A stretch of DNA of 64,000 bases from assembly GCF_000174015.1 (NCBI RefSeq), contig NZ_ACFE01000001.1:248001-312000 (forward strand), written 5' to 3'. A program made the translations under genes and the position numbers. Within the stretch, counting starts at the first letter, position 1, and every line of letters starts with the position of its first letter. This DNA is from Lancefieldella rimae ATCC 49626 (GTDB lineage Bacteria; Actinomycetota; Coriobacteriia; Coriobacteriales; Atopobiaceae). This document shows, piece by piece, positions 1 through 64,000 of the stretch. Under the pieces are notes generated by a model. The model saw only the letters and a list, made by a program, of their open reading frames with translations, ran no database searches and had not been told where the DNA came from.

Positions 1-1349
1 TCAGTTACCGACAGACCGTCCACAAAGACAACGCCGGACTCAACGGACTTTCCGCGCTTTATCTTTCCCGAACGCATCTCAAGCGAGTCTCCGTTATCCA
101 AAATGAAGATGTGCTTATCGGGGATGCCCATCTGTTTTGCAAGCTCCGCATGAGCGCGAAGGTGTACGGCCTCTCCGTGTACCGGCATAAAGTTCTTCGG
201 GCGCGCCATACCCAAAACAAGCTTGAGCTCTTCTTGGCTACCGTGACCGGAAACATGAACGAGCGTTTTTGACTTGTCGTAGATGGCACAGCCTATTTTG
301 GAAAGCGAATTGATAATGGACTGCACGCTTTTCTCGTTACCCGGAACCGGCGTTGCGGAAATAATCACGGTATCTTGCGGACGGATGGTCAGCGATTTAT
401 GCTCGCCGTTGGCCATACGGGCAAGCGCCGAAAGCGGCTCTCCCTGTGAGCCCGTACATAAGACAACAATGCGATCATCCGCAAGTTTATCAACATCGTA
501 TGCATCGACAATGTTCTTGTCGGAAATGTTGAGGTACCCAAGATCGCGCGCCACCTTGGTGTTGGTAATCATGGAACGTCCCGTTACCACCACCTTGCGA
601 CCTACCGCAACGGAAGCATCACATACCTGCTGCAACCGGTGAATATGAGACGAGAAGGACGCCACAAAGACACGGCCCTTTGCGTTTTTAATAATATGTC
701 TCAGTGCAGGGCCTACCGCAGCCTCGGATGGTGTAAAGCCGGGACGATTTGCATTGGTGGAATCGGAGAGCAAAAGGTCAAGGCCTTCTGAAGCAAATTT
801 GGTAATGGCAGCATAGTTGGGACGCACACCGTCAATGGGTGTTTGGTCGAGCTTAAAGTCTCCCGTATGCATCAAAGAACCCGCAGGCGTTTTCATATGC
901 ACACCAAACGCAGCCGGAATAGAGTGAGTCATCGAGAAAAACGTGACGTCAAATGCACCAAAATGAATGTTTGAGCCGTCGTTGACCTCGCAGAGCTTTA
1001 CACCGGTTATGGAATGCTCCGACAGCTTACCTTCAATAAAGCCCAAAGAAAGCTTACTGGAATAAATAGGAACTTTGCGGGTCAAATCCATCAAAAGGTA
1101 TGGCAAGGCTCCAATGTGGTCTTCATGACCATGGGTAATCAAGATAGCGCGCAGCTTGTGCTCGTTTTCCAGAACATACGTATAGTCGGGAAGCACGAGG
1201 TCAATGCCCGGCTGCTCGTCATCGGGAAACATAAGGCCGGCATCGATAAGAACCATATCATTGCCGTACTCAAAGACGGTCATGTTTTTACCAATGCCGT
1301 CTAAACCACCCATAGGAATAATCTTTAAGGGTGTTTCTCTTTTTGGCAT
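1..1349 (-). CDS. rnj: Ribonuclease J (3' end outside window)
   Basis: Metallo-beta-lactamase/beta-CASP ribonuclease acting in 5'-to-3' and endonucleolytic mRNA decay and rRNA maturation in the cytoplasm. Reading the minus strand from the ATG gives a protein starting MPKRETPLKIIPMGG. The zinc-binding motif HGHEDH is at about residues 73-78, and MHTGDFKLD and SDSTNANRPGFTPSE follow, all typical of RNase J. The ATG is preceded by AAAGGA. About 449 codons are visible of a family length near 555, so the C-terminal part is cut off by the window edge and no in-window stop exists. It lies downstream of pnp on the same strand but is separated by a terminator, so it is probably transcribed separately. 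Pairing with PNPase fits an RNA-degradation neighbourhood. The choice between J1 and J2 cannot be made here. Confidence 0.93.
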   Translation of the reverse strand, partial: MPKRETPLKIIPMGGLDGIGKNMTVFEYGNDMVLIDAGLMFPDDEQPGIDLVLPDYTYVLENEHKLRAILITHGHEDHIGALPYLLMDLTRKVPIYSSKLSLGFIEGKLSEHSITGVKLCEVNDGSNIHFGAFDVTFFSMTHSIPAAFGVHMKTPAGSLMHTGDFKLDQTPIDGVRPNYAAITKFASEGLDLLLSDSTNANRPGFTPSEAAVGPALRHIIKNAKGRVFVASFSSHIHRLQQVCDASVAVGRKVVVTGRSMITNTKVARDLGYLNISDKNIVDAYDVDKLADDRIVVLCTGSQGEPLSALARMANGEHKSLTIRPQDTVIISATPVPGNEKSVQSIINSLSKIGCAIYDKSKTLVHVSGHGSQEELKLVLGMARPKNFMPVHGEAVHLRAHAELAKQMGIPDKHIFILDNGDSLEMRSGKIKRGKSVESGVVFVDGLSVT

Positions 1350-1402
1350 TAAGAACAAATCCTTTCGTAGAGCAGATTTCTCTGCTTGTGGAACTATTTT
1401 TT

Positions 1403-1422
1403 GGCGAGAAGCACTTCTCACC
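1403..1422. repeat. Inverted pair of the GGCGAGAAG motif
   Basis: GGCGAGAAG, two bases, then CTTCTCACC: a near-perfect inverted pair in the 5' region of the RNase J gene. One arm differs by a single base. The motif is strongly over-represented across the whole window (see findings). The hairpin has no U-tract on either side, so it is not an obvious terminator. Confidence 0.55.
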
Positions 1423-1454
1423 TATCGTCTATGCTAAACGTACAGCTAGTGTTT

Positions 1455-1460
1455 ATTATA
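1455..1460 (-). promoter_or_regulatory. Possible -10 element for the RNase J gene
   Basis: A perfect TATAAT on the minus strand about 105 nt upstream of the RNase J ATG, in AT-rich DNA. No convincing -35 hexamer is seen at 16-18 bp, so this is a weak call. Confidence 0.3.
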
Positions 1461-1533
1461 TTTTAAAACTCGTACAAAAGTTTGCTCGATTGTCATCTTA
1501 GTAAAAAACGCAAACTTATACCCCAAAATACAC

Positions 1534-1560
1534 AAAACCCCAGTATTTTACTGGGGTTTT
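1534..1560 (-). terminator. Intrinsic terminator after pnp
   Basis: A perfect 12-bp stem (AAAACCCCAGTA / TACTGGGGTTTT) with a 3-nt loop, 43 nt downstream of the pnp stop. It continues into a T-rich stretch on the minus strand. Confidence 0.85.
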
Positions 1561-1602
1561 GCTATCAGCTTTATTGGCTGCCAAGAAATCTATGCAAAAA
1601 CC

Positions 1603-3804
1603 TTACGCATCATGGTGGCGACGCGGCTGACGACGCTCGCTTGAGCTTCCATTATCGCCAGGATGGCGACGGACGCGTCTCTCCTCATTCTTCTTGCCGG
1701 ATCCGGCAGGAACTTCGGGCTTATCGAGACGATCGAGGGAAATCTTGCCCTTCTCGTCAACTTCAAGAACGCGAACCTTCACTTCGTCTCCGATGGACAG
1801 AACGTCCTCAATTTTCTCAACGCGACCCTGCGCAACACGAGAAATGTGGAGCAAGCCATCTTTACCGGGCAAAAGCTCAACAAAGGCACCAAACGGTTGA
1901 ATGCCCACAACACGACCGGTATATTCCTCGCCTACTTCAGGAACCTTAACGATGGCCTTAATGCGCTCCGCAGCTGCCTCGGCAGCTCCGTTTGTACCGG
2001 CGATAAAGACCGATCCGTCCTCTTGGATGTCAACGGTTGCACCGGTGTCTTCCTGGATACCACGAATAACCTTGCCGCCGCTTCCGATAACGTCGCGAAT
2101 CTTATCGGTAGGAATGGAAAGCGAGAGAATCTGAGGGGCCGTCTCTTTCGTTTCTTCACGTGGTGCAGGAATTGCCTCAAGCATCTTGTTCAATATGAAC
2201 ATCCGGCCCTCATGAGCCTGCATAAGCGCCTGACGCAAAATCTCAGGGGTAAGACCGGTGGCCTTGTTGTCCATTTGCATCGCCGTGATGCCCTTGGTTG
2301 TACCGGTTACCTTGAAGTCCATATCGCCGAGGAAGTCTTCAAGACCCTGAATGTCCGTCAGGACAACCGTCTTGCCATTCTCCTGGATAAGACCCATGGC
2401 CACACCGGAGACAGGACGTACCAGCGGCACACCGGCATCCATAAGGGCAAGCGTTGATCCACAGGTAGAAGCCATTGAAGAAGAACCGTTGGACTCCATG
2501 ACCTCTGAGACCACACGAATTGCGTAAGGGAACTCGTCCTCGGAGGGAATAACGGGGAGCAGAGCTCGCTCTGCAAGAGCACCATGACCAATCTCACGAC
2601 GCTTGGGGCTTCCCATGCGGCCGGTTTCTCCAGTGCAGAACGGCGGGAAGTTGTAATGGTGGATATAGCGCTTGCCATCAACGGGTTCAATGGTATCAAG
2701 ACGCTGCCATTCATTGAGCATACCAAGAGTGCAGATGGAGAGAACCTGCGTTTGACCGCGCTGGAAAAGACCCGATCCGTGTACCAAAGGCAGGTAATCG
2801 GGCTTCACCATGATGGGTCGAATCTCATCGGCTGCACGTCCGTCAACGCGCTCGCCTGTTTCAACAACCATAACGCGCATGGCGTGCTTCTCTAGACTCT
2901 TGAGCTCAACGGCAATGGCGCGGCTCCACTCCTCTTGCTCTTCTTCGTTAAACTCAGCCTTGATTGTCTCCATAAGATCAGCCACTTTGGCCATACGAGA
3001 TTGCTTATCGGCATCTTTGAGGGCCGCGCTCATCTCATCATAGTGAGCAAAGATGCGCTCATGTACCTCAGGGATTGGCTCATCGAGAATATACTCGCGC
3101 TTCTCGATAGGACCGTTGACTGCCTCCCACTTCTCAAAGAACTTCTTTTGCTCTTCACAAAATGCTGCAATCGCCTCTTGTCCAAAGGCCATAGCGGACA
3201 GCATATCCTCTTCTGAAATCTCGTGTGCGCCGGCTTCAAGCATTGAGATAAAGGTTGCAGAACCCGCAAGCTCAAGATCAAGATCGGAGTGATCGCGCTC
3301 TTCATAGGTTGGGTTGACGAGAAACTCTCCGGTCTCGCTATTGCGCCCGATTCTGACACAGGCTAAAGGACCCTCGTACGGCACGCCACCAATATGCAGC
3401 GCGGCTGATGCGCCCATGACGGAAATGGTATCAACAGCGTTAATTTGATCCGCAACAAGCGAGGTTGCTACAATCTGCACCTCATTGCGGAATCCCTCAG
3501 GAAACGAAGGACGCAGCGGACGGTCAATCATACGGGCGATAAGCGTGGCCTTCTCGCTTGGACGAGCTTCACGCTTAAGATACCCGCCGGGAATACGTCC
3601 CACGGCGTACATCTTTTCAATAAAATCAACGGTTAAGGGGAAGAAATCGTAATCTTTACGCTCTTTCGAGACAACTGCGGTCAGAAGTACCGTAGAATCC
3701 CCGCACTTAACCACACAAGCACCAGTTGCCTGTTTTGCGAGTTCTCCCGCCTCCAGTACATAGTGCTTACCATACAGGTCAAACTCGTGTGTTACTTTTG
3801 CCAT
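1603..3804 (-). CDS. pnp: Polyribonucleotide nucleotidyltransferase (PNPase)
   Basis: Phosphorolytic 3'-to-5' exoribonuclease acting as a trimer in mRNA decay. The 733-residue protein has the full family architecture: two RNase PH-like domains separated by an alpha-helical domain, with the second carrying the phosphate-binding SNGSSSMAS stretch followed by LALMDAGVP. A KH domain (about 563-625, with IRDVIGSGGKVI) and an S1 domain (about 628-695, GIQPFGAFVELLPGKDG) follow. The last ~38 residues form a basic, Arg-rich tail (RRVRRHPGDN, ERRQPRRHH), an RNA-binding-type extension common in actinobacteria. The start is ATG behind AGAGGA. It lies 89 nt downstream of rpsO, the classical rpsO-pnp order, but a strong terminator between them suggests that only part of the transcription reads through. 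Confidence 0.98.
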   Translation of the reverse strand: MAKVTHEFDLYGKHYVLEAGELAKQATGACVVKCGDSTVLLTAVVSKERKDYDFFPLTVDFIEKMYAVGRIPGGYLKREARPSEKATLIARMIDRPLRPSFPEGFRNEVQIVATSLVADQINAVDTISVMGASAALHIGGVPYEGPLACVRIGRNSETGEFLVNPTYEERDHSDLDLELAGSATFISMLEAGAHEISEEDMLSAMAFGQEAIAAFCEEQKKFFEKWEAVNGPIEKREYILDEPIPEVHERIFAHYDEMSAALKDADKQSRMAKVADLMETIKAEFNEEEQEEWSRAIAVELKSLEKHAMRVMVVETGERVDGRAADEIRPIMVKPDYLPLVHGSGLFQRGQTQVLSICTLGMLNEWQRLDTIEPVDGKRYIHHYNFPPFCTGETGRMGSPKRREIGHGALAERALLPVIPSEDEFPYAIRVVSEVMESNGSSSMASTCGSTLALMDAGVPLVRPVSGVAMGLIQENGKTVVLTDIQGLEDFLGDMDFKVTGTTKGITAMQMDNKATGLTPEILRQALMQAHEGRMFILNKMLEAIPAPREETKETAPQILSLSIPTDKIRDVIGSGGKVIRGIQEDTGATVDIQEDGSVFIAGTNGAAEAAAERIKAIVKVPEVGEEYTGRVVGIQPFGAFVELLPGKDGLLHISRVAQGRVEKIEDVLSIGDEVKVRVLEVDEKGKISLDRLDKPEVPAGSGKKNEERRVRRHPGDNGSSSERRQPRRHHDA

Positions 3805-3857
3805 ATATATTCCTCTTCTATCTCCGCCTGCCCCATTGCAGACGGGCTCACAAACAT

Positions 3858-3883
3858 AAAGGGCGCCAGTTGCGGCGCCCTTT
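3858..3883 (-). terminator. Intrinsic hairpin between rpsO and pnp
   Basis: Ten-bp perfect stem AAAGGGCGCC / GGCGCCCTTT with a 6-nt loop, directly after the rpsO stop, with T-rich DNA following on the minus strand. It probably attenuates read-through into pnp. In other bacteria this intercistronic region is also an RNase processing site. Confidence 0.75.
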
Positions 3884-3893
3884 GAATACCACG

Positions 3894-4172
3894 TTACTGG
3901 ATGTTATCGCGGATACCCAAACTCTTAATAAGCTCACGGTATTCCTCAATGTCATTCTTCTTGATATAGGAAAGAAGACGACGACGCTTACCAACAAGCA
4001 TCAAAAGACCACGACGGGTATGGAAGTCTTTCTGGTGTGACTTCATGTGCTCAGTAAGCTCACGAATGCGCTCGGTTAAAAGAGCAACCTGTACCGGAGC
4101 CGAACCGGAGTCCTTCTCGTCTTTGCCGTACTGCTTGATAAGCTCAGCCTTACGTTCCTTGGAAACTGCCAT
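3894..4172 (-). CDS. rpsO: 30S ribosomal protein uS15
   Basis: Small-subunit protein that binds 16S rRNA helices early in 30S assembly. The 92-residue protein [16 protein letters not shown] has the conserved [16 protein letters not shown] and [22 protein letters not shown] segments. An upstream in-frame start would add four residues, but the ATG at 4172 is preceded by AAAGGTGG at normal spacing and gives the usual N-terminus. It precedes pnp, a conserved gene pair. Confidence 0.98.
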
Positions 4173-4291
4173 AAATAAAACCACCTTTCATATATTCGCC
4201 TCACACTGAACAAACGCCGGCAGTGACAATTTGCTAAGAGTGAGGTACTAACCTGAGAAAGTTTACCAAAAAACTACCGCGAGCGCCATAC

Positions 4292-5041
4292 CTACACACT
4301 CAATAAAAACTCAAAAGCTCGAAGACGGGCGTCCAAGTGCGTAGCCGCCCACATATGAGCCAGGCTCAAGAGAAAAAATGCCGTTTCAGCGTCAATCGCA
4401 ACTTCTTCAATTTGGTCAAACGTCAGCGAGATAAGAGACGCGAGCCACGTCCGTTGTGAAGCACTCAGCGCCTCCGCCCCTTCAACTTCCCGGGCACATG
4501 ATGCACACAGCACACCTCCCGCACGTGACGAGAAGAACGTGGGGGCTTCATCCCCGCAGGCAATGCACGAATGAAGCTCCGGGCGCCAGCCTCCATGTGC
4601 AAGCACCTTAAAGACATATGCAGCCACGATAACATCAAGGTGTGCTTCATCCGATGCTCTCTCCACCGCAGTAAGCGCACGTGAAAGAATGGGAAACAAA
4701 AAGGTATCGGTATATCCTTCAATACAGGTAAGGCGTGCTATCTCACAGAGAGTCGATGCCGCAGATACCCGCGAGAGGTCACCTCGGATTTTTTCATGAG
4801 CGCTCAGAAGCGATGCTTCCGAGACCACAAAGAGGGATCTTCCTTCGGCAACCAGCATGTCAACTTCAGAGAACAGTTCAGTCCGCGCAGCGAGACGACC
4901 GCCCGGCTTTCGGGCTCCCTTTGCCACGGCACGCAGTTCTTCTCCCGTGTCAGTAAGACAGGTCAGGATAAGATCTTGCTCGCCAAGCTTGGTTCTGTCT
5001 AAAACAAGAGCCTTTATTCGACGTGTACGTCTGGCAGCCAC
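4292..5041 (-). CDS. recO: DNA repair protein RecO
   Basis: Recombination mediator that works with RecF and RecR to load RecA on SSB-coated gaps. The 249-residue protein has an N-terminal OB-fold region (about 1-80: KALVLDRTKLGEQDLILTCL), a helical domain and a C4 zinc motif, C159-x2-C162 ... C179-x2-C182. It starts with GTG, three bases after the era stop (era-recO adjacency is widespread), with GAGG upstream. No sign of damage. Confidence 0.95.
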   Translation of the reverse strand: MAARRTRRIKALVLDRTKLGEQDLILTCLTDTGEELRAVAKGARKPGGRLAARTELFSEVDMLVAEGRSLFVVSEASLLSAHEKIRGDLSRVSAASTLCEIARLTCIEGYTDTFLFPILSRALTAVERASDEAHLDVIVAAYVFKVLAHGGWRPELHSCIACGDEAPTFFSSRAGGVLCASCAREVEGAEALSASQRTWLASLISLTFDQIEEVAIDAETAFFLLSLAHMWAATHLDARLRAFEFLLSV

Positions 5042-5043
5042 GA

Positions 5044-5967
5044 TTAATCCTCAAACGCATATCCCAGGCGGCGAATCTCGTTGGCATCTTTTCGCCATTG
5101 CGGCTGAACACGAACTTGGAGGTCAAGATAGACGGAACAGTTGAACAGTTTTTCCAAATCTTTTCTCGCTTGAATGCCTATACGCTTAATCATCGATCCA
5201 CCTTGTCCAACCACGATCCCCTTTTGACTTTCACGCTCAACAAGAATGGTCGCAGCAATGGAGGCGTGGGTATCGCTTAAAAACTCAAGCTTATCGCAGA
5301 CAACGCCAATTGAATGAGGTACTTCTTGACGGAGATTGTGTAAGAGCTTCTCTCGGATGAACTCTGCCACAAGATCTTCGTCAGATGCATCAACGTCCAT
5401 ATCATCCGGGAACCACTTGGGTCCTTCAGGAAGATGCTCTGCGACACGGGCGACAAACGCCTGGACGTTGAAGTCCTCCGTTGCGGACAGCACCAGCACG
5501 TCATCGAAGTGGCCGAGTTTCTGCGCAGCCTCAAGCTGAGCGGATACCTTCTCTTGATCTGCAAGATCGGCTTTGGTTATAACAAGCAGCTTATATGAAG
5601 CTCGTGCTGCGCTGACGTGCTTTGCCACCCACTCATCACCACGGCCCACAGGCTTTGTGGCATCAACGAGAAACGCAACGCAATCGGCATCGTTAAGCTC
5701 ACCTAATGCAGTCTTGTTGAGCTCTTTGCCAAGGGCGTCTTTTGGCTTGTGTAACCCGGGCGTGTCAATAATAACCAGCTGAAAGTTGGGGCCATTTACC
5801 ACCCCGCGAAGGCGACGGCGCGTTGTTTGTGCCACAGGCGAGGTAATGGCAATCTTTTCTTTCAGGCACGCATTTAAAAGCGTTGACTTTCCCACGCTTG
5901 GCCTGCCTACAAGAGCGACAAAACCACTTTTAAAGGGATGTTCTGACATCACAGGCAGATCCGCCAC
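5044..5967 (-). CDS. era: GTPase Era
   Basis: Ribosome-assembly GTPase that binds the 3' end of 16S rRNA. The 307-residue reading from GTG has G1 GRPSVGKST at 21-29, DTPGLHKP (G3), ITKADL (G4) and a C-terminal KH domain with GIVVGQGGSMIKRIG. The open frame extends 30 codons further upstream into dgkA. The GTG at 5967 is chosen because it has a perfect GAGGAGG five bases before it and lies 20 nt after the dgkA stop. Part of the phoH-ybeY-dgkA-era-recO cluster that is conserved in Gram-positive bacteria. Confidence 0.96.
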   Translation of the reverse strand: MADLPVMSEHPFKSGFVALVGRPSVGKSTLLNACLKEKIAITSPVAQTTRRRLRGVVNGPNFQLVIIDTPGLHKPKDALGKELNKTALGELNDADCVAFLVDATKPVGRGDEWVAKHVSAARASYKLLVITKADLADQEKVSAQLEAAQKLGHFDDVLVLSATEDFNVQAFVARVAEHLPEGPKWFPDDMDVDASDEDLVAEFIREKLLHNLRQEVPHSIGVVCDKLEFLSDTHASIAATILVERESQKGIVVGQGGSMIKRIGIQARKDLEKLFNCSVYLDLQVRVQPQWRKDANEIRRLGYAFED

Positions 5968-5987
5968 AAAAACCTCCTCGTATATAC

Positions 5988-6365
5988 CTACAGATGAAAA
6001 AGAGCTCGAATAAAAACGAGAATACCGATAATTGCGGAAATTCCGCTCATGAACCATGAAGCGGCAGCGGCAATGTCTTTTGCCTTTCCGGCCAACGGAT
6101 GAAATTCCGGAGAAACCAAATCAACAACAGTCTCAACCGCAGTGTTCATGAGTTCCGCTGAGATAACTGCCCCGATACACCCTACTATGACAATCCAACC
6201 AAAAAGATCCAGTCCCATAAAGAGGCTTACAACCAAAACCACCGCCGCAATACCGAGCATACGCTTGAGGTTTGCCTCTTGCTGAACGGCACCTCTGAAG
6301 CCCTGAACAGCAAAAAGAAAGCTCCTGCGATAACTCGTATGTTTGCCTCTTGAGCCCGGAATCAT
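5988..6365 (-). CDS. dgkA: DgkA-type undecaprenol/diacylglycerol kinase
   Basis: Small integral membrane kinase. Gram-positive homologues phosphorylate undecaprenol to recycle the cell-wall lipid carrier, while proteobacterial ones use diacylglycerol. The 125-residue protein has a basic N-terminus, three hydrophobic segments and the family signature AELMNTAVETVVDLV (about 72-86), plus PLAGKAKDIAAAA. It overlaps ybeY by four bases (ATGA), indicating translational coupling. The operon position between ybeY and era is the usual one. Undecaprenol is the more likely substrate by lineage; the sequence alone does not decide. Confidence 0.92.
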   Translation of the reverse strand: MIPGSRGKHTSYRRSFLFAVQGFRGAVQQEANLKRMLGIAAVVLVVSLFMGLDLFGWIVIVGCIGAVISAELMNTAVETVVDLVSPEFHPLAGKAKDIAAAASWFMSGISAIIGILVFIRALFHL

Positions 6366-6871
6366 TCGTCTGTCCCCTCACGATGGCGGGTAAACGTTAC
6401 AAAAGCAATGGGATTATCCGTTTTAATCATAGCAACAAGTGCGTCTTCACGCGCCTCCATGCATTCGGCTTCCTCGTCATTCAGATGATCGTAGCCCAAA
6501 AGATGAAGCATTGCATGAACCAGCATCAAGCGAAATTCGTCGGCCGGCGTTGTGTGATAGGTTGCTGCCTGCCGTTTGATATATGCCGGAGCAAGCAAGA
6601 TATCTCCCAGCTCACAAGGCTCACCGGGCGCCAAGTCTTCATCGTTGGGTCTTTCCACCTCAAGAGAAATGACATCTGTGACCGCATCCGCATTGCGCCA
6701 GGTACGATTAACGGTGCGGATCTCCTCATCACTTACAACCGAAATCGATACCATGCAGGGGCGCACTACCTTCTCTTGTGCAAGCACAAAGTTGCAGGTG
6801 GAAATAATCTCATCTTCAGGTATGAGAGGATCAACACCATCTGAGACAGAAATGTCGTATTCATTATGCAT
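6362..6871 (-). CDS. ybeY: Endoribonuclease YbeY (rRNA maturation factor)
   Basis: Zinc-dependent single-strand endoribonuclease needed for 16S rRNA 3' maturation and 70S quality control. The 169-residue protein starting MHNEYDISV has the metal-binding HxxxHxxxxxH as H119, H123 and H129 in LVHAMLHLLGYDH, and the upstream motif TDVISLE. The frame is open for 29 more codons, but the ATG at 6871 gives the usual length, follows an AGGAGA, and overlaps the phoH stop by eight bases. Adjacent to phoH and dgkA as in most Gram-positives. Confidence 0.95.
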   Translation of the reverse strand: MHNEYDISVSDGVDPLIPEDEIISTCNFVLAQEKVVRPCMVSISVVSDEEIRTVNRTWRNADAVTDVISLEVERPNDEDLAPGEPCELGDILLAPAYIKRQAATYHTTPADEFRLMLVHAMLHLLGYDHLNDEEAECMEAREDALVAMIKTDNPIAFVTFTRHREGTDE

Positions 6872-7847
6872 GGGCTGGAGGTCTCCTTTTGAGGGGTTGA
6901 GTCTTCTCGCTTTGTTCATATGCATCAACAATTTTAGCAACAAGGGTATGTCGCACAATATCGTCTTTGCCTAAATCAACAAACGCAATGTCATCAATGT
7001 CCGAAAGTATTTGGCGCGCAACGCTCAGCCCGCTTTCACCCAAAAGATCGCGCTGCGTTGCGTCTCCCGTTATGACAAACTTTGACGAAAAACCCAGACG
7101 GGTGAGAAACATTTTCATTTGCTCCGGCGTGGTGTTTTGTGCCTCATCGAGAATGACAAAGGCATCATTCATGGTTCGCCCGCGCATGAACGCAAGCGGA
7201 GCAATTTCAATTACTCCCTGCTCAATGAGGGAATTTCCACGATCTCTCTCAAGCATGTCAAAAAGTGCATCGTACAGAGGACGAATATAAGGATCGAGTT
7301 TTTCTTCAAGAGTTCCCGGCAAAAAACCTAAAGACTCCCCCGCCTCAACCACGGGACGCACCAACACAATACGGCCGGTATCCTTACGTTTAAGAGATGC
7401 AATTGCCATGGCCATGGCCAAATATGTCTTTCCCGTACCGGCAGGACCAAGACCAAAGGTGATGGTGTGGTTTTCTATTGCATCGACGTATCTTTTTTGA
7501 CCTGCCGTCTGCGGCCGAATTGAACGTCCACGAGAGGTTAAGAGAATGCCCTTGGAAAGCGATTTTTGATGTGCGGGATTTTTATGCCCCATGTGGTCAA
7601 GCAACAAGTCCACGTCCGCAACTGTTGGAATGCCTCCTGACTCAACCGTCTGAATCAGATTTGAGAAGACGATAAGAGCCTGCTCAACATCGTGAGCAGA
7701 ACCGGAAATAGTGATAGTGGTCCCTCGCACGGAAATGAGGGCTTTGAAAGCTCCTTCTATGCGTCGGAGCAATATGTCGGAGGGCCCCATAACGGCCGTA
7801 GGATCAACTGAATCCGGAATGGTTAAGCGCACCTGTGTTGGCTCCAT
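6864..7847 (-). CDS. phoH: PhoH-like ATPase (YbeZ)
   Basis: P-loop ATPase, predicted RNA helicase-like partner of YbeY in ribosome maturation. The 327-residue protein has an N-terminal KH-like region (about 20-75) and then a PhoH domain with Walker A GPAGTGKT at 134-141 and Walker B-like AFVILDEAQNTTPEQMK. The start ATG follows GAGGAGG and lies seven bases after the mtaB stop. It overlaps ybeY, consistent with a joint function. Gene naming after E. coli phoH is historical; phosphate regulation is not implied. Confidence 0.95.
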   Translation of the reverse strand: MEPTQVRLTIPDSVDPTAVMGPSDILLRRIEGAFKALISVRGTTITISGSAHDVEQALIVFSNLIQTVESGGIPTVADVDLLLDHMGHKNPAHQKSLSKGILLTSRGRSIRPQTAGQKRYVDAIENHTITFGLGPAGTGKTYLAMAMAIASLKRKDTGRIVLVRPVVEAGESLGFLPGTLEEKLDPYIRPLYDALFDMLERDRGNSLIEQGVIEIAPLAFMRGRTMNDAFVILDEAQNTTPEQMKMFLTRLGFSSKFVITGDATQRDLLGESGLSVARQILSDIDDIAFVDLGKDDIVRHTLVAKIVDAYEQSEKTQPLKRRPPAHA

Positions 7848-7856
7848 GGTCCTCCT

Positions 7857-9137
7857 CTACGCCGTAATAATCGATGCCTTAAGTGTAGCGTCCTTTAAAA
7901 CAGATTCAAAATGTACCGGCACAAGTGAGTCAAGCGGGATGTCCTCATCAATCATTACGTCAAAAAGGCCGCTTGAAACCGCTTTGCCCGGACGCTGCAC
8001 AATAACCAAATCGGTGCTTCCGACGAGACTTTGTGCGTTTTCGTAGCGCATCTTTTTTGCAAGCTCACGCATTTTATGGGCGCGCGCCGCCATTATCTGC
8101 GGCGGAACCTGGTTGGGGGCGTCTGCCGCCGGCGTACCGGGACGTTTTGAGTACCGAAAGAGATGCATCTTTGAAAAATTCATTTCCTTACAAAACGCAT
8201 ACGATTCCTCAAATTCTTCTTCCGTTTCTCCCGGAAATCCAACGATGAGATCGGTGCCAAGAGCTACCTGCGGAAGATACGTACGTGCCGCAGCAACGGC
8301 ACTGCGATAGAGCTCAGCTCCATATGCACGTCTCATACGGTGCAGCGTCTCGTCGCAGCCGGACTGCAGGCATATATGTAAAAAGGGCGCTATACGACCA
8401 TGGGACGCCGCAATGGACTCGAGAAGAGCTTCATTCACGTCAGGAGGCTCAAGCGAAGACAGACGCACACGCTCTATCGTTGTTTTTCTCAATATAAGAC
8501 GTAAAAGCCCGGGAAGCCGCACGTCCTTCTCGGCAAAGCGCGAGGTATAGCTACCCAAATTAATGCCGGTAAGCACCACTTCATGAGCTCCGGCTTCCTG
8601 GGCTTCTTGGATTTGCCTCAATACCTCAGCCGGATCAAGCGAGCGAGCAGCTCCTCGTGCCTTCCACACAATACAATAACTGCAGCGATTATTGCAGCCG
8701 TCCTGAATCTTGATACCCGGACGGGTGCGTCCGGTAGGAGTTGGCTTTTGCAGGAGGTACCCCTCATCGGTGACTCCGTCAAGAGCACAGCCAAGCTCCT
8801 GCATCACCACTTCGGCAACCATGTCTTTGCGTGTCTCAACGACAACATTGGGCGCCAGAGAGGAAAGTTCGTCTGCAAAAAGACTTGCGACACACCCGGT
8901 TGCCACAACAAGAGGCGCATGCGGAAGAGCCGCCGCATGGCGTATGGCCTTCCTTGTTTTTGCCTCCGCCTCTGCGGTCACGGCGCAGGTATTAACAATA
9001 ATAGCCGCGGCATCCTTGGGTTCTACAATCGCACAGCCAAGTTGTATAAGGTCGGAAGCCATAAGATCAAGCTCAACACGGTTGACACGGCACCCTAAGT
9101 TGAGCAGAGCCACTCCTTTGGCCTCTTTGTTTGCCAT
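7857..9137 (-). CDS. mtaB: Radical-SAM methylthiotransferase, MtaB-like
   Basis: Predicted tRNA (t6A37) C2-methylthiotransferase making ms2t6A, using two 4Fe-4S clusters. The 426-residue protein has the UPF0004 cluster cysteines C16, C51 and C82, the radical-SAM triad CNNRCSYC (C148, C152, C155) and a C-terminal TRAM-like segment. The N-terminal VNRVELDLMASDLIQLG and VNTCAVTAEAEAKTRK patterns match MtaB better than MiaB or RimO; this subfamily call is by eye. It starts two bases after the dnaJ stop with a weak Shine-Dalgarno, so it is probably translated by coupling with dnaJ, a neighbour arrangement common in Gram-positives. Confidence 0.88.
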   Translation of the reverse strand: MANKEAKGVALLNLGCRVNRVELDLMASDLIQLGCAIVEPKDAAAIIVNTCAVTAEAEAKTRKAIRHAAALPHAPLVVATGCVASLFADELSSLAPNVVVETRKDMVAEVVMQELGCALDGVTDEGYLLQKPTPTGRTRPGIKIQDGCNNRCSYCIVWKARGAARSLDPAEVLRQIQEAQEAGAHEVVLTGINLGSYTSRFAEKDVRLPGLLRLILRKTTIERVRLSSLEPPDVNEALLESIAASHGRIAPFLHICLQSGCDETLHRMRRAYGAELYRSAVAAARTYLPQVALGTDLIVGFPGETEEEFEESYAFCKEMNFSKMHLFRYSKRPGTPAADAPNQVPPQIMAARAHKMRELAKKMRYENAQSLVGSTDLVIVQRPGKAVSSGLFDVMIDEDIPLDSLVPVHFESVLKDATLKASIITA

Positions 9138-9138
9138 A

Positions 9139-10314
9139 CTACTTTCTCGATTTCTTATGCGGTCGTGGATGCTTCTTTTTTGCCTCGGAGGCAGCTTCTT
9201 TTATGTCTTTTTCAGACAGAACGTCCGAGCTTCTTTGGGCGACAAGAGCGGCAAGATCCAACAGTTGCGCAGAGGTAAGATCCGTTGGCGTAGTGATTTG
9301 AACCATTACTATGAGATTACCTCGAGCAATTCCATTCACCTGAGGCATGCCGTGATTACTCACTATGATTTGCTGACCATATTGACATCCGGCAGGAATT
9401 TTTACCTCAACACGTTCGTCTTGCATAATACCGTCAACCATGACGGACGTTCCCACAATGGCCTGAAGCGAGTCTATGGAAACGCTCATGTACAGATCGT
9501 CTCCACGGCGCTCAAACGTCTCGTGAGGAGAAACTTCCACGGTTACAATGAGGTCTCCCGTTGTGTCCCCACGCACACCGGCCTCTCCCTTTCCTTTAAT
9601 GACAAGAGACTGACCGGAATGAATGCCGGCGGGAATATCGATACGCAGGTGCTCGTGATCGGGAGTACGACCTTCTCCCCCACACGTTTCGCAGGGCTTA
9701 TCAATCTTTTTTCCGGTACCGGCGCACTCGGGACAAACCGCCTGCGTCTGCATTTGACCGAAAACCGTTTTTTGAACCTGTACGACCGCGCCCGTTCCTT
9801 TGCAACGCGGGCACGTTGTTATATGTCCTCCTTCTGCCACGCCGGATCCGTTGCAGTCATCACAGGGAGACAGTCTATCGTAGGCGATTGTTTTATGCGT
9901 CCCACAAGCGGCTTCCTCAAGAGTAATGGAGAGATGTATGGCCATATCCGAGCCGCGCGTCCGTGTATGCGCACCACCGTGGCCCGATCTTCCTCCAAAG
10001 AATGAATCAAAAATATCGCTGAAGCCGCCAAAACCTCCGCCAAAAATATCGGACATATCAACATAGCTTGAAGAGCCGCCAAAACCGGCAGGGCCGCTTG
10101 CATCTCCGTATCGGTCATAGTTGGCACGCTTGGTTTCATCGGAAAGAACGGAGTATGCCTCGTTAACCTCTTTAAAAAGAGCTTCGGCATTAGGATCATC
10201 CGATACGTCCGGATGCAGCTTACGGGCTTTCTTCAAAAACGCTCGCTTGATGGTACGCTGGTCGGCGTCCTTCTCAACTTCCAAAACCTCGTAATAGTCC
10301 CGCTTTGGTTTCAC
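9139..10314 (-). CDS. dnaJ: Chaperone DnaJ
   Basis: Type I Hsp40 co-chaperone that delivers clients to DnaK and stimulates its ATPase. The 391-residue protein has a J domain (about 5-70, HPD at 34-36), a Gly/Phe-rich linker with GGGFGGFSDIFDSFFGG, a zinc domain with four CxxCxGxG-type repeats (CDDCNGSG, CPRCKGTG, CPECAGTG, CETCGGEG), two C-terminal substrate domains and a Lys/Arg-rich tail. The start is GTG behind GGGGGA. dnaK, grpE and hrcA are not adjacent; instead a second DnaJ-like gene lies just upstream. Confidence 0.96.
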   Translation of the reverse strand: MKPKRDYYEVLEVEKDADQRTIKRAFLKKARKLHPDVSDDPNAEALFKEVNEAYSVLSDETKRANYDRYGDASGPAGFGGSSSYVDMSDIFGGGFGGFSDIFDSFFGGRSGHGGAHTRTRGSDMAIHLSITLEEAACGTHKTIAYDRLSPCDDCNGSGVAEGGHITTCPRCKGTGAVVQVQKTVFGQMQTQAVCPECAGTGKKIDKPCETCGGEGRTPDHEHLRIDIPAGIHSGQSLVIKGKGEAGVRGDTTGDLIVTVEVSPHETFERRGDDLYMSVSIDSLQAIVGTSVMVDGIMQDERVEVKIPAGCQYGQQIIVSNHGMPQVNGIARGNLIVMVQITTPTDLTSAQLLDLAALVAQRSSDVLSEKDIKEAASEAKKKHPRPHKKSRK

Positions 10315-10354
10315 GCTTAACGTCCCCCATTACCTACGAACTTGTGTGTCTTTT

Positions 10355-10384
10355 GCGAGAAGAACGGCCTTGCGTCCTTCTCGC
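10355..10384. repeat. Second inverted pair of the CGAGAAG motif
   Basis: GCGAGAAG and CTTCTCGC arms separated by 14 nt in the short gap between the two dnaJ genes. It could act as a weak hairpin, but there is no U-tract. It is one of two intergenic inverted pairs of the over-represented motif. Confidence 0.5.
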
Positions 10385-10404
10385 TTCTCCTTACAAAATA
10401 TCTC

Positions 10405-11502
10405 CTACCAGCGGCCTAAACCAGCCGTACAGGAAAAGAACATATAGGCAACCAGTGCCCACGCAATGCCTGTCAGAGCGCCGTTTACTACCGCATAGCC
10501 AAGATTTCTCCACCAACGCTGCGACCGTTTAATGCCGTCGCCTACGATATTTCTTACGCCAAAAACAACCAGCATCGCAACAATAATCGTACCCAGAAGA
10601 GAAGCACCCGTAGCTAGGTCAACCGCAAAAAATGGGAGTGCTATGCCAATTGCTCGCGCACCCATTGACTGGCGCAGGGTAACTTGTTCTTCCGGAACGC
10701 GCACGCGCACGACAAAATCGCCTGTCTTTGAGCCGTTTGTACCGGCGTTACCCTTGCCCTCCATGCGAATTTCATCTCCGTCGTGCGCATGAGGCGGAAC
10801 ATTCACCACCGCTTCGCTGGCACTCAGTACCCTTCCTGAGCCACCACACGCCTCGCACGGATCCGCCACCACATGTCCGGTTCCTTCACACTCAGGACAT
10901 TCCATCTCAACGGTACCAAAACCAAAAATACCCGAAAGATCCACGTGAATATGACCAGTTCCCCCACACGTAGGACAGGTAGAGGAAGCTTCGCTGTGAT
11001 GTACTGAGCCGGAACCGTGACAGGCCTCACACGCAGAAAAACGCTGATAGGTGATGCCCTTACGTACACCCTCTTGAGCCTGCATGGGCGTAAGGGTCAA
11101 ATCATATTCAATATCGGCACCGGTTTGCGGCTTGTATGCCCGTGAGCGCCGTGAACCTTGCGAGCGCCACGAGGAGAAATCCACACCGCCAAAAGGAAAT
11201 CCCCAACCAAAGGGATCTTGACCGTATGAATTTGAGCCTGCAGGCGATCCGGAAGGACCATAACCGCCCGCAAAGGGATTACCCGAGCGCATTGCATCGT
11301 AGCGACGACGCTTTCCCTCATCAGAAAGTACCGCATACGCTTCAGAAACTTCTTTGAAGCGCGCTTCCGCATCGGGTGCTTTATTAACATCGGGGTGTAG
11401 TTTACGTGCTTTTACCTGAAACGCCTTACGGATTTCTTCGGTAGTAGCAGTCTCTGAGACTTCGAGAATGACGTAATAGTCCTTCTCGTTCATCGATGCC
11501 AT
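10405..11502 (-). CDS. Membrane-anchored DnaJ-like protein
   Basis: J-domain protein of 365 residues. The J domain is intact (HPD at 36-38). It is followed by a Gly/Phe linker with GGYGPSGSPAG and GWGFPFGG and by a complete four-repeat zinc domain (CEACHGSG, CPTCGGTG, CPECEGTG, CEACGGSG). The first substrate-binding domain begins normally (VVNVPPHAHDGDEI, TGDFVVRVRVPEE). Where a type I DnaJ continues into the rest of that domain, this protein instead has hydrophobic helices at about 298-316 and 336-356, separated by a basic segment (GIKRSQRWWRN). A cytoplasmic J domain tethered to the membrane is inferred, perhaps recruiting DnaK to membrane or secreted clients. It sits between hemW and dnaJ, the place often held by hrcA. 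No frameshift is visible. Confidence 0.88.
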   Translation of the reverse strand: MASMNEKDYYVILEVSETATTEEIRKAFQVKARKLHPDVNKAPDAEARFKEVSEAYAVLSDEGKRRRYDAMRSGNPFAGGYGPSGSPAGSNSYGQDPFGWGFPFGGVDFSSWRSQGSRRSRAYKPQTGADIEYDLTLTPMQAQEGVRKGITYQRFSACEACHGSGSVHHSEASSTCPTCGGTGHIHVDLSGIFGFGTVEMECPECEGTGHVVADPCEACGGSGRVLSASEAVVNVPPHAHDGDEIRMEGKGNAGTNGSKTGDFVVRVRVPEEQVTLRQSMGARAIGIALPFFAVDLATGASLLGTIIVAMLVVFGVRNIVGDGIKRSQRWWRNLGYAVVNGALTGIAWALVAYMFFSCTAGLGRW

Positions 11503-11573
11503 GCAGTATCTCCAACCATGTGATTAAATTATTGCGAACCGAACCTCGCAAATTGTACCCACAAATACCAATG

Positions 11574-12827
11574 TTAATGCAAATCCCAAAGACGTCCATA
11601 GAGTTCGTTGCCCAAAAGCCAGCCTGACTCCGTGGGTACCAAAGCACCGGCTGCGGTTCTGGCGAGAAGACCATCGTGCACACAGCTCTCCAGTGTCCCC
11701 TCCACTCGCTCTTTTCCAAGAACTTCCTGTGCATATGCTACCAAAGACGGTGACAGTCCCTGCGTAAGGCGGGCTCCGAGCATAAGGTCTTCAGCCGCGG
11801 CTTCACAGACGTCCAAAAACTCAACGTCAAACGATGTGTCCGCAAGTGTCTTTCCGGCTGCAATTGATTGCCGGGCGTCGCATACCTTGAGTCGAGCCCG
11901 AAATGCGTCTTTTGGAGGCTGCGGAAGTGAGGTTTGTATCGTACAAAGCTTATCGTAGCCTTCACGTGTCAACATGGACGCCGCTCCCGTGCCAAGCCCT
12001 ATATATGGCTGAGCAGTCCAATAGCTAAGATTATGCCGACAGACTTTGTGATTTCGTGCATAGCTTGCCACTTCATAGCGAGCATAACCTGCGGCTTTAA
12101 GGATCTTCTCGGCCTCTTCCATACGGCCGGCTTGTACGTCTGGGCCATTCCAAGGCGTCTTTGCACCTGCCGTTTGTTTTGCAAGCGGCGTGCCCTCTTC
12201 AATGGACAATGGATACACGCTCACGTGGTCCACATCAAGCTCCAAAAACGTTGCAAGCGTTTGCTGCCACGATTTTTGTGTTTGACCCTTTAAGGCGCAC
12301 ATGACATCACACGACACGTCAAAGCCCATGGAAGCGGCAGCACGCGCCCGATCAAACGCCTGCTTCGCGCTGTGAATGCGGCCAAGCCAGAGAAGCTCCG
12401 CATCACAAAAACTCTGCACTCCCAAAGAAATACGAGTTGTACCCGCATCTTTGAGCACGAGAAGTACCTCATCGGTAAGTGAATCCGGATTTGCCTCACA
12501 CGAGAATTCGGCAATGGGAGCCTTTGCGCGAATGCACGAAACGAGCCGGCCAAGTTCTGCTCCCAAAAGAGTTGGCGTCCCCCCACCCACATACGCACTT
12601 TGGCAATCTTCAAGCAACCCCAACGCATACGCTTCTTGAATCTGAGATTCAATCGCAGCCTCATAGCGAGCCATCAGCGGGTCGGAAGATGCCGTAGCCC
12701 ACGAGGCAAAATCACAATAGACACACTTATGAGCACAAAACGGGATGTGCACATAGAGCGCTTGTACGCCATTCAAATGCAACCGTTCCGACCAACTGCA
12801 TTCTGGCCTATCACTAGCGCCCAGCAT
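11574..12827 (-). CDS. hemW: Radical-SAM protein HemW (coproporphyrinogen III oxidase-like)
   Basis: Member of the HemN/HemW radical-SAM family. HemW proteins are heme chaperones rather than coproporphyrinogen dehydrogenases. The ~417-residue protein has CAHKCVYC (C31, C35, C38) at the very N-terminus after VQALYVHIPF, followed by YVGGGTPTLLG and FSCEANPDSLT. The C-terminal HemN-C domain is present. The N-terminus lacks the extra leader of true HemN. The frame is open nine codons further up, but the ATG at 12827 has GAGG at correct spacing and overlaps the dus stop by 14 bases. The hemW-dnaJ neighbourhood is the usual Gram-positive one, though hrcA is missing. Confidence 0.9.
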   Translation of the reverse strand: MLGASDRPECSWSERLHLNGVQALYVHIPFCAHKCVYCDFASWATASSDPLMARYEAAIESQIQEAYALGLLEDCQSAYVGGGTPTLLGAELGRLVSCIRAKAPIAEFSCEANPDSLTDEVLLVLKDAGTTRISLGVQSFCDAELLWLGRIHSAKQAFDRARAAASMGFDVSCDVMCALKGQTQKSWQQTLATFLELDVDHVSVYPLSIEEGTPLAKQTAGAKTPWNGPDVQAGRMEEAEKILKAAGYARYEVASYARNHKVCRHNLSYWTAQPYIGLGTGAASMLTREGYDKLCTIQTSLPQPPKDAFRARLKVCDARQSIAAGKTLADTSFDVEFLDVCEAAAEDLMLGARLTQGLSPSLVAYAQEVLGKERVEGTLESCVHDGLLARTAAGALVPTESGWLLGNELYGRLWDLH

Positions 12828-13911
12828 AATCCTCACGTTCCGGATCAATCTCATTCGTCACGCAAAAGAGCAACTCATCGGCAAGACGTATAAAATCGGA
12901 TGCCGTTACGCAACGAACCGAACGTCCGCGCCAATACGCCGCATGAGGTACCCCGCGAAAATACCATGTTGAAAGGCTGCGCGCTCGCGCAATATGAATA
13001 TGGGCGGCTTCCAGAAGATGCACGTGGAGCTTAAACGCAGACAGACGCTGGGAGAGCGTTGGGCAAAACAGCTCTTTTTCAGCACAGGCCCTTCTGGTAT
13101 TTGCAAATATCCAAGGATCTCCATAGGTACCGCGCGCAAGCATGACTGCGGATATCCCTGTTGTTTTGAGTACACGAGCAGCGTCATGGGCGCTCATTAC
13201 ATCCCCTGAGCCAATAACCGGAATTGAAACCGCACAGACCACGCGCTCCACGCAGTTCCAATCAGCCTTGCCCTGATAGAGCTGCGAGGCAAAGCGCCCG
13301 TGAACGGTTACCGCCGCCGCTCCCGCCGCTTCCAAGGCTCGCGCGAACTCAGGTGCACATTCTGAACCTACGGTGCGTCCCCGGCGAATCTTTGCCGTAA
13401 CCGGTACGTCTACCTCTGAGATACACGCACGTACAATCTCCGCCGCACGAACGGGATTGTCGAGAAGAGCCGATCCCTCCCCTTTTTTGACAACTTTCGG
13501 CACGGGACACGCCATGTTGATGTCGATAAGAGCCAGCTTTGGCCCAAGACGTTCGGCTATCTGAGAGGCTGCCTCACGAAACTGTTCAGGTTTTGACCCA
13601 AACAACTGAACCGCAATGTCCGGCTCAGGATCAAGCGGATATACAAGCTGCCAGGTTTTCTCGCCCCCAAAGTGGATGCCTGCCACAGAAACCATCTCGG
13701 TATAGGCAAGAGCTGCTCCACCCGCTCGTGCAAGAAGGCGGTATGCCCCATCGCTCACGCCTGCCATCGGTGCCATAAGAACCGGATTGTGTGCTAAGCG
13801 TTCGCGCAGGCTATTCCCTGATGTAAACGGTACAAGAGAATCGTCAAGACCCGCTGAGTCCGCCTCTTGTTTGAGAATTTCCGCTATATCCCCACTCACA
13901 AAATCACTCAT
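12814..13911 (-). CDS. dus: tRNA-dihydrouridine synthase
   Basis: Flavin-dependent enzyme that reduces uridine to dihydrouridine in the tRNA D-loop. The 365-residue protein has the FMN-barrel start [18 protein letters not shown], the catalytic-cysteine segment [20 protein letters not shown], and the tRNA/FMN-binding [18 protein letters not shown] and VIGSGDV motifs. It is DusB-like by overall pattern. The C-terminal part is somewhat divergent. Start ATG (13911) overlaps the lepA stop; a TTG two codons earlier is possible but less likely. Confidence 0.92.
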
Positions 13912-15715
13912 CGTCAACTTTCAAAACCGCCAGGAAGGCTTCTTGCGGAACTTCCACAGAACCAATCTGCTTCATGCGCTTCTTTCCCTCTTTTTGCTTT
14001 TCCAACAGCTTGCGCTTGCGGGAAATATCGCCTCCATAGCACTTTGCCAACACATCCTTGCGGCGAGCGCGGACCGTGGAGCGAGAAATAATCTTGTTAC
14101 CGATGGCACCTTGAATGGGCACCTCAAAGAGCTGCTGCGGAATGATGCCCTTGAGCCGATCGCACAGACCGCGCGCAAGACTATATGCCTTGTCTTTATG
14201 CACGATAAACGACAGGGCATCCACCACATCTCCCGCCAGCAAAATGTCAAGCTTCACCAGATCGGACGGGCGATAATCATCAAACTCGTAATCAAGTGAC
14301 GCATAACCTTTTGTACGGCTTTTGAGCTGATCAAAGAAGTCAAGAATAAGCTCTGCCAGAGGAATAGAAAGATGCATCTCAACCGATTTATCGGTCAGAT
14401 ATACCATATCTTCAGAGATACCGCGGTGATCCACAACCAACTGCATAACCGCACCAACATATTCCGGAGGCACAATAATCTTTGCCTTCAGATACGGCTC
14501 TTCAATGCGATCGATACGCGTTACGTCAGGTAGATCCTGAGGGCTTGTAATTTCAACCATAGAGCCATCGGTTTTGTACACGTGATAGTCCACCGAGGGA
14601 CTTGTGGCAATAAGATCAAGGTCAAACTCACGCTCAAGGCGTTCTTTAACCACTTCCATATGAAGAAGCCCCAAAAATCCTACGCGAAAGCCAAAACCGA
14701 GCGCCACGGAGGTTTCGGGAGTCCATGTCAGCGAGGGATCGTTTACACGCAGCTTATCAAGGGCATCGCGAAGGTTTTCATATTGTTTGTTGTCAATGGG
14801 GAAAAGCCCAGTAAACACCATGGGCTTTGCTTCACGATATCCCGGAAGAGGCATTTCACATGGATGGTCCCTATACGTCAGAGTATCTCCCACATGCACG
14901 GCTCCGGGATCTTTTAAGCCGGTAACCACATAACCTACCTCGCCCACAGAAAGAGAATCAAACGCCACTTCAAGCGGACGTTTGGCGCCAACTTCTTCAA
15001 CAAGAAACGGTGTGGCAGCCTGCATCATCAAAAGCTGATTTCCGGCTTTGATAGAGCCGTCAAAGACGCGAACCGTTGCCACTACACCTCTGAACTGATC
15101 AAAATACGAGTCCAAAATCAAAGCCTTAAGCGGCGCGTTCTTGTCCCCTTTTGGCGGAGAAACAAGATAGACAATTGCCTCGAGAAGATCGTGGATCCCT
15201 TCACCGGTTTTTCCCGAAACGCACACGGCATCATCAGCCGGAATGGCAAGGCTGTCTTCAATCTCTGCCTTTACTTCATCAGGATGCGCCGAGGGTAAAT
15301 CTATTTTATTGATGGCGGGAACAATGTCTAAATCCGCGTTCATGGCAAGCATGGCATTTGAAACCGTTTGTGCCTCAACACCCTGCGTTGAATCCACTAC
15401 CAGCACCGCTCCTTCGCATGCAGCGAGAGAACGAGAGACTTCGTAGGTAAAGTCAACATGACCGGGAGTATCAATCAAATTGAATTGATAGCGCTCACCA
15501 TCGTCTGCGTCATACATGACGCGGACGGCATTCGATTTGATGGTGATACCGCGCTCACGTTCAATATCCATAGTATCCAGCAGCTGAGAGTCCATATCGC
15601 GCTCTTCAACGGTATGGGTAAGCTCCAAGATGCGATCGCTGATGGTTGATTTCCCGTGATCGATGTGCGCAACAATGGAAAAGTTGCGGATATGTAATGT
15701 GTCGTATGTATTCAT
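13904..15715 (-). CDS. lepA: Elongation factor 4 (LepA)
   Basis: Translational GTPase that acts on stalled or mis-translocated ribosomes and in initiation/assembly. 603 residues with G1 AHIDHGKST at 16-24, [10 protein letters not shown] (G2), [12 protein letters not shown] (G3), NKIDLPSA (G4), domains II and III, and the LepA-specific C-terminal domain ending in [20 protein letters not shown]. No truncation. Divergent from rpsT, with a short shared promoter region. Confidence 0.97.
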
Positions 15716-15747
15716 AAAGAAAATAATAGCTCATACCGAGCACATCG

Positions 15748-15756
15748 TGCTATACT
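15748..15756 (+). promoter_or_regulatory. Extended -10 promoter element of rpsT
   Basis: TGC followed by TATACT, about 67 nt before the rpsT start, with no good -35 hexamer. The same extended -10 layout (TGC plus TATAAT-like) recurs at three other promoters in this window. Confidence 0.45.
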
Positions 15757-15822
15757 TTTACAGCTGTCCTCATCGTGTCTCAGCGTAGAGGCCTCACATT
15801 GTACATTCGAAAGGAACTACAC

Positions 15823-16086
15823 GTGGCTAACATTAAGTCTCAGAAAAAGCGCATTCTCACCGCTGAGAAGGCACGTCAGCGCAACAAGGCTGTCCGCTCC
15901 GAGCTCAAGACCGCCGTTAAGCATGTTCGCGCTGCTGTCGAAGCCGGCGAAAAAGATGCAGCTCAACTTGCAGCTAATAAGGCGGGTCGTCTTCTTGATA
16001 AAGCTGCTTCCAAGGGTATCATTCACAAGAACCAGGCAGCCAAGCGCAAGAGTGGCGTTCAGAAACTCGTGAACACACTTTCATAA
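15823..16086 (+). CDS. rpsT: 30S ribosomal protein bS20
   Basis: Primary 16S rRNA-binding protein of the small subunit. The 87-residue, strongly basic, all-helical protein starts (M)ANIKSQKKRILTAEKARQRN and ends QKLVNTLS, matching the family in length and sequence. The start is GTG at 15823, eight bases after AAAGGA; the longer upstream frame has no ribosome-binding site. Monocistronic between its own promoter and a strong terminator, and divergent from lepA (the rpsT/lepA/holA neighbourhood is common). Confidence 0.97.
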   Translation: MANIKSQKKRILTAEKARQRNKAVRSELKTAVKHVRAAVEAGEKDAAQLAANKAGRLLDKAASKGIIHKNQAAKRKSGVQKLVNTLS

Positions 16087-16108
16087 ACGCTGCACTCACT
16101 ACGATGTC

Positions 16109-16139
16109 AAGGCGGACTCTTCGGAGGCCGCCTTTTTTG
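16109..16139 (+). terminator. Intrinsic terminator of rpsT
   Basis: Stem AAGGCGGACTC / GAGGCCGCCTT with one mismatch and a TTCG tetraloop, followed by a run of T. Lies 23 nt after the rpsT stop. Confidence 0.9.
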
Positions 16140-16204
16140 TTTGGACACGTTTGCATGCGGAACAAACATCACGCAATAAACTTGCAGTTTCTATGAAGCC
16201 AAAG

Positions 16205-17167
16205 CTAGACTTTATACTTATTTCCACACATCTGCATAATAAGTTTCAACATGACGGTCTTCTCGTCAGCACCACTCTTTAATCCCCTCTCACAGCAAGC
16301 GCATGCAAAGAGAAGTCTTTCAAGTTCGCCGGGCTTAAAAGCCGAAGCCCATTTCACATACTCACGAACCTGCCAATCCTGTTTTTTTAATTCAGTTGCA
16401 AGATGAGCCGCTTCACCTCGAGATTTTAGAGACGCGGCGCAAATGAGCTCCCGTACGCGCGTTGTGATAAGCGTCAAAAGGCCAAGGGCATTTTTATCCG
16501 GGAGAATCTCATACAGCTCCAATGACCGACGCAAATTACGCGCCGAGAGACTGTCTAAAAATGTCCATGGTTTTACCTCAGCAACACGAGCAATATGCTG
16601 CTCTACAAAGGAAGTTGTTATCGGTTGGCCATCACTCAGTGCAGCAAGTGTTTTAACTTGTGCATCCAGCATGGTCGTTGAGTCTCCCACCCTATCAACA
16701 AGCTCCTGCGCCGCGGAAAAATCAATCACAAGCCCGTAACTTGCCGCAAGTTTTTGAACATACGGAGCAAGCTCACGAGGCTTCATGGAAGCACAAAGTA
16801 CAACTGATTTTTCACCAATTTTTGCGACCGCTTTGTAGAGTCTTGTTGTTCTTGCAAGCGTCTGAGCAGTAAGTAGAAGCGTAGTCGTAGGATTTGGATT
16901 TTCAAGATACAGTATAACTACCTCAGATGCAGCCTTAGAAAGTTTGTCTGCCTCTCTCAGTATCACTATGCGACGGCTATCTCCCATGGGCATTGTTTGA
17001 AGAGCAGAAACAAGGACATCTATATCAACGGTTGACCCAGTAAACTCATCCAGATTAAAGGCAGAAAATAACTCATTGAGGCGTTTCTTCAGCCTCTCAA
17101 CCATCTTGTTCCTCTTAAGCTCATCGGGGCCAACTGCCAGATAAGCCGGAAGAAGATCTTTTGCCAT
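16205..17167 (-). CDS. holA: DNA polymerase III subunit delta
   Basis: Clamp-loader subunit that opens the beta clamp. The 320-residue protein shows the family N-terminus LPAYLAVGPDELKRNKMVERL, a Rossmann/AAA-like core with DSRRIVILREADKLSKA, and a C-terminal helical collar. It has no functional Walker A motif, as expected for delta. Start ATG follows GGGAGG. Lies directly downstream of comEC and comEA, the widespread comEA-comEC-holA arrangement, which supports the assignment of this low-conservation protein. Confidence 0.9.
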   Translation of the reverse strand: MAKDLLPAYLAVGPDELKRNKMVERLKKRLNELFSAFNLDEFTGSTVDIDVLVSALQTMPMGDSRRIVILREADKLSKAASEVVILYLENPNPTTTLLLTAQTLARTTRLYKAVAKIGEKSVVLCASMKPRELAPYVQKLAASYGLVIDFSAAQELVDRVGDSTTMLDAQVKTLAALSDGQPITTSFVEQHIARVAEVKPWTFLDSLSARNLRRSLELYEILPDKNALGLLTLITTRVRELICAASLKSRGEAAHLATELKKQDWQVREYVKWASAFKPGELERLLFACACCERGLKSGADEKTVMLKLIMQMCGNKYKV

Positions 17168-17209
17168 TTCTTACCTCCCTCATTCTTTTTGCCTCTCTAC
17201 TTTACACGC

Positions 17210-19573
17210 TTACGAGTTTTTATGTTGTGTGCGCACGCGCGGTCCTTTACTCCCGGGTTCTACCGTCACGTCTCCGAAGTCCTTTGTGCAATAAAATATT
17301 GAGCCACCATTTTCCAGCGTAGCCACGCACTGCGGCTTTGGGTGTCCAAATGTATTATTCCTCCCGGCGCTTGCGACGGAAACTTCAGGTTTCAGCTTTT
17401 GTACCTGCTCTGGAGTAATTGATCGAGCAGAACCGTGGTGACCCACTTTCAAAAAATCAATGTCTCCGACATCTCCCCTCTGGAGTGCTTCTCCTGTCCT
17501 ATCTTCTTCCGCATCTCCGGTAAAAAGCGAGGTGAGTGAATTTCCAGCGTCATCATGATAGCAAGCGACCATTTCGATTGAATCGGTATTCTCGTTTCCC
17601 GTTACCTCCCCTAAAGGAGATATCACTTTCATGTGAAAACGACCAACTGTAAGCTTCTCCCCATACACAACTTCTCTGGAAGGCTTCCCGGTAAGTTTTT
17701 GTATAGAAGACTGCAACCACGCTTTCTCATGCTTGGTAACTCCTTTTGCCACCACAACTTCATTGCAGCTTATTTGACCAACCAGATCATCAACGCCTCC
17801 AACATGATCCATATCAAGATGCGTTAAAACCACCGTATCAATATGGAACACATTTTGTCGCTGAAGGGCATCAAGAACGGCGTCGTTAGGACTTGTATCT
17901 ATGAGCATTGACGATGCACCATCGGTCACCAAAATAGCATCCCCTTGGCCGATATCCATGACACAAACACGAGCCGGAGCAAAGTAACGCCATCGAATAA
18001 CATGGCAGGTACACCCCGCTACCACAAGCGCCACGCATAGCAAAACAATTTTTGGACGTATATCAGGCCACCATATAAGCAACACTATCTGAATCAAAAT
18101 AAAACCCAACCATACAATATATGTTGGCACATCAATCAATATGCTTGACATGGGTATGTGTGCAAACAGGCGCACGAGCGTAACAAACACGGCTCCCACA
18201 AAATCAACTTCATAAAGAAGAGTCGTAGTGATAAACGAAAACGGCAATGTACAAAATATGAGAAAGCCCAATACAACAAGAATGGAAAAAGGAATTGCAA
18301 GAAGGGCGTTGACAACAGGAGCGATGAGCGAAAGTCTTCCGAATATCGTAGTTGTGATAGGAAAGGTTGCGAGCTGCGCAACTATTGTTGTAGCTATTGC
18401 ATCGCTTCCGGTTTGTATGAAGGCATTGCTTCTCTTTTTAAATGTGTACGGACATCTCTGACTTATTATACGCGGCGTTATTGTCCGCCATCCATATCGT
18501 CCGTATGCTCCATATACCATAAGTCCCAAGACGCTGCAAAGTGAAAGTAAAAACGATATGGATTCGCATATTGCAGGCTGCACTAATATCATACAAAACG
18601 CAAGAGTACAGGTTGAGGCTAAGGGATTTTTTCTCCTCCCCAACACCTCAGATCCACACGATGCCACAACAAGCAACAAAGCCCGTACCGCTGAGAGAGG
18701 AAATCCACAGAGCATAACAAAACAACCGATAATACCAAGCGTGGTTGCATCTCTTACAAGAGGACGAACTGATAGTTTCTTTAATACAACCTGCACCAAT
18801 CCTGCCAGAAGGGTCAAATGAGATCCGGAAACGGCAACGAGATGAGAAATACCGCATTGTGCAAACGGTCTCTCAAGCGCATGCTCCTTAAACGCTCCCC
18901 GATATCCGCATACACATCCCGCAACTATTGCTCTTCCTGCCGTTGCACGTGGATTGATGCTCTCAAGAAACGCTCTTCGAATCTGATAGAGCGTCCCTAA
19001 AAATCCCCGTGAGTCTGAAGTGGTTGTTATTCGTACCATCCGCACAGATCCCGCTATCCCCTCAAGCCAATGTCTTTTCCCTCTTTCATCCTCTTTATAG
19101 GATTGATACTGACCAATACCTTTTATATGTGTACCGAGATCATATTCTCGCGATGCCTGAATAAAAACTCTCCCTTTGTAACACCCGTCAAGATATGCCT
19201 TTGCCTTACCTCTCCACGCCGTATCCCCCCTTTGCATATCGCTCACAAGAACAAATTCGTAGCGCGCCATTGACGTACGAGACAGCTCTTCATCGCATTG
19301 CAGAAGAACTTGGTATTGCATGATGGTTACCAAAGAGACTAAAAACATTGAGGTACTCATCATAAATAGAAGGACTGCCGGCCTTTTTGTGCACCATAAG
19401 CAAAAACCTATAACAAGAGCCCCAAACATTACAAATCCAAGTATCAATATCGCTCCATTTGAGCATCCCTTCTCTAAAAGCCACCGTACACTTACTATTG
19501 ACGCTCCGAGTACATAGAGCATTTGCGACAATACGGGCCTCTGAGGTTTTTCCGACTTATGAGACGCAAACAT
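17210..19573 (-). CDS. comEC: ComEC/Rec2 DNA-uptake channel
   Basis: Integral membrane protein that moves single-stranded DNA across the cytoplasmic membrane during natural transformation. The 787-residue protein has an N-terminal membrane/OB-like region, the Competence domain with ISHLVAVSGSHLTLLAGL and many hydrophobic helices, and a C-terminal metallo-beta-lactamase-like domain from about 540 with THLDMDHVGG at 584-593, FTGDAE and KVGHHGS. All three regions seen in full-length ComEC proteins are present, and no frameshift was found. The start ATG overlaps comEA by 17 bases, so the two are translationally coupled. With comEA it indicates at least the core of a transformation apparatus. Confidence 0.93.
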   Translation of the reverse strand: MFASHKSEKPQRPVLSQMLYVLGASIVSVRWLLEKGCSNGAILILGFVMFGALVIGFCLWCTKRPAVLLFMMSTSMFLVSLVTIMQYQVLLQCDEELSRTSMARYEFVLVSDMQRGDTAWRGKAKAYLDGCYKGRVFIQASREYDLGTHIKGIGQYQSYKEDERGKRHWLEGIAGSVRMVRITTTSDSRGFLGTLYQIRRAFLESINPRATAGRAIVAGCVCGYRGAFKEHALERPFAQCGISHLVAVSGSHLTLLAGLVQVVLKKLSVRPLVRDATTLGIIGCFVMLCGFPLSAVRALLLVVASCGSEVLGRRKNPLASTCTLAFCMILVQPAICESISFLLSLCSVLGLMVYGAYGRYGWRTITPRIISQRCPYTFKKRSNAFIQTGSDAIATTIVAQLATFPITTTIFGRLSLIAPVVNALLAIPFSILVVLGFLIFCTLPFSFITTTLLYEVDFVGAVFVTLVRLFAHIPMSSILIDVPTYIVWLGFILIQIVLLIWWPDIRPKIVLLCVALVVAGCTCHVIRWRYFAPARVCVMDIGQGDAILVTDGASSMLIDTSPNDAVLDALQRQNVFHIDTVVLTHLDMDHVGGVDDLVGQISCNEVVVAKGVTKHEKAWLQSSIQKLTGKPSREVVYGEKLTVGRFHMKVISPLGEVTGNENTDSIEMVACYHDDAGNSLTSLFTGDAEEDRTGEALQRGDVGDIDFLKVGHHGSARSITPEQVQKLKPEVSVASAGRNNTFGHPKPQCVATLENGGSIFYCTKDFGDVTVEPGSKGPRVRTQHKNS

Positions 19574-20282
19574 AATCTTTCATTCGCTCAAATTTTTTCT
19601 CGCCTATTCCACTTACTCTCATAAGATCTTCGGCCTTGATGAAGGGTCCGTTTTTATCCCGATCTTTAACGATTGCTTGTGCCATTGATTTGCCGACTCC
19701 AGGAAGTTTGGTTAGTTCCTCCTCTGTTGCAACATTAATATTTACCAAGGACTGTTCCGAGTTTTTTGAGGAGGGCTCTACCGAATTCTCAGAAGAAGGT
19801 ACCTGCTTTTCTCCCTCTTGAGGAACGTGAATTTTATCCCCATCTTTAATAGGCTTTGCAAGGTTTAACTCTGATATGTCAGCGGTATCACTTGGTCCTC
19901 CGGCGGCGTCAACCGCATCACATATACGTGGCGTTTCCTGGGAAAGCGTGTACACTCCCGGCGTTACAACCGCTCCGTCAACATATACCACCACAGAAGG
20001 CGTTTTCTTTGTATCTTCTGTTTTTGTTGTCTCAGAGCTCTGAGAGGAAGAACTATTCCCAGAGTCATCCTTTTGAAGCTCAGCGTATTTGTTTTGCACC
20101 GGTTCACTCCGCTGTCGAGCAATCGTTGTACCCGCCACCGTACACGACGCCCACAAAATTATTGCGATTGCTCCTATAACAAGCACAAAGAACCCGACCA
20201 CGAGTTTCTTTTCCCCTATAAAACCATACCGTCGTTTTAGCGTTGACCAGAGCTTTTTTGAGCCGGATGGAATTTGAGCCAT
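19557..20282 (-). CDS. comEA: ComEA DNA receptor
   Basis: Membrane-anchored double-stranded DNA receptor of the competence machinery. In the 241-residue protein a cytoplasmic basic N-terminus precedes one transmembrane helix (VVGFFVLVIGAIAIILW, about 32-50). A Ser/Thr/Glu-rich extracellular linker follows, then a SLBB domain (VVVYVDGAVVTPGVYTL) and a C-terminal helix-hairpin-helix pair (VNINVATEEELTKLPGVG and MRVSGIGEKKFERMK). The ATG at 20282 is preceded by GGAGGTG and gives a normal N-terminus; an upstream start would add 16 residues. First gene of comEA-comEC-holA. Confidence 0.94.
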   Translation of the reverse strand: MAQIPSGSKKLWSTLKRRYGFIGEKKLVVGFFVLVIGAIAIILWASCTVAGTTIARQRSEPVQNKYAELQKDDSGNSSSSQSSETTKTEDTKKTPSVVVYVDGAVVTPGVYTLSQETPRICDAVDAAGGPSDTADISELNLAKPIKDGDKIHVPQEGEKQVPSSENSVEPSSKNSEQSLVNINVATEEELTKLPGVGKSMAQAIVKDRDKNGPFIKAEDLMRVSGIGEKKFERMKDYVCVS

Positions 20283-20357
20283 AGCGGACACCTCCACCTC
20301 TATCGTGAAGATATCTCCTTTAGACAACAATCAAAAAACCTGATATCGGATAGGCAA

Positions 20358-20388
20358 TCTGTCAATATTCTGACCAATATCTGACAGA
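20358..20388 (-). promoter_or_regulatory. Inverted repeat upstream of comEA (candidate operator/promoter)
   Basis: TCTGTCA and TGACAGA arms separated by 17 nt, 76-106 nt upstream of the comEA start. One arm contains TTGACA on the minus strand, a perfect -35 hexamer, but no good -10 lies at 16-18 bp. The spacer also has near-repeats of AATATTCTGAC and CAATATCTGAC. Operator function is inferred. Confidence 0.4.
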
Positions 20389-20474
20389 GACACATATCAT
20401 TCGAGATAAACATCTTGCTTTGTCTTGTACTCGTTCAGACAAAAGCGGATTATCAAACACTTCACCGATAAAAA

Positions 20475-20506
20475 GATACCTCTTGGCGCTTATGCAAAGA
20501 GGTATC
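20475..20506 (-). terminator. Intrinsic terminator after thiI
   Basis: Ten-bp perfect stem GATACCTCTT / AAGAGGTATC with a 12-nt loop, followed on the minus strand by TTTTT. Lies 46 nt after the thiI stop and separates the mihF-gmk-rpoZ-thiI operon from comEA. Confidence 0.85.
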
Positions 20507-20551
20507 ACACATACAACAACACGTAGGATTGAGTAATGGGTTCAAATTTGA

Positions 20552-21790
20552 CTACGCAGTCTCCCTGGGAAGAAGTTCCTTATGAAATCTTGAAAGTTCT
20601 TTCGGAGGCCGATATGAAGGACACTGATTAAAATCCCTGTATTCTACCTGTGCCACTAAATCATCAACCATTGCCTCATGGTCAAATGAATTCCAAGCAC
20701 TCAGAACTTCTCGCATACGAGCGTGCGTCTCGGGACGACGAGGCATAAAAAGCGTACAGCAATCATCTGCGGCCTGCGCGGATATATCAAAGGTTCCAAT
20801 TGCCTGGGCGCGGGCAATAATCTCTTGCTTATCGGAACCAATGAGAGGTCGAAGGATTGGGATGGTTACCGCTTCGTTGACCGCAGCAATATTATCCAAG
20901 GTTTGAGAGGCAACCTGTCCAAGAGACTCTCCCGTTACAAGTGCCGATGCGCCCTCAATTTGAGCGATACGTTCAGACACCTGATACATGACTCGCCGGT
21001 ACATGATAATACGAAGACTTTGCGGAACGGTTAAAGATATCTCTCGCTGGCGCTCGCCAAACGGCACAACATACAAACGGCCAATTATTCCCGCACCTTC
21101 AAGCGTACTAATAATATCCTGACAAAGATATTCACTCGTATCCGCCGTCATGGGTCGTCCAGAAAAATGAACCGGAATGACCGTAGCTCCACGGCGTCCA
21201 ACCATCCACGTTGCAACGGGAGAATCAATACCGCTTGAAAGAAGCGACACAACCTTTCCGGCCGTCCCCACCGGAAGGCCGCCTACTCCTACAATTGAGT
21301 CGGCATATACGTAGGTACTTCCTTGGATTACATGAACGACAACGGTTGCATCCGGCGCATGCATAGCTACTTTTTTATCGGGGAAATGCTCGCATAAAAC
21401 AGATCCCACCATACGGTTCAGCTCGATTGAGTGAATGGGAAAGTTTGTTGCAGAACGCCTTGCATGCACTTTAAACGTAGTAAATGATGCAACTTCCTCA
21501 AGAGCACGCACGGCAGCCGAGAAGAACTCTTCTTGATCAAGACCACAACGATATGCCCGAGATACGCGTGCCACTCCGGGGACCTGAGAGATGGCTGCCT
21601 GAAGCTCCTTTGTAGCCCTATGATCTTCTGTTTCAACGACAATATAGCCGGAAATGCGAGAAACCCCCGCAACCGGAAAGGCGCGGAGGGCTCGTTTAAG
21701 GTTTATTACCAACTGATTCTCAAAGGTTGAGCGATTTTTCCCTTTAAGACCAATCTCGTGGTAATGAACGAGACATACGCTTTCAAACAT
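20552..21790 (-). CDS. thiI: tRNA 4-thiouridine synthase ThiI
   Basis: ATP-dependent adenylating enzyme for s4U at position 8 of tRNA, sometimes also feeding sulfur to thiamine. The 412-residue protein has an N-terminal ferredoxin-like domain, a THUMP domain (about 60-165) and a PP-loop with SSGIDSPVATWMVGRRG. The usual SGGIDS is SSGIDS here, a tolerated variant. CCTLFMPRRPETH is the conserved Cys-containing segment. No rhodanese domain, as in Gram-positive ThiI. Starts two bases after the rpoZ stop region, so it is in the mihF operon. Confidence 0.93.
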   Translation of the reverse strand: MFESVCLVHYHEIGLKGKNRSTFENQLVINLKRALRAFPVAGVSRISGYIVVETEDHRATKELQAAISQVPGVARVSRAYRCGLDQEEFFSAAVRALEEVASFTTFKVHARRSATNFPIHSIELNRMVGSVLCEHFPDKKVAMHAPDATVVVHVIQGSTYVYADSIVGVGGLPVGTAGKVVSLLSSGIDSPVATWMVGRRGATVIPVHFSGRPMTADTSEYLCQDIISTLEGAGIIGRLYVVPFGERQREISLTVPQSLRIIMYRRVMYQVSERIAQIEGASALVTGESLGQVASQTLDNIAAVNEAVTIPILRPLIGSDKQEIIARAQAIGTFDISAQAADDCCTLFMPRRPETHARMREVLSAWNSFDHEAMVDDLVAQVEYRDFNQCPSYRPPKELSRFHKELLPRETA

Positions 21791-21793
21791 ACG

Positions 21794-22078
21794 CTAAATC
21801 TCGATGGTATTTGCACCCTTGATGGCATCGTCAAAGGTATCTTTCACAAAGCCGAGCGTACCGTCATTAACTTCATTCATTGCAACGGAGATTGAATCTT
21901 TACCAGATACAACTGTCGTAATATCGTCAAAATCCTGAACGGCAACGACGCGGAGGTGCTGACCATGAAGCATATTATTAATATCGCATGCACGCTTTGA
22001 CGCCATTGAGCACAGAAGGAATGGATTGTGCTCGGTCTTTTCAAGCAGCGAGTCAATTTCAGGTTTAATTACGGACAT
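21794..22078 (-). CDS. rpoZ: RNA polymerase omega subunit
   Basis: Small RNAP subunit that folds beta-prime. The 94-residue protein starts MSVIKPEIDSLLEKTEHNPFL and carries the signature CSMASKRACDINNML, equivalent to the omega motif KRARQIN. The extended upstream frame lies inside gmk and is not used; the ATG at 22078 overlaps the gmk stop by 14 bases. gmk-rpoZ adjacency is a conserved operon. Confidence 0.93.
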   Translation of the reverse strand: MSVIKPEIDSLLEKTEHNPFLLCSMASKRACDINNMLHGQHLRVVAVQDFDDITTVVSGKDSISVAMNEVNDGTLGFVKDTFDDAIKGANTIEI

Positions 22079-22658
22079 TTTTTCGAGACCCTTCATCTGA
22101 TTCATACGTGTCAAAAACAGCCTCAAGTTTACAAAGGGCATCATCAAGACTGTCATTCACAATACGGACATCATACGTATCCGCAAATTCCATTTCACGT
22201 TTTGCATTTGCAAGACGCATCTGGATGGTTTTCTCGTCTTCCGTACCCCGGCCCCGAAGACGTGTCTCTAACACCTCAAGCGAGGGAGGTTCAATGAAGA
22301 CGAGAATAGCATCAGGATTCATACGACGGACCTGCAAACCACCTTGCACATCAATCTCAAGAACAACCGACTTGCCTTGAGCGAGCAGTTTTTCAACCTC
22401 TGACGTAAGAGTACCGTATCGGTGACCATGAACTTCAGCCCACTCATAAAATCCACCGGTTTGTACTAAGTGCTCAAAGGCTTCTTCACTCAGAAAGTGG
22501 TAGGAAATACCATCTTGTTCCCCTTCACGAGGAGAACGTGTTGTAGCTGAGACCGTCAGGCCCAGATTGGGACGCTTCTCGCGAAGACACGAAACAAGCG
22601 TACCCTTACCGACACCTGACGGTCCAGAAACAACGAAGAGTTTAGCGGAACGCGACAC
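22065..22658 (-). CDS. gmk: Guanylate kinase
   Basis: Phosphorylates GMP to GDP with ATP, essential in guanine nucleotide synthesis. The 197-residue protein has the P-loop GPSGVGKGT, the GMP-binding SATTRSPREGEQDGISYHFL and the lid region with RLRGRGTEDE. It begins with GTG immediately after the mihF stop and relies on coupling; no strong Shine-Dalgarno is seen. Operon mihF-gmk-rpoZ-thiI. Confidence 0.97.
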   Translation of the reverse strand: MSRSAKLFVVSGPSGVGKGTLVSCLREKRPNLGLTVSATTRSPREGEQDGISYHFLSEEAFEHLVQTGGFYEWAEVHGHRYGTLTSEVEKLLAQGKSVVLEIDVQGGLQVRRMNPDAILVFIEPPSLEVLETRLRGRGTEDEKTIQMRLANAKREMEFADTYDVRIVNDSLDDALCKLEAVFDTYESDEGSRKNVRN

Positions 22659-22967
22659 TTACTTGGAAAGAGCCTCAAGAAGCTGCTCACGCTGACGGGC
22701 GCCAAGACCCTTAACACGACGGGTTGAAGAGATGCCAAGCTCAGTCATGATCTTGGCAGCCTTAGCCTTGCCATATCCAGGTAAAGACTCAATCAGAGCA
22801 GAAACGCGCATACGCTCAGCAATAGGATCGTTGGAGTCAAGAACCTCTTTGAGGGCGACTTCGCCATTCTTGACCTTCTCACGAAGCTCTGCACGGGCGT
22901 GGCGAGCCTCTGCTGCCTTCTCGAGTGCTGCCTTGCGCTGCTCAGGTGTGAGGTTAGGTAGTGCCAT
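22659..22967 (-). CDS. mihF: Actinobacterial integration host factor (mIHF)
   Basis: Nucleoid-associated DNA-binding protein found in actinobacteria, first described as a host factor for mycobacteriophage L5 integration. The 102-residue protein MALPNLTPEQRKAALEKA has a long N-terminal helix and a helix-two-turn-helix region with SLPGYGKAKAAKIM and ISSTRRVKGLG, the family hallmarks. The start ATG follows GGAGG at ideal spacing. Leading the gmk-rpoZ operon is the actinobacterial arrangement and is a main clue to the organism. Confidence 0.95.
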   Translation of the reverse strand: MALPNLTPEQRKAALEKAAEARHARAELREKVKNGEVALKEVLDSNDPIAERMRVSALIESLPGYGKAKAAKIMTELGISSTRRVKGLGARQREQLLEALSK

Positions 22968-23149
22968 TATTCCTCCAAACATCGGTACTTTTTGGTTAAG
23001 TACACAAACAATATTTTGTGCCGTACGCACAATCAACGAACTAGTATGCCAAACATCAGCGGTTTTACAAGGGGGTACAGAGCATTTTCCCTTGAAACGT
23101 CATTATTTTTGCACATTCTACACACAAACTCAATCCCTGTATGTAGAAA

Positions 23150-23178
23150 AGTATAATATTTACCTGCTTATTTGTAAA
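23150..23178 (-). promoter_or_regulatory. Predicted promoter of the mihF-gmk-rpoZ-thiI operon
   Basis: TTTACA (-35), 17-bp spacer, TATACT (-10) on the minus strand: five of six matches in each box with ideal spacing. It would give a 5' leader of about 175 nt before mihF. Surrounding DNA (22968-23224) is AT-rich with no gene. Confidence 0.6.
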
Positions 23179-23224
23179 ATTTTAACAAAATCTCCGTTTA
23201 CGATAAAAAATGTTAGAAACCCAT

Positions 23225-23953
23225 TCAAATAAGTTCATTTACAATTTCTTCAAATGTCGCACAAGGATCTTTCGCTTCAGTAATGGGTCGGCCGATAACG
23301 AGTTTTGATGCACCGGCCGCAATCGCTGATGCGGGAGTTGCCGTGCGTTGTTGGTCGCCCTTCTCGGCACCCCTTGGTCGAATGCCCGGCGTAATTATCA
23401 ACGCTTCCGGACCCAAAATCTCACGCATCGAAGAAGCTTCCTGAGCAGAGCACACAAGGCCATCCGCACCAGCGCTATACGAGAGCTTTGCAAGGCGCTC
23501 CACCTCGCTTGCAACCGTATCACGAACGCCAATGGAAGACAGATCCTCTTCATTCATACTCGTAAGAATCGAAATAGCCACAAGCTTGGTACGGCCTTTT
23601 TCGCCCACACCGCGTATCTCCGCAGCTTCCGCAGCACCGCTTCTCCCGGAAGCAATCATGTGGGATCCACCAAGTGCATGAATGGATATGATGTCAGCCC
23701 CGGAGAGCGACGCGGAGCGCACCGCACCATGAACCTGAAACGGAATATCATGCACCTTAAGATCAAGAAACACGTTGAATCCACGGTCCTTCATCTCTTG
23801 CACAATACCGGGGCCATATCGATAAAACAACGTCATGCCAACCTTGACCCATCTGGCATGGTCCGCGAGAAGATCGGTAAGCTCAAGAGCTCGCACACGA
23901 TCACAGTCAAGAGCCACGATAAGCGCATTGCGTGCCTCGGTATCACTTAGCAT
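23225..23953 (-). CDS. pyrF: Orotidine 5'-phosphate decarboxylase
   Basis: Last step of UMP synthesis. TIM-barrel of 242 residues with ALDCDR at the N-terminus, the catalytic DLKVHDIPFQV motif and the phosphate-binding VIGRPITEAKDP near the C-terminus, where TPGIRP precedes it. Start ATG overlaps pyrD by seven bases. Final gene of the pyr operon; the stop is followed by AT-rich non-coding DNA. Confidence 0.97.
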   Translation of the reverse strand: MLSDTEARNALIVALDCDRVRALELTDLLADHARWVKVGMTLFYRYGPGIVQEMKDRGFNVFLDLKVHDIPFQVHGAVRSASLSGADIISIHALGGSHMIASGRSGAAEAAEIRGVGEKGRTKLVAISILTSMNEEDLSSIGVRDTVASEVERLAKLSYSAGADGLVCSAQEASSMREILGPEALIITPGIRPRGAEKGDQQRTATPASAIAAGASKLVIGRPITEAKDPCATFEEIVNELI

Positions 23954-24873
23954 TCAAAAGCTCCAATCAATTCGTGTATATCGGATACGCCCTGTGATTC
24001 AGCCCACTTCGTAAGCTCCGCAAGAATCCGAGGAGCGCTCATGGGATCGTAGAGATTTGCCGAACCGACAGAAACCGCCGTGGCGCCCGCAAGAATAAAC
24101 TCCGCAGCATCCTCGCCCGTCTCAACACCGCCAACACCGCAGATAGGAATCCGCACTGCCTGTGCACACTCCCAAACCATACGGACGGCAACATTGTGGC
24201 AAAGCGGTCCGCTCATGCCCCCGGTAGGTTTGGAAAGACGGCTGCGGCGCGTATGAACATCAATGGACATTCCTGAGAGCGAGTTTATGAGCGTCAGCCC
24301 GTTTGCTCCCTCCGCCTCAAGTGCCCTACCGATTTCGGCAACATTAACGGGAGCCATCTTAACCAAAAGCGGAAGGGTGGTAAGAGGCCGCACGGCGCGC
24401 ATGACCTCAGCGGCCTGCCGGGGCGTAGCGCCAAGGGGCGTACCTCCCCTTGCCAGGTTAGGACAGCTGATGTTAAGTTCAAGGGCCGAGATATGCGGCG
24501 CAAGCTCTTCGGTGCGCTCCACGACATCAACCATCTCTTGCACCGAATGAGCCGCCATCTGCATAATGACGCGCGTCCCGCGATTTTCAAGCTCATCCAT
24601 ATACGAGCCAACATGATCGACAAAAGCGTCAATACCCGGATTTGCAAGACCAACGGAATTCATCATTCCGCTGGTAAGTTCACACATGCGAGGCGCAGGG
24701 TTGCCGTCCCACGGCACACGGGCGACACCTTTCATGGTAATGGCTCCAAGTTGTGACACGTCGTAAAAGCCCTCAAACTGCCAGCCATATCCAAACGTAC
24801 CGGCCGCAGTGTTGATGGGATTTTTCATGGCAATGCCACCAAGGTTTACCGCCATATCAACGCCGCTCACCAT
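23947..24873 (-). CDS. pyrD: Dihydroorotate dehydrogenase B, catalytic subunit
   Basis: FMN subunit of the class 1B, NAD-dependent enzyme that oxidises dihydroorotate to orotate. The 308-residue protein has the NPINTAAGTFGYG start, ELNISCPNLARGGTPLG (1B enzymes use a catalytic Cys in this region), VKMAPVNVAEI, and GVGGVETGEDAAEFILAGA for FMN binding. The ATG at 24873, behind GAGGAGG and overlapping pyrK by seven bases, is chosen over an in-frame start 13 codons upstream. Its partner pyrK lies immediately upstream. Confidence 0.96.
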   Translation of the reverse strand: MVSGVDMAVNLGGIAMKNPINTAAGTFGYGWQFEGFYDVSQLGAITMKGVARVPWDGNPAPRMCELTSGMMNSVGLANPGIDAFVDHVGSYMDELENRGTRVIMQMAAHSVQEMVDVVERTEELAPHISALELNISCPNLARGGTPLGATPRQAAEVMRAVRPLTTLPLLVKMAPVNVAEIGRALEAEGANGLTLINSLSGMSIDVHTRRSRLSKPTGGMSGPLCHNVAVRMVWECAQAVRIPICGVGGVETGEDAAEFILAGATAVSVGSANLYDPMSAPRILAELTKWAESQGVSDIHELIGAFEC

Positions 24874-25661
24874 GCCACCTCCTCTGCATCGAAGATGGGC
24901 CCGTCCATGCACGCAGACGCATACCCTCCACGCGCAAGGGCAACGTTACAGGTATTACAAGCCCCAAAGGCACAGCTCATCATGCGCTCCATGGACACCT
25001 GGCACGAAACATTGTATGTGTGCGCAAGACGGGCAACACTTCGCATCATCGGCTCAGGTCCGCAGGTATACACCGCATCCCAAACTCCTTGTGAAAGCGG
25101 CTCGGAAAGAGCATCGATCACCAAGCCCTTCACACCGCGAGACCCGTCATCGGTTGTCTCAATAACGTGTTTTGCACCAAGTGCTAAAAGTTCGTCTTTA
25201 CCGTAGAGTCGTGAGCCCGTCTGTGCTCCGATACACGCATCAAAGGCAATGTCCTTCTCGGCAAGTACGCGAGCGGCCGCAATGAGCGGAGTAATACCAA
25301 CTCCCCCGGAAACAAGCACCGTTCGTGTGGAAGTCGCAGATATCCGCCATGGCTTTCCACAGGGAGCCACCAAATTGCTTCTCTCTCCCGGCTGCATGCA
25401 CGCAAGACGGCGCGTACCCTCGCCTACCGTGGCATAGATGAGTTCAAGTGTCTCATGAGCGCAATCAGCGTGCGAGAAGGACAGAGGAATCCTAAGGATG
25501 TGCGTTGAGTCGCCAGGAACCCTCACATTTACAAACTGACCCGGCTCCAGCACGTCAGCAAGTCCGGGAGCAGAAAGGATTGCTTTATACGTATCTTCTG
25601 CCACCAAAGAATTGGAGACGATCGTAAAGTCAAACAGGCGTGCCTTTCCCCGAAGCGCCAT
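24867..25661 (-). CDS. pyrK: Dihydroorotate dehydrogenase B, electron-transfer subunit
   Basis: FAD and 2Fe-2S subunit passing electrons from PyrD to NAD. The 264-residue protein has a ferredoxin-reductase fold: flavin-binding ILRIPLSFSHAD, NAD-binding VSGGVGITPLIAAARVL and YTCGPEPMMRSV. A C-terminal cysteine cluster CAFGACNTC plus a later Cys in SACMDGPIF binds the 2Fe-2S centre. Its start overlaps the pyrC stop (TAATG). Pairing with pyrD establishes the class 1B enzyme. Confidence 0.95.
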   Translation of the reverse strand: MALRGKARLFDFTIVSNSLVAEDTYKAILSAPGLADVLEPGQFVNVRVPGDSTHILRIPLSFSHADCAHETLELIYATVGEGTRRLACMQPGERSNLVAPCGKPWRISATSTRTVLVSGGVGITPLIAAARVLAEKDIAFDACIGAQTGSRLYGKDELLALGAKHVIETTDDGSRGVKGLVIDALSEPLSQGVWDAVYTCGPEPMMRSVARLAHTYNVSCQVSMERMMSCAFGACNTCNVALARGGYASACMDGPIFDAEEVAW

Positions 25662-26968
25662 TACTTTTCTCCTTGAGGAGTCACAATGCCTTCCGCAAGC
25701 GTACGGCGACCTCCGACAAAGACGTCGGTAGCCACGCCGCAGAGCTTCTCGCCAATGAACGCGGAGTTCTTTGATTTGCTCTCAAAGTAGTCTTCGGTAA
25801 CGTCTATCTTGAGATTGGGATCAATAAGCGTAAGGTCCGCCGCACAGCCGGCTTCAAGACGTATGGGCTCAAGACGCAAAATCCGACGGGGATTTACCGC
25901 CATGAGCTCCACCAGGCGGGTCCATGAAAGTTTGTTTAATGCCACCATACGCGTCAGCATCAGCGGCAGTGACGTTTCAAGACCAATGGTGCCAAAGTAG
26001 GCAATCTCCCACTCGGTGTCCTTCTCGTGTGCCGCATGCGGTGCATGGTCAGTCACGATGCAGTCGATGGTGCCGTCAACAACGGCCTCTTGAAGCGCGC
26101 GCGCATCATCGGCTGTTCTGAGTGGCGGATTCATCTTCAGATTGGTGTTATAGGTGGTCGTGATGTCTTCCTCGTTTAAGAAGAGGTGGTGCGGACAAAC
26201 CTCGGCGGTAACCGGCAGCCCCTCAGCCTTTGCCTGACGCACCAAATCAGCACCGCGTGCCGTTGAGATATGGCAGATGTGCAAAGGACATCCCGTCAAG
26301 CGGCAGAGCTCAATGTCTCGGGAAATCTCCAACTCTTCTGCGAGTGCGGGCCAGCCAAACATGCCAAGGCGCGTACTGGCTCTCCCCTCGTTAATAACGC
26401 CGTTTGCGGAGAGGGACTCAACTTCGCAGTGAGCCGCCACGACGCGATTGAACTGCGAGACGTACTCCATGCAGGTGCGCATCATGCCGGCGCTCTGTAC
26501 GCCATGGCCATCATCGGAAAAGGCACAGGCGCCCTCCATGACCATGTCGCCAATCTCGGCCAAAGTCTCACCCTTTGATTCTTTGGTGAGAGCTCCGATG
26601 GGACGGATGTGTACAAGACCGACTTCTCGCCCATGATCAAGCTGATAGCGAATCTCCGCTCCGGTGTCTGTAACCGGATTGGTGTTAGGCATGGTAGCGA
26701 CATCGGTAAAGCCACCGTGGACCGCCGCCCGAGAACCCGTCTCGATGGTCTCTTTATATTCAAACCCAGGATCTCTAAAATGCACGTGCATATCAACAAG
26801 ACCCGGCACCAAATACTTGCCCGCAGCATCAATGACGCGGGCGTCTTTTGGCGTCGCAAGATCTTTTCCGATCTGAGCAATCTCTCCGTCTTCAATCAAA
26901 ACGTCACAGATATCATCAAGATGGAGCTGTGGGTCAATTGCGTGAGCAGCTTTAAGCAGATAGGCCAT
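25661..26968 (-). CDS. pyrC: Dihydroorotase
   Basis: Zinc amidohydrolase that cyclises carbamoyl-aspartate. The 435-residue protein (type I, Gram-positive) has DMHVHFRDPGFEYKE, containing the metal-binding HxH, plus AFSDDGHG, HICHISTARG and TDHAPHAAHEK. The ATG at 26968 follows GGAGGAG; it overlaps pyrB by 17 bases. All recognised metal ligands appear present, so it should be catalytically active and not a pseudo-dihydroorotase. Confidence 0.96.
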   Translation of the reverse strand: MAYLLKAAHAIDPQLHLDDICDVLIEDGEIAQIGKDLATPKDARVIDAAGKYLVPGLVDMHVHFRDPGFEYKETIETGSRAAVHGGFTDVATMPNTNPVTDTGAEIRYQLDHGREVGLVHIRPIGALTKESKGETLAEIGDMVMEGACAFSDDGHGVQSAGMMRTCMEYVSQFNRVVAAHCEVESLSANGVINEGRASTRLGMFGWPALAEELEISRDIELCRLTGCPLHICHISTARGADLVRQAKAEGLPVTAEVCPHHLFLNEEDITTTYNTNLKMNPPLRTADDARALQEAVVDGTIDCIVTDHAPHAAHEKDTEWEIAYFGTIGLETSLPLMLTRMVALNKLSWTRLVELMAVNPRRILRLEPIRLEAGCAADLTLIDPNLKIDVTEDYFESKSKNSAFIGEKLCGVATDVFVGGRRTLAEGIVTPQGEK

Positions 26969-27887
26969 CAGATTCTCCTCCAAGCAGTAGATACATTGCA
27001 GCCATACGAGTCAAAACACCGGCATTAACCTGATTGAGGATGCGCGAGCGAGCCGAGTCGGCAACCTCCGTATTAATCTCCATACCACGGTTCATGGGTC
27101 CCGGATGGCACACAATCGCTTCGGGCTTCATGAGGTTTGCGCGGCGCTCGTCAAGACCAAAGAGACGGTTGTACTCACGGCGAGAAGGAATGGCGGCACC
27201 TTCCATACGCTCAAGCTGCACGCGCAGCATGTATACGACATCCATCTCAGGAATGACTTCATCAAGATCAGCGGTCTGAGGACAACCAAACCACTCGGGA
27301 TCATCTACTTGGAACGTAGGAGGTCCCACAAGCGTTACCTCAGCACCCATGGTCTTGAGCGCCGGTGCAAGAGATCCTGCAACGCGGCTGTGCGACAGAT
27401 CGCCCACAATGGCAACCTTAAGGCCATCCAAATGTCCGAAGTTTTCACGAATGGTATAGAGGTCAAGCATGGCCTGTGTGGGGTGTTGATGTTTGCCGTC
27501 ACCTGCATTGATCACAATCGCGTCGGTGTTTTCCGTAATGCGCTGAGGCGTACCCGCCAGGCGCGCACGGCATACAAACATGTCTACGTTCATTGCATCG
27601 ATAGTTTGAATCGTGTCTGCAAGGCTCTCGCCTTTTACGACAGACGAGGTGGAACCACCCATATTCAAGCTGTCCGCCGAGAGGCGCTTCTCGGCCAGTT
27701 CAAACGAAGACCGCGTACGCGTTGAGGGCTCAAGGAAAAGGTTGACAATGGTACGTCCGCGAAGAGCGGGAACCTTTTTGATATCACGGTTATTGACGGC
27801 TTCAAATGCCTTTGCAGTATCCAGAATCTGAGTAATGTCATCGGCAGTCAGGCTGTTGGTATCAATAAGATGTTTAACTGACAGCAT
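26952..27887 (-). CDS. pyrB: Aspartate carbamoyltransferase, catalytic chain
   Basis: Condenses carbamoyl phosphate with aspartate. The 311-residue protein has the carbamoyl-phosphate loop STRTRSSFE, the SxxVKGES loop (SSVVKGESLADT) and HPTQAMLDLYT. No regulatory pyrI follows, as is usual in Gram-positives, so control is probably through PyrR. Starts immediately after the pyrR stop (TAAATG). Confidence 0.97.
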   Translation of the reverse strand: MLSVKHLIDTNSLTADDITQILDTAKAFEAVNNRDIKKVPALRGRTIVNLFLEPSTRTRSSFELAEKRLSADSLNMGGSTSSVVKGESLADTIQTIDAMNVDMFVCRARLAGTPQRITENTDAIVINAGDGKHQHPTQAMLDLYTIRENFGHLDGLKVAIVGDLSHSRVAGSLAPALKTMGAEVTLVGPPTFQVDDPEWFGCPQTADLDEVIPEMDVVYMLRVQLERMEGAAIPSRREYNRLFGLDERRANLMKPEAIVCHPGPMNRGMEINTEVADSARSRILNQVNAGVLTRMAAMYLLLGGESDGLSA

Positions 27888-28463
27888 TTACTCCATGCCC
27901 CCTTTAGCTTCATCGGTGTGGCGTTTGTCCCACACGCATACCTCATTTGTAGAGTCAATGGGTTCGACCTCAACGCGAACAATCTCCTCATGGGAAGACG
28001 GTACATTTTTGCCTACATAATCGGCGCGAATGGGAAGCTCGCGGTGGCCTCTGTCGACAATAACAGCCAACTGTACCGTTTTGGGACGACCATAATCCAT
28101 CAGAGCATCAAGGGCGGCTCGGATGGTGCGGCCGGTATAGAGTACGTCATCAACCAGTACGATATCACGACCGTTAATCTCAAAAGGAATATTGGTTGCA
28201 TGAAGCACCGGTGCAATGCTGCGCCGTACATCATCGCGATAAAAACTGATATCAAGCGAGCCAATCTGAGGCCGCTCTCCTTCAATTTTTTGGATTTCAT
28301 CAGCAAGTCGCATTGCAATGGTTTCACCGCGGCGGATGATACCCACCAACGCAATGTTTTTGGTGCCTTCGTTATGCTCAATGATTTCATGAGCAATGCG
28401 AGTAATGGCACGCGAGAGAGCCGCATCGTCCATGATAACGGCCTTGGGTATGGTTTGCTCCAT
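27888..28463 (-). CDS. pyrR: PyrR: pyr operon regulator / uracil phosphoribosyltransferase
   Basis: UMP-responsive RNA-binding regulator that also carries uracil phosphoribosyltransferase activity. The 191-residue protein has a PRT fold with the PRPP-binding loop VLVDDVLYTGRTIRAALDAL and the N-terminal MDDAALSRAITRIAHEIIE. The start ATG follows GAGGAGG, which begins directly after the T-run of a leader hairpin. First gene of pyrR-B-C-K-D-F. carAB and pyrE are not in this operon and must lie elsewhere. Confidence 0.95.
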   Translation of the reverse strand: MEQTIPKAVIMDDAALSRAITRIAHEIIEHNEGTKNIALVGIIRRGETIAMRLADEIQKIEGERPQIGSLDISFYRDDVRRSIAPVLHATNIPFEINGRDIVLVDDVLYTGRTIRAALDALMDYGRPKTVQLAVIVDRGHRELPIRADYVGKNVPSSHEEIVRVEVEPIDSTNEVCVWDKRHTDEAKGGME

Positions 28464-28474
28464 ATACCCTCCTC

Positions 28475-28545
28475 AAAAAAAGATGCCTGACCACCACGCG
28501 GCACAGACATCCCGGAAAGTATATAAAGTTCTTTTTTCTTTCGGG
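28475..28545 (-). promoter_or_regulatory. Candidate pyr leader attenuator
   Basis: In the pyrR leader an upstream stem (CCCGAAAG with CTTTCCGGG, arms at 28538-28545 and 28511-28519) is followed by a terminator stem GATGTCTG / CAGGCATC (arms at 28504-28511 and 28482-28489) and seven T. The T-run ends just before the pyrR ribosome-binding site. The two hairpins share only one base, so mutual exclusion is not evident, and I could not find a clear PyrR-binding loop. PyrR- or UMP-dependent attenuation is inferred. Confidence 0.6.
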
Positions 28546-28574
28546 TATCTCGTACCACGTTTAAAGACAGCAAG

Positions 28575-28583
28575 AGTGTAGCA
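28575..28583 (-). promoter_or_regulatory. Extended -10 element of the pyr operon
   Basis: TGC followed by TACACT on the minus strand, placing a start site about 105 nt upstream of pyrR and just before the leader hairpins. There is no strong -35. Confidence 0.4.
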
Positions 28584-28653
28584 TACGGACGCCATAATCC
28601 GACTGAAAATTCACAGAGAAGCTCTTATATTCATCACTTAGGGACATTCTCTG

Positions 28654-29760
28654 TCATGAGCGCTTGAGATGCTCGTATGCTTCGCAGACCTCATCTACCG
28701 GTCCAAGCATACGCTGCTTTCCCTTTTCAATCCAAATGGCACGGTCGCAAATTCTCTGGACCAAATCAATCGAGTGGCTCACGAGAAGAACGGTAACGTT
28801 GTTGGAAGAAATGAGATCCTTGATGCGCTTCTCGCATTTTTGCTGGAACAAGAAGTCACCTACCGAAAGCGTCTCGTCAACGATCAACACATCCGGCTCG
28901 GTAACGGTTGCAATGGCAAAGGCAATTCTCGCCACCATGCCTGAAGAGTAATTTTTGAGCGGCATATCCATAAAGCCCTCAAGCTCCGCAAAGCTCACGA
29001 TATCATCAAAATGCTCGTCAATAAATTCTTTTTTATAGCCCAAAAGCGCACCGTTAAGATAGATGTTCTCCTTAGCGGTCAGCTCCATATCAAAGCCGGC
29101 GCCAAGTTCAATAAGCGGCGCAATGGTTCCCATGACCTCACAGGATCCCTTTGTCGGTTCAAGAACGCCGGCAATGATTTTGAGCATCGTAGACTTGCCG
29201 GATCCGTTCGTGCCCACGAGGCCAAAGGCTTCTCCTCGCTTAACCTCAAAGCTAATGTCATCGAGGGCTCGAAACTCCTTGAAATTAAGCTCATGGTGGG
29301 CAAGGGCGATAAAGTACTCTTTCAAGGAATTGTATTGCTCGGACGCAATATTGAAAATTTCGCAGACATGATCGACTTTTACTACCGTCTGCGCGTCCTC
29401 GGAAGGAAGCGCGGGGCGCATGAAGTCATTTTCTCCGGCTACGACAACCCATGCCGTCACCGTTTGCGGATTGCCCTTAGGATCAAAAGCATCGATGTAG
29501 AGATGGTAGCGACCGGCCTCATCAAACGTATAGGTCCAGCTGGTGTCGGTAATGGAGCCTCCAAACTCATGCTCCGTCGTATCCCACCAACCGTCCTCCC
29601 AACAATCGTCTCGCGACCACACATAGTTGAAACGAAAGCCTTCAGGATTTGCGCCTTCGATACACGGAGTAGCAACAATGGGCTCGCCAACACGCACTTC
29701 ATAGGCGCTCAGTGACACCTTAACATCCCACGTTAGCTCTGGTTTACGTGAATTGCCCAT
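28654..29760 (-). CDS. Polysaccharide/teichoic-acid-export-type ABC ATPase with N-terminal beta-rich domain
   Basis: The ATPase half (from about residue 125 of 368) resembles Wzt/TagH/RfbE exporters. It has NSLKEYFIALAHH, EFRALDDISFEVKRGE, Walker A GTNGSGKST (183-191), signature YSSGM (271-275), Walker B VLIVDE (291-296) and the H-loop VSHS. TagH and Wzt proteins usually carry any extra domain at the C-terminus. Here an extra domain of about 110 residues sits at the N-terminus, rich in Trp, Tyr and Asp (FNYVWSRDDCWEDGWWD, WTYTFDEAGRYHLYI), like an Ig/triple-tyrosine beta-sandwich. Start ATG 29760 follows AGGAG; a longer upstream frame lacks a site. No permease is adjacent; a TagG/Wzm-like permease lies 13 kb away on the same strand. 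Confidence 0.85.
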   Translation of the reverse strand: MGNSRKPELTWDVKVSLSAYEVRVGEPIVATPCIEGANPEGFRFNYVWSRDDCWEDGWWDTTEHEFGGSITDTSWTYTFDEAGRYHLYIDAFDPKGNPQTVTAWVVVAGENDFMRPALPSEDAQTVVKVDHVCEIFNIASEQYNSLKEYFIALAHHELNFKEFRALDDISFEVKRGEAFGLVGTNGSGKSTMLKIIAGVLEPTKGSCEVMGTIAPLIELGAGFDMELTAKENIYLNGALLGYKKEFIDEHFDDIVSFAELEGFMDMPLKNYSSGMVARIAFAIATVTEPDVLIVDETLSVGDFLFQQKCEKRIKDLISSNNVTVLLVSHSIDLVQRICDRAIWIEKGKQRMLGPVDEVCEAYEHLKRS

Positions 29761-29851
29761 ATTGCTCCTACGATTACTCTCTCTCGACACAACTCTATCG
29801 AGTATAGACCATACCGACAAGAGCTGCCCATGAAGGTCTTTTGAGCATTTC

Positions 29852-30868
29852 TCAATGAAGATTCCTTACGGTATCTCGCACGATAAGCCGCCCCGGAATA
29901 CGAACGATCTCAGGCGTATATCCCGGTTTGCGCCCCAAGAGTGCATGTTCAAAGGCAGTGCGTCCGCGTTTAAGAAGGTCAAAGCGGATGGTTGTCAAAT
30001 TGCAATGCGGGATATACCCCTCAAGAGAATCATCAACGCCGACAACACTGACATCTTCCGGAACCCGAATGCCTCTATCTTGAAGCGCCGCAATAATACC
30101 GAGTGCCATCTGATCGTTTGCCGAATAAATTGCCGTCATTTCCGTATCGGCTGAAAGCTTGCATCCTATTTCGTAGCCGCTGTCTGCCAACCAATTACCC
30201 GCAAGGGGTTGCACCACCGGAAGGCCGAAATGCACGAGAGCGTCTTCCCAACCTTTTTGTCGGAAATTTGAATCGATTGAGTACGAAGGGCCTGCCACAA
30301 AACGGATATTTCTGTGGCCTGCGTTTTTCAAGTACTCAACAACCGTCCATGAACATCCATATTGATCCGACTCCACCGTTGTGCAGCACGGATGTTCATA
30401 CATGCTCAAAAGAACGGTTCCCATGCCGGGTTGCGGCTTAAATGAATCAAAATCAGATGCCATGAGACTCATGCTGATAATCATGCCGTCAACGGGAAGC
30501 TCGGTGATTTTGTGGGAAACGTCTTTTAGCGAAAGATTGTCGTCAACATTTTCAATCATGGTAATGGCATATCCGTGTTCGCGAGCAGCGGAGAGAATAC
30601 CGTCTACGGTGGCTAAGTTACCAAACTCACGCACATCATACAGGCAAAGTCCTACCGAGTTATACTGTCCACTTCTGAGGGAACGACCGGCAAAGTTTGG
30701 CCGAAATCCAAGCTTTGCCATGGCTGCTTGCACACGCACTCGTGTATCTTCGTTAACATTTGATAATCCATTCGCCACTCGAGAGACCGTCTGCTGCGAG
30801 ACACCCGCCTCCCGCGCAACATCTGCCATTGATATAGGGCGCTTTTTCTCAAGCGATCGTCTCGCCAT
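29852..30868 (-). CDS. LacI-family transcriptional regulator (probable gal regulator)
   Basis: Repressor of 338 residues with the LacI DNA-binding helix-turn-helix (SMADVAREAGVSQQTVSRVA, about 13-32) and the hinge region GFRPNFAGRSLRSGQ. A periplasmic-binding-protein-like effector domain follows (VDGMIISMSL, AIYSANDQMALGIIAALQD, VSVVGVDDS). Divergent from galM-galK-galT, so galactose or a galactoside is the most likely effector; this is inference from position. TTCGTTAACAT-like sites flank the divergent promoters and one lies inside this gene. Confidence 0.9.
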   Translation of the reverse strand: MARRSLEKKRPISMADVAREAGVSQQTVSRVANGLSNVNEDTRVRVQAAMAKLGFRPNFAGRSLRSGQYNSVGLCLYDVREFGNLATVDGILSAAREHGYAITMIENVDDNLSLKDVSHKITELPVDGMIISMSLMASDFDSFKPQPGMGTVLLSMYEHPCCTTVESDQYGCSWTVVEYLKNAGHRNIRFVAGPSYSIDSNFRQKGWEDALVHFGLPVVQPLAGNWLADSGYEIGCKLSADTEMTAIYSANDQMALGIIAALQDRGIRVPEDVSVVGVDDSLEGYIPHCNLTTIRFDLLKRGRTAFEHALLGRKPGYTPEIVRIPGRLIVRDTVRNLH

Positions 30869-30884
30869 GTGCTACCACCTCCGA

Positions 30885-31049
30885 ATGTTAACGAACCCAT
30901 AATAACAATGCGGTTGTTCATTATCAAAAATTTTCGTTGCGTTTGATATTGTGTACCGCTTGCAGTTCTCGACCGACCGCTTATCGAAAATATACCGCTG
31001 CACTCGAAAAAGATTCCGTTCACCGCAAAGTATTTGAGTACGTTAACAT
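30885..31049. promoter_or_regulatory. Divergent gal promoter region with repeated GTTAAC sites
   Basis: Between the LacI-type gene and galM, the 12-mer ATGTTAACGAAC (30885-30896) recurs in inverse orientation as GTACGTTAACAT (31038-31049). A third copy, TTCGTTAACATT, lies at 30749-30760 inside the regulator gene. Paired sites about 150 bp apart with an internal third suit a looping repressor. They do not match the classic LacI central-CG palindrome well, so the assignment is tentative. Confidence 0.4.
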
Positions 31050-31095
31050 CATGGCTATACTTGAGATATATACAGGTTATGTACTGGGAGGTGTC

Positions 31096-32178
31096 ATGAT
31101 TTCTCGCACATTATTTGGAACAACGCCCGATGGTCTTCTGGCATATACCTATACGCTTGCCGCCGGATCTCAAGAGGTTGTACTTACTGACTTTGGTGCT
31201 GCCATTACTTCAATATCCATTCCAGACGCCGCCGGCAAAAAAAGCGACATTGTTTTGGGCTTTGACAAACTGGAGGATTATTTTGACAATCCGGCTTGCT
31301 ACGGAATGACGGTGGGGCCTTCGGCCAACCGTACCGATAAAGCAGAAGTTCCTCTCGCCGGACACATCTATCATCTTCCAAAAAACGACGGGCCCACAAA
31401 GCAGAACAACCTTCACACTGATCTTGAACACGGTCTGCACAAACGTCTTTGGGATGCTGAAATTGACGAAGAGGCAAATTCCGTCGTATTTAGCCTCCGT
31501 CTTGACGACGGCACCTTTGGTCTTCCCGGCAACCGCTCTTTACACGCACGCTATACGCTTAAAGAAATACCTGAAGGAGCCGAGCTTCTTCTCACCTATA
31601 GCTGTACTTCAGATATGCCAACGCTGGTCAATATGACCAATCATACCTACTTTAATTTATCGGGACACGATCGCGGCACCGTACGCAATCATCTTGTTCA
31701 AATTACCGCAGATACCTACCTTCCCCTTCGCGAAGATTGCGTATCGCAAGGTGTTATGGCACCGGTTGCAGAAACTCCGTTTGACTTTAGAGCGCCAAAG
31801 TACATCGGAAAAGACATTGACGCCGATAACGAGCAAATCCACCGGGCTCATGGATATGACCACTGCTTCTGCATTGATGGATATACGCCACAGGGGGAGC
31901 CGCGTCTTGCGCTTCTCGCCACCGGAACAAAAGCAGAGCTCACTATTTTGCTCACAACTCCGGGAGCTCACTTCTACACCGGAAACTGGCTTGGCGATAT
32001 AAACGCCAAAGACGGAGCCGTTTACGGACCAAACGACGGCTTTGCTTTTGAGCCGGAATTCTATCCCGACTTTATCCATCATCCTTCATGGAGCCAATCA
32101 TGCTGTGACGCAGACCATCCGTATATAGAGTCGATCGTCTATCGTATCCGCCCGCGAGAAGAGCCCATGCGTTCATAA
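31096..32178 (+). CDS. galM: Aldose 1-epimerase (galactose mutarotase)
   Basis: Interconverts alpha and beta anomers of galactose to feed the Leloir pathway. The 360-residue protein shows the galactose-mutarotase beta-sandwich with TDFGAAITSISIPD, VGPSANRTDKAE (substrate Asn-Arg), MTNHTYFNLSGHD (catalytic His) and GFAFEPEFYPDFIHHPSW (catalytic Glu). The start ATG at 31096 follows GGGAGG; the open frame continues 53 codons upstream without a start signal. First gene of galM-galK-galT. Confidence 0.94.
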   Translation: MISRTLFGTTPDGLLAYTYTLAAGSQEVVLTDFGAAITSISIPDAAGKKSDIVLGFDKLEDYFDNPACYGMTVGPSANRTDKAEVPLAGHIYHLPKNDGPTKQNNLHTDLEHGLHKRLWDAEIDEEANSVVFSLRLDDGTFGLPGNRSLHARYTLKEIPEGAELLLTYSCTSDMPTLVNMTNHTYFNLSGHDRGTVRNHLVQITADTYLPLREDCVSQGVMAPVAETPFDFRAPKYIGKDIDADNEQIHRAHGYDHCFCIDGYTPQGEPRLALLATGTKAELTILLTTPGAHFYTGNWLGDINAKDGAVYGPNDGFAFEPEFYPDFIHHPSWSQSCCDADHPYIESIVYRIRPREEPMRS

Positions 32179-32233
32179 GCCGTGCGTACATGATTTGATT
32201 TTGGCATATCAGCCCCGTCGTAAAGGAATTTTT

Positions 32234-33442
32234 ATGACCCACCAGATTAGCCCGCGTCTCAGCAGTCGCCTCGAAGTTGCCAAGGCGCTTTTTGAAAAAC
32301 AATTTGGCACCCGTCAAACATATCTTGCCGTTCATGCTCCCGGTCGTTCGGAGATTGCCGGCAACCATACCGATCATGAGGGAGGTCACGTTATTGCAGG
32401 CGCACTCAATGTCTCAATTGACGGCATTGCAGCGCCCAATAACACCGATATGATCCGCGTGGCAAGTGAAGGATACGAATCCTTTGAAATTACCGTTTCT
32501 GAGCAAGAGAAGAATACGGACGAATATCTTTCAACCATCGGCATTACCCGCGGAATGCTTGTGGCACTGGTCAACCGGGGCTTTACCCCACGGGGATTTG
32601 ATATTGCACTTACCAGCACCGTTCCCGGAGGCGGCGGACTCTCTTCTTCTGCAGCCATTGAAGCGGCTTTGGGACGCGCCATGGAAGCGCTTTGGGAGGG
32701 CCCTGAACTCTCCCCCGTTGATTTGGCTCTTGCTTGCAAGTTCTCTGAAAATGAGTATTTTGGCAAGCCCAGCGGCCTTATGGATCAGCTTTCCGTTTGC
32801 ATGGGCGGCCTTGCGTTTATGGATTTTGAAGATCCCGCAGCTCCTAAGACTGCCAAACTTGACTATAACTTTGAGGACTACGGATATGCGTTGTGTCTTA
32901 TTGACGTTGGCTCCGATCATGTTCTCTTTACCGATGAATACGCCGCCGTTCCCGTTGAAATGCAGAAAGTAGCCGCCGAGTTTGGAAAAGCGCGTCTCTG
33001 TGAAGTAGACTCCAAAAACTTTAACGATCGCGTCGTAGAGCTTCGCGAGAAACTGGGAGATCGAGCCTTACTTCGCGCCATTCACTACTGGTACGAAAAT
33101 GACCTTGTCGATAAGCGCTGGAGTGCACTTACCCACGCAGACATTCGTGAGTTTCTTTCTCTTACCCGTGCATCCGGCGCGAGTTCTGCCATGTATTTAC
33201 AAAATGTTTCCACTGCCGGCAGCTTCCAGCCCGCCATGCTTGCTCTCGGCCTTGCCGAGCATATATTGGACGGTCGCGGAGCTCTACGCATCCACGGAGG
33301 CGGCTTTGGCGGCTCCGTCCAGTGCTTCGTGCCGCTTGATATTGTCGAGACCTTTACAGAGGAGATGAACACTTGGTTTGGCGACAACGCATGTCAGCGC
33401 TACGCAATCTCTGAGGAAGGAGCTTGGGCACAATGGCTGTAA
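32234..33442 (+). CDS. galK: Galactokinase
   Basis: GHMP-family kinase making galactose 1-phosphate. The 402-residue protein has the substrate-binding GRSEIAGNHTDHEGGHV (a variant of GRVNLIGEHTDY seen in Coriobacteria and Clostridia), the ATP loop PGGGGLSSSAAIEAALG and C-terminal RIHGGGFGGSVQCF. Start ATG follows AAAGGA; an in-frame start 13 codons earlier is less likely. It overlaps galT by ten bases. Confidence 0.95.
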   Translation: MTHQISPRLSSRLEVAKALFEKQFGTRQTYLAVHAPGRSEIAGNHTDHEGGHVIAGALNVSIDGIAAPNNTDMIRVASEGYESFEITVSEQEKNTDEYLSTIGITRGMLVALVNRGFTPRGFDIALTSTVPGGGGLSSSAAIEAALGRAMEALWEGPELSPVDLALACKFSENEYFGKPSGLMDQLSVCMGGLAFMDFEDPAAPKTAKLDYNFEDYGYALCLIDVGSDHVLFTDEYAAVPVEMQKVAAEFGKARLCEVDSKNFNDRVVELREKLGDRALLRAIHYWYENDLVDKRWSALTHADIREFLSLTRASGASSAMYLQNVSTAGSFQPAMLALGLAEHILDGRGALRIHGGGFGGSVQCFVPLDIVETFTEEMNTWFGDNACQRYAISEEGAWAQWL

Positions 33443-35184
33443 ATACCGAAAAAACCGATAACGCCGAAGAGGACATCGATGTCGAGAAGGACATCCACGC
33501 TGAAAGAGCCATCGCGCAAACCGTTCAAAAACTGATTGACTATGCTGTCTTGACAGATCTTATCGGCTGGAACGATCGTATATGGAGTTACAACCTTGTG
33601 CTTGATCTCATTGGAGCCGAAGGACCGGCACCTGATGAGACTTGGGTACTTGCGGAAAAAGATTCGTGTGGCGGGCATGCGGGGGCATCTGCGGATACAT
33701 TTGATTTGAAAGATATGTTGGCGCTTCTTGCACGCGCAGCCGTCTTAAATGGAAAGGAAGAAGACACCGCTGCCGGACGCGATCGCATATCCATGCGTAT
33801 CATGGGCATCCTGATGCCAAAGCCTTCCGATATTTTCCGGACGTTCCGAGCTCTCTATGAAAAAAACTCCCCCAAAGCCGCAACCGACTATTTCTATCGG
33901 TTAAGCTGCGATGCAGGGTATGTCAGACGAGAAGCCATCGCACGAAATATTCAATGGACAACCCCCACGAAGTGGAAAGACTTGGAAATCACAATCAACC
34001 TCTCCAAGCCTGAAAAAGACCCTCGTGAAATAGCGGCCGCAGGAGCCGCTGCGGCTGCAAAAACTACGGGTAATGCGGGAGTCTCAGGAGCCGCAAAGAC
34101 CGCGGGAACCGCACAATGTTCCGGCGAGAAATACCCCGCCTGCCAGCTGTGTATTGAAAATGAAGGCTACTCGGGGCGAGACGCTTCTTCCGCTTTTGGA
34201 GCTCATCCAGCTCGTCAGAACTTGCGCATCATTCCCATTGAGCTTGGCGGCGAGCGTTGGGGACTTCAATACAGCCCATACGCATACTTTACCGAACATT
34301 GCATCGCCATGAGCGCTCATCATCGCCTCATGCATATTGATCGCAGTGCCCTTGAGTGCTTATTTGATTTTGTTGACTTCCTCCCCCATTACTTCGTTGG
34401 CTCCAATGCCGACTTGCCTATTGTGGGAGGATCCATTCTCAGCCACGATCACTTCCAAGGTGGTGCGCACGAATTTCCCCTTATGAAAGCCGATGTCTCA
34501 GAAACCTTTGGCTTCCACAAATATCCTGATGTAAAAGGAGAAATCCTCACGTGGCCGCTTTCCGTAGTACGGCTTACTTCTTCCAACAAAAAAGCTCTTC
34601 TCGATGCGTCCGATCATACTATCGCAACGTGGAGAGCATACTCGGACGCGTCTGTTGGAATCATCGCTCACTCTGCGGACGGAACGCCTCATAATACGGT
34701 AACCCCTGTCGTACGCCGCGTTAATTCCCACTATGAGGTCTATCTCATACTGCGTTGCAACATCACCTCAGACGAGCATCCGCTGGGTGTATTTCACCCT
34801 CACGCTGAGTACCATCACATCAAAAAGGAAAACATCGGCCTTATTGAAGCCATGGGTCTGGCCATTCTTCCTCCGCGCCTTGCAAAAGAACTCAATGCAG
34901 TTGGAAAGGCACTTTTGTCCGCCGTGGAAACAAACGATGAAGAAGCCCTCAACGCAGCGCTTCTCGCCACCCCTGAAACAGTCTCTCACGCGCCATGGGC
35001 CCTTGAATTATTCCGCCGTCGCAAACAAGACATCGCGCAAAACCCCGGACACATTGAAGAGATTCTCCACGACGAGGTAGGAAAAGTCTTTGGACATGTC
35101 CTGGAAGATGCGGAGGTCTTCAAATGGGACACGGCCGGTCGAGAAGGACAACGCCGCTTCATTGAGGTACTTCTCACGTCATGA
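33433..35184 (+). CDS. galT: Galactose-1-phosphate uridylyltransferase, GalT class 2
   Basis: Exchanges UMP between UDP-glucose and galactose 1-phosphate. The protein belongs to the Gram-positive GalT2 class: NIQWTTPTKWKDLEITINLSKPEKDP, CxxC-like YPACQLCIENEGYSGR, SILSHDHFQGGAHEFP with the catalytic His region, and HVLEDAEVFKWD at the C-terminus. It has 583 residues versus about 490-500 typical. Part of the excess is an acidic N-terminal extension (first ~25 residues) and part an Ala/Gly/Thr-rich insertion at about 201-231. Translation is probably coupled to galK through the overlap. No galE is nearby. Confidence 0.93.
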   Translation: MAVNTEKTDNAEEDIDVEKDIHAERAIAQTVQKLIDYAVLTDLIGWNDRIWSYNLVLDLIGAEGPAPDETWVLAEKDSCGGHAGASADTFDLKDMLALLARAAVLNGKEEDTAAGRDRISMRIMGILMPKPSDIFRTFRALYEKNSPKAATDYFYRLSCDAGYVRREAIARNIQWTTPTKWKDLEITINLSKPEKDPREIAAAGAAAAAKTTGNAGVSGAAKTAGTAQCSGEKYPACQLCIENEGYSGRDASSAFGAHPARQNLRIIPIELGGERWGLQYSPYAYFTEHCIAMSAHHRLMHIDRSALECLFDFVDFLPHYFVGSNADLPIVGGSILSHDHFQGGAHEFPLMKADVSETFGFHKYPDVKGEILTWPLSVVRLTSSNKKALLDASDHTIATWRAYSDASVGIIAHSADGTPHNTVTPVVRRVNSHYEVYLILRCNITSDEHPLGVFHPHAEYHHIKKENIGLIEAMGLAILPPRLAKELNAVGKALLSAVETNDEEALNAALLATPETVSHAPWALELFRRRKQDIAQNPGHIEEILHDEVGKVFGHVLEDAEVFKWDTAGREGQRRFIEVLLTS

Positions 35185-35198
35185 TTTTCTCACACTAC

Positions 35199-35232
35199 AA
35201 AATCCACTCCAAAATGCTTTGGAGTGGATTTT
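35199..35232. terminator. Bidirectional terminator between galT and clpX
   Basis: Perfect 15-bp stem AAAATCCACTCCAAA / TTTGGAGTGGATTTT with a four-base loop, A-rich and T-rich on the two flanks. It serves the converging galT and clpX. Confidence 0.9.
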
Positions 35233-35296
35233 ATCTCTGAACACCATTTCAGAGGTGAATTTAAAACCAAACTTCGAACTTAGCTGCAGTGTAAGC

Positions 35297-36604
35297 TTAG
35301 TCGTGATCTTTCTTTTTGCCCTTCACCAGCTCAGGAGACTTCTCGCCACCAACGCTTTCCGGAGTCACCACAACCCGCGTAATATCCAAGTCAGACGGCA
35401 AATCAAACATAGTCTCTTGAAGAGTGGATTCGCAAATGGCACGCAAACCACGGGCACCGGTACCACGCTCCAGAGCCTTGCGGGAAATCTCCCGAAGAGC
35501 TTCATCGGTAAACTCAAGATCAACGCCCTCAAGCTCAAACATACGACGGTATTGCTTGACAAGAGCATTCTTGGGCTCAGTCAAAATGCTTACGAGATCG
35601 TCTTCACCCAGTTCTCGCGTAGAGGTAATGACGGGAATACGGCCGAGAAGCTCGGGTATCATGCCAAACTTATGCAAGTCCTGAGGCATCACCTTAGCGA
35701 TAAGATCAGACTCGCCTTGGTCAAAGCGCTCAGCAACATGAGAGTTAAACCCGATGCCCTTCTTACCGATACGATCCGCAATAATCTTATCGAGACCAAC
35801 AAAGGCTCCGCCACAGATAAAGAGGATGTTGGTGGTATCAATGTGAATAAGCTCCTGTTGAGGGTGCTTGCGACCGCCTGTTGGAGGCACACTCGCCTCA
35901 GTTCCCTCCAGAATCTTCAGGAGCGCTTGTTGAACTCCCTCACCGGAAACATCTCGGGTAATGGAGAGGTTTTCCGCCTTACGAGCAATTTTGTCAATCT
36001 CGTCGATGTAAACAATGCCAACCTGCGCACGCTCAACGTTTCCGTCAGCCGCCGTGATGAGTTTCAGAAGAATGTTTTCAACGTCCTCGCCAACATAACC
36101 GGCTTCCGTAAGCGTGGTGGCGTCGGCAATGGCAAAAGGAACCTCCAAAAAGCGGGCAAGTGTCTGAGCAAGCAAGGTCTTGCCGGTACCGGTAGGTCCA
36201 AGCAGCAAAATGTTTGACTTTGCAATCTCAACGTCCTCATCGCCCTCAGCGGGCTCATCATTGCCTGAGAGAATGCGGCGATAGTGGTTGTATACCGCAA
36301 CGGACATAGCCCGCTTGGCGTCTTCCTGACCCATAACATACTGCGACAACTCGTCATAAATCTCATGAGGCGTAGGGAGGTTCTTAATGAGAGGCTCGTC
36401 TGAGGTGGCATCACTACGCTCGGCTTCTTCAAGCTCAAGCTCAAACGAATCGTTAATCATGTCGCTACAAGTGCGCACGCACTCATCGCAGATACAAACA
36501 CCATCCGGACCTTGAATGAGCTTGTTTACCTGACTGCGACTCTTGCCACAGAAGGTACAACGCATCTCTTGGTCATCAAAGGGGAAACCTTGCTTTTTTG
36601 ACAT
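35297..36604 (-). CDS. clpX: ATP-dependent Clp protease ATPase subunit ClpX
   Basis: AAA+ unfoldase that feeds tagged proteins into ClpP. The 435-residue protein has the N-terminal zinc-binding domain (C16, C19 and C39, C42), Walker [11 protein letters not shown], the substrate pore loop [13 protein letters not shown], Walker [13 protein letters not shown] and sensor regions. The ClpP-docking IGF-type loop is seen as [11 protein letters not shown]. Complete, directly downstream of clpP and tig. Confidence 0.97.
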
Positions 36605-36615
36605 TAAAAAGCCCC

Positions 36616-37236
36616 TTACTCAGCCTTTGATTGATCGTTACGGGAAGAAATAACGCGATCCACAAGGCCATAATCAGCTGCCTCTTGGGCGCGCATATAA
36701 TTGTCACGCTCGGTATCAACGTTTACTTTCTCAAGCGGCTGCCCGGTATACTCTGAAAGAAGTTCATTAAGGTGCTGGCGAAGCCACTTTGTCTCATCGG
36801 CAACAATTTGAATATCGGTTTGCTGACCTTGGACACCACTTGACGGCTGATGGATCAAAACCATGGAGTTTGGAAGTGCCAAACGTTTTCCCTTTGCACC
36901 GGCGGCGAGAAGAACGGCGGCCATTGAAGCTGCCATACCCACGCAAATAGTTGAAACATCGGGCTTGATAAAGTTCATCGTATCAAGAATGCCCAGACCG
37001 GCGTACACATCTCCGCCAGGAGAATCAATGTAGAGTGAAATGTCCTTCTCGGGATCCTGGCTTTCAAGATGGAGGAGCTGTGCAATAACGAGGTTTGCGG
37101 AATCTCGTGTCACGGGCTCACCGAGAAATACGATACGGTCATTGAGCAACCGAGAATAAATATCATAGCTGCGCTCGCCGCGGGGAGTCTGCTCGATAAC
37201 ATATGGAATGAGCGGAGTGTTTGTTGGAACGTTCAT
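36616..37236 (-). CDS. clpP: ATP-dependent Clp protease proteolytic subunit
   Basis: Serine peptidase forming the double heptameric chamber. The 206-residue protein has S104 ([11 protein letters not shown]), H129 ([10 protein letters not shown]) and D178 (DTERDNYM); the 25- and 49-residue spacings match the ClpP triad. Start ATG 37236 follows AAGGAGG. Order tig-clpP-clpX, the standard arrangement. Actinobacteria often have a second clpP; none is in this window. Confidence 0.97.
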
Positions 37237-37272
37237 GCATCCTCCTTGTGTATACAATCAGTCTCTAAAAGG

Positions 37273-37306
37273 ATACCCCGAGACACTATATTCTATCCCG
37301 GGGTAT
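37273..37306 (-). terminator. Hairpin between tig and clpP
   Basis: Eight-bp stem ATACCCCG / CGGGGTAT with an 18-nt loop and a short CCTTTT tail on the minus strand, between tig and clpP. Probably a weak terminator or attenuator. Confidence 0.55.
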
Positions 37307-37330
37307 AAAATCTATCTAAGCAGATTCTCT

Positions 37331-38770
37331 TTACTGAGCGTCTTTTTCGTCTGCTTTGTCTGCATCTGCCTTGGATTCTTTTGTTTCCTTCTTAGTTGAC
37401 TTTTTGGCAGCGGTCTTCTTGGCGGGCTTCTTCTCGGCTTCTTTCTTTGCGGCTTCAGCGTCCTGCTCGGCAATCTCATCCTTTACGGTAACCTGAGCAT
37501 TATCGCGGAGCCAATCGAGTGCCTTGGAGCGACGGATAGACTCACGTATGGCAGGAAGACGGCCAGCGCTTCTCCACTCCTCGATAGTCTTTTCGACATC
37601 CTTGACTCCTGCCTTCTCAAACTCAGCACGGACATCATCGTCGGTGGCTTTGATATCCTGGTTGCGAGCAACCGCATCAAGCGCTAGAGACTGGCGAGCA
37701 CGCTCGTCTGCCTGCTCCTGAAGGTCTTTGATGAAGTCATCGGTCTTAATGCCGCGAGCAGCAAGGAACATATCAAGGGTTGCTCCTTGACGCTGTAGAT
37801 TATTGAGGAACTCCTGTGCAATCTCGTTGAAAATTTCATTTTTATACTCAGCGGGGACCTCATCAAGCTGCAGGCGTTTACCCATCTCTTCAACAACGCG
37901 ATCTTCTTTGAGGGTTGGAAGAGAGTTTTTCTTATCGTTTTCAATCTCTTCCTTAACGGCATCGCGAAGTTTGGCTACAGTATCGAAACCAAAGTTCTTC
38001 TTTGCCAAATCATCAGTCAGCTCTGGCGTAACAGCCTTTTTATGAGCAACAAATTTGACCTTGATGTCATAGTCATGTGAGTGAACCTCGTCGCCATGGG
38101 TATGGCTGTGAGTCCACTTGATTTCCTTCTCTTCACCGGGCTTCATGCCAATGAGCTCCTTCTGGAACTCTTCCGGAATCTGAGTGCCGTCCAACGTAAT
38201 GGTGCGACCCTCGCCTGCCATATGAGCAGCACCTTCGATGTTTTCAACATCAACGGAAATGACATCGCCCTCTTTAGCGGCGCGCTTCTCCTTTGTGTCT
38301 TCATAGGTAGTCTGATAGCTCAAAAGTGTCTTGATCTGACGATCAATCTCGGCATCGGTTGCTTCTTCCGGCGGCATGGTGATAGCCGGTGCATCATACG
38401 AATCAAGCTGTGCGTCAGGGCGGACGTTAAAGGTTACCTCATAGGTGTAATCCTTGCCCTCCTCTACGAAATTATCATCCTTGCCATAATCTCCCCGTCC
38501 GATGGGAACAAGATCAAGCTCTTCAAATACCTGAGGCTCTGCTGTGCCGAGAAGATCATTGGTTGCCTGAGCAAGCACTGCATCATAGCCGACAACGCTA
38601 TTAATAACAGGACGCGGTGCTTTGCCCTTACGAAAACCCTGGAAGGAATACTTATTAGCAATGTCTTTGTAAGCCTGCTTAACCGCAGCGTCAACGTCTG
38701 CAGCAGGAATGGTGACCTTAACGGCAAGCTTCTGATCTTTTGGCTTGTCAGCGGTAACGGTGATGTTCAA
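37331..38770 (-). CDS. tig: Trigger factor
   Basis: Ribosome-associated chaperone with prolyl isomerase activity. The 479-residue protein has the ribosome-binding loop GFRKGKAPRPV (about 45-55), a central FKBP-type PPIase domain (KEGDVISVDVENIEG onward), a C-terminal helical chaperone region and an added Lys/Ala/Glu-rich tail of about 45 residues. The tail is low complexity and not part of the core fold. The start is TTG with GGAGG at optimal spacing; no ATG fits. Just downstream of a tRNA-Leu gene and upstream of clpP-clpX. Confidence 0.96.
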   Translation of the reverse strand: MNITVTADKPKDQKLAVKVTIPAADVDAAVKQAYKDIANKYSFQGFRKGKAPRPVINSVVGYDAVLAQATNDLLGTAEPQVFEELDLVPIGRGDYGKDDNFVEEGKDYTYEVTFNVRPDAQLDSYDAPAITMPPEEATDAEIDRQIKTLLSYQTTYEDTKEKRAAKEGDVISVDVENIEGAAHMAGEGRTITLDGTQIPEEFQKELIGMKPGEEKEIKWTHSHTHGDEVHSHDYDIKVKFVAHKKAVTPELTDDLAKKNFGFDTVAKLRDAVKEEIENDKKNSLPTLKEDRVVEEMGKRLQLDEVPAEYKNEIFNEIAQEFLNNLQRQGATLDMFLAARGIKTDDFIKDLQEQADERARQSLALDAVARNQDIKATDDDVRAEFEKAGVKDVEKTIEEWRSAGRLPAIRESIRRSKALDWLRDNAQVTVKDEIAEQDAEAAKKEAEKKPAKKTAAKKSTKKETKESKADADKADEKDAQ

Positions 38771-38832
38771 CGTTCCTCCAGTGTCTCGAACCTATACGTG
38801 CTGGATGTACCAGCGGCTTTCTACGTTGCCCG

Positions 38833-38918
38833 TGGTGCGGGCGGAGGGAATCGAACCCCCATGGACTCAGTCCACTAGAACCTAAATCTAGCGCGTCTGC
38901 CAGTTCCGCCACGCCCGC
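38833..38918 (-). tRNA. tRNA-Leu (UAG anticodon)
   Basis: 86-nt cloverleaf with acceptor stem GCGGGCG / CGCCCGC, a long class II variable arm, anticodon loop TTTAGGT with TAG, T-loop TTCGATT and encoded CCA. Lies 62 nt upstream of tig on the same strand. Confidence 0.95.
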
Positions 38919-38938
38919 AAAATTCACGTAGCCTTGAA

Positions 38939-38947
38939 ATAATAGCA
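38939..38947 (-). promoter_or_regulatory. Extended -10 promoter element of tRNA-Leu
   Basis: TGC followed by TATTAT on the minus strand, about 20 nt before the tRNA 5' end. A TCGACA lies upstream but at 20-bp spacing, too far for a good -35. Confidence 0.45.
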
Positions 38948-39124
38948 AACATCCAGCGTTACACTGTCGAGAAGTGTAAAACCACTTGATTTTTCACCAA
39001 TATAGCGCCTACGTACTACAATCTCATTGGAATTCCCAAGCACGTTCAACCGGTTGTTCCAAATCCAAACGACTAAACGTCCTAAAATGTCAGAAGGCAA
39101 TACGTATTTTGTTTGGTGGTGTTC

Positions 39125-39721
39125 ATGTTTCCTGACTTTCTCGAAGACTCGGCCGACGTCGTTGCACAAAGATTACTTGGCTACACATTTACGCGCACTA
39201 TCACTTACGCCGGCGAGAAGCACACCTTAGTTGCCCGTATCGTCGAAACCGAAGCATACGATGAGAGTGATCCTGCCAGCCATGCGTTCGGTGGCAAAAC
39301 CAAACGCAACGCTGCCATGTACGGGCCAGCCGGCCATCTCTACGTCTACCTTTCATACGGGATGCATTTCTGCTGCAATGTCGTTTGTAGCAAAGATGGC
39401 TACGGTTCCGGTGTGCTCATCCGAGCCGTTGAACCGATTTCGGGAATTGAAACGATGCTCGCCCTCCGTGAAAGCGGTAAAACTCGCAAACATCCTCTAC
39501 GCGATTACGATCTCACCAATGGTCCCGGTAAAGTTTGTGCCGCCCTCAGCATTGATCGTACACTCTACGGGCATAATCTGCGCAAGACTCCCCTTGTGCT
39601 TTCTGTCAACCCTCTTCATGACGGCGAACGCATCATTGCAACGCCACGTATTGGTATCAGCAAAAACGCCAATGCTCTGAGAAGATTTTCTATCGAGGGG
39701 AACCCCTTTGTATCAAAGTAG
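39125..39721 (+). CDS. mpg: 3-methyladenine DNA glycosylase (Mpg/AAG type)
   Basis: Base-excision-repair enzyme removing alkylated and deaminated purines. The 198-residue protein has VVAQRLLGYTFTR, the catalytic ARIVETEAYDESDPASHAFGG region (Glu of VETEAY), RNAAMYGPAGHLYVYLSYGMH and VLIRAVEP, all AAG-family. A GTG four codons upstream is possible; the ATG with GGTGG upstream is preferred. Single gene flanked by tRNA-Leu and gdhA. Confidence 0.93.
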   Translation: MFPDFLEDSADVVAQRLLGYTFTRTITYAGEKHTLVARIVETEAYDESDPASHAFGGKTKRNAAMYGPAGHLYVYLSYGMHFCCNVVCSKDGYGSGVLIRAVEPISGIETMLALRESGKTRKHPLRDYDLTNGPGKVCAALSIDRTLYGHNLRKTPLVLSVNPLHDGERIIATPRIGISKNANALRRFSIEGNPFVSK

Positions 39722-39733
39722 TTCCCCTCGCTT

Positions 39734-41101
<1,368 letters not shown>

Positions 41102-41184
41102 CTATGTGTCGAGAAAATCGCTTTTCTTACCAAGTTGAAACAAAATGAAAACATGAATTTCACTATCAAATTTCAAATTGAGCA

Positions 41185-41213
41185 TTGCCGCAAACGACAG
41201 ACTCCCCTATACT
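41185..41213 (+). promoter_or_regulatory. Predicted promoter of the tRNA-Pro/tRNA-Gly pair
   Basis: TTGCCG, 17-bp spacer, TATACT, ending 12 nt before the tRNA-Pro gene. Spacing and position are ideal for stable-RNA transcription. Confidence 0.6.
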
Positions 41214-41225
41214 TTTCTTTCGGCT

Positions 41226-41302
41226 CGGGGTGTAGCGCAGCTTGGTAGCGCAACTGCTTTGGGAGCAGTGGGTCGCTGGTTCGAATCCAGTCACCCCGAC
41301 CA
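41226..41302 (+). tRNA. tRNA-Pro (UGG anticodon)
   Basis: 77-nt cloverleaf with acceptor CGGGGTG / CACCCCG, anticodon loop TTTGGGA (TGG), T-loop TTCGAAT, encoded CCA. First of a two-tRNA unit. Confidence 0.96.
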
Positions 41303-41324
41303 GCTTTCGTACGTTTTGCTCTAT

Positions 41325-41400
41325 GCGGCGGTAGTTCAATTGGTAGAGCATCAGCCTTCCAAGCTGACTGTTGCGGGTTCGAGTCCCGTCCGCCGCTCCA
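41325..41400 (+). tRNA. tRNA-Gly (UCC anticodon)
   Basis: 76-nt cloverleaf with acceptor GCGGCGG / CCGCCGC, anticodon loop CTTCCAA (TCC), T-loop TTCGAGT, encoded CCA. A T-run follows immediately. The decayed accessory patch begins just beyond, as often seen next to tRNA genes. Confidence 0.96.
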
Positions 41401-41404
41401 TTTT

Positions 41405-41815
41405 TTATTGCGCACTCATCCGTATGTATGCGCTACATCCAAGCTCACCAACGGGTACTAACCCAACCGATGAATAAAATGCTTTTGATTTTTCCGTAGA
41501 ATCCGTGAGAAGCTCCACCTGATACACGGAAGCATATTTTTTCAGAATGGCCCGCATCAATGCAGAGCCTACACCTTGCCTTTGATATTCTGGAAGCACA
41601 AGAATGTCTTGAACGAATACGATGGATATACCGTCACCGACAACGCGAACAGCTCCAACGAGCTTCTCTTTTTCAAATGCACCCAAAATGCAAAGTGAGT
41701 TTTTGTACGCTTTTTCGAGCATCTCCGGACAACTTGTATAGTTTGTCCAGCCAACGCTTTGATAGAGGTCAATGATTTCTTGTTCATTGTACGTTTGGTA
41801 CTCTTTGATTTCCAT
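41405..41815 (-). CDS. GNAT-family N-acetyltransferase
   Basis: The 136-residue protein has the GNAT fold: acetyl-CoA-binding VQDILVLPEYQRQGVGSALM (motif A, RQGVGSA) and the C-terminal ELLTDSTEKSKAFYSSVGLVPVG strand-helix. The substrate is unknown; small GNATs of this type act on amines, amino acids or drugs. The ATG at 41815 follows GGAAAAG; the open frame 18 codons upstream belongs to decayed DNA. Convergent with tRNA-Gly, with only four bases between them. Confidence 0.82.
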   Translation of the reverse strand: MEIKEYQTYNEQEIIDLYQSVGWTNYTSCPEMLEKAYKNSLCILGAFEKEKLVGAVRVVGDGISIVFVQDILVLPEYQRQGVGSALMRAILKKYASVYQVELLTDSTEKSKAFYSSVGLVPVGELGCSAYIRMSAQ

Positions 41816-41883
41816 GTTCTTTTCCAAACTCAGCGCTCCCGGAGTAATTGCGGTATTGCAGCGAAGCACTCATAAACCTGACC

Positions 41884-42306
41884 TCATATATCATAGAGGG
41901 AGACGGCGTGCTTTGCCAGCATCCCGGCCAGCGCACCGATTTCCAAGCGAATGACCTGCAAGGTAGAGGGATTTGTGAACAGGTGCGGATAGGCAAAGAT
42001 AACGGTCTGCTTGGCCTTCTCGTCTATGTAAATGTTTGTCTCACAGCCAAGTTCCTGAGAGAGTTCTGCCTGAATAGTGGGGAAAAACTGCTCCTCAAGG
42101 AAAACCTCCACCCGTGCATTGGCTTTTTTGTTGAACGCATCCTGCTTGGTGTTGGAGCGCTTTTCCCATGGCTCGTCCTTACTGTATCCTAACAACCGCC
42201 AATCCAAAATCAGATCAATATCTTCGGAAAAGCGGCTGATCAGATTGAATGCTTTGAAAAGATTGGTGCCGTCTTTGAAGGTAATAGCGTTTTCCAGGGG
42301 CGGCGG
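41884..42306 (-). pseudogene. Remnant of an AbiEii/AbiGii-like nucleotidyltransferase toxin
   Basis: Read on the minus strand, about 120 codons give AITFKDGTNLFKAFNLI, RFSEDIDLILDWRLLG and FPTIQAELS...YIDEKAKQTVIFAYP. The GGTxLxK (here DGTNLFK) and SEDIDL motifs are those of the nucleotidyltransferase active site of AbiEii-type toxins, which pair with an AbiEi antitoxin in phage-defence/toxin-antitoxin systems. The N-terminus is missing: the frame begins abruptly at a junction with unrelated DNA. The C-terminal two-thirds is lost after RLEIGALAG, where a stop and apparent frameshifts follow. No AbiEi gene is present. Almost certainly inactive. Confidence 0.72.
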
Positions 42307-42308
42307 TG

Positions 42309-42793
42309 GATTTCCGGCCTTCGTGACTGCTCATGCACTCATTCAGACCTTACTGGCAACCATTGAAAGTGCGTTACTTTCCGCTCTTTTCATTCCCTTT
42401 GCCCGGTATCCAGCCGTTCAAGAAATGACATACCTTATCATCAGCGTTGGATTGCTTCTTGCCATTAGCTTTATGGCGGCCGTAGTCGGCGTTCATGTGT
42501 TGATTAGACGCAACAACTTTCTGGCCGTTTCCTTTAGCAGCGTCTTACTGATTACTTTTGCCGGTGCATTCTATCCCATTGACTCACTTCCAACATGGGC
42601 AGCTACAATTGCCGCATACAACCCTATCACCTATCTTGTAGACATTATCCGAGCTGCCCTCTTTGGCATAGAGCCATTGCTGACGCCTCCTCTTGAGATA
42701 GGCATTTGCATAGCGTTTCTTGTTGGCCTCATTATTGCTGCGTTCTGTGTTGCTCATTGTCCATTTGATACATCAAACGTACAGAACGTATGA
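42309..42793 (+). pseudogene. C-terminal fragment of an ABC-2-type permease
   Basis: The plus strand encodes about 160 residues with four hydrophobic segments (AHALIQTLLATIESALLSAL, YLIISVGLLLAISFMAAVVG, SFSSVLLITFAGAFYPID, IGICIAFLVGLIIAAFCVA). The motif FYPIDSLPTWAATIAAYNPITYLVDIIRAAL is characteristic of the C-terminal half of ABC-2 multidrug/nodulation-type permeases. The first half and any ATPase are absent; the open frame upstream runs into the antisense of the toxin remnant. Treated as a truncated relic. Confidence 0.72.
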
Positions 42794-42876
42794 TACTAAG
42801 CAAGAAGGCTGGTTAAATCGCTATAGAAGGTCTAAATGGACAACAACGCAAGGTTTAAATAAACAGCTACCCAAAC

Positions 42877-43072
42877 CTGTGAGGTACTTTTGCAGAGCTG
42901 TGAGGTACTTTTTTATGGCGATAAGACCGGTTTTCTCGCCAAAAGTACATCACAGCCCCATGTTTTGAAGCAGAAAAGTACATCACAGGTTGTGAGAAGT
43001 ACATCACAGGTCACAGGATGTACCTCACAGGTTGTGAGAACTACATCACAGCTCGTCAAACCCACCTCACGG
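42877..43072. repeat. 21-bp iterated repeat array (GTACMTCACAG units)
   Basis: Eight degenerate copies of an 11-bp core GTACMTCACAG. Five forward copies begin at 42978, 42999, 43020, 43041 and 43062, exactly 21 bp apart. One more forward copy is at 42945. Two inverted copies are at 42877 and 42898, again 21 bp apart. Two units also contain TCACA-GGT-TGTGA dyads. The second inverted and first forward copy can pair into a 16-bp imperfect stem (42897-42956). The array ends 18 nt after the stop codon of the export permease. It fills an otherwise gene-free stretch of about 300 bp. Confidence 0.85.
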
Positions 43073-43090
43073 GTTTCCCTTATCAGCACA

Positions 43091-43915
43091 TCAGATGAAC
43101 AGGATAAAGCGTTTCTCCAAGCGACGAAACACCGCGTATCCCACAATGAGGACAACAAAAGCTGCTACCACACAACCCATAATAGTGCCACGGGAAGGAA
43201 GCTGCTGAAAAAGTAGGCAATCACGAATAAACGTTACATAGTGATACATAGGATTGAAACGCTCCACCTGCAGCATCCATGGCGACATGATGTTTACCGA
43301 GTAAAAGAGCGGTGTACCATACATCCATGCCGTCACAACGACGCTCCACAGGTGAATAATGTCGCGGAAAAAGACTGCCAGCGCAGAGAGTAAAAGCGAA
43401 ATACCAACGCAAAACAGCGTCAAAAGCAGCAACGCAACCGGCATAAGCAATGCATACACCGTAAGCGGTATTTGAAAGACTACCATAACCACCGCTACGG
43501 CAATAAGCGAGAACGCATAGTTTACTACGGCAAAAAGCACCTTTTGCACGGGAAAAACGAGACGGTTGATACGCACCTTTTTAAGAAGGCTGGAGGCGTC
43601 AATGATTGAGCGCATACCCATAGTCGTCGCATCACTCATCAGCTGAAATGCCGTATTTCCCAAAATAAGATAGAGCGGATAGTTGACCACATCTGCCGCT
43701 CGGTTACCCAAAAAAGTAGAGAAGACCACCGCCATAACAATCATCATCAAAAGCGGGTTCAAAACCGACCATACCACGCCCAGCACACTGCGGCGATATT
43801 TAAGCTTGAAATCCTTACCCACAAGCTGGCGCAAAATATACTGGTCACGCTGCTTTGGCGGATACCAGGCATCTCTGCCGGACACCGCAAGCATGTCGGA
43901 AGTTTCTTTAGCCAC
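43091..43915 (-). CDS. ABC-2-type polysaccharide/teichoic-acid export permease (TagG/Wzm-like)
   Basis: Integral membrane half of an exporter moving lipid-linked glycans across the membrane. The 274-residue protein has an amphipathic N-terminus (QYILRQLVGKDFKLKYRRSVLG), the LGVVWSVLNPLLMMIVMAVVF segment and six predicted membrane spans. The late conserved motif LNPM appears as FNPMYHYVTFIRDCL. Start GTG at 43915 follows AAGGGA. The cognate ATPase is normally adjacent. Here the only candidate in the window is the ATPase at about 29 kb. Followed by the 21-bp repeat array. Confidence 0.88.
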   Translation of the reverse strand: MAKETSDMLAVSGRDAWYPPKQRDQYILRQLVGKDFKLKYRRSVLGVVWSVLNPLLMMIVMAVVFSTFLGNRAADVVNYPLYLILGNTAFQLMSDATTMGMRSIIDASSLLKKVRINRLVFPVQKVLFAVVNYAFSLIAVAVVMVVFQIPLTVYALLMPVALLLLTLFCVGISLLLSALAVFFRDIIHLWSVVVTAWMYGTPLFYSVNIMSPWMLQVERFNPMYHYVTFIRDCLLFQQLPSRGTIMGCVVAAFVVLIVGYAVFRRLEKRFILFI

Positions 43916-44021
43916 TCGGCATCCCTTTCTCAGACCGATTCTTTGCCGAATAATCGTAGCACAGCCGCGCACATGAAGCTAAACTAGAAGAGCATGTGAG
44001 GAAAACTACCCAAGGAGTCCT

Positions 44022-44951
44022 ATGGCACACTCTCCGCTTGGCCGCACGCTTGTTATCGCCAACCCCGCAGCTCATAGTGGCAAAGGTGCTACCGGCGCCG
44101 AATTTGCTCGTCATTTCCTTACAAGCTACGCCTCAGCCACCAAAGGCTATGAAATTCGTCTAACCGCAAGTATGGGCGATGCCGTAAACATTGCGGCCTC
44201 CGCCGCCTCTTTTGACAGTGTTCTTGCACTTGGAGGAGACGGTGTCATTCATGAAATAGCCAATGGACTCATGAAAATTGCACCTGACAGACGACCTGCC
44301 CTTGGCATTATTCCCATGGGCTCGGGTAATGACTATGCGCGCACCCTTGGCATGAAACCAAATAACGTGGAAGGTGCACTCGCCCAGCTGGTGCGCGGAC
44401 ACATAATGCCCGTTGAGCTCGGTTTGGTTAATGGAGAATACTTCATAGAAACGCTCTCATTTGGGTTGGATGCCGCTATCGCCCTTGATACCACCACAAG
44501 ACGCGCTCACGACACAAGCCAAGAAGGTGAGGCACTCTTCTTTACATCAGGACTTAGAATTCTCTCCGCAGGCTCTAAGGGATATGCGTGCTCCGTCTCC
44601 TTTGACGGCGAGAAGCCCCTTGAGCTCCGCGAACTTATTTTGGCATTCCAGGTTGGTCCCACCTATGGCGGCGGCTTTAAAATCTGTCCCGATGCCTCTC
44701 CTATCGACGGAAAGCTTACTGCCTGCTATAACTCAAAAATTCCCAGTATTCCCCGTTTGCTGACACTCTTTTTACTCGCAAAGAAGGGTCGGCACGTTAA
44801 CTCAAACATCATCAAACAGCGCCACCTTGACAGGGCTGTTGTAACGTTTTCCGAGCCGGTGCCCGTGCAAGTTGACGGAGAAGAACTCCCTTACGCCGAC
44901 AAATACGAGGTACACGTACTTCCGAAGGCACTGCGCGTCATCATGCCATAA
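44022..44951 (+). CDS. Diacylglycerol kinase-family lipid kinase
   Basis: Cytoplasmic lipid kinase of the DAGK-catalytic/YegS family, 309 residues. Nucleotide-binding motifs are LVIANPAAHSGKG at the N-terminus, LGGDGVIHEIANGLM and LGIIPMGSGNDYARTLGM; a C-terminal beta-sandwich contains GGGFKICPDASPIDGKL and VQVDGEELP. Start ATG follows AAGGAG. The substrate (diacylglycerol, undecaprenol or another lipid) is not determined by sequence. Monocistronic with its own terminator. Confidence 0.9.
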   Translation: MAHSPLGRTLVIANPAAHSGKGATGAEFARHFLTSYASATKGYEIRLTASMGDAVNIAASAASFDSVLALGGDGVIHEIANGLMKIAPDRRPALGIIPMGSGNDYARTLGMKPNNVEGALAQLVRGHIMPVELGLVNGEYFIETLSFGLDAAIALDTTTRRAHDTSQEGEALFFTSGLRILSAGSKGYACSVSFDGEKPLELRELILAFQVGPTYGGGFKICPDASPIDGKLTACYNSKIPSIPRLLTLFLLAKKGRHVNSNIIKQRHLDRAVVTFSEPVPVQVDGEELPYADKYEVHVLPKALRVIMP

Positions 44952-44982
44952 TCATGTTTCATACCGTACAAAGCTCACGCAA

Positions 44983-45015
44983 AAGCCCTGGCTATCACAT
45001 GAATAGCCAGGGCTT
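44983..45015. terminator. Bidirectional terminator between the lipid kinase and ptsI
   Basis: Perfect 13-bp stem AAGCCCTGGCTAT / ATAGCCAGGGCTT with a seven-base loop; on the minus strand it is followed by TTTT. Serves the converging lipid-kinase gene and ptsI. Confidence 0.9.
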
Positions 45016-45036
45016 AATACAATATCCAAACAGTGC

Positions 45037-46740
45037 CTAGCGGGCTTCCGCCTCAAGAAGGGCGCGAACCTCAGCTGACGTATCAAGTTCAAGCGCACGG
45101 CGCGCAAGATCGTCGGCCTCAGCCTTACTCCATGCGGCAATCGTCTTGCGCGTACGCAAAACGGAAGGCGCTGAAACGGAAAATTCAGACAGGCCAAAGG
45201 AAATCAAAATGGGGATAAGAAGGGGATCTGCCGCAGCCTCACCGCACATACCGACCATGATACCGGTCTTGTTGCCCTCTTCGATAATGCGCTTAAGCGA
45301 GCGAAGAACTGCAGGCTGATATACCTCATACAAATATGCCACACGATCATTGCCTCGATCGGCGCACATGGTATAGCCAATGAGGTCGTTGGTGCCGATA
45401 GAGAAAAAGTCACACTCACGAGCCAACTTATCGGCAATAAGAGAAGCCGCAGGGGTTTCAATCATAGTGCCGACTTCAATATCCTTGTTGTATGCAATGC
45501 CGCGCGCATCAAGATCTTTCTTGCATTCCTCAACAAGGGCACGTGCCTGACGAACTTCATCAACAGCGGTTACCAATGGAAGCATAATCTTGATATCACC
45601 AAACGCAGATGCGCGGAGCAATGCGGTAAGCTGAACCTTATACTGCTCAGGATTATTCAGGCAATATCTGATGGCACGGAAGCCCATAAAGGGGTTCTCT
45701 TCCTGCTGCATATTGAGATACGGAATTTCCTTATCGCCACCGACATCAAGAGTACGGATAATAACCGGCTTATCCTTCATGCGAAGTGCAACCTTCTGAT
45801 ATGCCGCAAACTGCTCTTCTTCACTTGGAAGCTCTTTGGCATCCATGAACAAAAACTCAGAGCGGAAAAGACCGACACCTTCGGCGTCAGCATCTACCGC
45901 ACCATTTGCATCATCAGGATTGCCGATATTTGCAACGAGAAGTACCTTCTTGCCATCAGATGTGGTAGTTTCCTTACCGCGGAATGTTTCAAGTGCCGCT
46001 TTTTCTGCCGCATACGCTTCTGCTTGTGCGGTGTAATCAGCAAGCTCTTCTTCGGACGGACGCAAAATGACTTTACCGTGCGTGCCGTCAACAATGATTG
46101 TGGCGCCTGTTGCCACTTCCGTTGTAATGTTGGCAACCGAAAGAACGGCCGGAATTTCAAGGGCGCGTGCAATAATTGCCGAATGAGACGTACGACCGCC
46201 GGTCTCCGTGATAATGCCGCATACGTGCTCTTTGTCGATGTCAGCCGTCATCGACGGAGTGAGCTCATGGCACACAATAACGGAATTTTCCGGAAGCGTA
46301 GAGAGGTCCACTACGGCTTTGCCGAGAAGATCTGCCAAAAGACCGGTCTTTACATCGGCAACATCGGCGGCGCGCTCACGGAAGAGCTCATCTTCCATGC
46401 CCAAAAACATGGTGTAGTACGTATCATAGGCATCACTGACTGCCTGCTCAGCGCACGTACCTCCATCAATGGCACCGTTGACCATATCTTTAATGCCCTC
46501 GTCCTCGGCAAACTCGATATGCGCTCCCATGATTGCTGCGGCATCTTCACCAACAGTTTTAGTCATACGTTCCATTTGAGCGTTTGTCTGATCGATGAAT
46601 TTTGCAACAGCGTCCGCGTAGCGCTGCTTTTCTGCCGCAACATCATCAATAGGGTGCGCTGTAAAGGAAAGATCTGGCGTAACTGCTACTTGGGCATTAC
46701 CAATTCCAATGCCGTTTGATGCATTGACTCCCTCGTACAT
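45037..46740 (-). CDS. ptsI: PTS enzyme I (phosphoenolpyruvate-protein phosphotransferase)
   Basis: First protein of the sugar phosphotransferase system: takes phosphate from PEP onto a histidine and passes it to HPr. The 567-residue protein has the N-terminal HPr-binding helices, the phosphohistidine motif GGRTSHSAIIAR (H186), the PEP-binding RSEFLFMD, the FRAIRYCL region and the C-terminal signature VGMCGEAAADP. The ATG at 46740 follows GGAG. ptsH (HPr) is not adjacent; a PfkB-type sugar-phosphate kinase precedes it, suggesting a fructose-linked locus. Confidence 0.97.
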   Translation of the reverse strand: MYEGVNASNGIGIGNAQVAVTPDLSFTAHPIDDVAAEKQRYADAVAKFIDQTNAQMERMTKTVGEDAAAIMGAHIEFAEDEGIKDMVNGAIDGGTCAEQAVSDAYDTYYTMFLGMEDELFRERAADVADVKTGLLADLLGKAVVDLSTLPENSVIVCHELTPSMTADIDKEHVCGIITETGGRTSHSAIIARALEIPAVLSVANITTEVATGATIIVDGTHGKVILRPSEEELADYTAQAEAYAAEKAALETFRGKETTTSDGKKVLLVANIGNPDDANGAVDADAEGVGLFRSEFLFMDAKELPSEEEQFAAYQKVALRMKDKPVIIRTLDVGGDKEIPYLNMQQEENPFMGFRAIRYCLNNPEQYKVQLTALLRASAFGDIKIMLPLVTAVDEVRQARALVEECKKDLDARGIAYNKDIEVGTMIETPAASLIADKLARECDFFSIGTNDLIGYTMCADRGNDRVAYLYEVYQPAVLRSLKRIIEEGNKTGIMVGMCGEAAADPLLIPILISFGLSEFSVSAPSVLRTRKTIAAWSKAEADDLARRALELDTSAEVRALLEAEAR

Positions 46741-46847
46741 AACCACTCCTTACCTGCGTCGCTTCCGCAACGACTTACATCCCCCAAAGTCACCAAGTCA
46801 ACTGCCCGATGACCTATATACCTAAGCTATGTGCAATAAACTCCTAT

Positions 46848-47876
46848 TTATTTGTCTTCCTTCTCATGAGCGTGTTTTGTACCAAGCCAGTCTTTCTCAC
46901 GAATCTCTGCTTTGGCATGGTTTGCTTTAATTTCTTCCGCAATAGCGGCGGGCATTTTACGCCCCATCTTCTTATAGAGGGCACCCACCACTCTATCAAT
47001 GGTTGTGCGCTTGGCGATGCCTTTACTTGCAGCAGTAGCCGTACCGCACGCAGATGCATAGATAAGGGCTGTCTCGTAATCAAAGCCTTGTGTGGTCTTA
47101 GCCAAGAAGCCTCCTACCATTGAGTCTCCGGCACCTGTAGCATTTACCAGATGAATCTTTACCGAAGGCACAATATGAGTCTCGCCGTATTCATCCAGAA
47201 GGAGCGAGCCTGAACCACCGCAAGAAACAATAACGTTACGAGCGCCGTTCTCTTGAAGCTTCTGTGCAAACGGGATGCACTCTTCAGGAGTCTCCGGAGT
47301 CGCATTAAAGATACGACCAACTTCATGGTTGTTTGGTTTGATAAGGAAAGGATGCGCCTTAATAGCCTCCATCAAAAGCTGTCCGGGCGCATCCACGACA
47401 AACTGAATACCCCTTCCAGCAAGTTGCTGCATAAGACGTGTATAAATATCTTCAGGAAGTGAGTTGGGAATAGAGCCGGTAAGCACCAAGGTGTCTCCGG
47501 ACCCAACAACGTCCATACGCCTGAGAAGCTCGTCTACTTTTTTCTCAGGAATACGAGGTCCCATGCCGTTAACCATGGTCATGACAATGCCGTCCAGCTT
47601 GACATTGATACGTGTAAAGCCTGAATCAAGCTTTACGAAGTTACTGGGGATACCTTGCTTTTGAAGATCGCTCAGAAGATAGTCACCAGTAAATCCGGCA
47701 ACAATGCCCATGGCAACCGTAACCATATCAAGCTCATTAAGCAGCGTAGAGACATTAATGCCGTTACCGCCGCAATGGAGCTCTTCCGCTTGTGATCGGT
47801 TAGTGAAGCCCATATCCAGCGTATTGGGTTGCATTACGTAATCAAGTGCAGGGTTCAACGTCATTGTGTAAATCAC
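46848..47876 (-). CDS. fruK: 1-phosphofructokinase (PfkB family)
   Basis: Predicted to convert fructose 1-phosphate from PTS uptake to fructose 1,6-bisphosphate. The 342-residue protein starts (M)IYTMTLNPALDYVM, typical of FruK/LacC. It has the substrate motif AEELHCGGNGINVS, TGSIPNSLP, and the C-terminal PfkB signature with catalytic Asp, VNATGAGDSMVGGFL. Start GTG is preceded by GGAGG. Tagatose-6-phosphate kinase (LacC) is the alternative; proximity to ptsI and lack of lac genes favour FruK. An Ala/Lys/Glu-rich tail extends the C-terminus. No fruA permease is beside it. Confidence 0.88.
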   Translation of the reverse strand: MIYTMTLNPALDYVMQPNTLDMGFTNRSQAEELHCGGNGINVSTLLNELDMVTVAMGIVAGFTGDYLLSDLQKQGIPSNFVKLDSGFTRINVKLDGIVMTMVNGMGPRIPEKKVDELLRRMDVVGSGDTLVLTGSIPNSLPEDIYTRLMQQLAGRGIQFVVDAPGQLLMEAIKAHPFLIKPNNHEVGRIFNATPETPEECIPFAQKLQENGARNVIVSCGGSGSLLLDEYGETHIVPSVKIHLVNATGAGDSMVGGFLAKTTQGFDYETALIYASACGTATAASKGIAKRTTIDRVVGALYKKMGRKMPAAIAEEIKANHAKAEIREKDWLGTKHAHEKEDK

Positions 47877-47996
47877 GGCAATTCCTCCATGACAAAAGAA
47901 CATGAAACGATTGCCTTCTAGTATGACGCATTTTTATTATTAGGTCATGCAAAACATAACAAAATCGGTTAATGCCCGATAAATTGCAATAGCGAA

Positions 47997-48020
47997 ACAC
48001 CCCGGCGGAAACCGGGGTGT
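47997..48020 (-). terminator. Terminator after the tRNA-His/tRNA-Lys pair
   Basis: Perfect nine-bp stem ACACCCCGG / CCGGGGTGT with a six-base loop, ending 11 nt beyond the tRNA-Lys 3' end on the minus strand. The T-tail is short. Confidence 0.7.
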
Positions 48021-48030
48021 ACAAATGCGC

Positions 48031-48106
<76 letters not shown>

Positions 48107-48118
48107 AAGAACTTCAAA

Positions 48119-48195
48119 TGGGGTGGGAAAAGGGGCTCGAACCCTCGACCTACGGAGCCACGGTCCGTCGCTCTGCCAACTGAGCTACTCCCACC
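48119..48195 (-). tRNA. tRNA-His (GUG anticodon), with C33
   Basis: 77 nt including the extra G(-1) opposite discriminator C73 and encoded CCA, the diagnostic tRNA-His features. Acceptor is GTGGGAG / TTCCCAC with one wobble pair. The anticodon stem is ACGGA / TCCGT and the loop CCGTGGC, so anticodon GTG is preceded by C at position 33 where nearly all elongator tRNAs have U. 12 nt upstream of tRNA-Lys. Confidence 0.9.
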
Positions 48196-48296
48196 GTTTA
48201 GCCACCTCTTGAAGCAGCTAAATTATTATTACAGAACTCGACGATTATGCAACCCCTAATTTGAAGTTTTCCGCGTAAGTTCCTCTGAATTTCTTT

Positions 48297-49490
48297 TTAC
48301 TCTCCTTCAAGCTCAAGCAATGCCCTGTCAAGACGATCAAGCGCCTCATCAATCTCCACACGCGGAGCGGCCAAATTCCATCTCTTAAATCCATCGGCCG
48401 CCTCACCAAAAAACATTCCGTCCGTAAAGAAAAGCTGTGCCTTATTCTCAAGAAAGTCGTCAAGTTCGTCATGCGTGAGGCCAAGCGCACGAAAATCCAG
48501 CCACTGAAGATATGTGCCCTTAACCGGGATAAGACGAATCTCAGGGTGCTTCTCGGCAAAAAAGTTAATAACGTGGTGCTGGTTGGCATCCACTGTTGCG
48601 ATACAGGCATCAAGCCACTTCTCGGCATAGTTGTATGCAAGTTCGCAGGCCTTAAAGCTGATGGGGTTACACGAGGTGGTATGGTTTTCACTCATGCGGG
48701 CGGCTAAGCGCTCTCGAAGCTCGGGGTTGCTGACGATAATGTTTGAGAATTGCGTACCCGCAAGATTGAAACTCTTTGACGGCGATGTGCAGGTAATGGT
48801 GCGCTCCGCTATCGTTGGCGTAACCGTTTCAAAAACCGTATGATGTGAACCCGGCATAATAAGATCATGATGAATCTCATCGGAGACTACAAGCAGTCCG
48901 TACTTCTCGGCAATCTTGGCGACTCGTATAAGCTCTTCTTCCGTCCAAACCCTGCCCGCAGGATTATGAGGAGAACAAAAGATGAGCAGCGTATTTTTTG
49001 GATCCGTTGCGAGTTGCTCAAAAAGATCGAAGTCAATATCGTAGGTAAGGTCATCATTCAAGATAAGCGGGCACTCAACAAGCGCCCGATGAGAGTGCTC
49101 GATAGCCAGGTAAAATGGATGATAGACCGGCGTAAAGATGATGACCCCTTCATCGGGTTTGGTAAACTCCTCAACCGATGAAAAAATAGACGGGACAACT
49201 CCTGCAGAGTTCAAAATCCATTCAGGCTCAACATGCCAGTTATGTCGGCGCTCCATCCAGCTTGCCACGGCTTCTTTTGTCTTGTCCGTTGGCTCAGAGT
49301 ATCCAAGCACTGCCGTGTCAATGAAACGTTTCAGACCATCAACAATCTCTGGAGCCGTATGAAACTCCATATCAGCCACAGAAAACGGCACAATATGCGC
49401 CGGAAATTCAGGATGTGCTCTGCGCATGGTGTTCCATTTACAGGAACCTTCCTGACTGCGGTCAATACGAGATTCAAAATCGTAGGTCAT
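48297..49490 (-). CDS. PLP-dependent C-S beta-lyase (MalY/PatB family)
   Basis: Fold-type I aminotransferase-like enzyme. MalY/PatB members cleave cystathionine and other cysteine S-conjugates. The 397-residue protein begins MTYDFESRIDRSQEGSCKWN, close to the family N-terminus, with FSVADMEFHTAPEI, CSPHNPAGRVW, SDEIHHDLI and the PLP lysine K239 in SPSKSFNLAG. The ATG at 49490 is preceded by GGAGG; the frame is open 52 codons further but without signals. Likely physiological role is methionine/cysteine metabolism or volatile sulfide release. No regulator is adjacent. Confidence 0.9.
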   Translation of the reverse strand: MTYDFESRIDRSQEGSCKWNTMRRAHPEFPAHIVPFSVADMEFHTAPEIVDGLKRFIDTAVLGYSEPTDKTKEAVASWMERRHNWHVEPEWILNSAGVVPSIFSSVEEFTKPDEGVIIFTPVYHPFYLAIEHSHRALVECPLILNDDLTYDIDFDLFEQLATDPKNTLLIFCSPHNPAGRVWTEEELIRVAKIAEKYGLLVVSDEIHHDLIMPGSHHTVFETVTPTIAERTITCTSPSKSFNLAGTQFSNIIVSNPELRERLAARMSENHTTSCNPISFKACELAYNYAEKWLDACIATVDANQHHVINFFAEKHPEIRLIPVKGTYLQWLDFRALGLTHDELDDFLENKAQLFFTDGMFFGEAADGFKRWNLAAPRVEIDEALDRLDRALLELEGE

Positions 49491-49661
49491 AAAACCTCCA
49501 AAATCAGCAGTGTTCAATTTCCGTAACGAGAAAAACGTGAGCATACAGCAAACGTCGCAAGAATAGCACAATTTGAATGCGTGCCTCACTACCGGACTTG
49601 AGCATTCGATGGAAGGTATGTAGCTTCCGTATATCTTTGCAGTCAATTTTTACCGTGTCCT

Positions 49662-49670
49662 TGCTATAAT
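49662..49670 (+). promoter_or_regulatory. Extended -10 promoter element of tRNA-Arg
   Basis: TGC followed by a perfect TATAAT, 13 nt before the tRNA-Arg gene. No good -35 at standard spacing. Confidence 0.6.
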
Positions 49671-49683
49671 GAAGGGCGCAAAG

Positions 49684-49760
49684 GTCCCCTTAGCTCAGTT
49701 GGATAGAGCGTCGGTCTTCTAAACCGCAGGTCAGGCGTTCGAATCGCCTAGGGGACACCA
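49684..49760 (+). tRNA. tRNA-Arg (UCU anticodon)
   Basis: 77-nt cloverleaf with acceptor GTCCCCT / AGGGGAC, anticodon loop CTTCTAA (TCT), T-loop TTCGAAT, encoded CCA. Confidence 0.95.
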
Positions 49761-49769
49761 GAGATTTCA

Positions 49770-49797
49770 GCCGTCCGGTTTGCCGGGCGGCTTTTTT
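49770..49797 (+). terminator. Intrinsic terminator of tRNA-Arg
   Basis: Stem GCCGTCCGG / CCGGGCGGC with one G-T pair and a four-base loop, followed by six T, nine bases after the tRNA CCA end. Confidence 0.9.
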
Positions 49798-49804
49798 AAG
49801 CGCG

Positions 49805-50878
49805 CTACACCAAATACTCTGCAATCTGTACGGCATTGGTGGCAGCCCCTTTACGGATTTGATCACCACAACAAAAGAATGTAAGTGAGTTTGTAGCGGC
49901 GGATGCGGAAAGATCTTTGCGAATGCGTCCAACATATACAAGATCTTGATCGGATGTATCAAGCGGCATAGGATATGCAAGCGCAGACGGATCATCAACT
50001 ACCCTAATCCCAGGGGCATCCTCAAGCACGGTGCGAGCTTCGTTAGGTGTAATAGGATAGTCAAACTCAGCAGTAATAGATTCAGAATGTGAGCGCATAA
50101 CAGGAACACGAACGCAGGTACAATTTACTCGCAATTCCGGAAGATGCATGATTTTACGGCCCTCGTTTTGCATCTTCATTTCCTCGGATGTATAACCTTC
50201 TTCGTTAAAACCACCAATCTGCGGAATCAGATTGGCTGCCAGCTGATAGGCAAACGGCGTTGTCTTACCTACAGACTCGCCTGAAACAAGACAGGCCATC
50301 TCCCGTTCAAGCTCTTTGAGTCCCGGCAAACCGGCGCCTGATGCGGCCTGATACGTAGACACAATCAGCCGCTTTACGCCCGCAGCCTTATGAAGTGGCC
50401 ACAAAGGTACCAAACCGATAATGGTCGCGCAGTTGGGATTGGCGATGATACCGTGGTGATTCTTGATGTCTTGAGCATTAATCTCAGGAATGACCAAAGG
50501 TACATCTTCATCTAGGCGAAATGCATGAGAGTTGTCCACACAAACACAACCACGCTTAACCGCTTCAGGTAAAAGTTCTTTGGCTTGAGCGTCACCGGCT
50601 GCTCCAAGTACGATATCAACGCCCTCAAAGGCTTCAGATGTCGCTTCACGTACCTGGATCTTCTCGCCACAAAAGTCAACAAAACTTCCGGCAGAGCGAG
50701 AAGAAGCCAAGGGGACAAGCTTAGAAACGGGAAATGAACGCTCCTCAAGACAGCGCATCATTTGTGTGCCTACAACACCAGTAGCACCGAGAATTGCAAC
50801 AACCTTCCCTTTTGCCTGAGTGCTGAGGTTGTTCTGTTTTTGTGCCATATCTTTATTGCTTACTGCATTCATTTGCAT
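49805..50878 (-). CDS. asd: Aspartate-semialdehyde dehydrogenase
   Basis: Reduces aspartyl phosphate to the semialdehyde, the branch point to threonine, methionine, lysine and diaminopimelate. The 357-residue protein has the NADP-binding VAILGATGVVGTQMMR, the catalytic cysteine C150 in IANPNCATI, YQAASGAGLPGLKEL, and the catalytic His region VPVMRSHSESITAEF. The N-terminus is about 24 residues longer than usual before the Rossmann strand. Start ATG follows AGGTG. Runs downstream of lysC and hom as hom-lysC-asd. Confidence 0.95.
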   Translation of the reverse strand: MQMNAVSNKDMAQKQNNLSTQAKGKVVAILGATGVVGTQMMRCLEERSFPVSKLVPLASSRSAGSFVDFCGEKIQVREATSEAFEGVDIVLGAAGDAQAKELLPEAVKRGCVCVDNSHAFRLDEDVPLVIPEINAQDIKNHHGIIANPNCATIIGLVPLWPLHKAAGVKRLIVSTYQAASGAGLPGLKELEREMACLVSGESVGKTTPFAYQLAANLIPQIGGFNEEGYTSEEMKMQNEGRKIMHLPELRVNCTCVRVPVMRSHSESITAEFDYPITPNEARTVLEDAPGIRVVDDPSALAYPMPLDTSDQDLVYVGRIRKDLSASAATNSLTFFCCGDQIRKGAATNAVQIAEYLV

Positions 50879-50886
50879 ACCCACAC

Positions 50887-52215
50887 CTATCTCAAAACCA
50901 TTTCATCGCGAACAAAGCGCTCGTAGATGACGCTAATGGTACGATCGAAATCAGCATTATCAACGCCCACGATAATACTAATCTCCTCGGAACTCTGTGT
51001 AATCATGCGGATGTTGATGTTGGCTTCACCAAGTGCGCCAAAGATCTTTCCGGAAGTTCCTGAGCGCTTTGACATGTTACGGCCTACCACGGATACCAGT
51101 GCCAAACGATCAACCATCGTAATGTCATCGGGTTCTATTTCATGGCGGATATCAGCAATAATGGAATAGATGGTGTCGCGCACGTCAGCGGCATTAACGA
51201 CAATACCAAATGAATCTACACCGGTTGGAATATGCTCTACCGAAACACCATAGCGCTCAACAATGTGAAGCGCACGAGAAATAACACCAACTTCATTGGA
51301 CATGTGAGCCTTTTTAATATGGATGGCCGTAAAGTCTTTTCGACCGGCAATACCCGTAATAAGGTGCTCGCTGACGTCACCATCCGCCGTCTCGCGAATA
51401 ACGGTACCTGCATCAGAGGGACGGTTGGTATTTTTAATTTGAATGGGAATGTTTGCCTCGCGTACCGGAAAGATTGCTTCTTCCTGCAAGACCGAAGCTC
51501 CCATATAGGAAAGCTCACGCATCTCATCAAAGGTAATACGTCCAATGGCACGTGGATGTTCAACGATATGTGGGTCAGCGGAAAGAAAACCGGAAACATC
51601 GGTCCAGTTCTCATACAATCCGGCATCAAGACAGCGAGCTACGATAGCACCGGTAATGTCTCCCCCGCCACGCTGAAAAAGCTTGATTGCTCCATCGACG
51701 GTAGCGCCATAAAAACCCGGAAGCACAAAGGAGCCCTCACGGGCAACCGCATCACGCAGGCGCGACGCGGTGCGCTCCATATCAACGGTTCCGTCATGAT
51801 GGAAGACAATAACGTCAGCGGCATCGATAAAGGGCATATCGAGATACTCTGCCAGAAGATTGCATGTAAACCATTCTCCACGCGAAACTACAAACTCAGG
51901 CGAATATTTTTTGATACGTGAGGCAAACTCTTCAAACTTCTCGGCAACAGGCCACGAAAGTCCCAAGCCGTCGGCAATTTCTTGAAACCGTGCTTCGATA
52001 TCGGCCAAAAGAGACGTGCAATCAACGTGGTACTCAATATGGGCATTTACCAAAAGCAGAAGATCGGTGATTTTGTTATCTCCGCTAAAACGCTTGCCTG
52101 ATGCGGATGACACAATAAAACGACGGTCAGGGTCTGCCTCAACAATGGCTTTCACCTTTTTAAACTGTTCGACGGACGCAACGCTTGAGCCGCCAAATTT
52201 TGCAATTTTAATCAT
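50887..52215 (-). CDS. lysC: Aspartate kinase
   Basis: First enzyme of the aspartate family pathway. 442 residues with KFGGSSVASVEQFKKV, FVVSRGEWFTCNLLAEYLD, LPGFYGATVDGAIKLFQRGGGDITGAI, and two C-terminal ACT domains (ending RSGTSGKIFGALGEANINIRMI) that bind lysine and/or threonine for feedback control. Class with fused ACT pair, not a split alpha/beta in-frame start type. Sits two bases after the hom stop. Confidence 0.95.
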   Translation of the reverse strand: MIKIAKFGGSSVASVEQFKKVKAIVEADPDRRFIVSSASGKRFSGDNKITDLLLLVNAHIEYHVDCTSLLADIEARFQEIADGLGLSWPVAEKFEEFASRIKKYSPEFVVSRGEWFTCNLLAEYLDMPFIDAADVIVFHHDGTVDMERTASRLRDAVAREGSFVLPGFYGATVDGAIKLFQRGGGDITGAIVARCLDAGLYENWTDVSGFLSADPHIVEHPRAIGRITFDEMRELSYMGASVLQEEAIFPVREANIPIQIKNTNRPSDAGTVIRETADGDVSEHLITGIAGRKDFTAIHIKKAHMSNEVGVISRALHIVERYGVSVEHIPTGVDSFGIVVNAADVRDTIYSIIADIRHEIEPDDITMVDRLALVSVVGRNMSKRSGTSGKIFGALGEANINIRMITQSSEEISIIVGVDNADFDRTISVIYERFVRDEMVLR

Positions 52216-52217
52216 AC

Positions 52218-53375
52218 CTATTTCCTCTCACCCAGCGCCGCCATAAACGACGTTGGATCACTCTTTAAGGCTTCATCGAGAAGCTCGCGTGCTTGAAGAG
52301 CGGTTATATCACGCACAATATACGCACCGGGTTCATACACCCTTCCGTCACAAACGGGAGCCTCCGTACGGATAACATACGAAGAACGCAGGAGCTCCGG
52401 CTCATATATAAGAGCTTGTGAATCCTTGTGTACAAAAGAATACGTCGGGAAGTTTTTATGAGCTATGTCGAGAATATCTTGTACTACGGCATTTGCCGTT
52501 GGATCTCCGCCTGCGCCCTGTCCATAAAATGTAAGTTCTCCGATAGTTTTTCCGGTAAGGGTAGCTATATTGAAGTTCAAAGGAACATGCGCCTCAAGGG
52601 TCTCCATCGGAATGGCTACGGGTTCTACTGCAACAGCGTAGCGCCCGTCTTTACACACACCGTGTCCAAAAAGTTTAACGGTACGTCCGTGATTGCCAAA
52701 AAACGCCAAATCTCGCCGGGTAAGATTGCGAATACCCGAAGTTGGCACTAAGTCCGTACAGCGCACATCAAAGGCAACCGTTGCGGAAATCATCGTTTTT
52801 GCTCGAACGTCAAGACCGTCAATGTCTGCGGAAGGGTCGCGCTCGGCATAGCCCAGCTCTTGTGCCTTACCAAGGACTTCCGCAAAATCAGTACCATCCT
52901 TGAGCATTGAGTAGACAATGTAGTTGGTGGTTCCGTTGAGAATGCCTGAAAAACCGATAATGGCATCTATTCGCTTGGCCTTCTCAATGCCGGCAATCCA
53001 GGGAATACCGCCACCAACGCACGCTTCAATACGAAGCGTGCCTCCGTACTTCTCGCCAACGGAAACAAACTCTGAAAAATAGGTTGACACCACGGCTTTA
53101 TTGGATGTTACTACGTGTTTTCCGGACATGAGAGCGCGCACAATATACTCATGGGCAGGCTCAAGACCGCCCATACACTCCACCACAACTTCAATGGAAT
53201 GATCGTCCAGGATGCTCTCAAAGGAATCGGTCATGCGCCGGTCTTTCGGATTAAATCCCGGCCGCATTAAAATTCTTGCAAGTTTGGCTTCATCGGTACA
53301 CTCATCGAGAATGCGCGCCACTGACCTGCCAACGGTGCCATAGCCCAGGAGGGCAACCTTTACAGGCGATCTCAT
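52218..53375 (-). CDS. hom: Homoserine dehydrogenase
   Basis: NAD(P)-dependent reduction of aspartate semialdehyde to homoserine. The 385-residue protein has the Rossmann ALLGYGTVGRSVARIL, VTSNKAVVSTYFSEF, the catalytic GGGIPWIAGI...ILNGTTNYIVYSML and ADIDGLDVRAKT. It is shorter than the ~430-residue ACT-containing forms: no clear C-terminal ACT domain is seen, so feedback inhibition by threonine may act elsewhere, e.g. on LysC. Divergent from thrC; a ~160-bp intergenic region holds both promoters. Confidence 0.94.
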   Translation of the reverse strand: MRSPVKVALLGYGTVGRSVARILDECTDEAKLARILMRPGFNPKDRRMTDSFESILDDHSIEVVVECMGGLEPAHEYIVRALMSGKHVVTSNKAVVSTYFSEFVSVGEKYGGTLRIEACVGGGIPWIAGIEKAKRIDAIIGFSGILNGTTNYIVYSMLKDGTDFAEVLGKAQELGYAERDPSADIDGLDVRAKTMISATVAFDVRCTDLVPTSGIRNLTRRDLAFFGNHGRTVKLFGHGVCKDGRYAVAVEPVAIPMETLEAHVPLNFNIATLTGKTIGELTFYGQGAGGDPTANAVVQDILDIAHKNFPTYSFVHKDSQALIYEPELLRSSYVIRTEAPVCDGRVYEPGAYIVRDITALQARELLDEALKSDPTSFMAALGERK

Positions 53376-53538
53376 TGATCGCTACGCTCCTTTCACCCGC
53401 AAAACAAAACCCGCTCACATATCATTGAATTTCTGTTAACAATACTACGGGAGAAACAACACATTCTGTAGATTGTTAAAATACTTGAAACGTAAATGTT
53501 GGTTCTCGGTTTGTTATTGCCTTATTTTTGGAGGGTTC

Positions 53539-55035
53539 ATGAACGTCGGGTTTCACAGTACCAGAGATGATCGTGTGTCGGTTAGCTCAAAAGAGGCTAT
53601 TCTCGCCGGTATTGCTCCTGACGGAGGATTGTTTGTTTCCGATTCACTTGGCGAGAAGCACCTGGATCTGACACGTATTTCAGCTCAGGACTTTCATGCA
53701 ACCGCACACGATATACTCTCTGCCCTCCTTGGTGACTATACCTCCGAAGAACTTGATGACTGCATTCAAGGTGCGTATGGAACACAGTGGGACACTCCTG
53801 CAATTACACCGGTTACTCCCCTGGACAATCACTGGCTCTTGGAGCTGTTCCATGGTCCAACCTCTGCATTCAAAGACGTTGCCCTACAGATGCTTCCCCG
53901 CCTGATGACAAAAGCTCGCACGAATTCGACGCACAACATCTTGGTTGTAACCGCAACCTCAGGTGATACCGGAAAAGCAGCACTCGACGGATTCAAAGAC
54001 GTTGCGGGAACGGGCGTGGTTGTGTTTTACCCCGAGGGCAACGTGTCTGACATCCAACGTCTGCAAATGCTCACCCAAGAAGGTTCAAATATTGCCGTAT
54101 GCGCCGTGCGGGGAACCTTTGATGACGCACAGACGGAAGTGAAGCGAATTTTTTCCGACACGGCCTTAAACAAGCAACTCAAAGACGGTAAAGTTGCGCT
54201 TTCCAGTGCAAATTCAATCAATATCGGACGACTTGCCCCGCAGGTTACGTACTATTTTGACGCGTATGCACAACTGGTACGCCGCGGAGCCCTTTCTCTT
54301 GGCGAGCGCGTGAGTTTCTGTGTTCCTACCGGCAACTTCGGCGATGTATTGGCCGGCTACTTTGCAAAAAGAATGGGCCTACCCGTTGATAGACTCATCG
54401 TGGCCTCAAATTCCAACAATGTCCTCACTGACTTTATTAAAACGGGAACCTATGACAGGCGGCGCCCCTTTAAAAAAACCATCTCGCCTTCAATGGATAT
54501 TTTAGTTTCATCAAATCTTGAACGATTACTCTACTACCTCTCCGATGGCGATGTCGAGCGCATTGCTTCTTTTATGCGTGATCTCAGCGAAAAGGGACAC
54601 TACACCGTCCCTTCAGCACTTCTCGATCGCATTCAAGAAACGTTTGCATGCGGCTTTGCCACCGATGATGAGACGCGTCATACCATCCAATCCACGTGGA
54701 GAGACGCACACGTACTTATCGACCCCCACACTGCGGTAGCCCAAAGTGTGCTTACACGAACCTCTCATGAAATCCATGCAAACAGCAAGGCGTGCGTATG
54801 CGTCTCAACGGCAAGCCCTTTCAAATTCTCATCTGATGTCCTAAGCGCTCTGGGCGAGAAGGACTTCATACACGACAGTCTTTCGTGTATGGATACGCTT
54901 GCCGGGCTTACCGATACCGTTCCCCCAATTCCTCTTTCGAAACTCCGTGACAGAGCTATCATTCATTCATGTGTGTGTGATAAAGATCAAATGGGACACT
55001 TTGTTGTATCGGCTTCTCAGCGGATCTTCAGGTAA
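53539..55035 (+). CDS. thrC: Threonine synthase
   Basis: PLP enzyme converting phosphohomoserine to threonine. The 498-residue protein is of the longer threonine-synthase class: VSSKEAILAGIAPDGGLFVSD, FHGPTSAFKDVALQMLPRLM with the PLP lysine, VVTATSGDTGKAALDG and VPTGNFGDVLAGYFAKRMG. The ATG at 53539 follows GGAGGG; the upstream open frame of 22 codons lacks signals. Followed 29 nt later by thrB and divergent from hom-lysC-asd. Confidence 0.95.
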   Translation: MNVGFHSTRDDRVSVSSKEAILAGIAPDGGLFVSDSLGEKHLDLTRISAQDFHATAHDILSALLGDYTSEELDDCIQGAYGTQWDTPAITPVTPLDNHWLLELFHGPTSAFKDVALQMLPRLMTKARTNSTHNILVVTATSGDTGKAALDGFKDVAGTGVVVFYPEGNVSDIQRLQMLTQEGSNIAVCAVRGTFDDAQTEVKRIFSDTALNKQLKDGKVALSSANSINIGRLAPQVTYYFDAYAQLVRRGALSLGERVSFCVPTGNFGDVLAGYFAKRMGLPVDRLIVASNSNNVLTDFIKTGTYDRRRPFKKTISPSMDILVSSNLERLLYYLSDGDVERIASFMRDLSEKGHYTVPSALLDRIQETFACGFATDDETRHTIQSTWRDAHVLIDPHTAVAQSVLTRTSHEIHANSKACVCVSTASPFKFSSDVLSALGEKDFIHDSLSCMDTLAGLTDTVPPIPLSKLRDRAIIHSCVCDKDQMGHFVVSASQRIFR

Positions 55036-55064
55036 GCCTATCTAAGGGATGTACGGGGAACTGT

Positions 55065-55994
55065 ATGCAAGACGATGTCATTTTTTCCGTTTCCGTACCG
55101 GCAACCTCGGCAAATGTCGGTGTCGGATACGACTGTTTAGGCCTGGCCTTTAACCTGCGTGCCCACTTTACGTTCAAGGAAGCCGATGAACTTGAAATTG
55201 ACGGTTGCCCTTCTCGCTTTCAAAATGACGACAACCTCGTGTGGCAGGCATACTGCACGGCATGTGACAAGCTTGGCGATGAGCCTACGCCCAAGCACAT
55301 TACCATTGACTCTCCTATCCCCTTTTCCGGCGGCCTTGGCTCAAGTTCAACCTGTGTTATTGCAGGCGTTGCCTGTGCTCTTCAAGAATCGCACAGCGGT
55401 TGGGATCCCGAACGCGCACTTGATCTTGCCTGTAGGATAGAAGGTCACCCCGACAATGTAGCACCTGCCATTTACGGTGGTCTTACCTCGTCTTTTGTTG
55501 AAGGCGGACATACCGTTTGTTCCCGCATCAAAATTGCATGTGGGTTTTCTTTTGTGGCCATTGCACCGCCATATTCGGTGCAAACGGAAGATGCCCGTCT
55601 TGCCATGCCTTCCGAAGTCCCCGTTGAGACAGCCGTTTGGCAGATGGGTCGTGTGGTTGCAGTCACAAACGCTCTCGCAACCGGCAACGCCGGTCTTCTC
55701 TCCACCGCCTGCGTTGACAAACTTCACGAACCGTATCGGAAAAAACTCATTCCTGACTATGATGCCCTTCGCGAAGCGGCGCGGATGGCCCGGGCAAGCG
55801 CCTTTGTCATCTCGGGTTCAGGAGCTGCCATGATTGCCATATGTGAATCGCCTATTGTTGCTCAGGCGGTCATGAATAACGCCAGGGATGTCCGAGATGA
55901 CCTCTGGATACAAATCCTTGAGCCATCGCTTGCAGGAACCTCGATTACCTGCGACGACAACACCATTCACCACAACACCTTTGACGAAATATAA
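55065..55994 (+). CDS. thrB: Homoserine kinase
   Basis: GHMP kinase making O-phosphohomoserine for ThrC. The 309-residue protein has the start VPATSANVGVGYDCLGLAF, the ATP loop PIPFSGGLGSSSTCVIAG, EGHPDNVAPAIYGGL and the C-terminal FVISGSGAAMIAI. Start ATG follows GGGGAA. Together with hom, lysC, asd and thrC the full aspartate-to-threonine route lies in this 6-kb segment. Confidence 0.95.
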   Translation: MQDDVIFSVSVPATSANVGVGYDCLGLAFNLRAHFTFKEADELEIDGCPSRFQNDDNLVWQAYCTACDKLGDEPTPKHITIDSPIPFSGGLGSSSTCVIAGVACALQESHSGWDPERALDLACRIEGHPDNVAPAIYGGLTSSFVEGGHTVCSRIKIACGFSFVAIAPPYSVQTEDARLAMPSEVPVETAVWQMGRVVAVTNALATGNAGLLSTACVDKLHEPYRKKLIPDYDALREAARMARASAFVISGSGAAMIAICESPIVAQAVMNNARDVRDDLWIQILEPSLAGTSITCDDNTIHHNTFDEI

Positions 55995-55999
55995 AAACA

Positions 56000-56038
56000 C
56001 TCACATACACAAGCATCAAGGGTCCTTGTGTATGTGAG
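56000..56038. terminator. Bidirectional terminator between thrB and livF
   Basis: 14-bp perfect stem CTCACATACACAAG / CTTGTGTATGTGAG with an 11-base loop, at converging gene ends. On the minus strand it is followed by TTTTT, so it is best suited to end the liv operon. Confidence 0.85.
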
Positions 56039-56051
56039 CTTCTTCAACAGC

Positions 56052-56093
56052 CGCACCTCAGCAACCTAAACGCACCTCAACAACCGCACCTCA
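56052..56093. repeat. Three short CGCACCTCA repeats
   Basis: CGCACCTCA occurs three times within 42 bp (starts 56052, 56071, 56085), separated by CAAC-like bases. The cluster lies between the thrB/livF terminator and the livF stop. Function unknown; see findings for its resemblance to the 21-bp array. Confidence 0.6.
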
Positions 56094-56104
56094 AATGTCG
56101 TAGC

Positions 56105-56824
56105 CTATCCTCCCAGATAGGCTTTACGAACATCGTCGTCATGCAGAAGCGCTTCTCCGGTTCCTATTTTTACAACTTTGCCAATTTCCAACACATACGC
56201 TCGATTGGCAACCTGAAGTGCCATATTGGCATTTTGTTCAACCAACAAAATCGTGGTACCGGCAGCGCCTAACGTCTTAATAATCGAGAAAATCTCTTCA
56301 ATCAAAAGAGGCGCCAGACCCATAGACGGTTCATCAAGCATAAGCAGTTTTGGCCTGCTCATCAGCGCGCGTCCCATTGCAAGCATCTGCTGCTCACCGC
56401 CGGAAAGTGTGCCCGCCATCTGCCTGCGACGCTCACGAAGACGAGGAAAATGCTCGTATACAAGCTCACGAGTTTCCGCATTCTCCTCGTCTGAATGCGT
56501 ATAACCTCCCATTTCAAGGTTTTCCGCAACGCTCATACGCGAGAAGACTCGTCTGCCTTCCGGACAAAGCGCAAGACCCGCTTCGACGATTTTATGCGGC
56601 TTCATACCCACGATATTCTCGCCGGAAAACACTATCGAACCGGCATCGGGCTTAATAAGACCGGAAAGCGTATTGAGTACCGTTGATTTACCGGCGCCGT
56701 TTGCGCCGATCAACGTAACGATTTCTCCTGCTTTAATTTCAAACGAAATAGAACGCACCGCTCGTATCGCACCATACGATACGCTCAAATCCTGTACGGA
56801 AAGGAGCAAATCTGAAGAGGCCAT
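56105..56824 (-). CDS. livF: Branched-chain amino-acid ABC transporter ATPase LivF
   Basis: ATPase subunit energising LivHM. The 239-residue protein has LSVSYGAIRAVRSISFEIK, Walker A GANGAGKST, signature LSGGEQQMLAMGRAL, Walker B LLMLDEPSMGL and the short LivF-type C-terminus. Starts immediately after the livG stop (TAGATG). Last gene of livJHMGF. Confidence 0.95.
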   Translation of the reverse strand: MASSDLLLSVQDLSVSYGAIRAVRSISFEIKAGEIVTLIGANGAGKSTVLNTLSGLIKPDAGSIVFSGENIVGMKPHKIVEAGLALCPEGRRVFSRMSVAENLEMGGYTHSDEENAETRELVYEHFPRLRERRRQMAGTLSGGEQQMLAMGRALMSRPKLLMLDEPSMGLAPLLIEEIFSIIKTLGAAGTTILLVEQNANMALQVANRAYVLEIGKVVKIGTGEALLHDDDVRKAYLGG

Positions 56825-57655
56825 CTACTTCACCTCCTGGGTACCTAAATATGCTTCAATAACTCGAGGATTACTCTGGATTTCAGAAGGGGTGCCCTTG
56901 GCGATAATCGATCCATGGTCAAGCACTGCCAAACCTTCGCAGACCCCCATAACAAAAGACATGTCATGCTCAATGAGCAGCACCGCAATATGAAAACTCT
57001 CTCGAATTTTAAGGACGTTTTCCATAAGCTCATGTGTCTCATTGGGGTTCATGCCGGCTGCCGGCTCATCCAACAGCAACACCTTCGGATGCGTGGCTAA
57101 CGCACGAAGAATTTCAAGTTTACGCTGATCGCCATAGGGAAGATTTCCCGCATTGGTTGCGGCAAGAGCGGTCATGTCAAAAATATTCAACAGGTCCATT
57201 GCACGCTCCCGAGCCTCTTTCTCTTCTCGCCAATGCTTTGACGTGCGGAACAAATCCTGTAAGAGATGGCTTGAAAGCGTCTGACCAAGACCAACCAGTA
57301 CATTATCAAGGACGCTCATATTGTTAAAAAGTCGAATGTTTTGAAAGGTTCTTGCAAGACCCATGTGGTTGGTTTCAATAACACTCTTCCCTGCCAGATC
57401 GTATCCGTCGAGAAGAACCGTTCCGCGCGTAGGCTTATAAACGTTAGTGAGCAAGTTAAAAATCGTTGTTTTACCTGCGCCGTTTGGCCCAATGATACCG
57501 GAAATCTCAGTAGGTCCAAGGGCGATGTTAAAGTCTTCAACTGCTTTAAGGCCACCAAAATCAATGCCCAAATGTTCCGCTTGAAGCACGGGGATGGCGT
57601 TGAGATCACGCTCAGGGATAAGGTTTGGTGACTCTTGGCGAATAAGTTTTGACAT
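56825..57655 (-). CDS. livG: Branched-chain amino-acid ABC transporter ATPase LivG
   Basis: Second ATPase subunit. The 276-residue protein has an N-terminal extension of about 24 residues, then LGIDFGGLKAVEDFNIALG, Walker A GPNGAGKTT, the LivG-typical modified signature LPYGDQRKLEILRAL, Walker B VLLLDEPAAGMNPNE and HDMSFVMGVCEGLAVLDHG. In the usual liv order between livM and livF. Confidence 0.95.
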   Translation of the reverse strand: MSKLIRQESPNLIPERDLNAIPVLQAEHLGIDFGGLKAVEDFNIALGPTEISGIIGPNGAGKTTIFNLLTNVYKPTRGTVLLDGYDLAGKSVIETNHMGLARTFQNIRLFNNMSVLDNVLVGLGQTLSSHLLQDLFRTSKHWREEKEARERAMDLLNIFDMTALAATNAGNLPYGDQRKLEILRALATHPKVLLLDEPAAGMNPNETHELMENVLKIRESFHIAVLLIEHDMSFVMGVCEGLAVLDHGSIIAKGTPSEIQSNPRVIEAYLGTQEVK

Positions 57656-57656
57656 G

Positions 57657-58793
57657 TTACTTCACCTCCTTGTGAGAAGCGTCATCATCTGTATCTTTGT
57701 TCCAGACATAGTCATGGTTCATAATGCGTTCAATGATGCGAGTGAGCGAGAAATCATAGGAGCCGCATAAGCCTTTGGGACGGAAAATCATTACAAGAAT
57801 GAGTACGACGGCATACGCCAACATACGATAATCCGCAAACGCTCTCAGAGCTTCGGGTAGTATGGTCAGAACCGTTGCGGAAATAACGGATCCAAACATA
57901 GAACCCATGCCGCCCAAAACCACCATGACAAGAATCTCAACCGACTTCATAAAACCAAATTTCGCCGGAGCCATAACCCCAATGCAACCGGCATAGAGTC
58001 CGCCTGCAATACCGGCGAGAAAAGCGGAGAACACAAAAGCCAGCGTCTTGTAATAGGTGGTATTAACGCCGGATGCTTCGGCCGCTATTTCATTATCGCG
58101 AATGGCCAAAATGGCGCGGCCATGGCGAGACTTCATAAGCGTATGAATAAGAAAGATTGAAAGGGCCACCACAAGCGCCGTATTCAAAAAGCTGGTATAG
58201 GCAGGAATGCCGGTTAAACCGGAAGCGCCTCCGGTAAGTTTAAAGCCCAGCGTTGCATCAATGTTTATCAAAACCACGCGAACGATTTCGGCAAAACCGA
58301 GCGTAATGATTGCGAGGTAGTCTCCCTTTAAGCGAAGTGCCGGAATACCGATAATGACACCGGCAAGGCCCGCAACGACGCCGCCAAAAAGCAGTCCCGA
58401 AACAAATAATGCAATGGCAGGCGCAGATCCAAGAGCCATATCGGTTACACTGAGTCCCACAAGCGGCATTACGCGGATAATAAAAATGGCACAGGCATAG
58501 CCGCCGATGGACATAAAGCACGCATGTCCAAGGGGAAGCTGTCCCAAGTAGCCCGTCACAATATTGAGCGACACGGTCATAAGCACATAAATACCCACCT
58601 GCTCAAGAATGACCGTTTGGTAGCGAGAAATAATCCCTTCCCCTACCAAAGCATTTCCTCCAAAGATAAAAACAGCCACTACAAGAGCATTGATAAGATA
58701 GCGCTGTGTCATAGAGAGATGTTTGCGCGGCCCCTCTATTCCCGCTCCTGTTGTGATTACGGGGTTCTTCTCGCGAGAATACTCTTTTGTCAT
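57657..58793 (-). CDS. livM: Branched-chain amino-acid ABC transporter permease LivM
   Basis: Membrane subunit pairing with LivH. The 378-residue protein has about ten hydrophobic spans and the family motifs NIVTGYLGQLPLGHACFMSIG, PALRLKGDYLAIITLGFAEI (the EAA-like loop contacting the ATPase) and VLGGMGSMFGSVISA. The N- and C-terminal tails are hydrophilic. Start ATG after GGAGG, 11 nt from livH. Confidence 0.94.
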   Translation of the reverse strand: MTKEYSREKNPVITTGAGIEGPRKHLSMTQRYLINALVVAVFIFGGNALVGEGIISRYQTVILEQVGIYVLMTVSLNIVTGYLGQLPLGHACFMSIGGYACAIFIIRVMPLVGLSVTDMALGSAPAIALFVSGLLFGGVVAGLAGVIIGIPALRLKGDYLAIITLGFAEIVRVVLINIDATLGFKLTGGASGLTGIPAYTSFLNTALVVALSIFLIHTLMKSRHGRAILAIRDNEIAAEASGVNTTYYKTLAFVFSAFLAGIAGGLYAGCIGVMAPAKFGFMKSVEILVMVVLGGMGSMFGSVISATVLTILPEALRAFADYRMLAYAVVLILVMIFRPKGLCGSYDFSLTRIIERIMNHDYVWNKDTDDDASHKEVK

Positions 58794-58804
58794 GACACTA
58801 CCTC

Positions 58805-59689
58805 CTAAACTTTTTCGGTAACGGCATGGCCGAGAAGACCGGTTGGTTTAACAACAAGAACGACAATAAGCAGCAAAAACACAACGGCATCCTGCCAGAC
58901 GGAAAGGCCAAGTGCGGCTACAGAAACTTCAACGAAGCCAACAACAAGGCCTCCGACGACGGCTCCGGGAATGGAACCGATGCCGCCCAGGACTGCCGCA
59001 ACAAACGCCTTTGTTCCCAGCATAATGCCCATGGTGGGTGTTGCTTGGTGATATGCCATGCTGTAGAGAATTGCTCCGATACCTGCAAGCGCAGAACCAA
59101 CGGCAAAGGTGAACGAAATGGTACTGTTAACATTGACGCCCATCAGGCGAGCCGCTCCCATGTCTTCCGAAACGGCGCGCATGGCTTTTCCAAGACGCGT
59201 CTTTTGCACAAGGAACGTCAAAACAATCGTTGAGATGCAGGTTATAGCAACGGTTAGAATAGCCGTCAGCGAAAGAGTGACGGCGCCAAAACTAACGGTC
59301 GTCAAATTAACAAACGACGGAACCACCTTTGCATCGGCTCCGAAAATAAGCTGTGAGCCGCTTTCCAAAAAATATGAAACACCAATGGCGGTAATAAGAA
59401 CCGAAAGACGAGGTGCTTCTCTCAGCGGTGCATAGGCGATCTTATCGATTGCCACTCCCAATGCCATGCAGCCAACAATGCTTAAAAGCGCCGCAAGAGC
59501 AGGATGCATACCCAGCTGAGCCATGGCAATCCATGAGATATACGCGCCAGCCATAATAATATCGCCGTGTGCGAAGTTTAAGAGCAAAATAATGCCATAC
59601 ACCATGGTATATCCAAGGGCGACAAGGGCGTAGATACTGCCCAGTTGCAGGCCGTTTAAAAGTTGCGTAAAAAATGACACAGGACTCAC
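58805..59689 (-). CDS. livH: Branched-chain amino-acid ABC transporter permease LivH
   Basis: Membrane subunit of 294 residues with about eight spans. Family motifs are LLNGLQLGSIYALVALGYTMVYGIILLLNFAHGDI at the N-terminus and FVAAVLGGIGSIPGAVVGGL at the ATPase-interaction loop. Start taken as GTG at 59689; a second GTG three codons later is equally plausible. Overlaps closely with livJ (four bases between stop and start). Confidence 0.94.
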   Translation of the reverse strand: MSPVSFFTQLLNGLQLGSIYALVALGYTMVYGIILLLNFAHGDIIMAGAYISWIAMAQLGMHPALAALLSIVGCMALGVAIDKIAYAPLREAPRLSVLITAIGVSYFLESGSQLIFGADAKVVPSFVNLTTVSFGAVTLSLTAILTVAITCISTIVLTFLVQKTRLGKAMRAVSEDMGAARLMGVNVNSTISFTFAVGSALAGIGAILYSMAYHQATPTMGIMLGTKAFVAAVLGGIGSIPGAVVGGLVVGFVEVSVAALGLSVWQDAVVFLLLIVVLVVKPTGLLGHAVTEKV

Positions 59690-59692
59690 TTC

Positions 59693-60874
59693 CTAACCCT
59701 CAATGGTGTCATAAATAACTTCTTTACCATCCTGAAATGCTACGATGAGCGTTGATTTCACCGGATCACCCGAGCCGTTATATGAAATGGCTCCCGTAAC
59801 TCCGTCAACTTTGTTGGAGGCAATTGCCTCAATGGTGGCCTTGCGATATTCCAGTGTGCCCAGTGTATATCCAGCCTTTTCCACCACGGCAAGGGCCTGA
59901 CATACAATCATTGCCGCATCGTAGCCAAGAGCACAAAAGTTTGTTGGAGCGCTTTGGTATTCTTCCTGGTAAGCCGCAACAAAGTCTTGAACCTTTTTAT
60001 CCGTATTTGAGGCGACAAAGGATGAGTTATAAAAGCAATTATTCAGATCAGCAGCGGATGCATAATCTTGCTTTCCACCGATAATATTCGGCCATCCATC
60101 CGAGCCCATAATAACCCCCGTATATCCAAGCTGGCGAGCTTGCGTCACAATCTTGCCGTCATCTTGGTAGTAATTGGGACAGAAAATGGCATCGGGCTTT
60201 TTGGAGATGATGGTAGTGAGCTGAGCATTAAAGTCAACGGCTCCTTCGGGATACCCCTGCTGAGACGTAACCTGAATTCCCAATTCGTCAGCATGTTTAA
60301 CAAAGGCATTGTTAACACCGGTTTCGTAGTCTCCGCCTGAATTAAAGATAGTGCCGATATTTTTATATCCCTGCTTATACGCAAACTCCGCCATCACACG
60401 ACCCTGAAATGGATCGGTGACGCAGGCGCGAAACATATTATTCCCATGAACAACCACATCCCCCGCTGTTGCGGAAGCGGTCACACAAGGTATGGTGTCC
60501 AAAACGGACTTTTGTGCAAGTGCAATTGTTGGCGTTGAGGTAACATCGCCGATAATGGCGGTAACGCCCTCGTCAATCAGCTTGTTGTATACCAGAATGG
60601 CTTCCGTTGAATCGCCCTTCTCGTCTTCTGCAATAGCCTCAATTACCTTGCCATTCAAAATGCCTTGCTCGTTGAACTTCTTAATATAAAGGAGAGCTCC
60701 GCTTCGTACCGCCAACCCATATTGCGCGACATCTCCGGTGTACGGTCCCATAACACCTACGCGAATATGTGAGTTGTCCGCCCGTTGAGATCCACAACCC
60801 GCAAGAAATGCGGACGTGGCAATTGAGCTTGTCAGCGCAAAAAAGCGGCGGCGTGACATATACGCATCTGCCAT
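59693..60874 (-). CDS. livJ: Branched-chain amino-acid binding lipoprotein LivJ
   Basis: Extracytoplasmic substrate-binding protein, 393 residues, type I periplasmic-binding fold (HIRVGVMGPYTGDVAQYGLA; GVTAIIGDVTSTPTIALAQ; DAIFCPNYYQDDGKIVTQARQLG). The signal peptide has an SRRRFFALTSS stretch with paired arginines, resembling a Tat motif, and a lipobox LAGC, so it is a predicted membrane-anchored lipoprotein. Start ATG 60874 follows GGAAGGA. First gene of the liv operon. Substrate (Leu/Ile/Val or a related amino acid) is inferred from the operon. Confidence 0.93.
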   Translation of the reverse strand: MADAYMSRRRFFALTSSIATSAFLAGCGSQRADNSHIRVGVMGPYTGDVAQYGLAVRSGALLYIKKFNEQGILNGKVIEAIAEDEKGDSTEAILVYNKLIDEGVTAIIGDVTSTPTIALAQKSVLDTIPCVTASATAGDVVVHGNNMFRACVTDPFQGRVMAEFAYKQGYKNIGTIFNSGGDYETGVNNAFVKHADELGIQVTSQQGYPEGAVDFNAQLTTIISKKPDAIFCPNYYQDDGKIVTQARQLGYTGVIMGSDGWPNIIGGKQDYASAADLNNCFYNSSFVASNTDKKVQDFVAAYQEEYQSAPTNFCALGYDAAMIVCQALAVVEKAGYTLGTLEYRKATIEAIASNKVDGVTGAISYNGSGDPVKSTLIVAFQDGKEVIYDTIEG

Positions 60875-60891
60875 ATCTCAGGTCCTTCCAA

Positions 60892-60952
60892 ACTACACTC
60901 CGTCAGTTGTAGTACGAAAGTGTATGACTGAGCCCGACCAAAGCCGGGCTCA
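60892..60952 (-). promoter_or_regulatory. Two hairpins upstream of livJ
   Basis: A perfect eight-bp stem TGAGCCCG / CGGGCTCA (60929-60952) lies about 55 nt upstream of livJ. A six-bp stem ACTACA / TGTAGT (60892-60913) lies closer to it. The larger hairpin could end the upstream gene, but it has no T-run on the minus strand. A role in the liv leader is possible but unproven. Confidence 0.35.
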
Positions 60953-61012
60953 AAGAAGTAAGTTTTTCTTTTTGTAACTTTTCTTTTTACGTCAAAGGTG
61001 AAACAAGAAAGT

Positions 61013-62458
61013 TTATGCTTCGATGGCTTCTTGCATACCTGTCGAGAAGTGCTTGGGACAGTAGCGCTTCTGAGACCTTGCCTCCGTCTGTTCTTTTTTC
61101 GCGGACTTCAAGGCTTCTATTTGTTCGGATGTTGTTGCCGGCGTTGGAATTCGCTCTAAGGAATGAGTACCACCGTCAATAAGACGGAAAAGCTCGCGCG
61201 TAGGACGCTGCTCTTCTTTTTTGGCAGCTCGCTGCATTTCTTCTTCAACGTCTGCAACAAGATGCTCGATATAGGCCGACCGTATGTAATCTGAATTTCC
61301 AAGAGAGTCTGACGTGCCTGCGTTCGCGGAAGTTCCACCTTGCGTCGCAATACCGGACGTAGCCGGAATAACTTCAATGGGATCGCGCGTAACATTGTGC
61401 GTATCATGGCCAAGTTTTGCGTCGAGCGCATCAAGCGCGAGCTCCCAGTCATCCTTGTGCGATAGTTCGGAAACCGTCCGTTTCTCGGGGAACATACCTT
61501 GATCAACAAAGGCTACGCGATCGGCAACGGGCACATCACCACGACCATCCAAATTGTGGTTCATGCTTCCGCATGCTTCTTCCATACGTGTTTTTGTCCC
61601 AACGGCCATATCCGTATGGTTTGCGATTGGCCTGAATGTGCGAGAAGAAAACTCATCCGGAATAGCCTCGGCTTCTATCGCAGTAATGCCAAAATCACGT
61701 GCGATGTTCTTCTCGCCAACCCTTGTGGTCCACCAGCTGGTACCAACATCACCCACGGTTCCGTCAGCACGAGGAATAACGGGCAGGCCTTCCATGGGAT
61801 CTCCCCCAAGACGCTCTTTCAGCACCTCGGCAGCTCCACGGGCACGAGATGCCATGCGTTCACGAAAAGACATGAGCTTAAGGTAGTTCTCAGCAACTTG
61901 TTCGTAATCTTTTGCAGCATGTGCGGCGCGAGGTTGCGAATGTAGCGGTTCTTGAGAAGTCTTTACGTGTACCTTTGGACGAGCGGAAAGCGGTTTTGCC
62001 GCCTCGGATACATTGCTCTGCGAAACATGAATTGCGTTTTCATCGGATACATGTTGAACTCGGATACCCCGATTCTCGCTCCATTGCTGTGCGCGCATAT
62101 GACGAGGTTTGTACTCGGTACATGCAAAGCTTTGAGGCCTATCAAGAGCGATAACCGTGCTTATATCAGCATTTTGAGAAACGCTGTGGGAGTGCTTGGA
62201 TTCATATTGAACAACTGCCTCAGAGCTCGGTACTTCGGACAGCTCTTCTCGTTTTTGTTGGGCATGATAGCCAATAAGCCACGCGATTCCGGATACCATA
62301 CCAATACATGAAAGACCGCCAACGGCACCAATGGCGGCGTATACCACCGGAGAGTCTGATGGCTCAAAGGTAGCAGCTTGGACAGATGCCGGCACCGCTG
62401 CCAACATTACTCCCCCAAGCAAACCAGCCATAACCGCTGGGTTTTTGCGCCATGTCAT
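61013..62458 (-). CDS. Membrane-anchored protein of unknown function
   Basis: I do not recognise this 481-residue protein. It has a cleavable-looking signal peptide (AVMAGLLGGVMLAAVPASVQA, predicted cleavage after about residue 28) and a short linker. A transmembrane helix follows at about 39-63 (YAAIGAVGGLSCIGMVSGIAW). The remaining ~415-residue hydrophilic region is rich in charged residues, His and Ser, without an obvious fold. A conserved-looking core lies at about 205-330 (FRERMASRARGAAEVLKERLG, GTSWWTTRVGEKNIARDFG, EAEAIPDEFSSRTFRPIANH). Start ATG 62458 follows GGGAGGAG. Located between the liv operon and a lipoprotein gene; no operon partner is clear. Confidence 0.85.
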   Translation of the reverse strand: MTWRKNPAVMAGLLGGVMLAAVPASVQAATFEPSDSPVVYAAIGAVGGLSCIGMVSGIAWLIGYHAQQKREELSEVPSSEAVVQYESKHSHSVSQNADISTVIALDRPQSFACTEYKPRHMRAQQWSENRGIRVQHVSDENAIHVSQSNVSEAAKPLSARPKVHVKTSQEPLHSQPRAAHAAKDYEQVAENYLKLMSFRERMASRARGAAEVLKERLGGDPMEGLPVIPRADGTVGDVGTSWWTTRVGEKNIARDFGITAIEAEAIPDEFSSRTFRPIANHTDMAVGTKTRMEEACGSMNHNLDGRGDVPVADRVAFVDQGMFPEKRTVSELSHKDDWELALDALDAKLGHDTHNVTRDPIEVIPATSGIATQGGTSANAGTSDSLGNSDYIRSAYIEHLVADVEEEMQRAAKKEEQRPTRELFRLIDGGTHSLERIPTPATTSEQIEALKSAKKEQTEARSQKRYCPKHFSTGMQEAIEA

Positions 62459-62701
62459 ACGTACTCCTCCCACAAAACCACACGAAGGAGAGAGATTACA
62501 ACCCTATACCGAGAAGAACATTGACCCATACGTCTTGGGTCTCAATGAGTTTGCAACGGTATGGGGTTCGTTTTATCTTCGTGTATCCGTTGCAGCATCT
62601 TTATGCCTATATGAGACTATAACGTACTTGTACCTGTTACGCAGCAATATTCACAAAATAATTTCAAATTTCAATCCAAGCGCTTCCGGAAGTGTCAGAA
62701 A

Positions 62702-63772
62702 CTATTTAATTTTTGCAGTTCCCGCCATTCCTCCACCTGCAGCAGCACCTATAATCACTTTATATTTTCCGTCTGATGTTAATCCAGATTTTTCCGGCGT
62801 ACCTTCTATTTGTGTATCAGGAGAGACCGCAGTGACCCATATACCATCACCACCAAAAGATCTTCCGGAACCGTCTTCATCTATATAAAAACTTCCCTTT
62901 GACAAAAACGCATACTCGTCATACACAACTCCCTGCTTCCAATAATGCGTATGACCAAATTCGCAATATTTTGTAGCTCTTTCTGTAGTTTCAAACGTTG
63001 CATACGGAAGATCAATCGTTACTTTCGTATCAGGATAGTTTTTCTCTTCATCAAGGCTTTCAGATTTTGGTGGCAGAGGAGTTGCATCCAAAGCACTATT
63101 CACCTGAGTCGTTGAAGCATCCACCCGCTTTAAAAAATCCTCTTTCCATGTATCACTCTCAAATGTACCATCCACAATGGTAGAAAGTTTATCAACGTAT
63201 TGAGGAAGCCTTTCGAGACGATCTTGATATATTAAAAGACTTCTATGTGATAGTGGAACTCCTCCAAATTCCATTTCACTCACATCATTCAGTTCCTGTT
63301 CAAGGACAGTTCGAACGTTTTTTGTGAACTCCTCTTTTTTAGCCTGAACCGCCTGTTGGAGTTTTGAGAGCTCTTGCTCAGTTAAATCTTGAGAAGTTGA
63401 ATCTTTTGAAGACGTGAGGGCATCCAACTTCTTTTCCATATCTGTAATTGCCTTTTCTTGTTTTAGACACCCCTCTATATTCTTCAAATCTCCTTCATCA
63501 TCTGATGAATGATTCACCGTATGAAAAGAAAAGGTAACGCGCGTATCAAGAGCATCAACTTGAGCTTTAAGCTCTTTATAGCGAGAGGTGTCTTGCTTTG
63601 CATCCGTATCAGCCTTTTTTGCATCCTGCTTCGGAGCTTCTTGCGGGGCCTGCTGTGCATGACATCCCGCTACTCCTCCCCCACACACGACCATCATACA
63701 GACGACCGCGAGGACAAAAGCAGAATGTAGCTTTCCACGTACCTCAAAAAGCTTTTTAGTATAGCGATTCAT
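62702..63772 (-). CDS. Putative lipoprotein with coiled-coil region, function unknown
   Basis: The 356-residue protein has a lipoprotein signal peptide (hydrophobic VLAVVCMMVVCGGGVAGC, lipobox Cys 37). A Gln/Lys/Asp-rich tether follows (about 39-62), and a helical, coiled-coil-like stretch at about 64-170 is rich in Lys, Glu and Leu. The C-terminal part (about 245-356) looks beta-rich with aromatic and Gly residues (TKYCEFGHTHYWKQGVVYDEY, GSGRSFGGDGIWV) and ends in a Gly/Ala-rich tail. No catalytic motif was recognised. ATG follows AAGGAG. Two Cys (about 100 and in the C-terminal part) remain outside the lipobox. The 228 bp after its stop hold no gene, only the 5' region of the next one. Confidence 0.85.
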   Translation of the reverse strand: MNRYTKKLFEVRGKLHSAFVLAVVCMMVVCGGGVAGCHAQQAPQEAPKQDAKKADTDAKQDTSRYKELKAQVDALDTRVTFSFHTVNHSSDDEGDLKNIEGCLKQEKAITDMEKKLDALTSSKDSTSQDLTEQELSKLQQAVQAKKEEFTKNVRTVLEQELNDVSEMEFGGVPLSHRSLLIYQDRLERLPQYVDKLSTIVDGTFESDTWKEDFLKRVDASTTQVNSALDATPLPPKSESLDEEKNYPDTKVTIDLPYATFETTERATKYCEFGHTHYWKQGVVYDEYAFLSKGSFYIDEDGSGRSFGGDGIWVTAVSPDTQIEGTPEKSGLTSDGKYKVIIGAAAGGGMAGTAKIK

Positions 63773-63886
63773 ATAAACTCCTTACATGACTAAAGAAAAC
63801 CTTTAATCCATAAGACGAATCAACTATATAAAACGTTGCATACGCTTCAGAAATATTTTCTTTTACTCCATATATATCCCATATTA

Positions 63887-64000
63887 TTACGCTAGCTCTG
63901 CCGCCTTTTTGGCAGACCGAATGAGAAAGTCCTCATTGTTTGCCGTCTGTTGCAGGCCCTTGATAAGCGCATTTGTGGCTCTCTCGGTTGTAGGCATGTT
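63887..64000 (-). CDS. rho: C-terminus of probable transcription termination factor Rho (5' part outside window)
   Basis: The last 37 codons of a minus-strand gene entering from the right edge end ATNALIKGLQQTANNEDFL and a short Lys/Ala tail. The pattern of a leucine-rich helix followed by T-x-N-x-E/D-F-L is what the C-terminus of Rho hexamer subunits looks like. With so little sequence the call is tentative. There is no internal start; the ATG near the edge would give only a 36-residue peptide, unlikely to be a gene. Confidence 0.5.
   Translation of the reverse strand, partial: NMPTTERATNALIKGLQQTANNEDFLIRSAKKAAELA

Follow-up and report, generated by a model that had tools for sequence, protein, structure and literature searches.

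A DnaJ homologue with a predicted C-terminal membrane module, conserved in two families of Coriobacteriales

Genes and features at the dnaJTM locus

The DNA analysed here, referred to as the window, is a stretch of 64,000 nucleotides from Lancefieldella rimae ATCC 49626. In this window, a gene for an aberrant DnaJ homologue, designated dnaJTM, is situated between hemW and dnaJ2, which encodes an ordinary class A DnaJ (Table 1). Gene names at the locus other than those of DnaJ and HrcA, hemW included, are assigned from family knowledge and are presumptive.

Table 1. Location of dnaJTM, its domains and its neighbours in the window
Feature	Coordinates	Strand	Basis
hemW, upstream neighbour of dnaJTM	11574..12854	-	frame list; name presumed from family knowledge
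-10-like promoter element GGGTACAAT before dnaJTM	11552..11560	-	motif scan of upstream regions
dnaJTM, DnaJ with predicted C-terminal membrane module	10405..11502	-	frame of 365 aa, Pfam, homologue alignment
J domain, residues 8-69	11296..11481	-	Pfam; HPD 36-38 in 48/48 distinct homologues
Gly/Phe-rich linker, residues 70-127, with conserved PF and G.PF residues	11122..11295	-	by eye from alignment
CTD-I, first part, residues 128-157, two strands	11032..11121	-	model and structure match
Zinc domain, residues 158-223, four CxxCxGxG motifs	10834..11031	-	Pfam; each of 8 Cys in 48/48 distinct homologues
CTD-I, second part, residues 224-271, three strands; end of DnaJ-like region	10690..10833	-	model and structure match
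Predicted membrane helix 1, residues 276-298	10609..10677	-	model and homologue hydropathy
Predicted membrane helix 2, residues 302-321	10540..10599	-	model and homologue hydropathy
Positively charged WW segment and predicted membrane helix 3, residues 328-359	10426..10521	-	model and homologues; C358 in 47/48
Ordinary class A DnaJ (DnaJ2), comparison copy	9139..10314	-	Pfam, NCBIfam, structure model

The -10-like element follows the pattern G(G/T)NTA(C/G/T)ANT, which was picked after inspection of the upstream sequences and is present in 36 of 48 distinct upstream regions, starting 46-77 bases before the start codon (shuffled sequences: mean 0.7, maximum 4). Due to this element dnaJTM probably starts its own transcript. 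Right after it, at 11532-11551, a perfect inverted repeat TTGCGA-N8-TCGCAA is located, which could be a candidate operator. With up to one mismatch this repeat was found at seven places in the genome compared to three for the reversed control, the copy at 11532-11551 being the single perfect one. It occurs with one mismatch in L005, the closest named relative, and by eye is absent from the other upstream regions compared, except for those of close relatives. The gap between dnaJTM and dnaJ2 (10315-10404) contains an 8-bp inverted repeat, GCGAGAAG...CTTCTCGC, with no T run after it in gene direction and, by eye, not clearly kept in L005.

Domain composition and point of change

The dnaJTM frame is open from ATG to stop without interruption, and the J domain and all four zinc repeats are intact, as an earlier note made from the sequence of the window had claimed. 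Conservation was assessed on 58 homologous proteins, which were reduced to 48 distinct ones by merging identical sequences; L001-L004, L014, L015, L041, and L065 are not part of this set, and the tail matches L072 and L073 were missed by its start pattern. Among these 48 proteins the J domain is the best-conserved region with a mean majority frequency of 0.89.

Of the 152 positions of the DnaJ_C profile, dnaJTM covers 1-78 only, and the neighbouring DnaJ2 covers 3-152. Similarly, the score of dnaJTM against the NCBIfam model DnaJ_bact (TIGR02349), 244.7 bits, is below the cut-off of 377.2 bits, and that of the neighbour, 394.4 bits, is above. Considering the half-match to the Pfam profile and the score below the NCBIfam cut-off, dnaJTM is DnaJ-like up to approximately residue 272 and of other sequence beyond.

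An AlphaFold2 model of dnaJTM was calculated from ten input sequences (mean pLDDT 61, pTM 0.46), with block confidences of 78-90 at residues 271-350, 63 at 351-360, and merely 43-69 in the J domain. In this model CTD-I comprises five strands (131-136, 146-157, 224-235, 244-247, and 263-268). VIA-align superimposed residues 126-271 on residues 116-260 of S. pneumoniae DnaJ (6jzb; 141 residues at an rmsd of 10.0, Z 10.5) and on residues 112-256 of Ydj1 (1nlt; 139 residues at an rmsd of 7.6, Z 9.5). We ascribe these high rmsd values to the mobility of the zinc domain; several DnaJ structures were matched without the zinc domain at an rmsd of 2-3 over approximately 70-80 residues. The top Foldseek match of the whole model is 6jzb as well (E 2.4e-8, TM-score by query 0.25). 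Due to the presence of the zinc insertion, the modelled beta-sandwich is regarded as CTD-I and not as CTD-II, which has the same fold.

As a control, DnaJ2 was modelled with the same pipeline from five sequences (pLDDT 62, pTM 0.34). Behind the corresponding CTD-I strands, the last of which is at residues 255-261, its model continues with the strands of CTD-II (267-341) and with one helix (348-364). The earlier note had placed the change within the first C-terminal domain, where the neighbour carries the motif SLQAIVGTSV. This motif corresponds to residues 282-291 of DnaJ2 and is thus situated beyond the last CTD-I strand and among the CTD-II strands, which identifies CTD-II and the dimerisation domain as the replaced part. 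Hence the hydrophobic nature of the C-terminus stands, and a disruption of CTD-I does not. The CTD-II sandwich is absent from dnaJTM, given that the DnaJ_C match ends at position 78 of 152 and helices instead of strands are predicted past residue 271; likewise the C-terminal dimerisation domain is absent, since the protein stops after three predicted helices. It is well supported by computation that CTD-I of dnaJTM is complete and that CTD-II and the dimerisation domain are replaced by a predicted membrane module.

The predicted membrane module

The tail comprises about 90 residues from approximately residue 272 onwards and is predicted to form three membrane helices with the N-terminus inside. 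Two helices had been proposed in the earlier note; the first hydrophobic block, which spans approximately 40 residues (284-324), is predicted as two helices, resulting in a count of three (Table 1). The top 19-residue hydropathy past residue 270 is at least 2.03 in all 48 distinct homologues. For the C-terminal part of the neighbouring DnaJs the corresponding value is at most 1.69 (23 of 25 proteins, two of odd length being excluded). Averaged over the 48 homologues, hydropathy amounts to 1.08 for helix 1 (lowest row 0.56), 2.14 for helix 2, and 1.49 for helix 3. Because its value is below those of the other two, helix 1 might also be a re-entrant or surface segment.

Helices 2 and 3 are joined by a loop with, on average, 3.25 K/R versus 0.85 D/E, the net charge of which is positive in 47 of 48 homologues; nearly no charge is present in the turn that connects helices 1 and 2. 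The extreme C-terminus is slightly positive (mean 1.27 K/R, zero D/E), which weakens the positive-inside argument for a C-terminus on the outside. The predicted topology consists of a cytoplasmic N-terminus, a hairpin of helices 1 and 2, a cytoplasmic loop with W330-W331 and Lys/Arg residues, and an outer C-terminus, the latter being the least certain step.

G281, G286, P290, W330, W331, G341, and C358 are conserved in at least 90% of the 48 homologues, with W330 present in all of them and C358, near the end of helix 3, in all but one. No known Pfam family was found for the tail, the matches being weak, scattered, and mostly restricted to single members (best E 0.0062, in 1 of 10 members). With VIA-align the tail matched half of aquaporin 3 (Z up to 6.8, rmsd 5.2, 90 residues), which is within the uninformative range of the tool.

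Occurrence in Atopobiaceae and a sister family

A scan of contigs yielded nine near-full-length relatives with 53-88% identity as well as two distant partial matches; phyla beyond that of the window were covered by this pattern scan. The nine relatives are assigned to Atopobium, Olsenella, Parafannyhessea, Atopobiaceae, Coriobacteriaceae, or Coriobacteriia and have the same architecture when aligned. A normal soluble C-terminus in relatives or a soluble fold predicted for the C-terminal segment would have spoken against the reading of the earlier note; the homologues share the predicted membrane C-terminus, and the segment is predicted to be helical and hydrophobic.

For the census we distinguish the Atopobiaceae, the family of the window (f1), and the groups f3 and f2, which we take to be Coriobacteriaceae and Eggerthellaceae, respectively. 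In a draw from the class, a tail-only profile matched 132 of 296 genomes, namely 79 of f1, 52 of f3, and G032, whose match (E 7e-4, 41 aa, two stops) was counted as noise; the matches include no f2 genome. In a draw of 396 genomes from the phylum, all 23 tail matches belong to f1 (10) or f3 (13). Altogether the tail was found in 134 of 140 f1 genomes (100 of 101 good ones) and in 64 of 65 genomes of the sister family f3 (57 of 57 good ones), i.e., in 198 of 205 genomes of both families. The one good f1 genome without a tail match is G719, which is 91% complete and split into 310 contigs.

The matching genomes gave one tail match each, except for G239 (f3) with a second piece at a contig edge. 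A stop codon within the matched stretch was observed in 9 of 134 f1 and 1 of 64 f3 genomes, and in case of G044, G056, and G291 this codon is the regular stop of the gene. Tail matches in frames of less than 300 aa were encountered in G234 and G694 of f1 and in G239 and G659 of f3. The conclusion of the earlier note that the clean frame argues for a real architecture agrees with this census: the architecture of dnaJTM is real, conserved, and unusual.

Descent and selection

The 21 membrane proteins are united in a single clade (support 100/99) of a 46-row tree, and the seven f3 rows group inside this clade, with a support of 100/100 in this tree and 94/86 in a second one. The 46-row tree was built without the DnaJ2 proteins of L055, L067, L018, and L019, and its sole far outgroup, L014, is a long branch itself; the second tree left out L014 and L067_TM as long branches. 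The membrane proteins are separated from the other DnaJs by a long branch of approximately 2.2 changes per column in the 46-row tree and 3.0 in the second tree, both root halves added. A single clade of the membrane proteins and the DnaJ2 proteins of f1 and f3 was not rejected by the AU test (p 0.512), and an origin of dnaJTM by tandem duplication of the neighbouring gene is neither shown nor excluded by these sequences. Computation shows that dnaJTM is inherited vertically and occurs as a single copy in two families of Coriobacteriales.

Selection was estimated from 123 non-independent pairs with 80-99.5% identity and measurable dS. The median dN/dS is 0.170 for the J domain with the G/F linker, 0.173 for CTD-I with the zinc domain, and 0.352 (up to 0.757) for the tail, which thus changes approximately twice as fast as the soluble part. 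For the tail of the window's protein and that of L005, dN is 0.13 and dS is 1.26. Judged from these codon comparisons, the tail is kept as a protein sequence under purifying selection with a looser constraint, as expected for membrane helices.

Gene order and relation to hrcA

The common order in 24 neighbourhoods is lepA-dus-hemW-(dnaJTM)-(hrcA)-dnaJ-mtaB-phoH-ybeY-dgkA-era, with single genes absent or cut off in some. For the 20 loci with dnaJTM, dnaJ is next in every case and hemW is located upstream in 18; it was not found at L008 and L068, and in L010 and L050 its distance to dnaJTM is at least 1.8 kb. In the four loci without dnaJTM (L062, L063, and L064 of f2, L066 of f8), hrcA directly precedes dnaJ, and in three of them hemW precedes hrcA. 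According to the earlier note, dnaJTM occupies the place normally held by hrcA. This holds for the window, where dnaJTM is found between hemW and dnaJ as hrcA is in the outer relatives, and where a search of the whole genome gave no HrcA. A replacement of hrcA by dnaJTM is rejected as stated, since four of the 20 loci (L013, L050, L051, and L052) retain both genes side by side in the order hemW-dnaJTM-hrcA-dnaJ. From these four loci we conclude that dnaJTM was inserted between hemW and hrcA and that most descendants subsequently lost hrcA. In the class draw, HrcA is present in five f1 genomes (G092, G098, G190, G241, and G285); it is missing in 74 of 79 f1 and in 52 of 52 f3 genomes, all of which contain dnaJTM.

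A CIRCE-like site with 2-4 mismatches precedes hrcA in all four f2 and f8 loci. With up to five mismatches allowed, none was detected in the four loci with dnaJTM and hrcA or at positions 8900-16100 of the window. Genome-wide, CIRCE at up to three mismatches was observed in all eight hrcA-containing genomes tested and in none of the four without; the reversed control matched at one place in one genome, G074. The remaining CIRCE in G190 and G241, which possess both dnaJTM and hrcA, precedes genes identified by eye as groES-groEL. At L013, L050, L051, and L052, a stepwise loss of the HrcA regulon in the Coriobacteriales is traceable. A search of the window for HAIR-like sites gave no convincing match (best 3 mismatches).

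Comparison with known J proteins

According to the accessible text of PMC12799103, class A proteins consist of J domain, G/F region, CTD-I with zinc domain, CTD-II, and dimerisation domain, and the zinc domain with its eight Cys is diagnostic. As far as the available parts of PMC12799103 and PMC8215388 state, class A DnaJ is by far the most widely distributed of the J proteins, and its sandwiches and dimer are central to client holding; the latter source describes soluble class A and B proteins as dimers with up to four weak client sites. Like the class A proteins Ydj1 and DnaJA2, dnaJTM possesses a J domain with HPD, a G/F linker, and a zinc domain with four CxxCxGxG motifs in CTD-I, and its fold matches 6jzb and 1nlt. 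It differs from them by the lack of CTD-II and the dimerisation domain, by the predicted membrane module in their stead, and by a score below the DnaJ_bact cut-off. Farnesylated Ydj1 and DNAJA1 or DNAJA2 are class A J proteins attached to membranes at the C-terminus as well, but in their case a lipid anchors the complete protein, with CTD-II and the dimer kept.

DjlB and DjlC of E. coli have an N-terminal J domain and a single anchor, and no zinc or CTD-I domain. They resemble dnaJTM as J proteins tail-anchored in the membrane, but belong to class C and have HscC as partner, as given in the accessible part of PMC8215388. The E. coli class C protein DjlA is a J protein at the cytoplasmic membrane as well, with a cytoplasmic J domain and DnaK as partner; in the portions of PMC11709261 that are available, it is described as starting with a single helix, with a TerB-like domain and with the J domain at the C-terminus, and as lacking a domain specific for substrate binding. 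In contrast, dnaJTM has three predicted C-terminal helices and an N-terminal J domain and retains the zinc domain and CTD-I. The membrane domain of DjlA is reportedly a dimerisation domain. Type I domains combined with a predicted membrane segment are found in J45 and J46 of Leishmania, where, according to the accessible text of PMC9141911, the single segment is N-terminal (residues 12-32 and 8-31, respectively) and the C-terminal half is not replaced.

Class C proteins have only the J domain in common with DnaJ, whereas dnaJTM shares the zinc domain and CTD-I too; the membrane segment of class C membrane J proteins is present in dnaJTM by prediction. Since it contains the J domain, G/F linker, zinc domain, and CTD-I and lacks CTD-II and the dimerisation domain, dnaJTM is classified as derived from class A and not as a canonical member. 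By analogy, it would work like a membrane J protein without being of class C. The architecture is not named in the accessible portions of the literature searched, a body of sources that contains few subscription papers and does not include Barriot 2020, the main survey of bacterial J proteins.

Alternative explanations

That the architecture results from a frameshift, gene decay to a pseudogene, or faulty assembly of a single genome has a practically negligible probability and is ruled out: nine other contig records share the architecture, the tail occurs in 198 of 205 genomes of two families and is under purifying selection, and the 90 bases to the next gene are too few for a lost CTD-II. The average hydrophobicity of helix 1, which is moderate, would suit a soluble protein in which the helical C-terminus is packed against itself or against a partner instead of spanning the membrane. 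Such a protein is very improbable in view of the hydropathy peaks in every distinct homologue and of a loop charge pattern that fits a membrane hairpin.

A membrane-bound thiol or zinc protein, in which the zinc domain acts as oxidoreductase or holdase for the assembly of membrane complexes and the J domain is secondary, would be comparable to the DnaJ-type zinc-finger proteins of plant thylakoids. These plant proteins are not known to contain a J domain, however, and the J domain is the best-conserved part of dnaJTM, with HPD invariant. Hence we give this explanation very little weight, even though each of the eight zinc Cys is invariant, a further Cys near the end of helix 3 is almost so, and a DnaJ-type zinc finger has been reported in a protein of the thylakoid membrane according to a title cited in PMC9407819. 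The tail could also sense the state of the membrane or envelope, with the J domain releasing or sequestering DnaK and heat-shock control (by HspR, formerly by HrcA) following. In agreement with a sensor or regulator of this kind, dnaJTM has its own promoter-like element, adjoins hrcA in the four loci read that keep this gene, and is accompanied by no CIRCE-like site there; moreover, E. coli DjlA, a membrane J protein, acts via DnaK on an envelope signalling pathway, as stated in the accessible part of PMC11709261. Considering that most dnaJTM genomes lack HrcA, its control cannot be the main role of dnaJTM, and the complete module of zinc domain and CTD-I suggests general client binding over sensing alone. 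Overall we regard a membrane stress sensor as unlikely.

Proposed role and possible meaning

The preferred interpretation is that dnaJTM is a membrane-anchored Hsp40 of class A DnaJ origin, by which DnaK is recruited to the inner face of the membrane; judged from the combination of J domain, zinc domain, and CTD-I with the predicted three-helix tail, we consider this likely. The tethered Hsp40 remodelled from a type I DnaJ that the earlier note had envisaged is thereby supported, with location and co-chaperone activity as predictions. The membrane module would fix client binding to the cytoplasmic face of the membrane, where the zinc and CTD-I sites may catch unfolded cytoplasmic segments of membrane or membrane-bound proteins. 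Given the invariant HPD, the J domain presumably stimulates DnaK at the membrane surface, to which clients would be handed over. Confinement to the membrane, perhaps together with helix-helix pairing of the kind reported for DjlA, would stand in for the avidity that the V-shaped dimer provides to soluble DnaJ.

If so, dnaJTM represents a natural, clade-wide experiment, in which an extra copy gave up the second sandwich together with the dimerisation domain and acquired a membrane module; whether confinement to the membrane can replace dimer avidity may be tested on it directly. It suggests that these bacteria operate a DnaK pathway for membrane proteins, and a gene that annotation would call 'DnaJ' may encode a membrane protein. 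Based on the highly conserved positions of the tail (G281 to C358, see above), it is tempting to speculate, although we consider it rather doubtful, that the three-helix module is an intramembrane domain recognising a partner or client. One protein would then bind both the membrane and the cytoplasmic parts of unassembled membrane proteins and pass them to DnaK. Were this true, these bacteria would possess a dedicated membrane branch of the Hsp70 system and a further build of client-binding J protein, with zinc domain and CTD-I on a membrane base and no CTD-II dimer.

The cytoplasm would be served by DnaJ2, the soluble class A protein encoded by the adjacent gene, and by a class B DnaJ from the dnaK operon; together with dnaJTM, these are the three J-domain proteins of the window's genome. 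In L067 (5077-5856; G248, a small genome), the DnaJ2 frame stops at 259 aa past the zinc domain, without CTD-II, dimerisation domain, or membrane tail, which is either a real truncation or an assembly error. A DnaK system is present in the window's genome: in L077, grpE, a class B DnaJ gene, and an HspR-like regulator gene occur together, and the preceding frame resembles the end of DnaK (names by eye). The DnaJ encoded between grpE and the HspR-like gene (L077 1483-2415) has no zinc domain and by eye belongs to class B; thus DnaJ2 is the sole class A protein of this genome that is complete.

Follow-up and report, generated by a model that had tools for sequence, protein, structure and literature searches.

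The window analysed here is a 64,000-nt stretch of the genome of Lancefieldella rimae ATCC 49626, and the positions collected in Table 1 make up one whole copy of a repeated element. To its left, positions 42314-42793 encode the C-terminal part of an ABC-2 type permease whose N-terminal half is missing; this part is fused in frame to unrelated sequence, and the region looks rearranged. The preliminary description had reported eight copies of GTACMTCACAG, of which five follow each other at exactly 21 bp, one precedes these by 33 bp and two form an inverted pair, themselves 21 bp apart; all of this is confirmed, coordinates included. It did not mention a 24-nt hairpin, which gives the element an overall symmetry, with the inverted and the direct units arranged on its two sides.

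Table 1. Parts of the element copy in the window (window coordinates).
Feature	Position	Strand	Remark
Whole element copy: inverted motifs, hairpin, 33-bp step, direct 21-bp tail	42877..43072	.	homologous to 12 further copies in the genome
Inverted 11-mer CTGTGAGGTAC	42877..42887	-	
Inverted 11-mer of the central pair CTGTGAGGTAC	42898..42908	-	47 bp to the first forward motif in 13/13 copies
Central hairpin GGCGATAAGACCGGTTTTCTCGCC	42917..42940	.	palindrome also found alone in other genomes of the family
First forward 11-mer GTACATCACAG	42945..42955	+	
Conserved 22-nt spacer with TTTTGAAGC, makes the 33-bp step	42956..42977	+	step kept in 13/13 copies; TTTTGAAGC also in the G002 siblings
Forward 11-mer, start of the 21-bp tail	42978..42988	+	
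Forward 11-mer, tail unit	42999..43009	+	
Forward 11-mer GTACCTCACAG, tail unit	43020..43030	+	
Forward 11-mer CTACATCACAG, tail unit	43041..43051	+	
Degenerate last tail unit CCACCTCACGG	43062..43072	+	mismatches to the consensus at 4 of 11 positions

Used as a query against the genome from which the window comes (1.63 Mb in 9 contigs, on whose searches our whole-genome statements rest), the array was recovered at 13 separate places, on four contigs and in both orientations. All 13 copies follow one plan: an inverted 11-mer is separated by 47 bp, measured from motif start to motif start and with the hairpin in between, from the first direct 11-mer, and the next direct 11-mer comes 33 bp later, after a conserved spacer with the consensus CCCCNTGTTTTGAAGCAGAAAA, which contains TTTTGAAGC. 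The tail beyond this consists of 21-bp units and their number differs between copies, while the geometry of the core is constant; 11 of the 13 also have another inverted motif 21 bp towards the outside. The elements are non-coding, measure about 90-220 bp and, by an ORF-based test, all lie outside the long flanking ORFs. Aligned in register, the 13 copies have a mean identity of 0.79 within the core; in the flanks it is 0.24-0.25, the drop to the 25% baseline occurring directly beyond the element, so that its edges are sharp. The closest pair, formed by the window copy and a second copy (L002), is 98% identical in unrelated surroundings.

The array is far beyond chance, because exact GTACMTCACAG occurs 47 times in this genome against once for the reversed-pattern control. 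The motif is nearly confined to the elements, 44 of the 47 occurrences falling inside them; the exceptions are one in the window, within a dnaJ-like coding sequence, and two that were judged by eye to be chance matches. The observation that the units keep their core while the spacers vary holds for the whole family, with mean pairwise identities of 0.86 in motif columns and 0.75 in spacers, and this higher conservation of the motif would allow either selection on binding or homogenisation among units. The TCACA-GGT-TGTGA dyad, from which each unit had been taken for a small palindrome, is indeed present in two window units, but across the 13 copies only about 4 of the 31 good tail units carry it, and it is therefore a trait of one subfamily and no part of the repeat unit as such.

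Two local arrangements concern the surroundings of single copies. L002 and a further copy, L003, stand in inverted orientation around a 379-aa ORF (L003 298-1437; contig 5, ~75.2-76.4 kb), which we rejected as a co-carried gene since it has no Pfam match and we did not see it next to any other copy. Directly left of the element, a segment of ~55-70 bp is common to L005 and L008 only, with its last 15-20 bp shared by L007; it was set aside as a two-copy segment.

How is the element distributed among relatives? Two of the copies, one in the rplA-rplJ interval (L004) and one after nagB (L006), have no counterpart in two other genomes, G002 and G003, in which the genes on either side are conserved. 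The intergenic flanks there are too diverged for an exact reading, and the limits of the empty sites are not precise to the base. Paired motifs were found in 2 of the 140 genomes of the bacterial family, and an exact-pattern scan of 84,980 species genomes returned only 6 scattered matches, in other phyla. Phage and plasmid collections gave no DNA match to the element, and a phage or plasmid origin was rejected on this ground; a single viral contig holds a motif pair with other spacers and was judged unrelated.

The second carrier is G002, of the same genus, which holds two sibling copies with the same scaffold and another 11-mer, GTACTACACAG. In the better of them the units, CTGTGTAGTA / TACTACACAG, are spaced by 22 bp; it shares the type of hairpin and has GCTTCAAAAG...CTTTTGAAGC on either side. 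The 11-mer is thus changed in all units, and the hairpin and TTTTGAAGC are unchanged.

Taken together, the copies form a genuine family of dispersed repeats, miniature, modular and phased with the helix, and they are most likely non-autonomous mobile DNA. Among the three roles first proposed for the array (a regulator-bound array, a structural element in the permease 3'-UTR and a relic of a mobile element), the last fits best, given 13 dispersed, sharp-edged copies and empty orthologous sites. In our judgement the element of which the window array is one copy is probably a mobile repeat of modular build, miniature and non-autonomous, with phased inverted motifs that would act like transposase-binding ends. 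By analogy with known systems, it may have spread as a MITE-like unit in which the phased 11-mers served as multi-site recognition ends. The 11-mers, which a spacing of two helical turns per unit places on the same face of the DNA and which are inverted on either side of the central hairpin, would be bound by a transposase or a comparable recombinase acting in trans; tail units could be gained and lost through slippage or unequal recombination, and this genome now seems to lack the cognate enzyme. Transposases with multi-site ends are found in Tn7 and Mu as well as in IS21.

Several observations do not sit easily with mobility. Copies differ in how many outer units they have, which the ends of a defined transposon would not; the motif columns are the more conserved ones, which neutral decay after insertion alone would not give; and the empty sites lack a precise boundary. 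No target-site duplication was detected: the longest word shared by a copy's own flanks averages 3.8 nt, against 4.0 nt for mismatched flanks, with ragged element ends and diverged empty sites. The genome yielded no transposase-bearing element with matching ends, its motif pairs occurring only in the 13 elements. The sole ORF with an rve domain (PF00665) that we found in it has an internal stop (L028, contig 8, 252372-252659).

The strict 21-bp phase, the better conservation of the motif than of the spacers and the scattering of copies over the contigs could also be read as the signature of binding arrays for a host protein, be it a nucleoid, chromosome-organising or transcription factor, which would bind cooperatively along a single face of the DNA; the arrays would then be retained for their use to the host. 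The different 11-mer on the same scaffold in G002, as if tracking a changed protein, points the same way. We nevertheless consider this explanation unlikely: there are no solitary operator-like sites, copies are missing at orthologous places in close relatives, the neighbouring genes are of unrelated function, and so few genomes of the bacterial family have the paired motifs. The array for a conventional dimeric regulator that the preliminary description had suggested is weakly favoured, as operators at fixed promoter positions outside the arrays were not found, with 3 of 47 motifs outside the elements and at least one of these inside a gene.

A bolder proposal builds on the same exchange of motifs. 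The scaffold, i.e. hairpin, TTTTGAAGC and inverted phased array, is kept across species, while the 11-mer is swapped in every unit at once (GTACATCACAG versus GTACTACACAG, at 21 versus 22 bp). Tentatively, this could mark a fast-evolving pair of DNA-binding protein and multi-site repeat, an undescribed system of genome-wide phased arrays; we hold this to be rather improbable as well.

The element could act instead as RNA, transcribed from neighbouring genes, its nested stem-loops protecting or terminating the transcripts. Its predicted fold is very strong (z = -7.2), yet inverted repeats force a fold whatever the reason for their presence. Similarly, the paired columns amount to 88.8% over the 13 copies and include 8 double-changed cells, where shuffles gave 3.8, but these pair statistics are inflated by the relatedness of the copies. 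Moreover, the outer 21-bp tail is without a pairing partner in most copies, and no terminator-like site occurs in or near the element. A function in RNA therefore seems to us a poor prospect, less credible than a host-protein array. No known RNA family was recognised either, as tRNAs are the only Rfam matches in the window that reach gathering scores.

The preliminary description had itself named a reading that would undo its own, namely that the period reflects a translated heptad-repeat protein (STSQVVR / TTCDVLL). One frame, the STSQVVR one, is open through the core in 11 of the 13 copies, against a mean of 6.3 in a simple simulation, but the copies are related and the count is not independent. 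The synonymous/nonsynonymous count gives no support to a protein, synonymous changes being in excess in none of the frames (26 against an expected 22.8, P = 0.24), and divergence is flat across codon positions; there is thus no sign of a maintained protein. Nor was a homologous peptide found in phages, plasmids or viral contigs. We regard this origin of the period as highly improbable, and the short heptad ORFs at such sites should not be annotated as genes.

Finally, a 3'-UTR element of the permease finds no support and the array is not specific to that gene: the 12 other copies stand beside unrelated genes, and no element follows the permease orthologue of A. parvulum, of the same genus, where the gene order differs.

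If the mobile-repeat reading is taken up again, which known systems does the element resemble? Pneumococcal BOX (boxA-boxB(n)-boxC) is likewise small, dispersed, intergenic and modular, combining a fixed part with variable tandem units and predicted stem-loops, as does our element with its constant core and variable tail. Open frames on both strands have also been reported for BOX (PMC3049150). The likeness is an analogy of layout only and implies no sequence relation; the repeated unit of the present element is a motif phased at exactly two turns and also inverted across the hairpin, and there are only 13 copies.

With MITEs (Correia/NEMIS, RUP, ERIC and others) the element shares a size below ~220 bp, the lack of a gene, a dispersed and mostly intergenic location, inverted repeats and, as a short, non-coding, multi-copy sequence, sharp edges. 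It differs in that neither a target duplication nor a partner transposase was found, an autonomous partner with matching ends being absent from our searches of this genome. Furthermore, the inverted repeats on both sides take the form of arrays of multiple short phased motifs in 13/13 copies, in place of one long terminal repeat, and the ends are ragged.

The ends of IS21, which are bound by IstA, offer another parallel: each side has at least two direct repeats, spaced by about two turns of the helix and in opposite orientation to those of the other side, an arrangement that the element has too. These IS21 ends are described as L1/L2 and R1/R2 repeats (PMC11208146). In several IS21 left ends from the same bacterial family we noted, by eye, direct repeats ~22-24 bp apart, against 21 bp here, and no transposition gene lies between the arms of our element. 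The genus gave no IS21 match above the cut-off, and we therefore do not claim that the element descends from IS21; IstA and IstB were not found in the window's genome.

REP/BIME sequences with RAYT are also intergenic palindromes combined into composite repeats. The present element differs from them in its low copy number and in having no GT(A/G)G head in any of 13 copies and no Y1 transposase. PF01797 (Y1/RAYT transposase) is absent from the window's genome and from G002, and a RAYT/REP identity was rejected because the former has no Y1 transposase. Y1 (IS200/RAYT-like) genes do occur in two congeners without the element (L213 in G003, L214 in G004).

The kind of family is thus known, being MITE- or BOX-like; its unusual features are the inverted, phased layout and the replacement of the motif from one species to another. 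It adds to the small interspersed repeats one with a strictly helically phased inverted design. We did not find it described in the open-access papers searched, and its novelty is provisional. If the 11-mer does co-change with a protein between close species, such elements would offer a natural series for the evolution of transposase ends or DNA-binding arrays.

The layout principle is not restricted to this element. A second family in G002 and G003, unrelated in sequence, has AAATCTGCTAAG...GTTGGTGGG units that recur at 31 bp and are inverted around a short hairpin; with its CAGTTGGTGGGT units and TTAGCAGATTT ends, it is built on the same principle as the 21-bp element. Copies or fragments of this 31-bp family (L218, L219, L215; G002 and G003) adjoin both sibling elements of G002. 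The central palindrome, too, has a life of its own, since GGCGAGAA-N8-TTCTCGCC (24 nt) is present in 44 of the 140 genomes of the bacterial family, against 0 for the control. Roughly half of 29 examined places with the solitary palindrome are intergenic by a crude ORF test. One genome, G056, holds 22 exact solitary copies, and some palindromes stand at orthologous places in two species (L030, L047, L031, L103).
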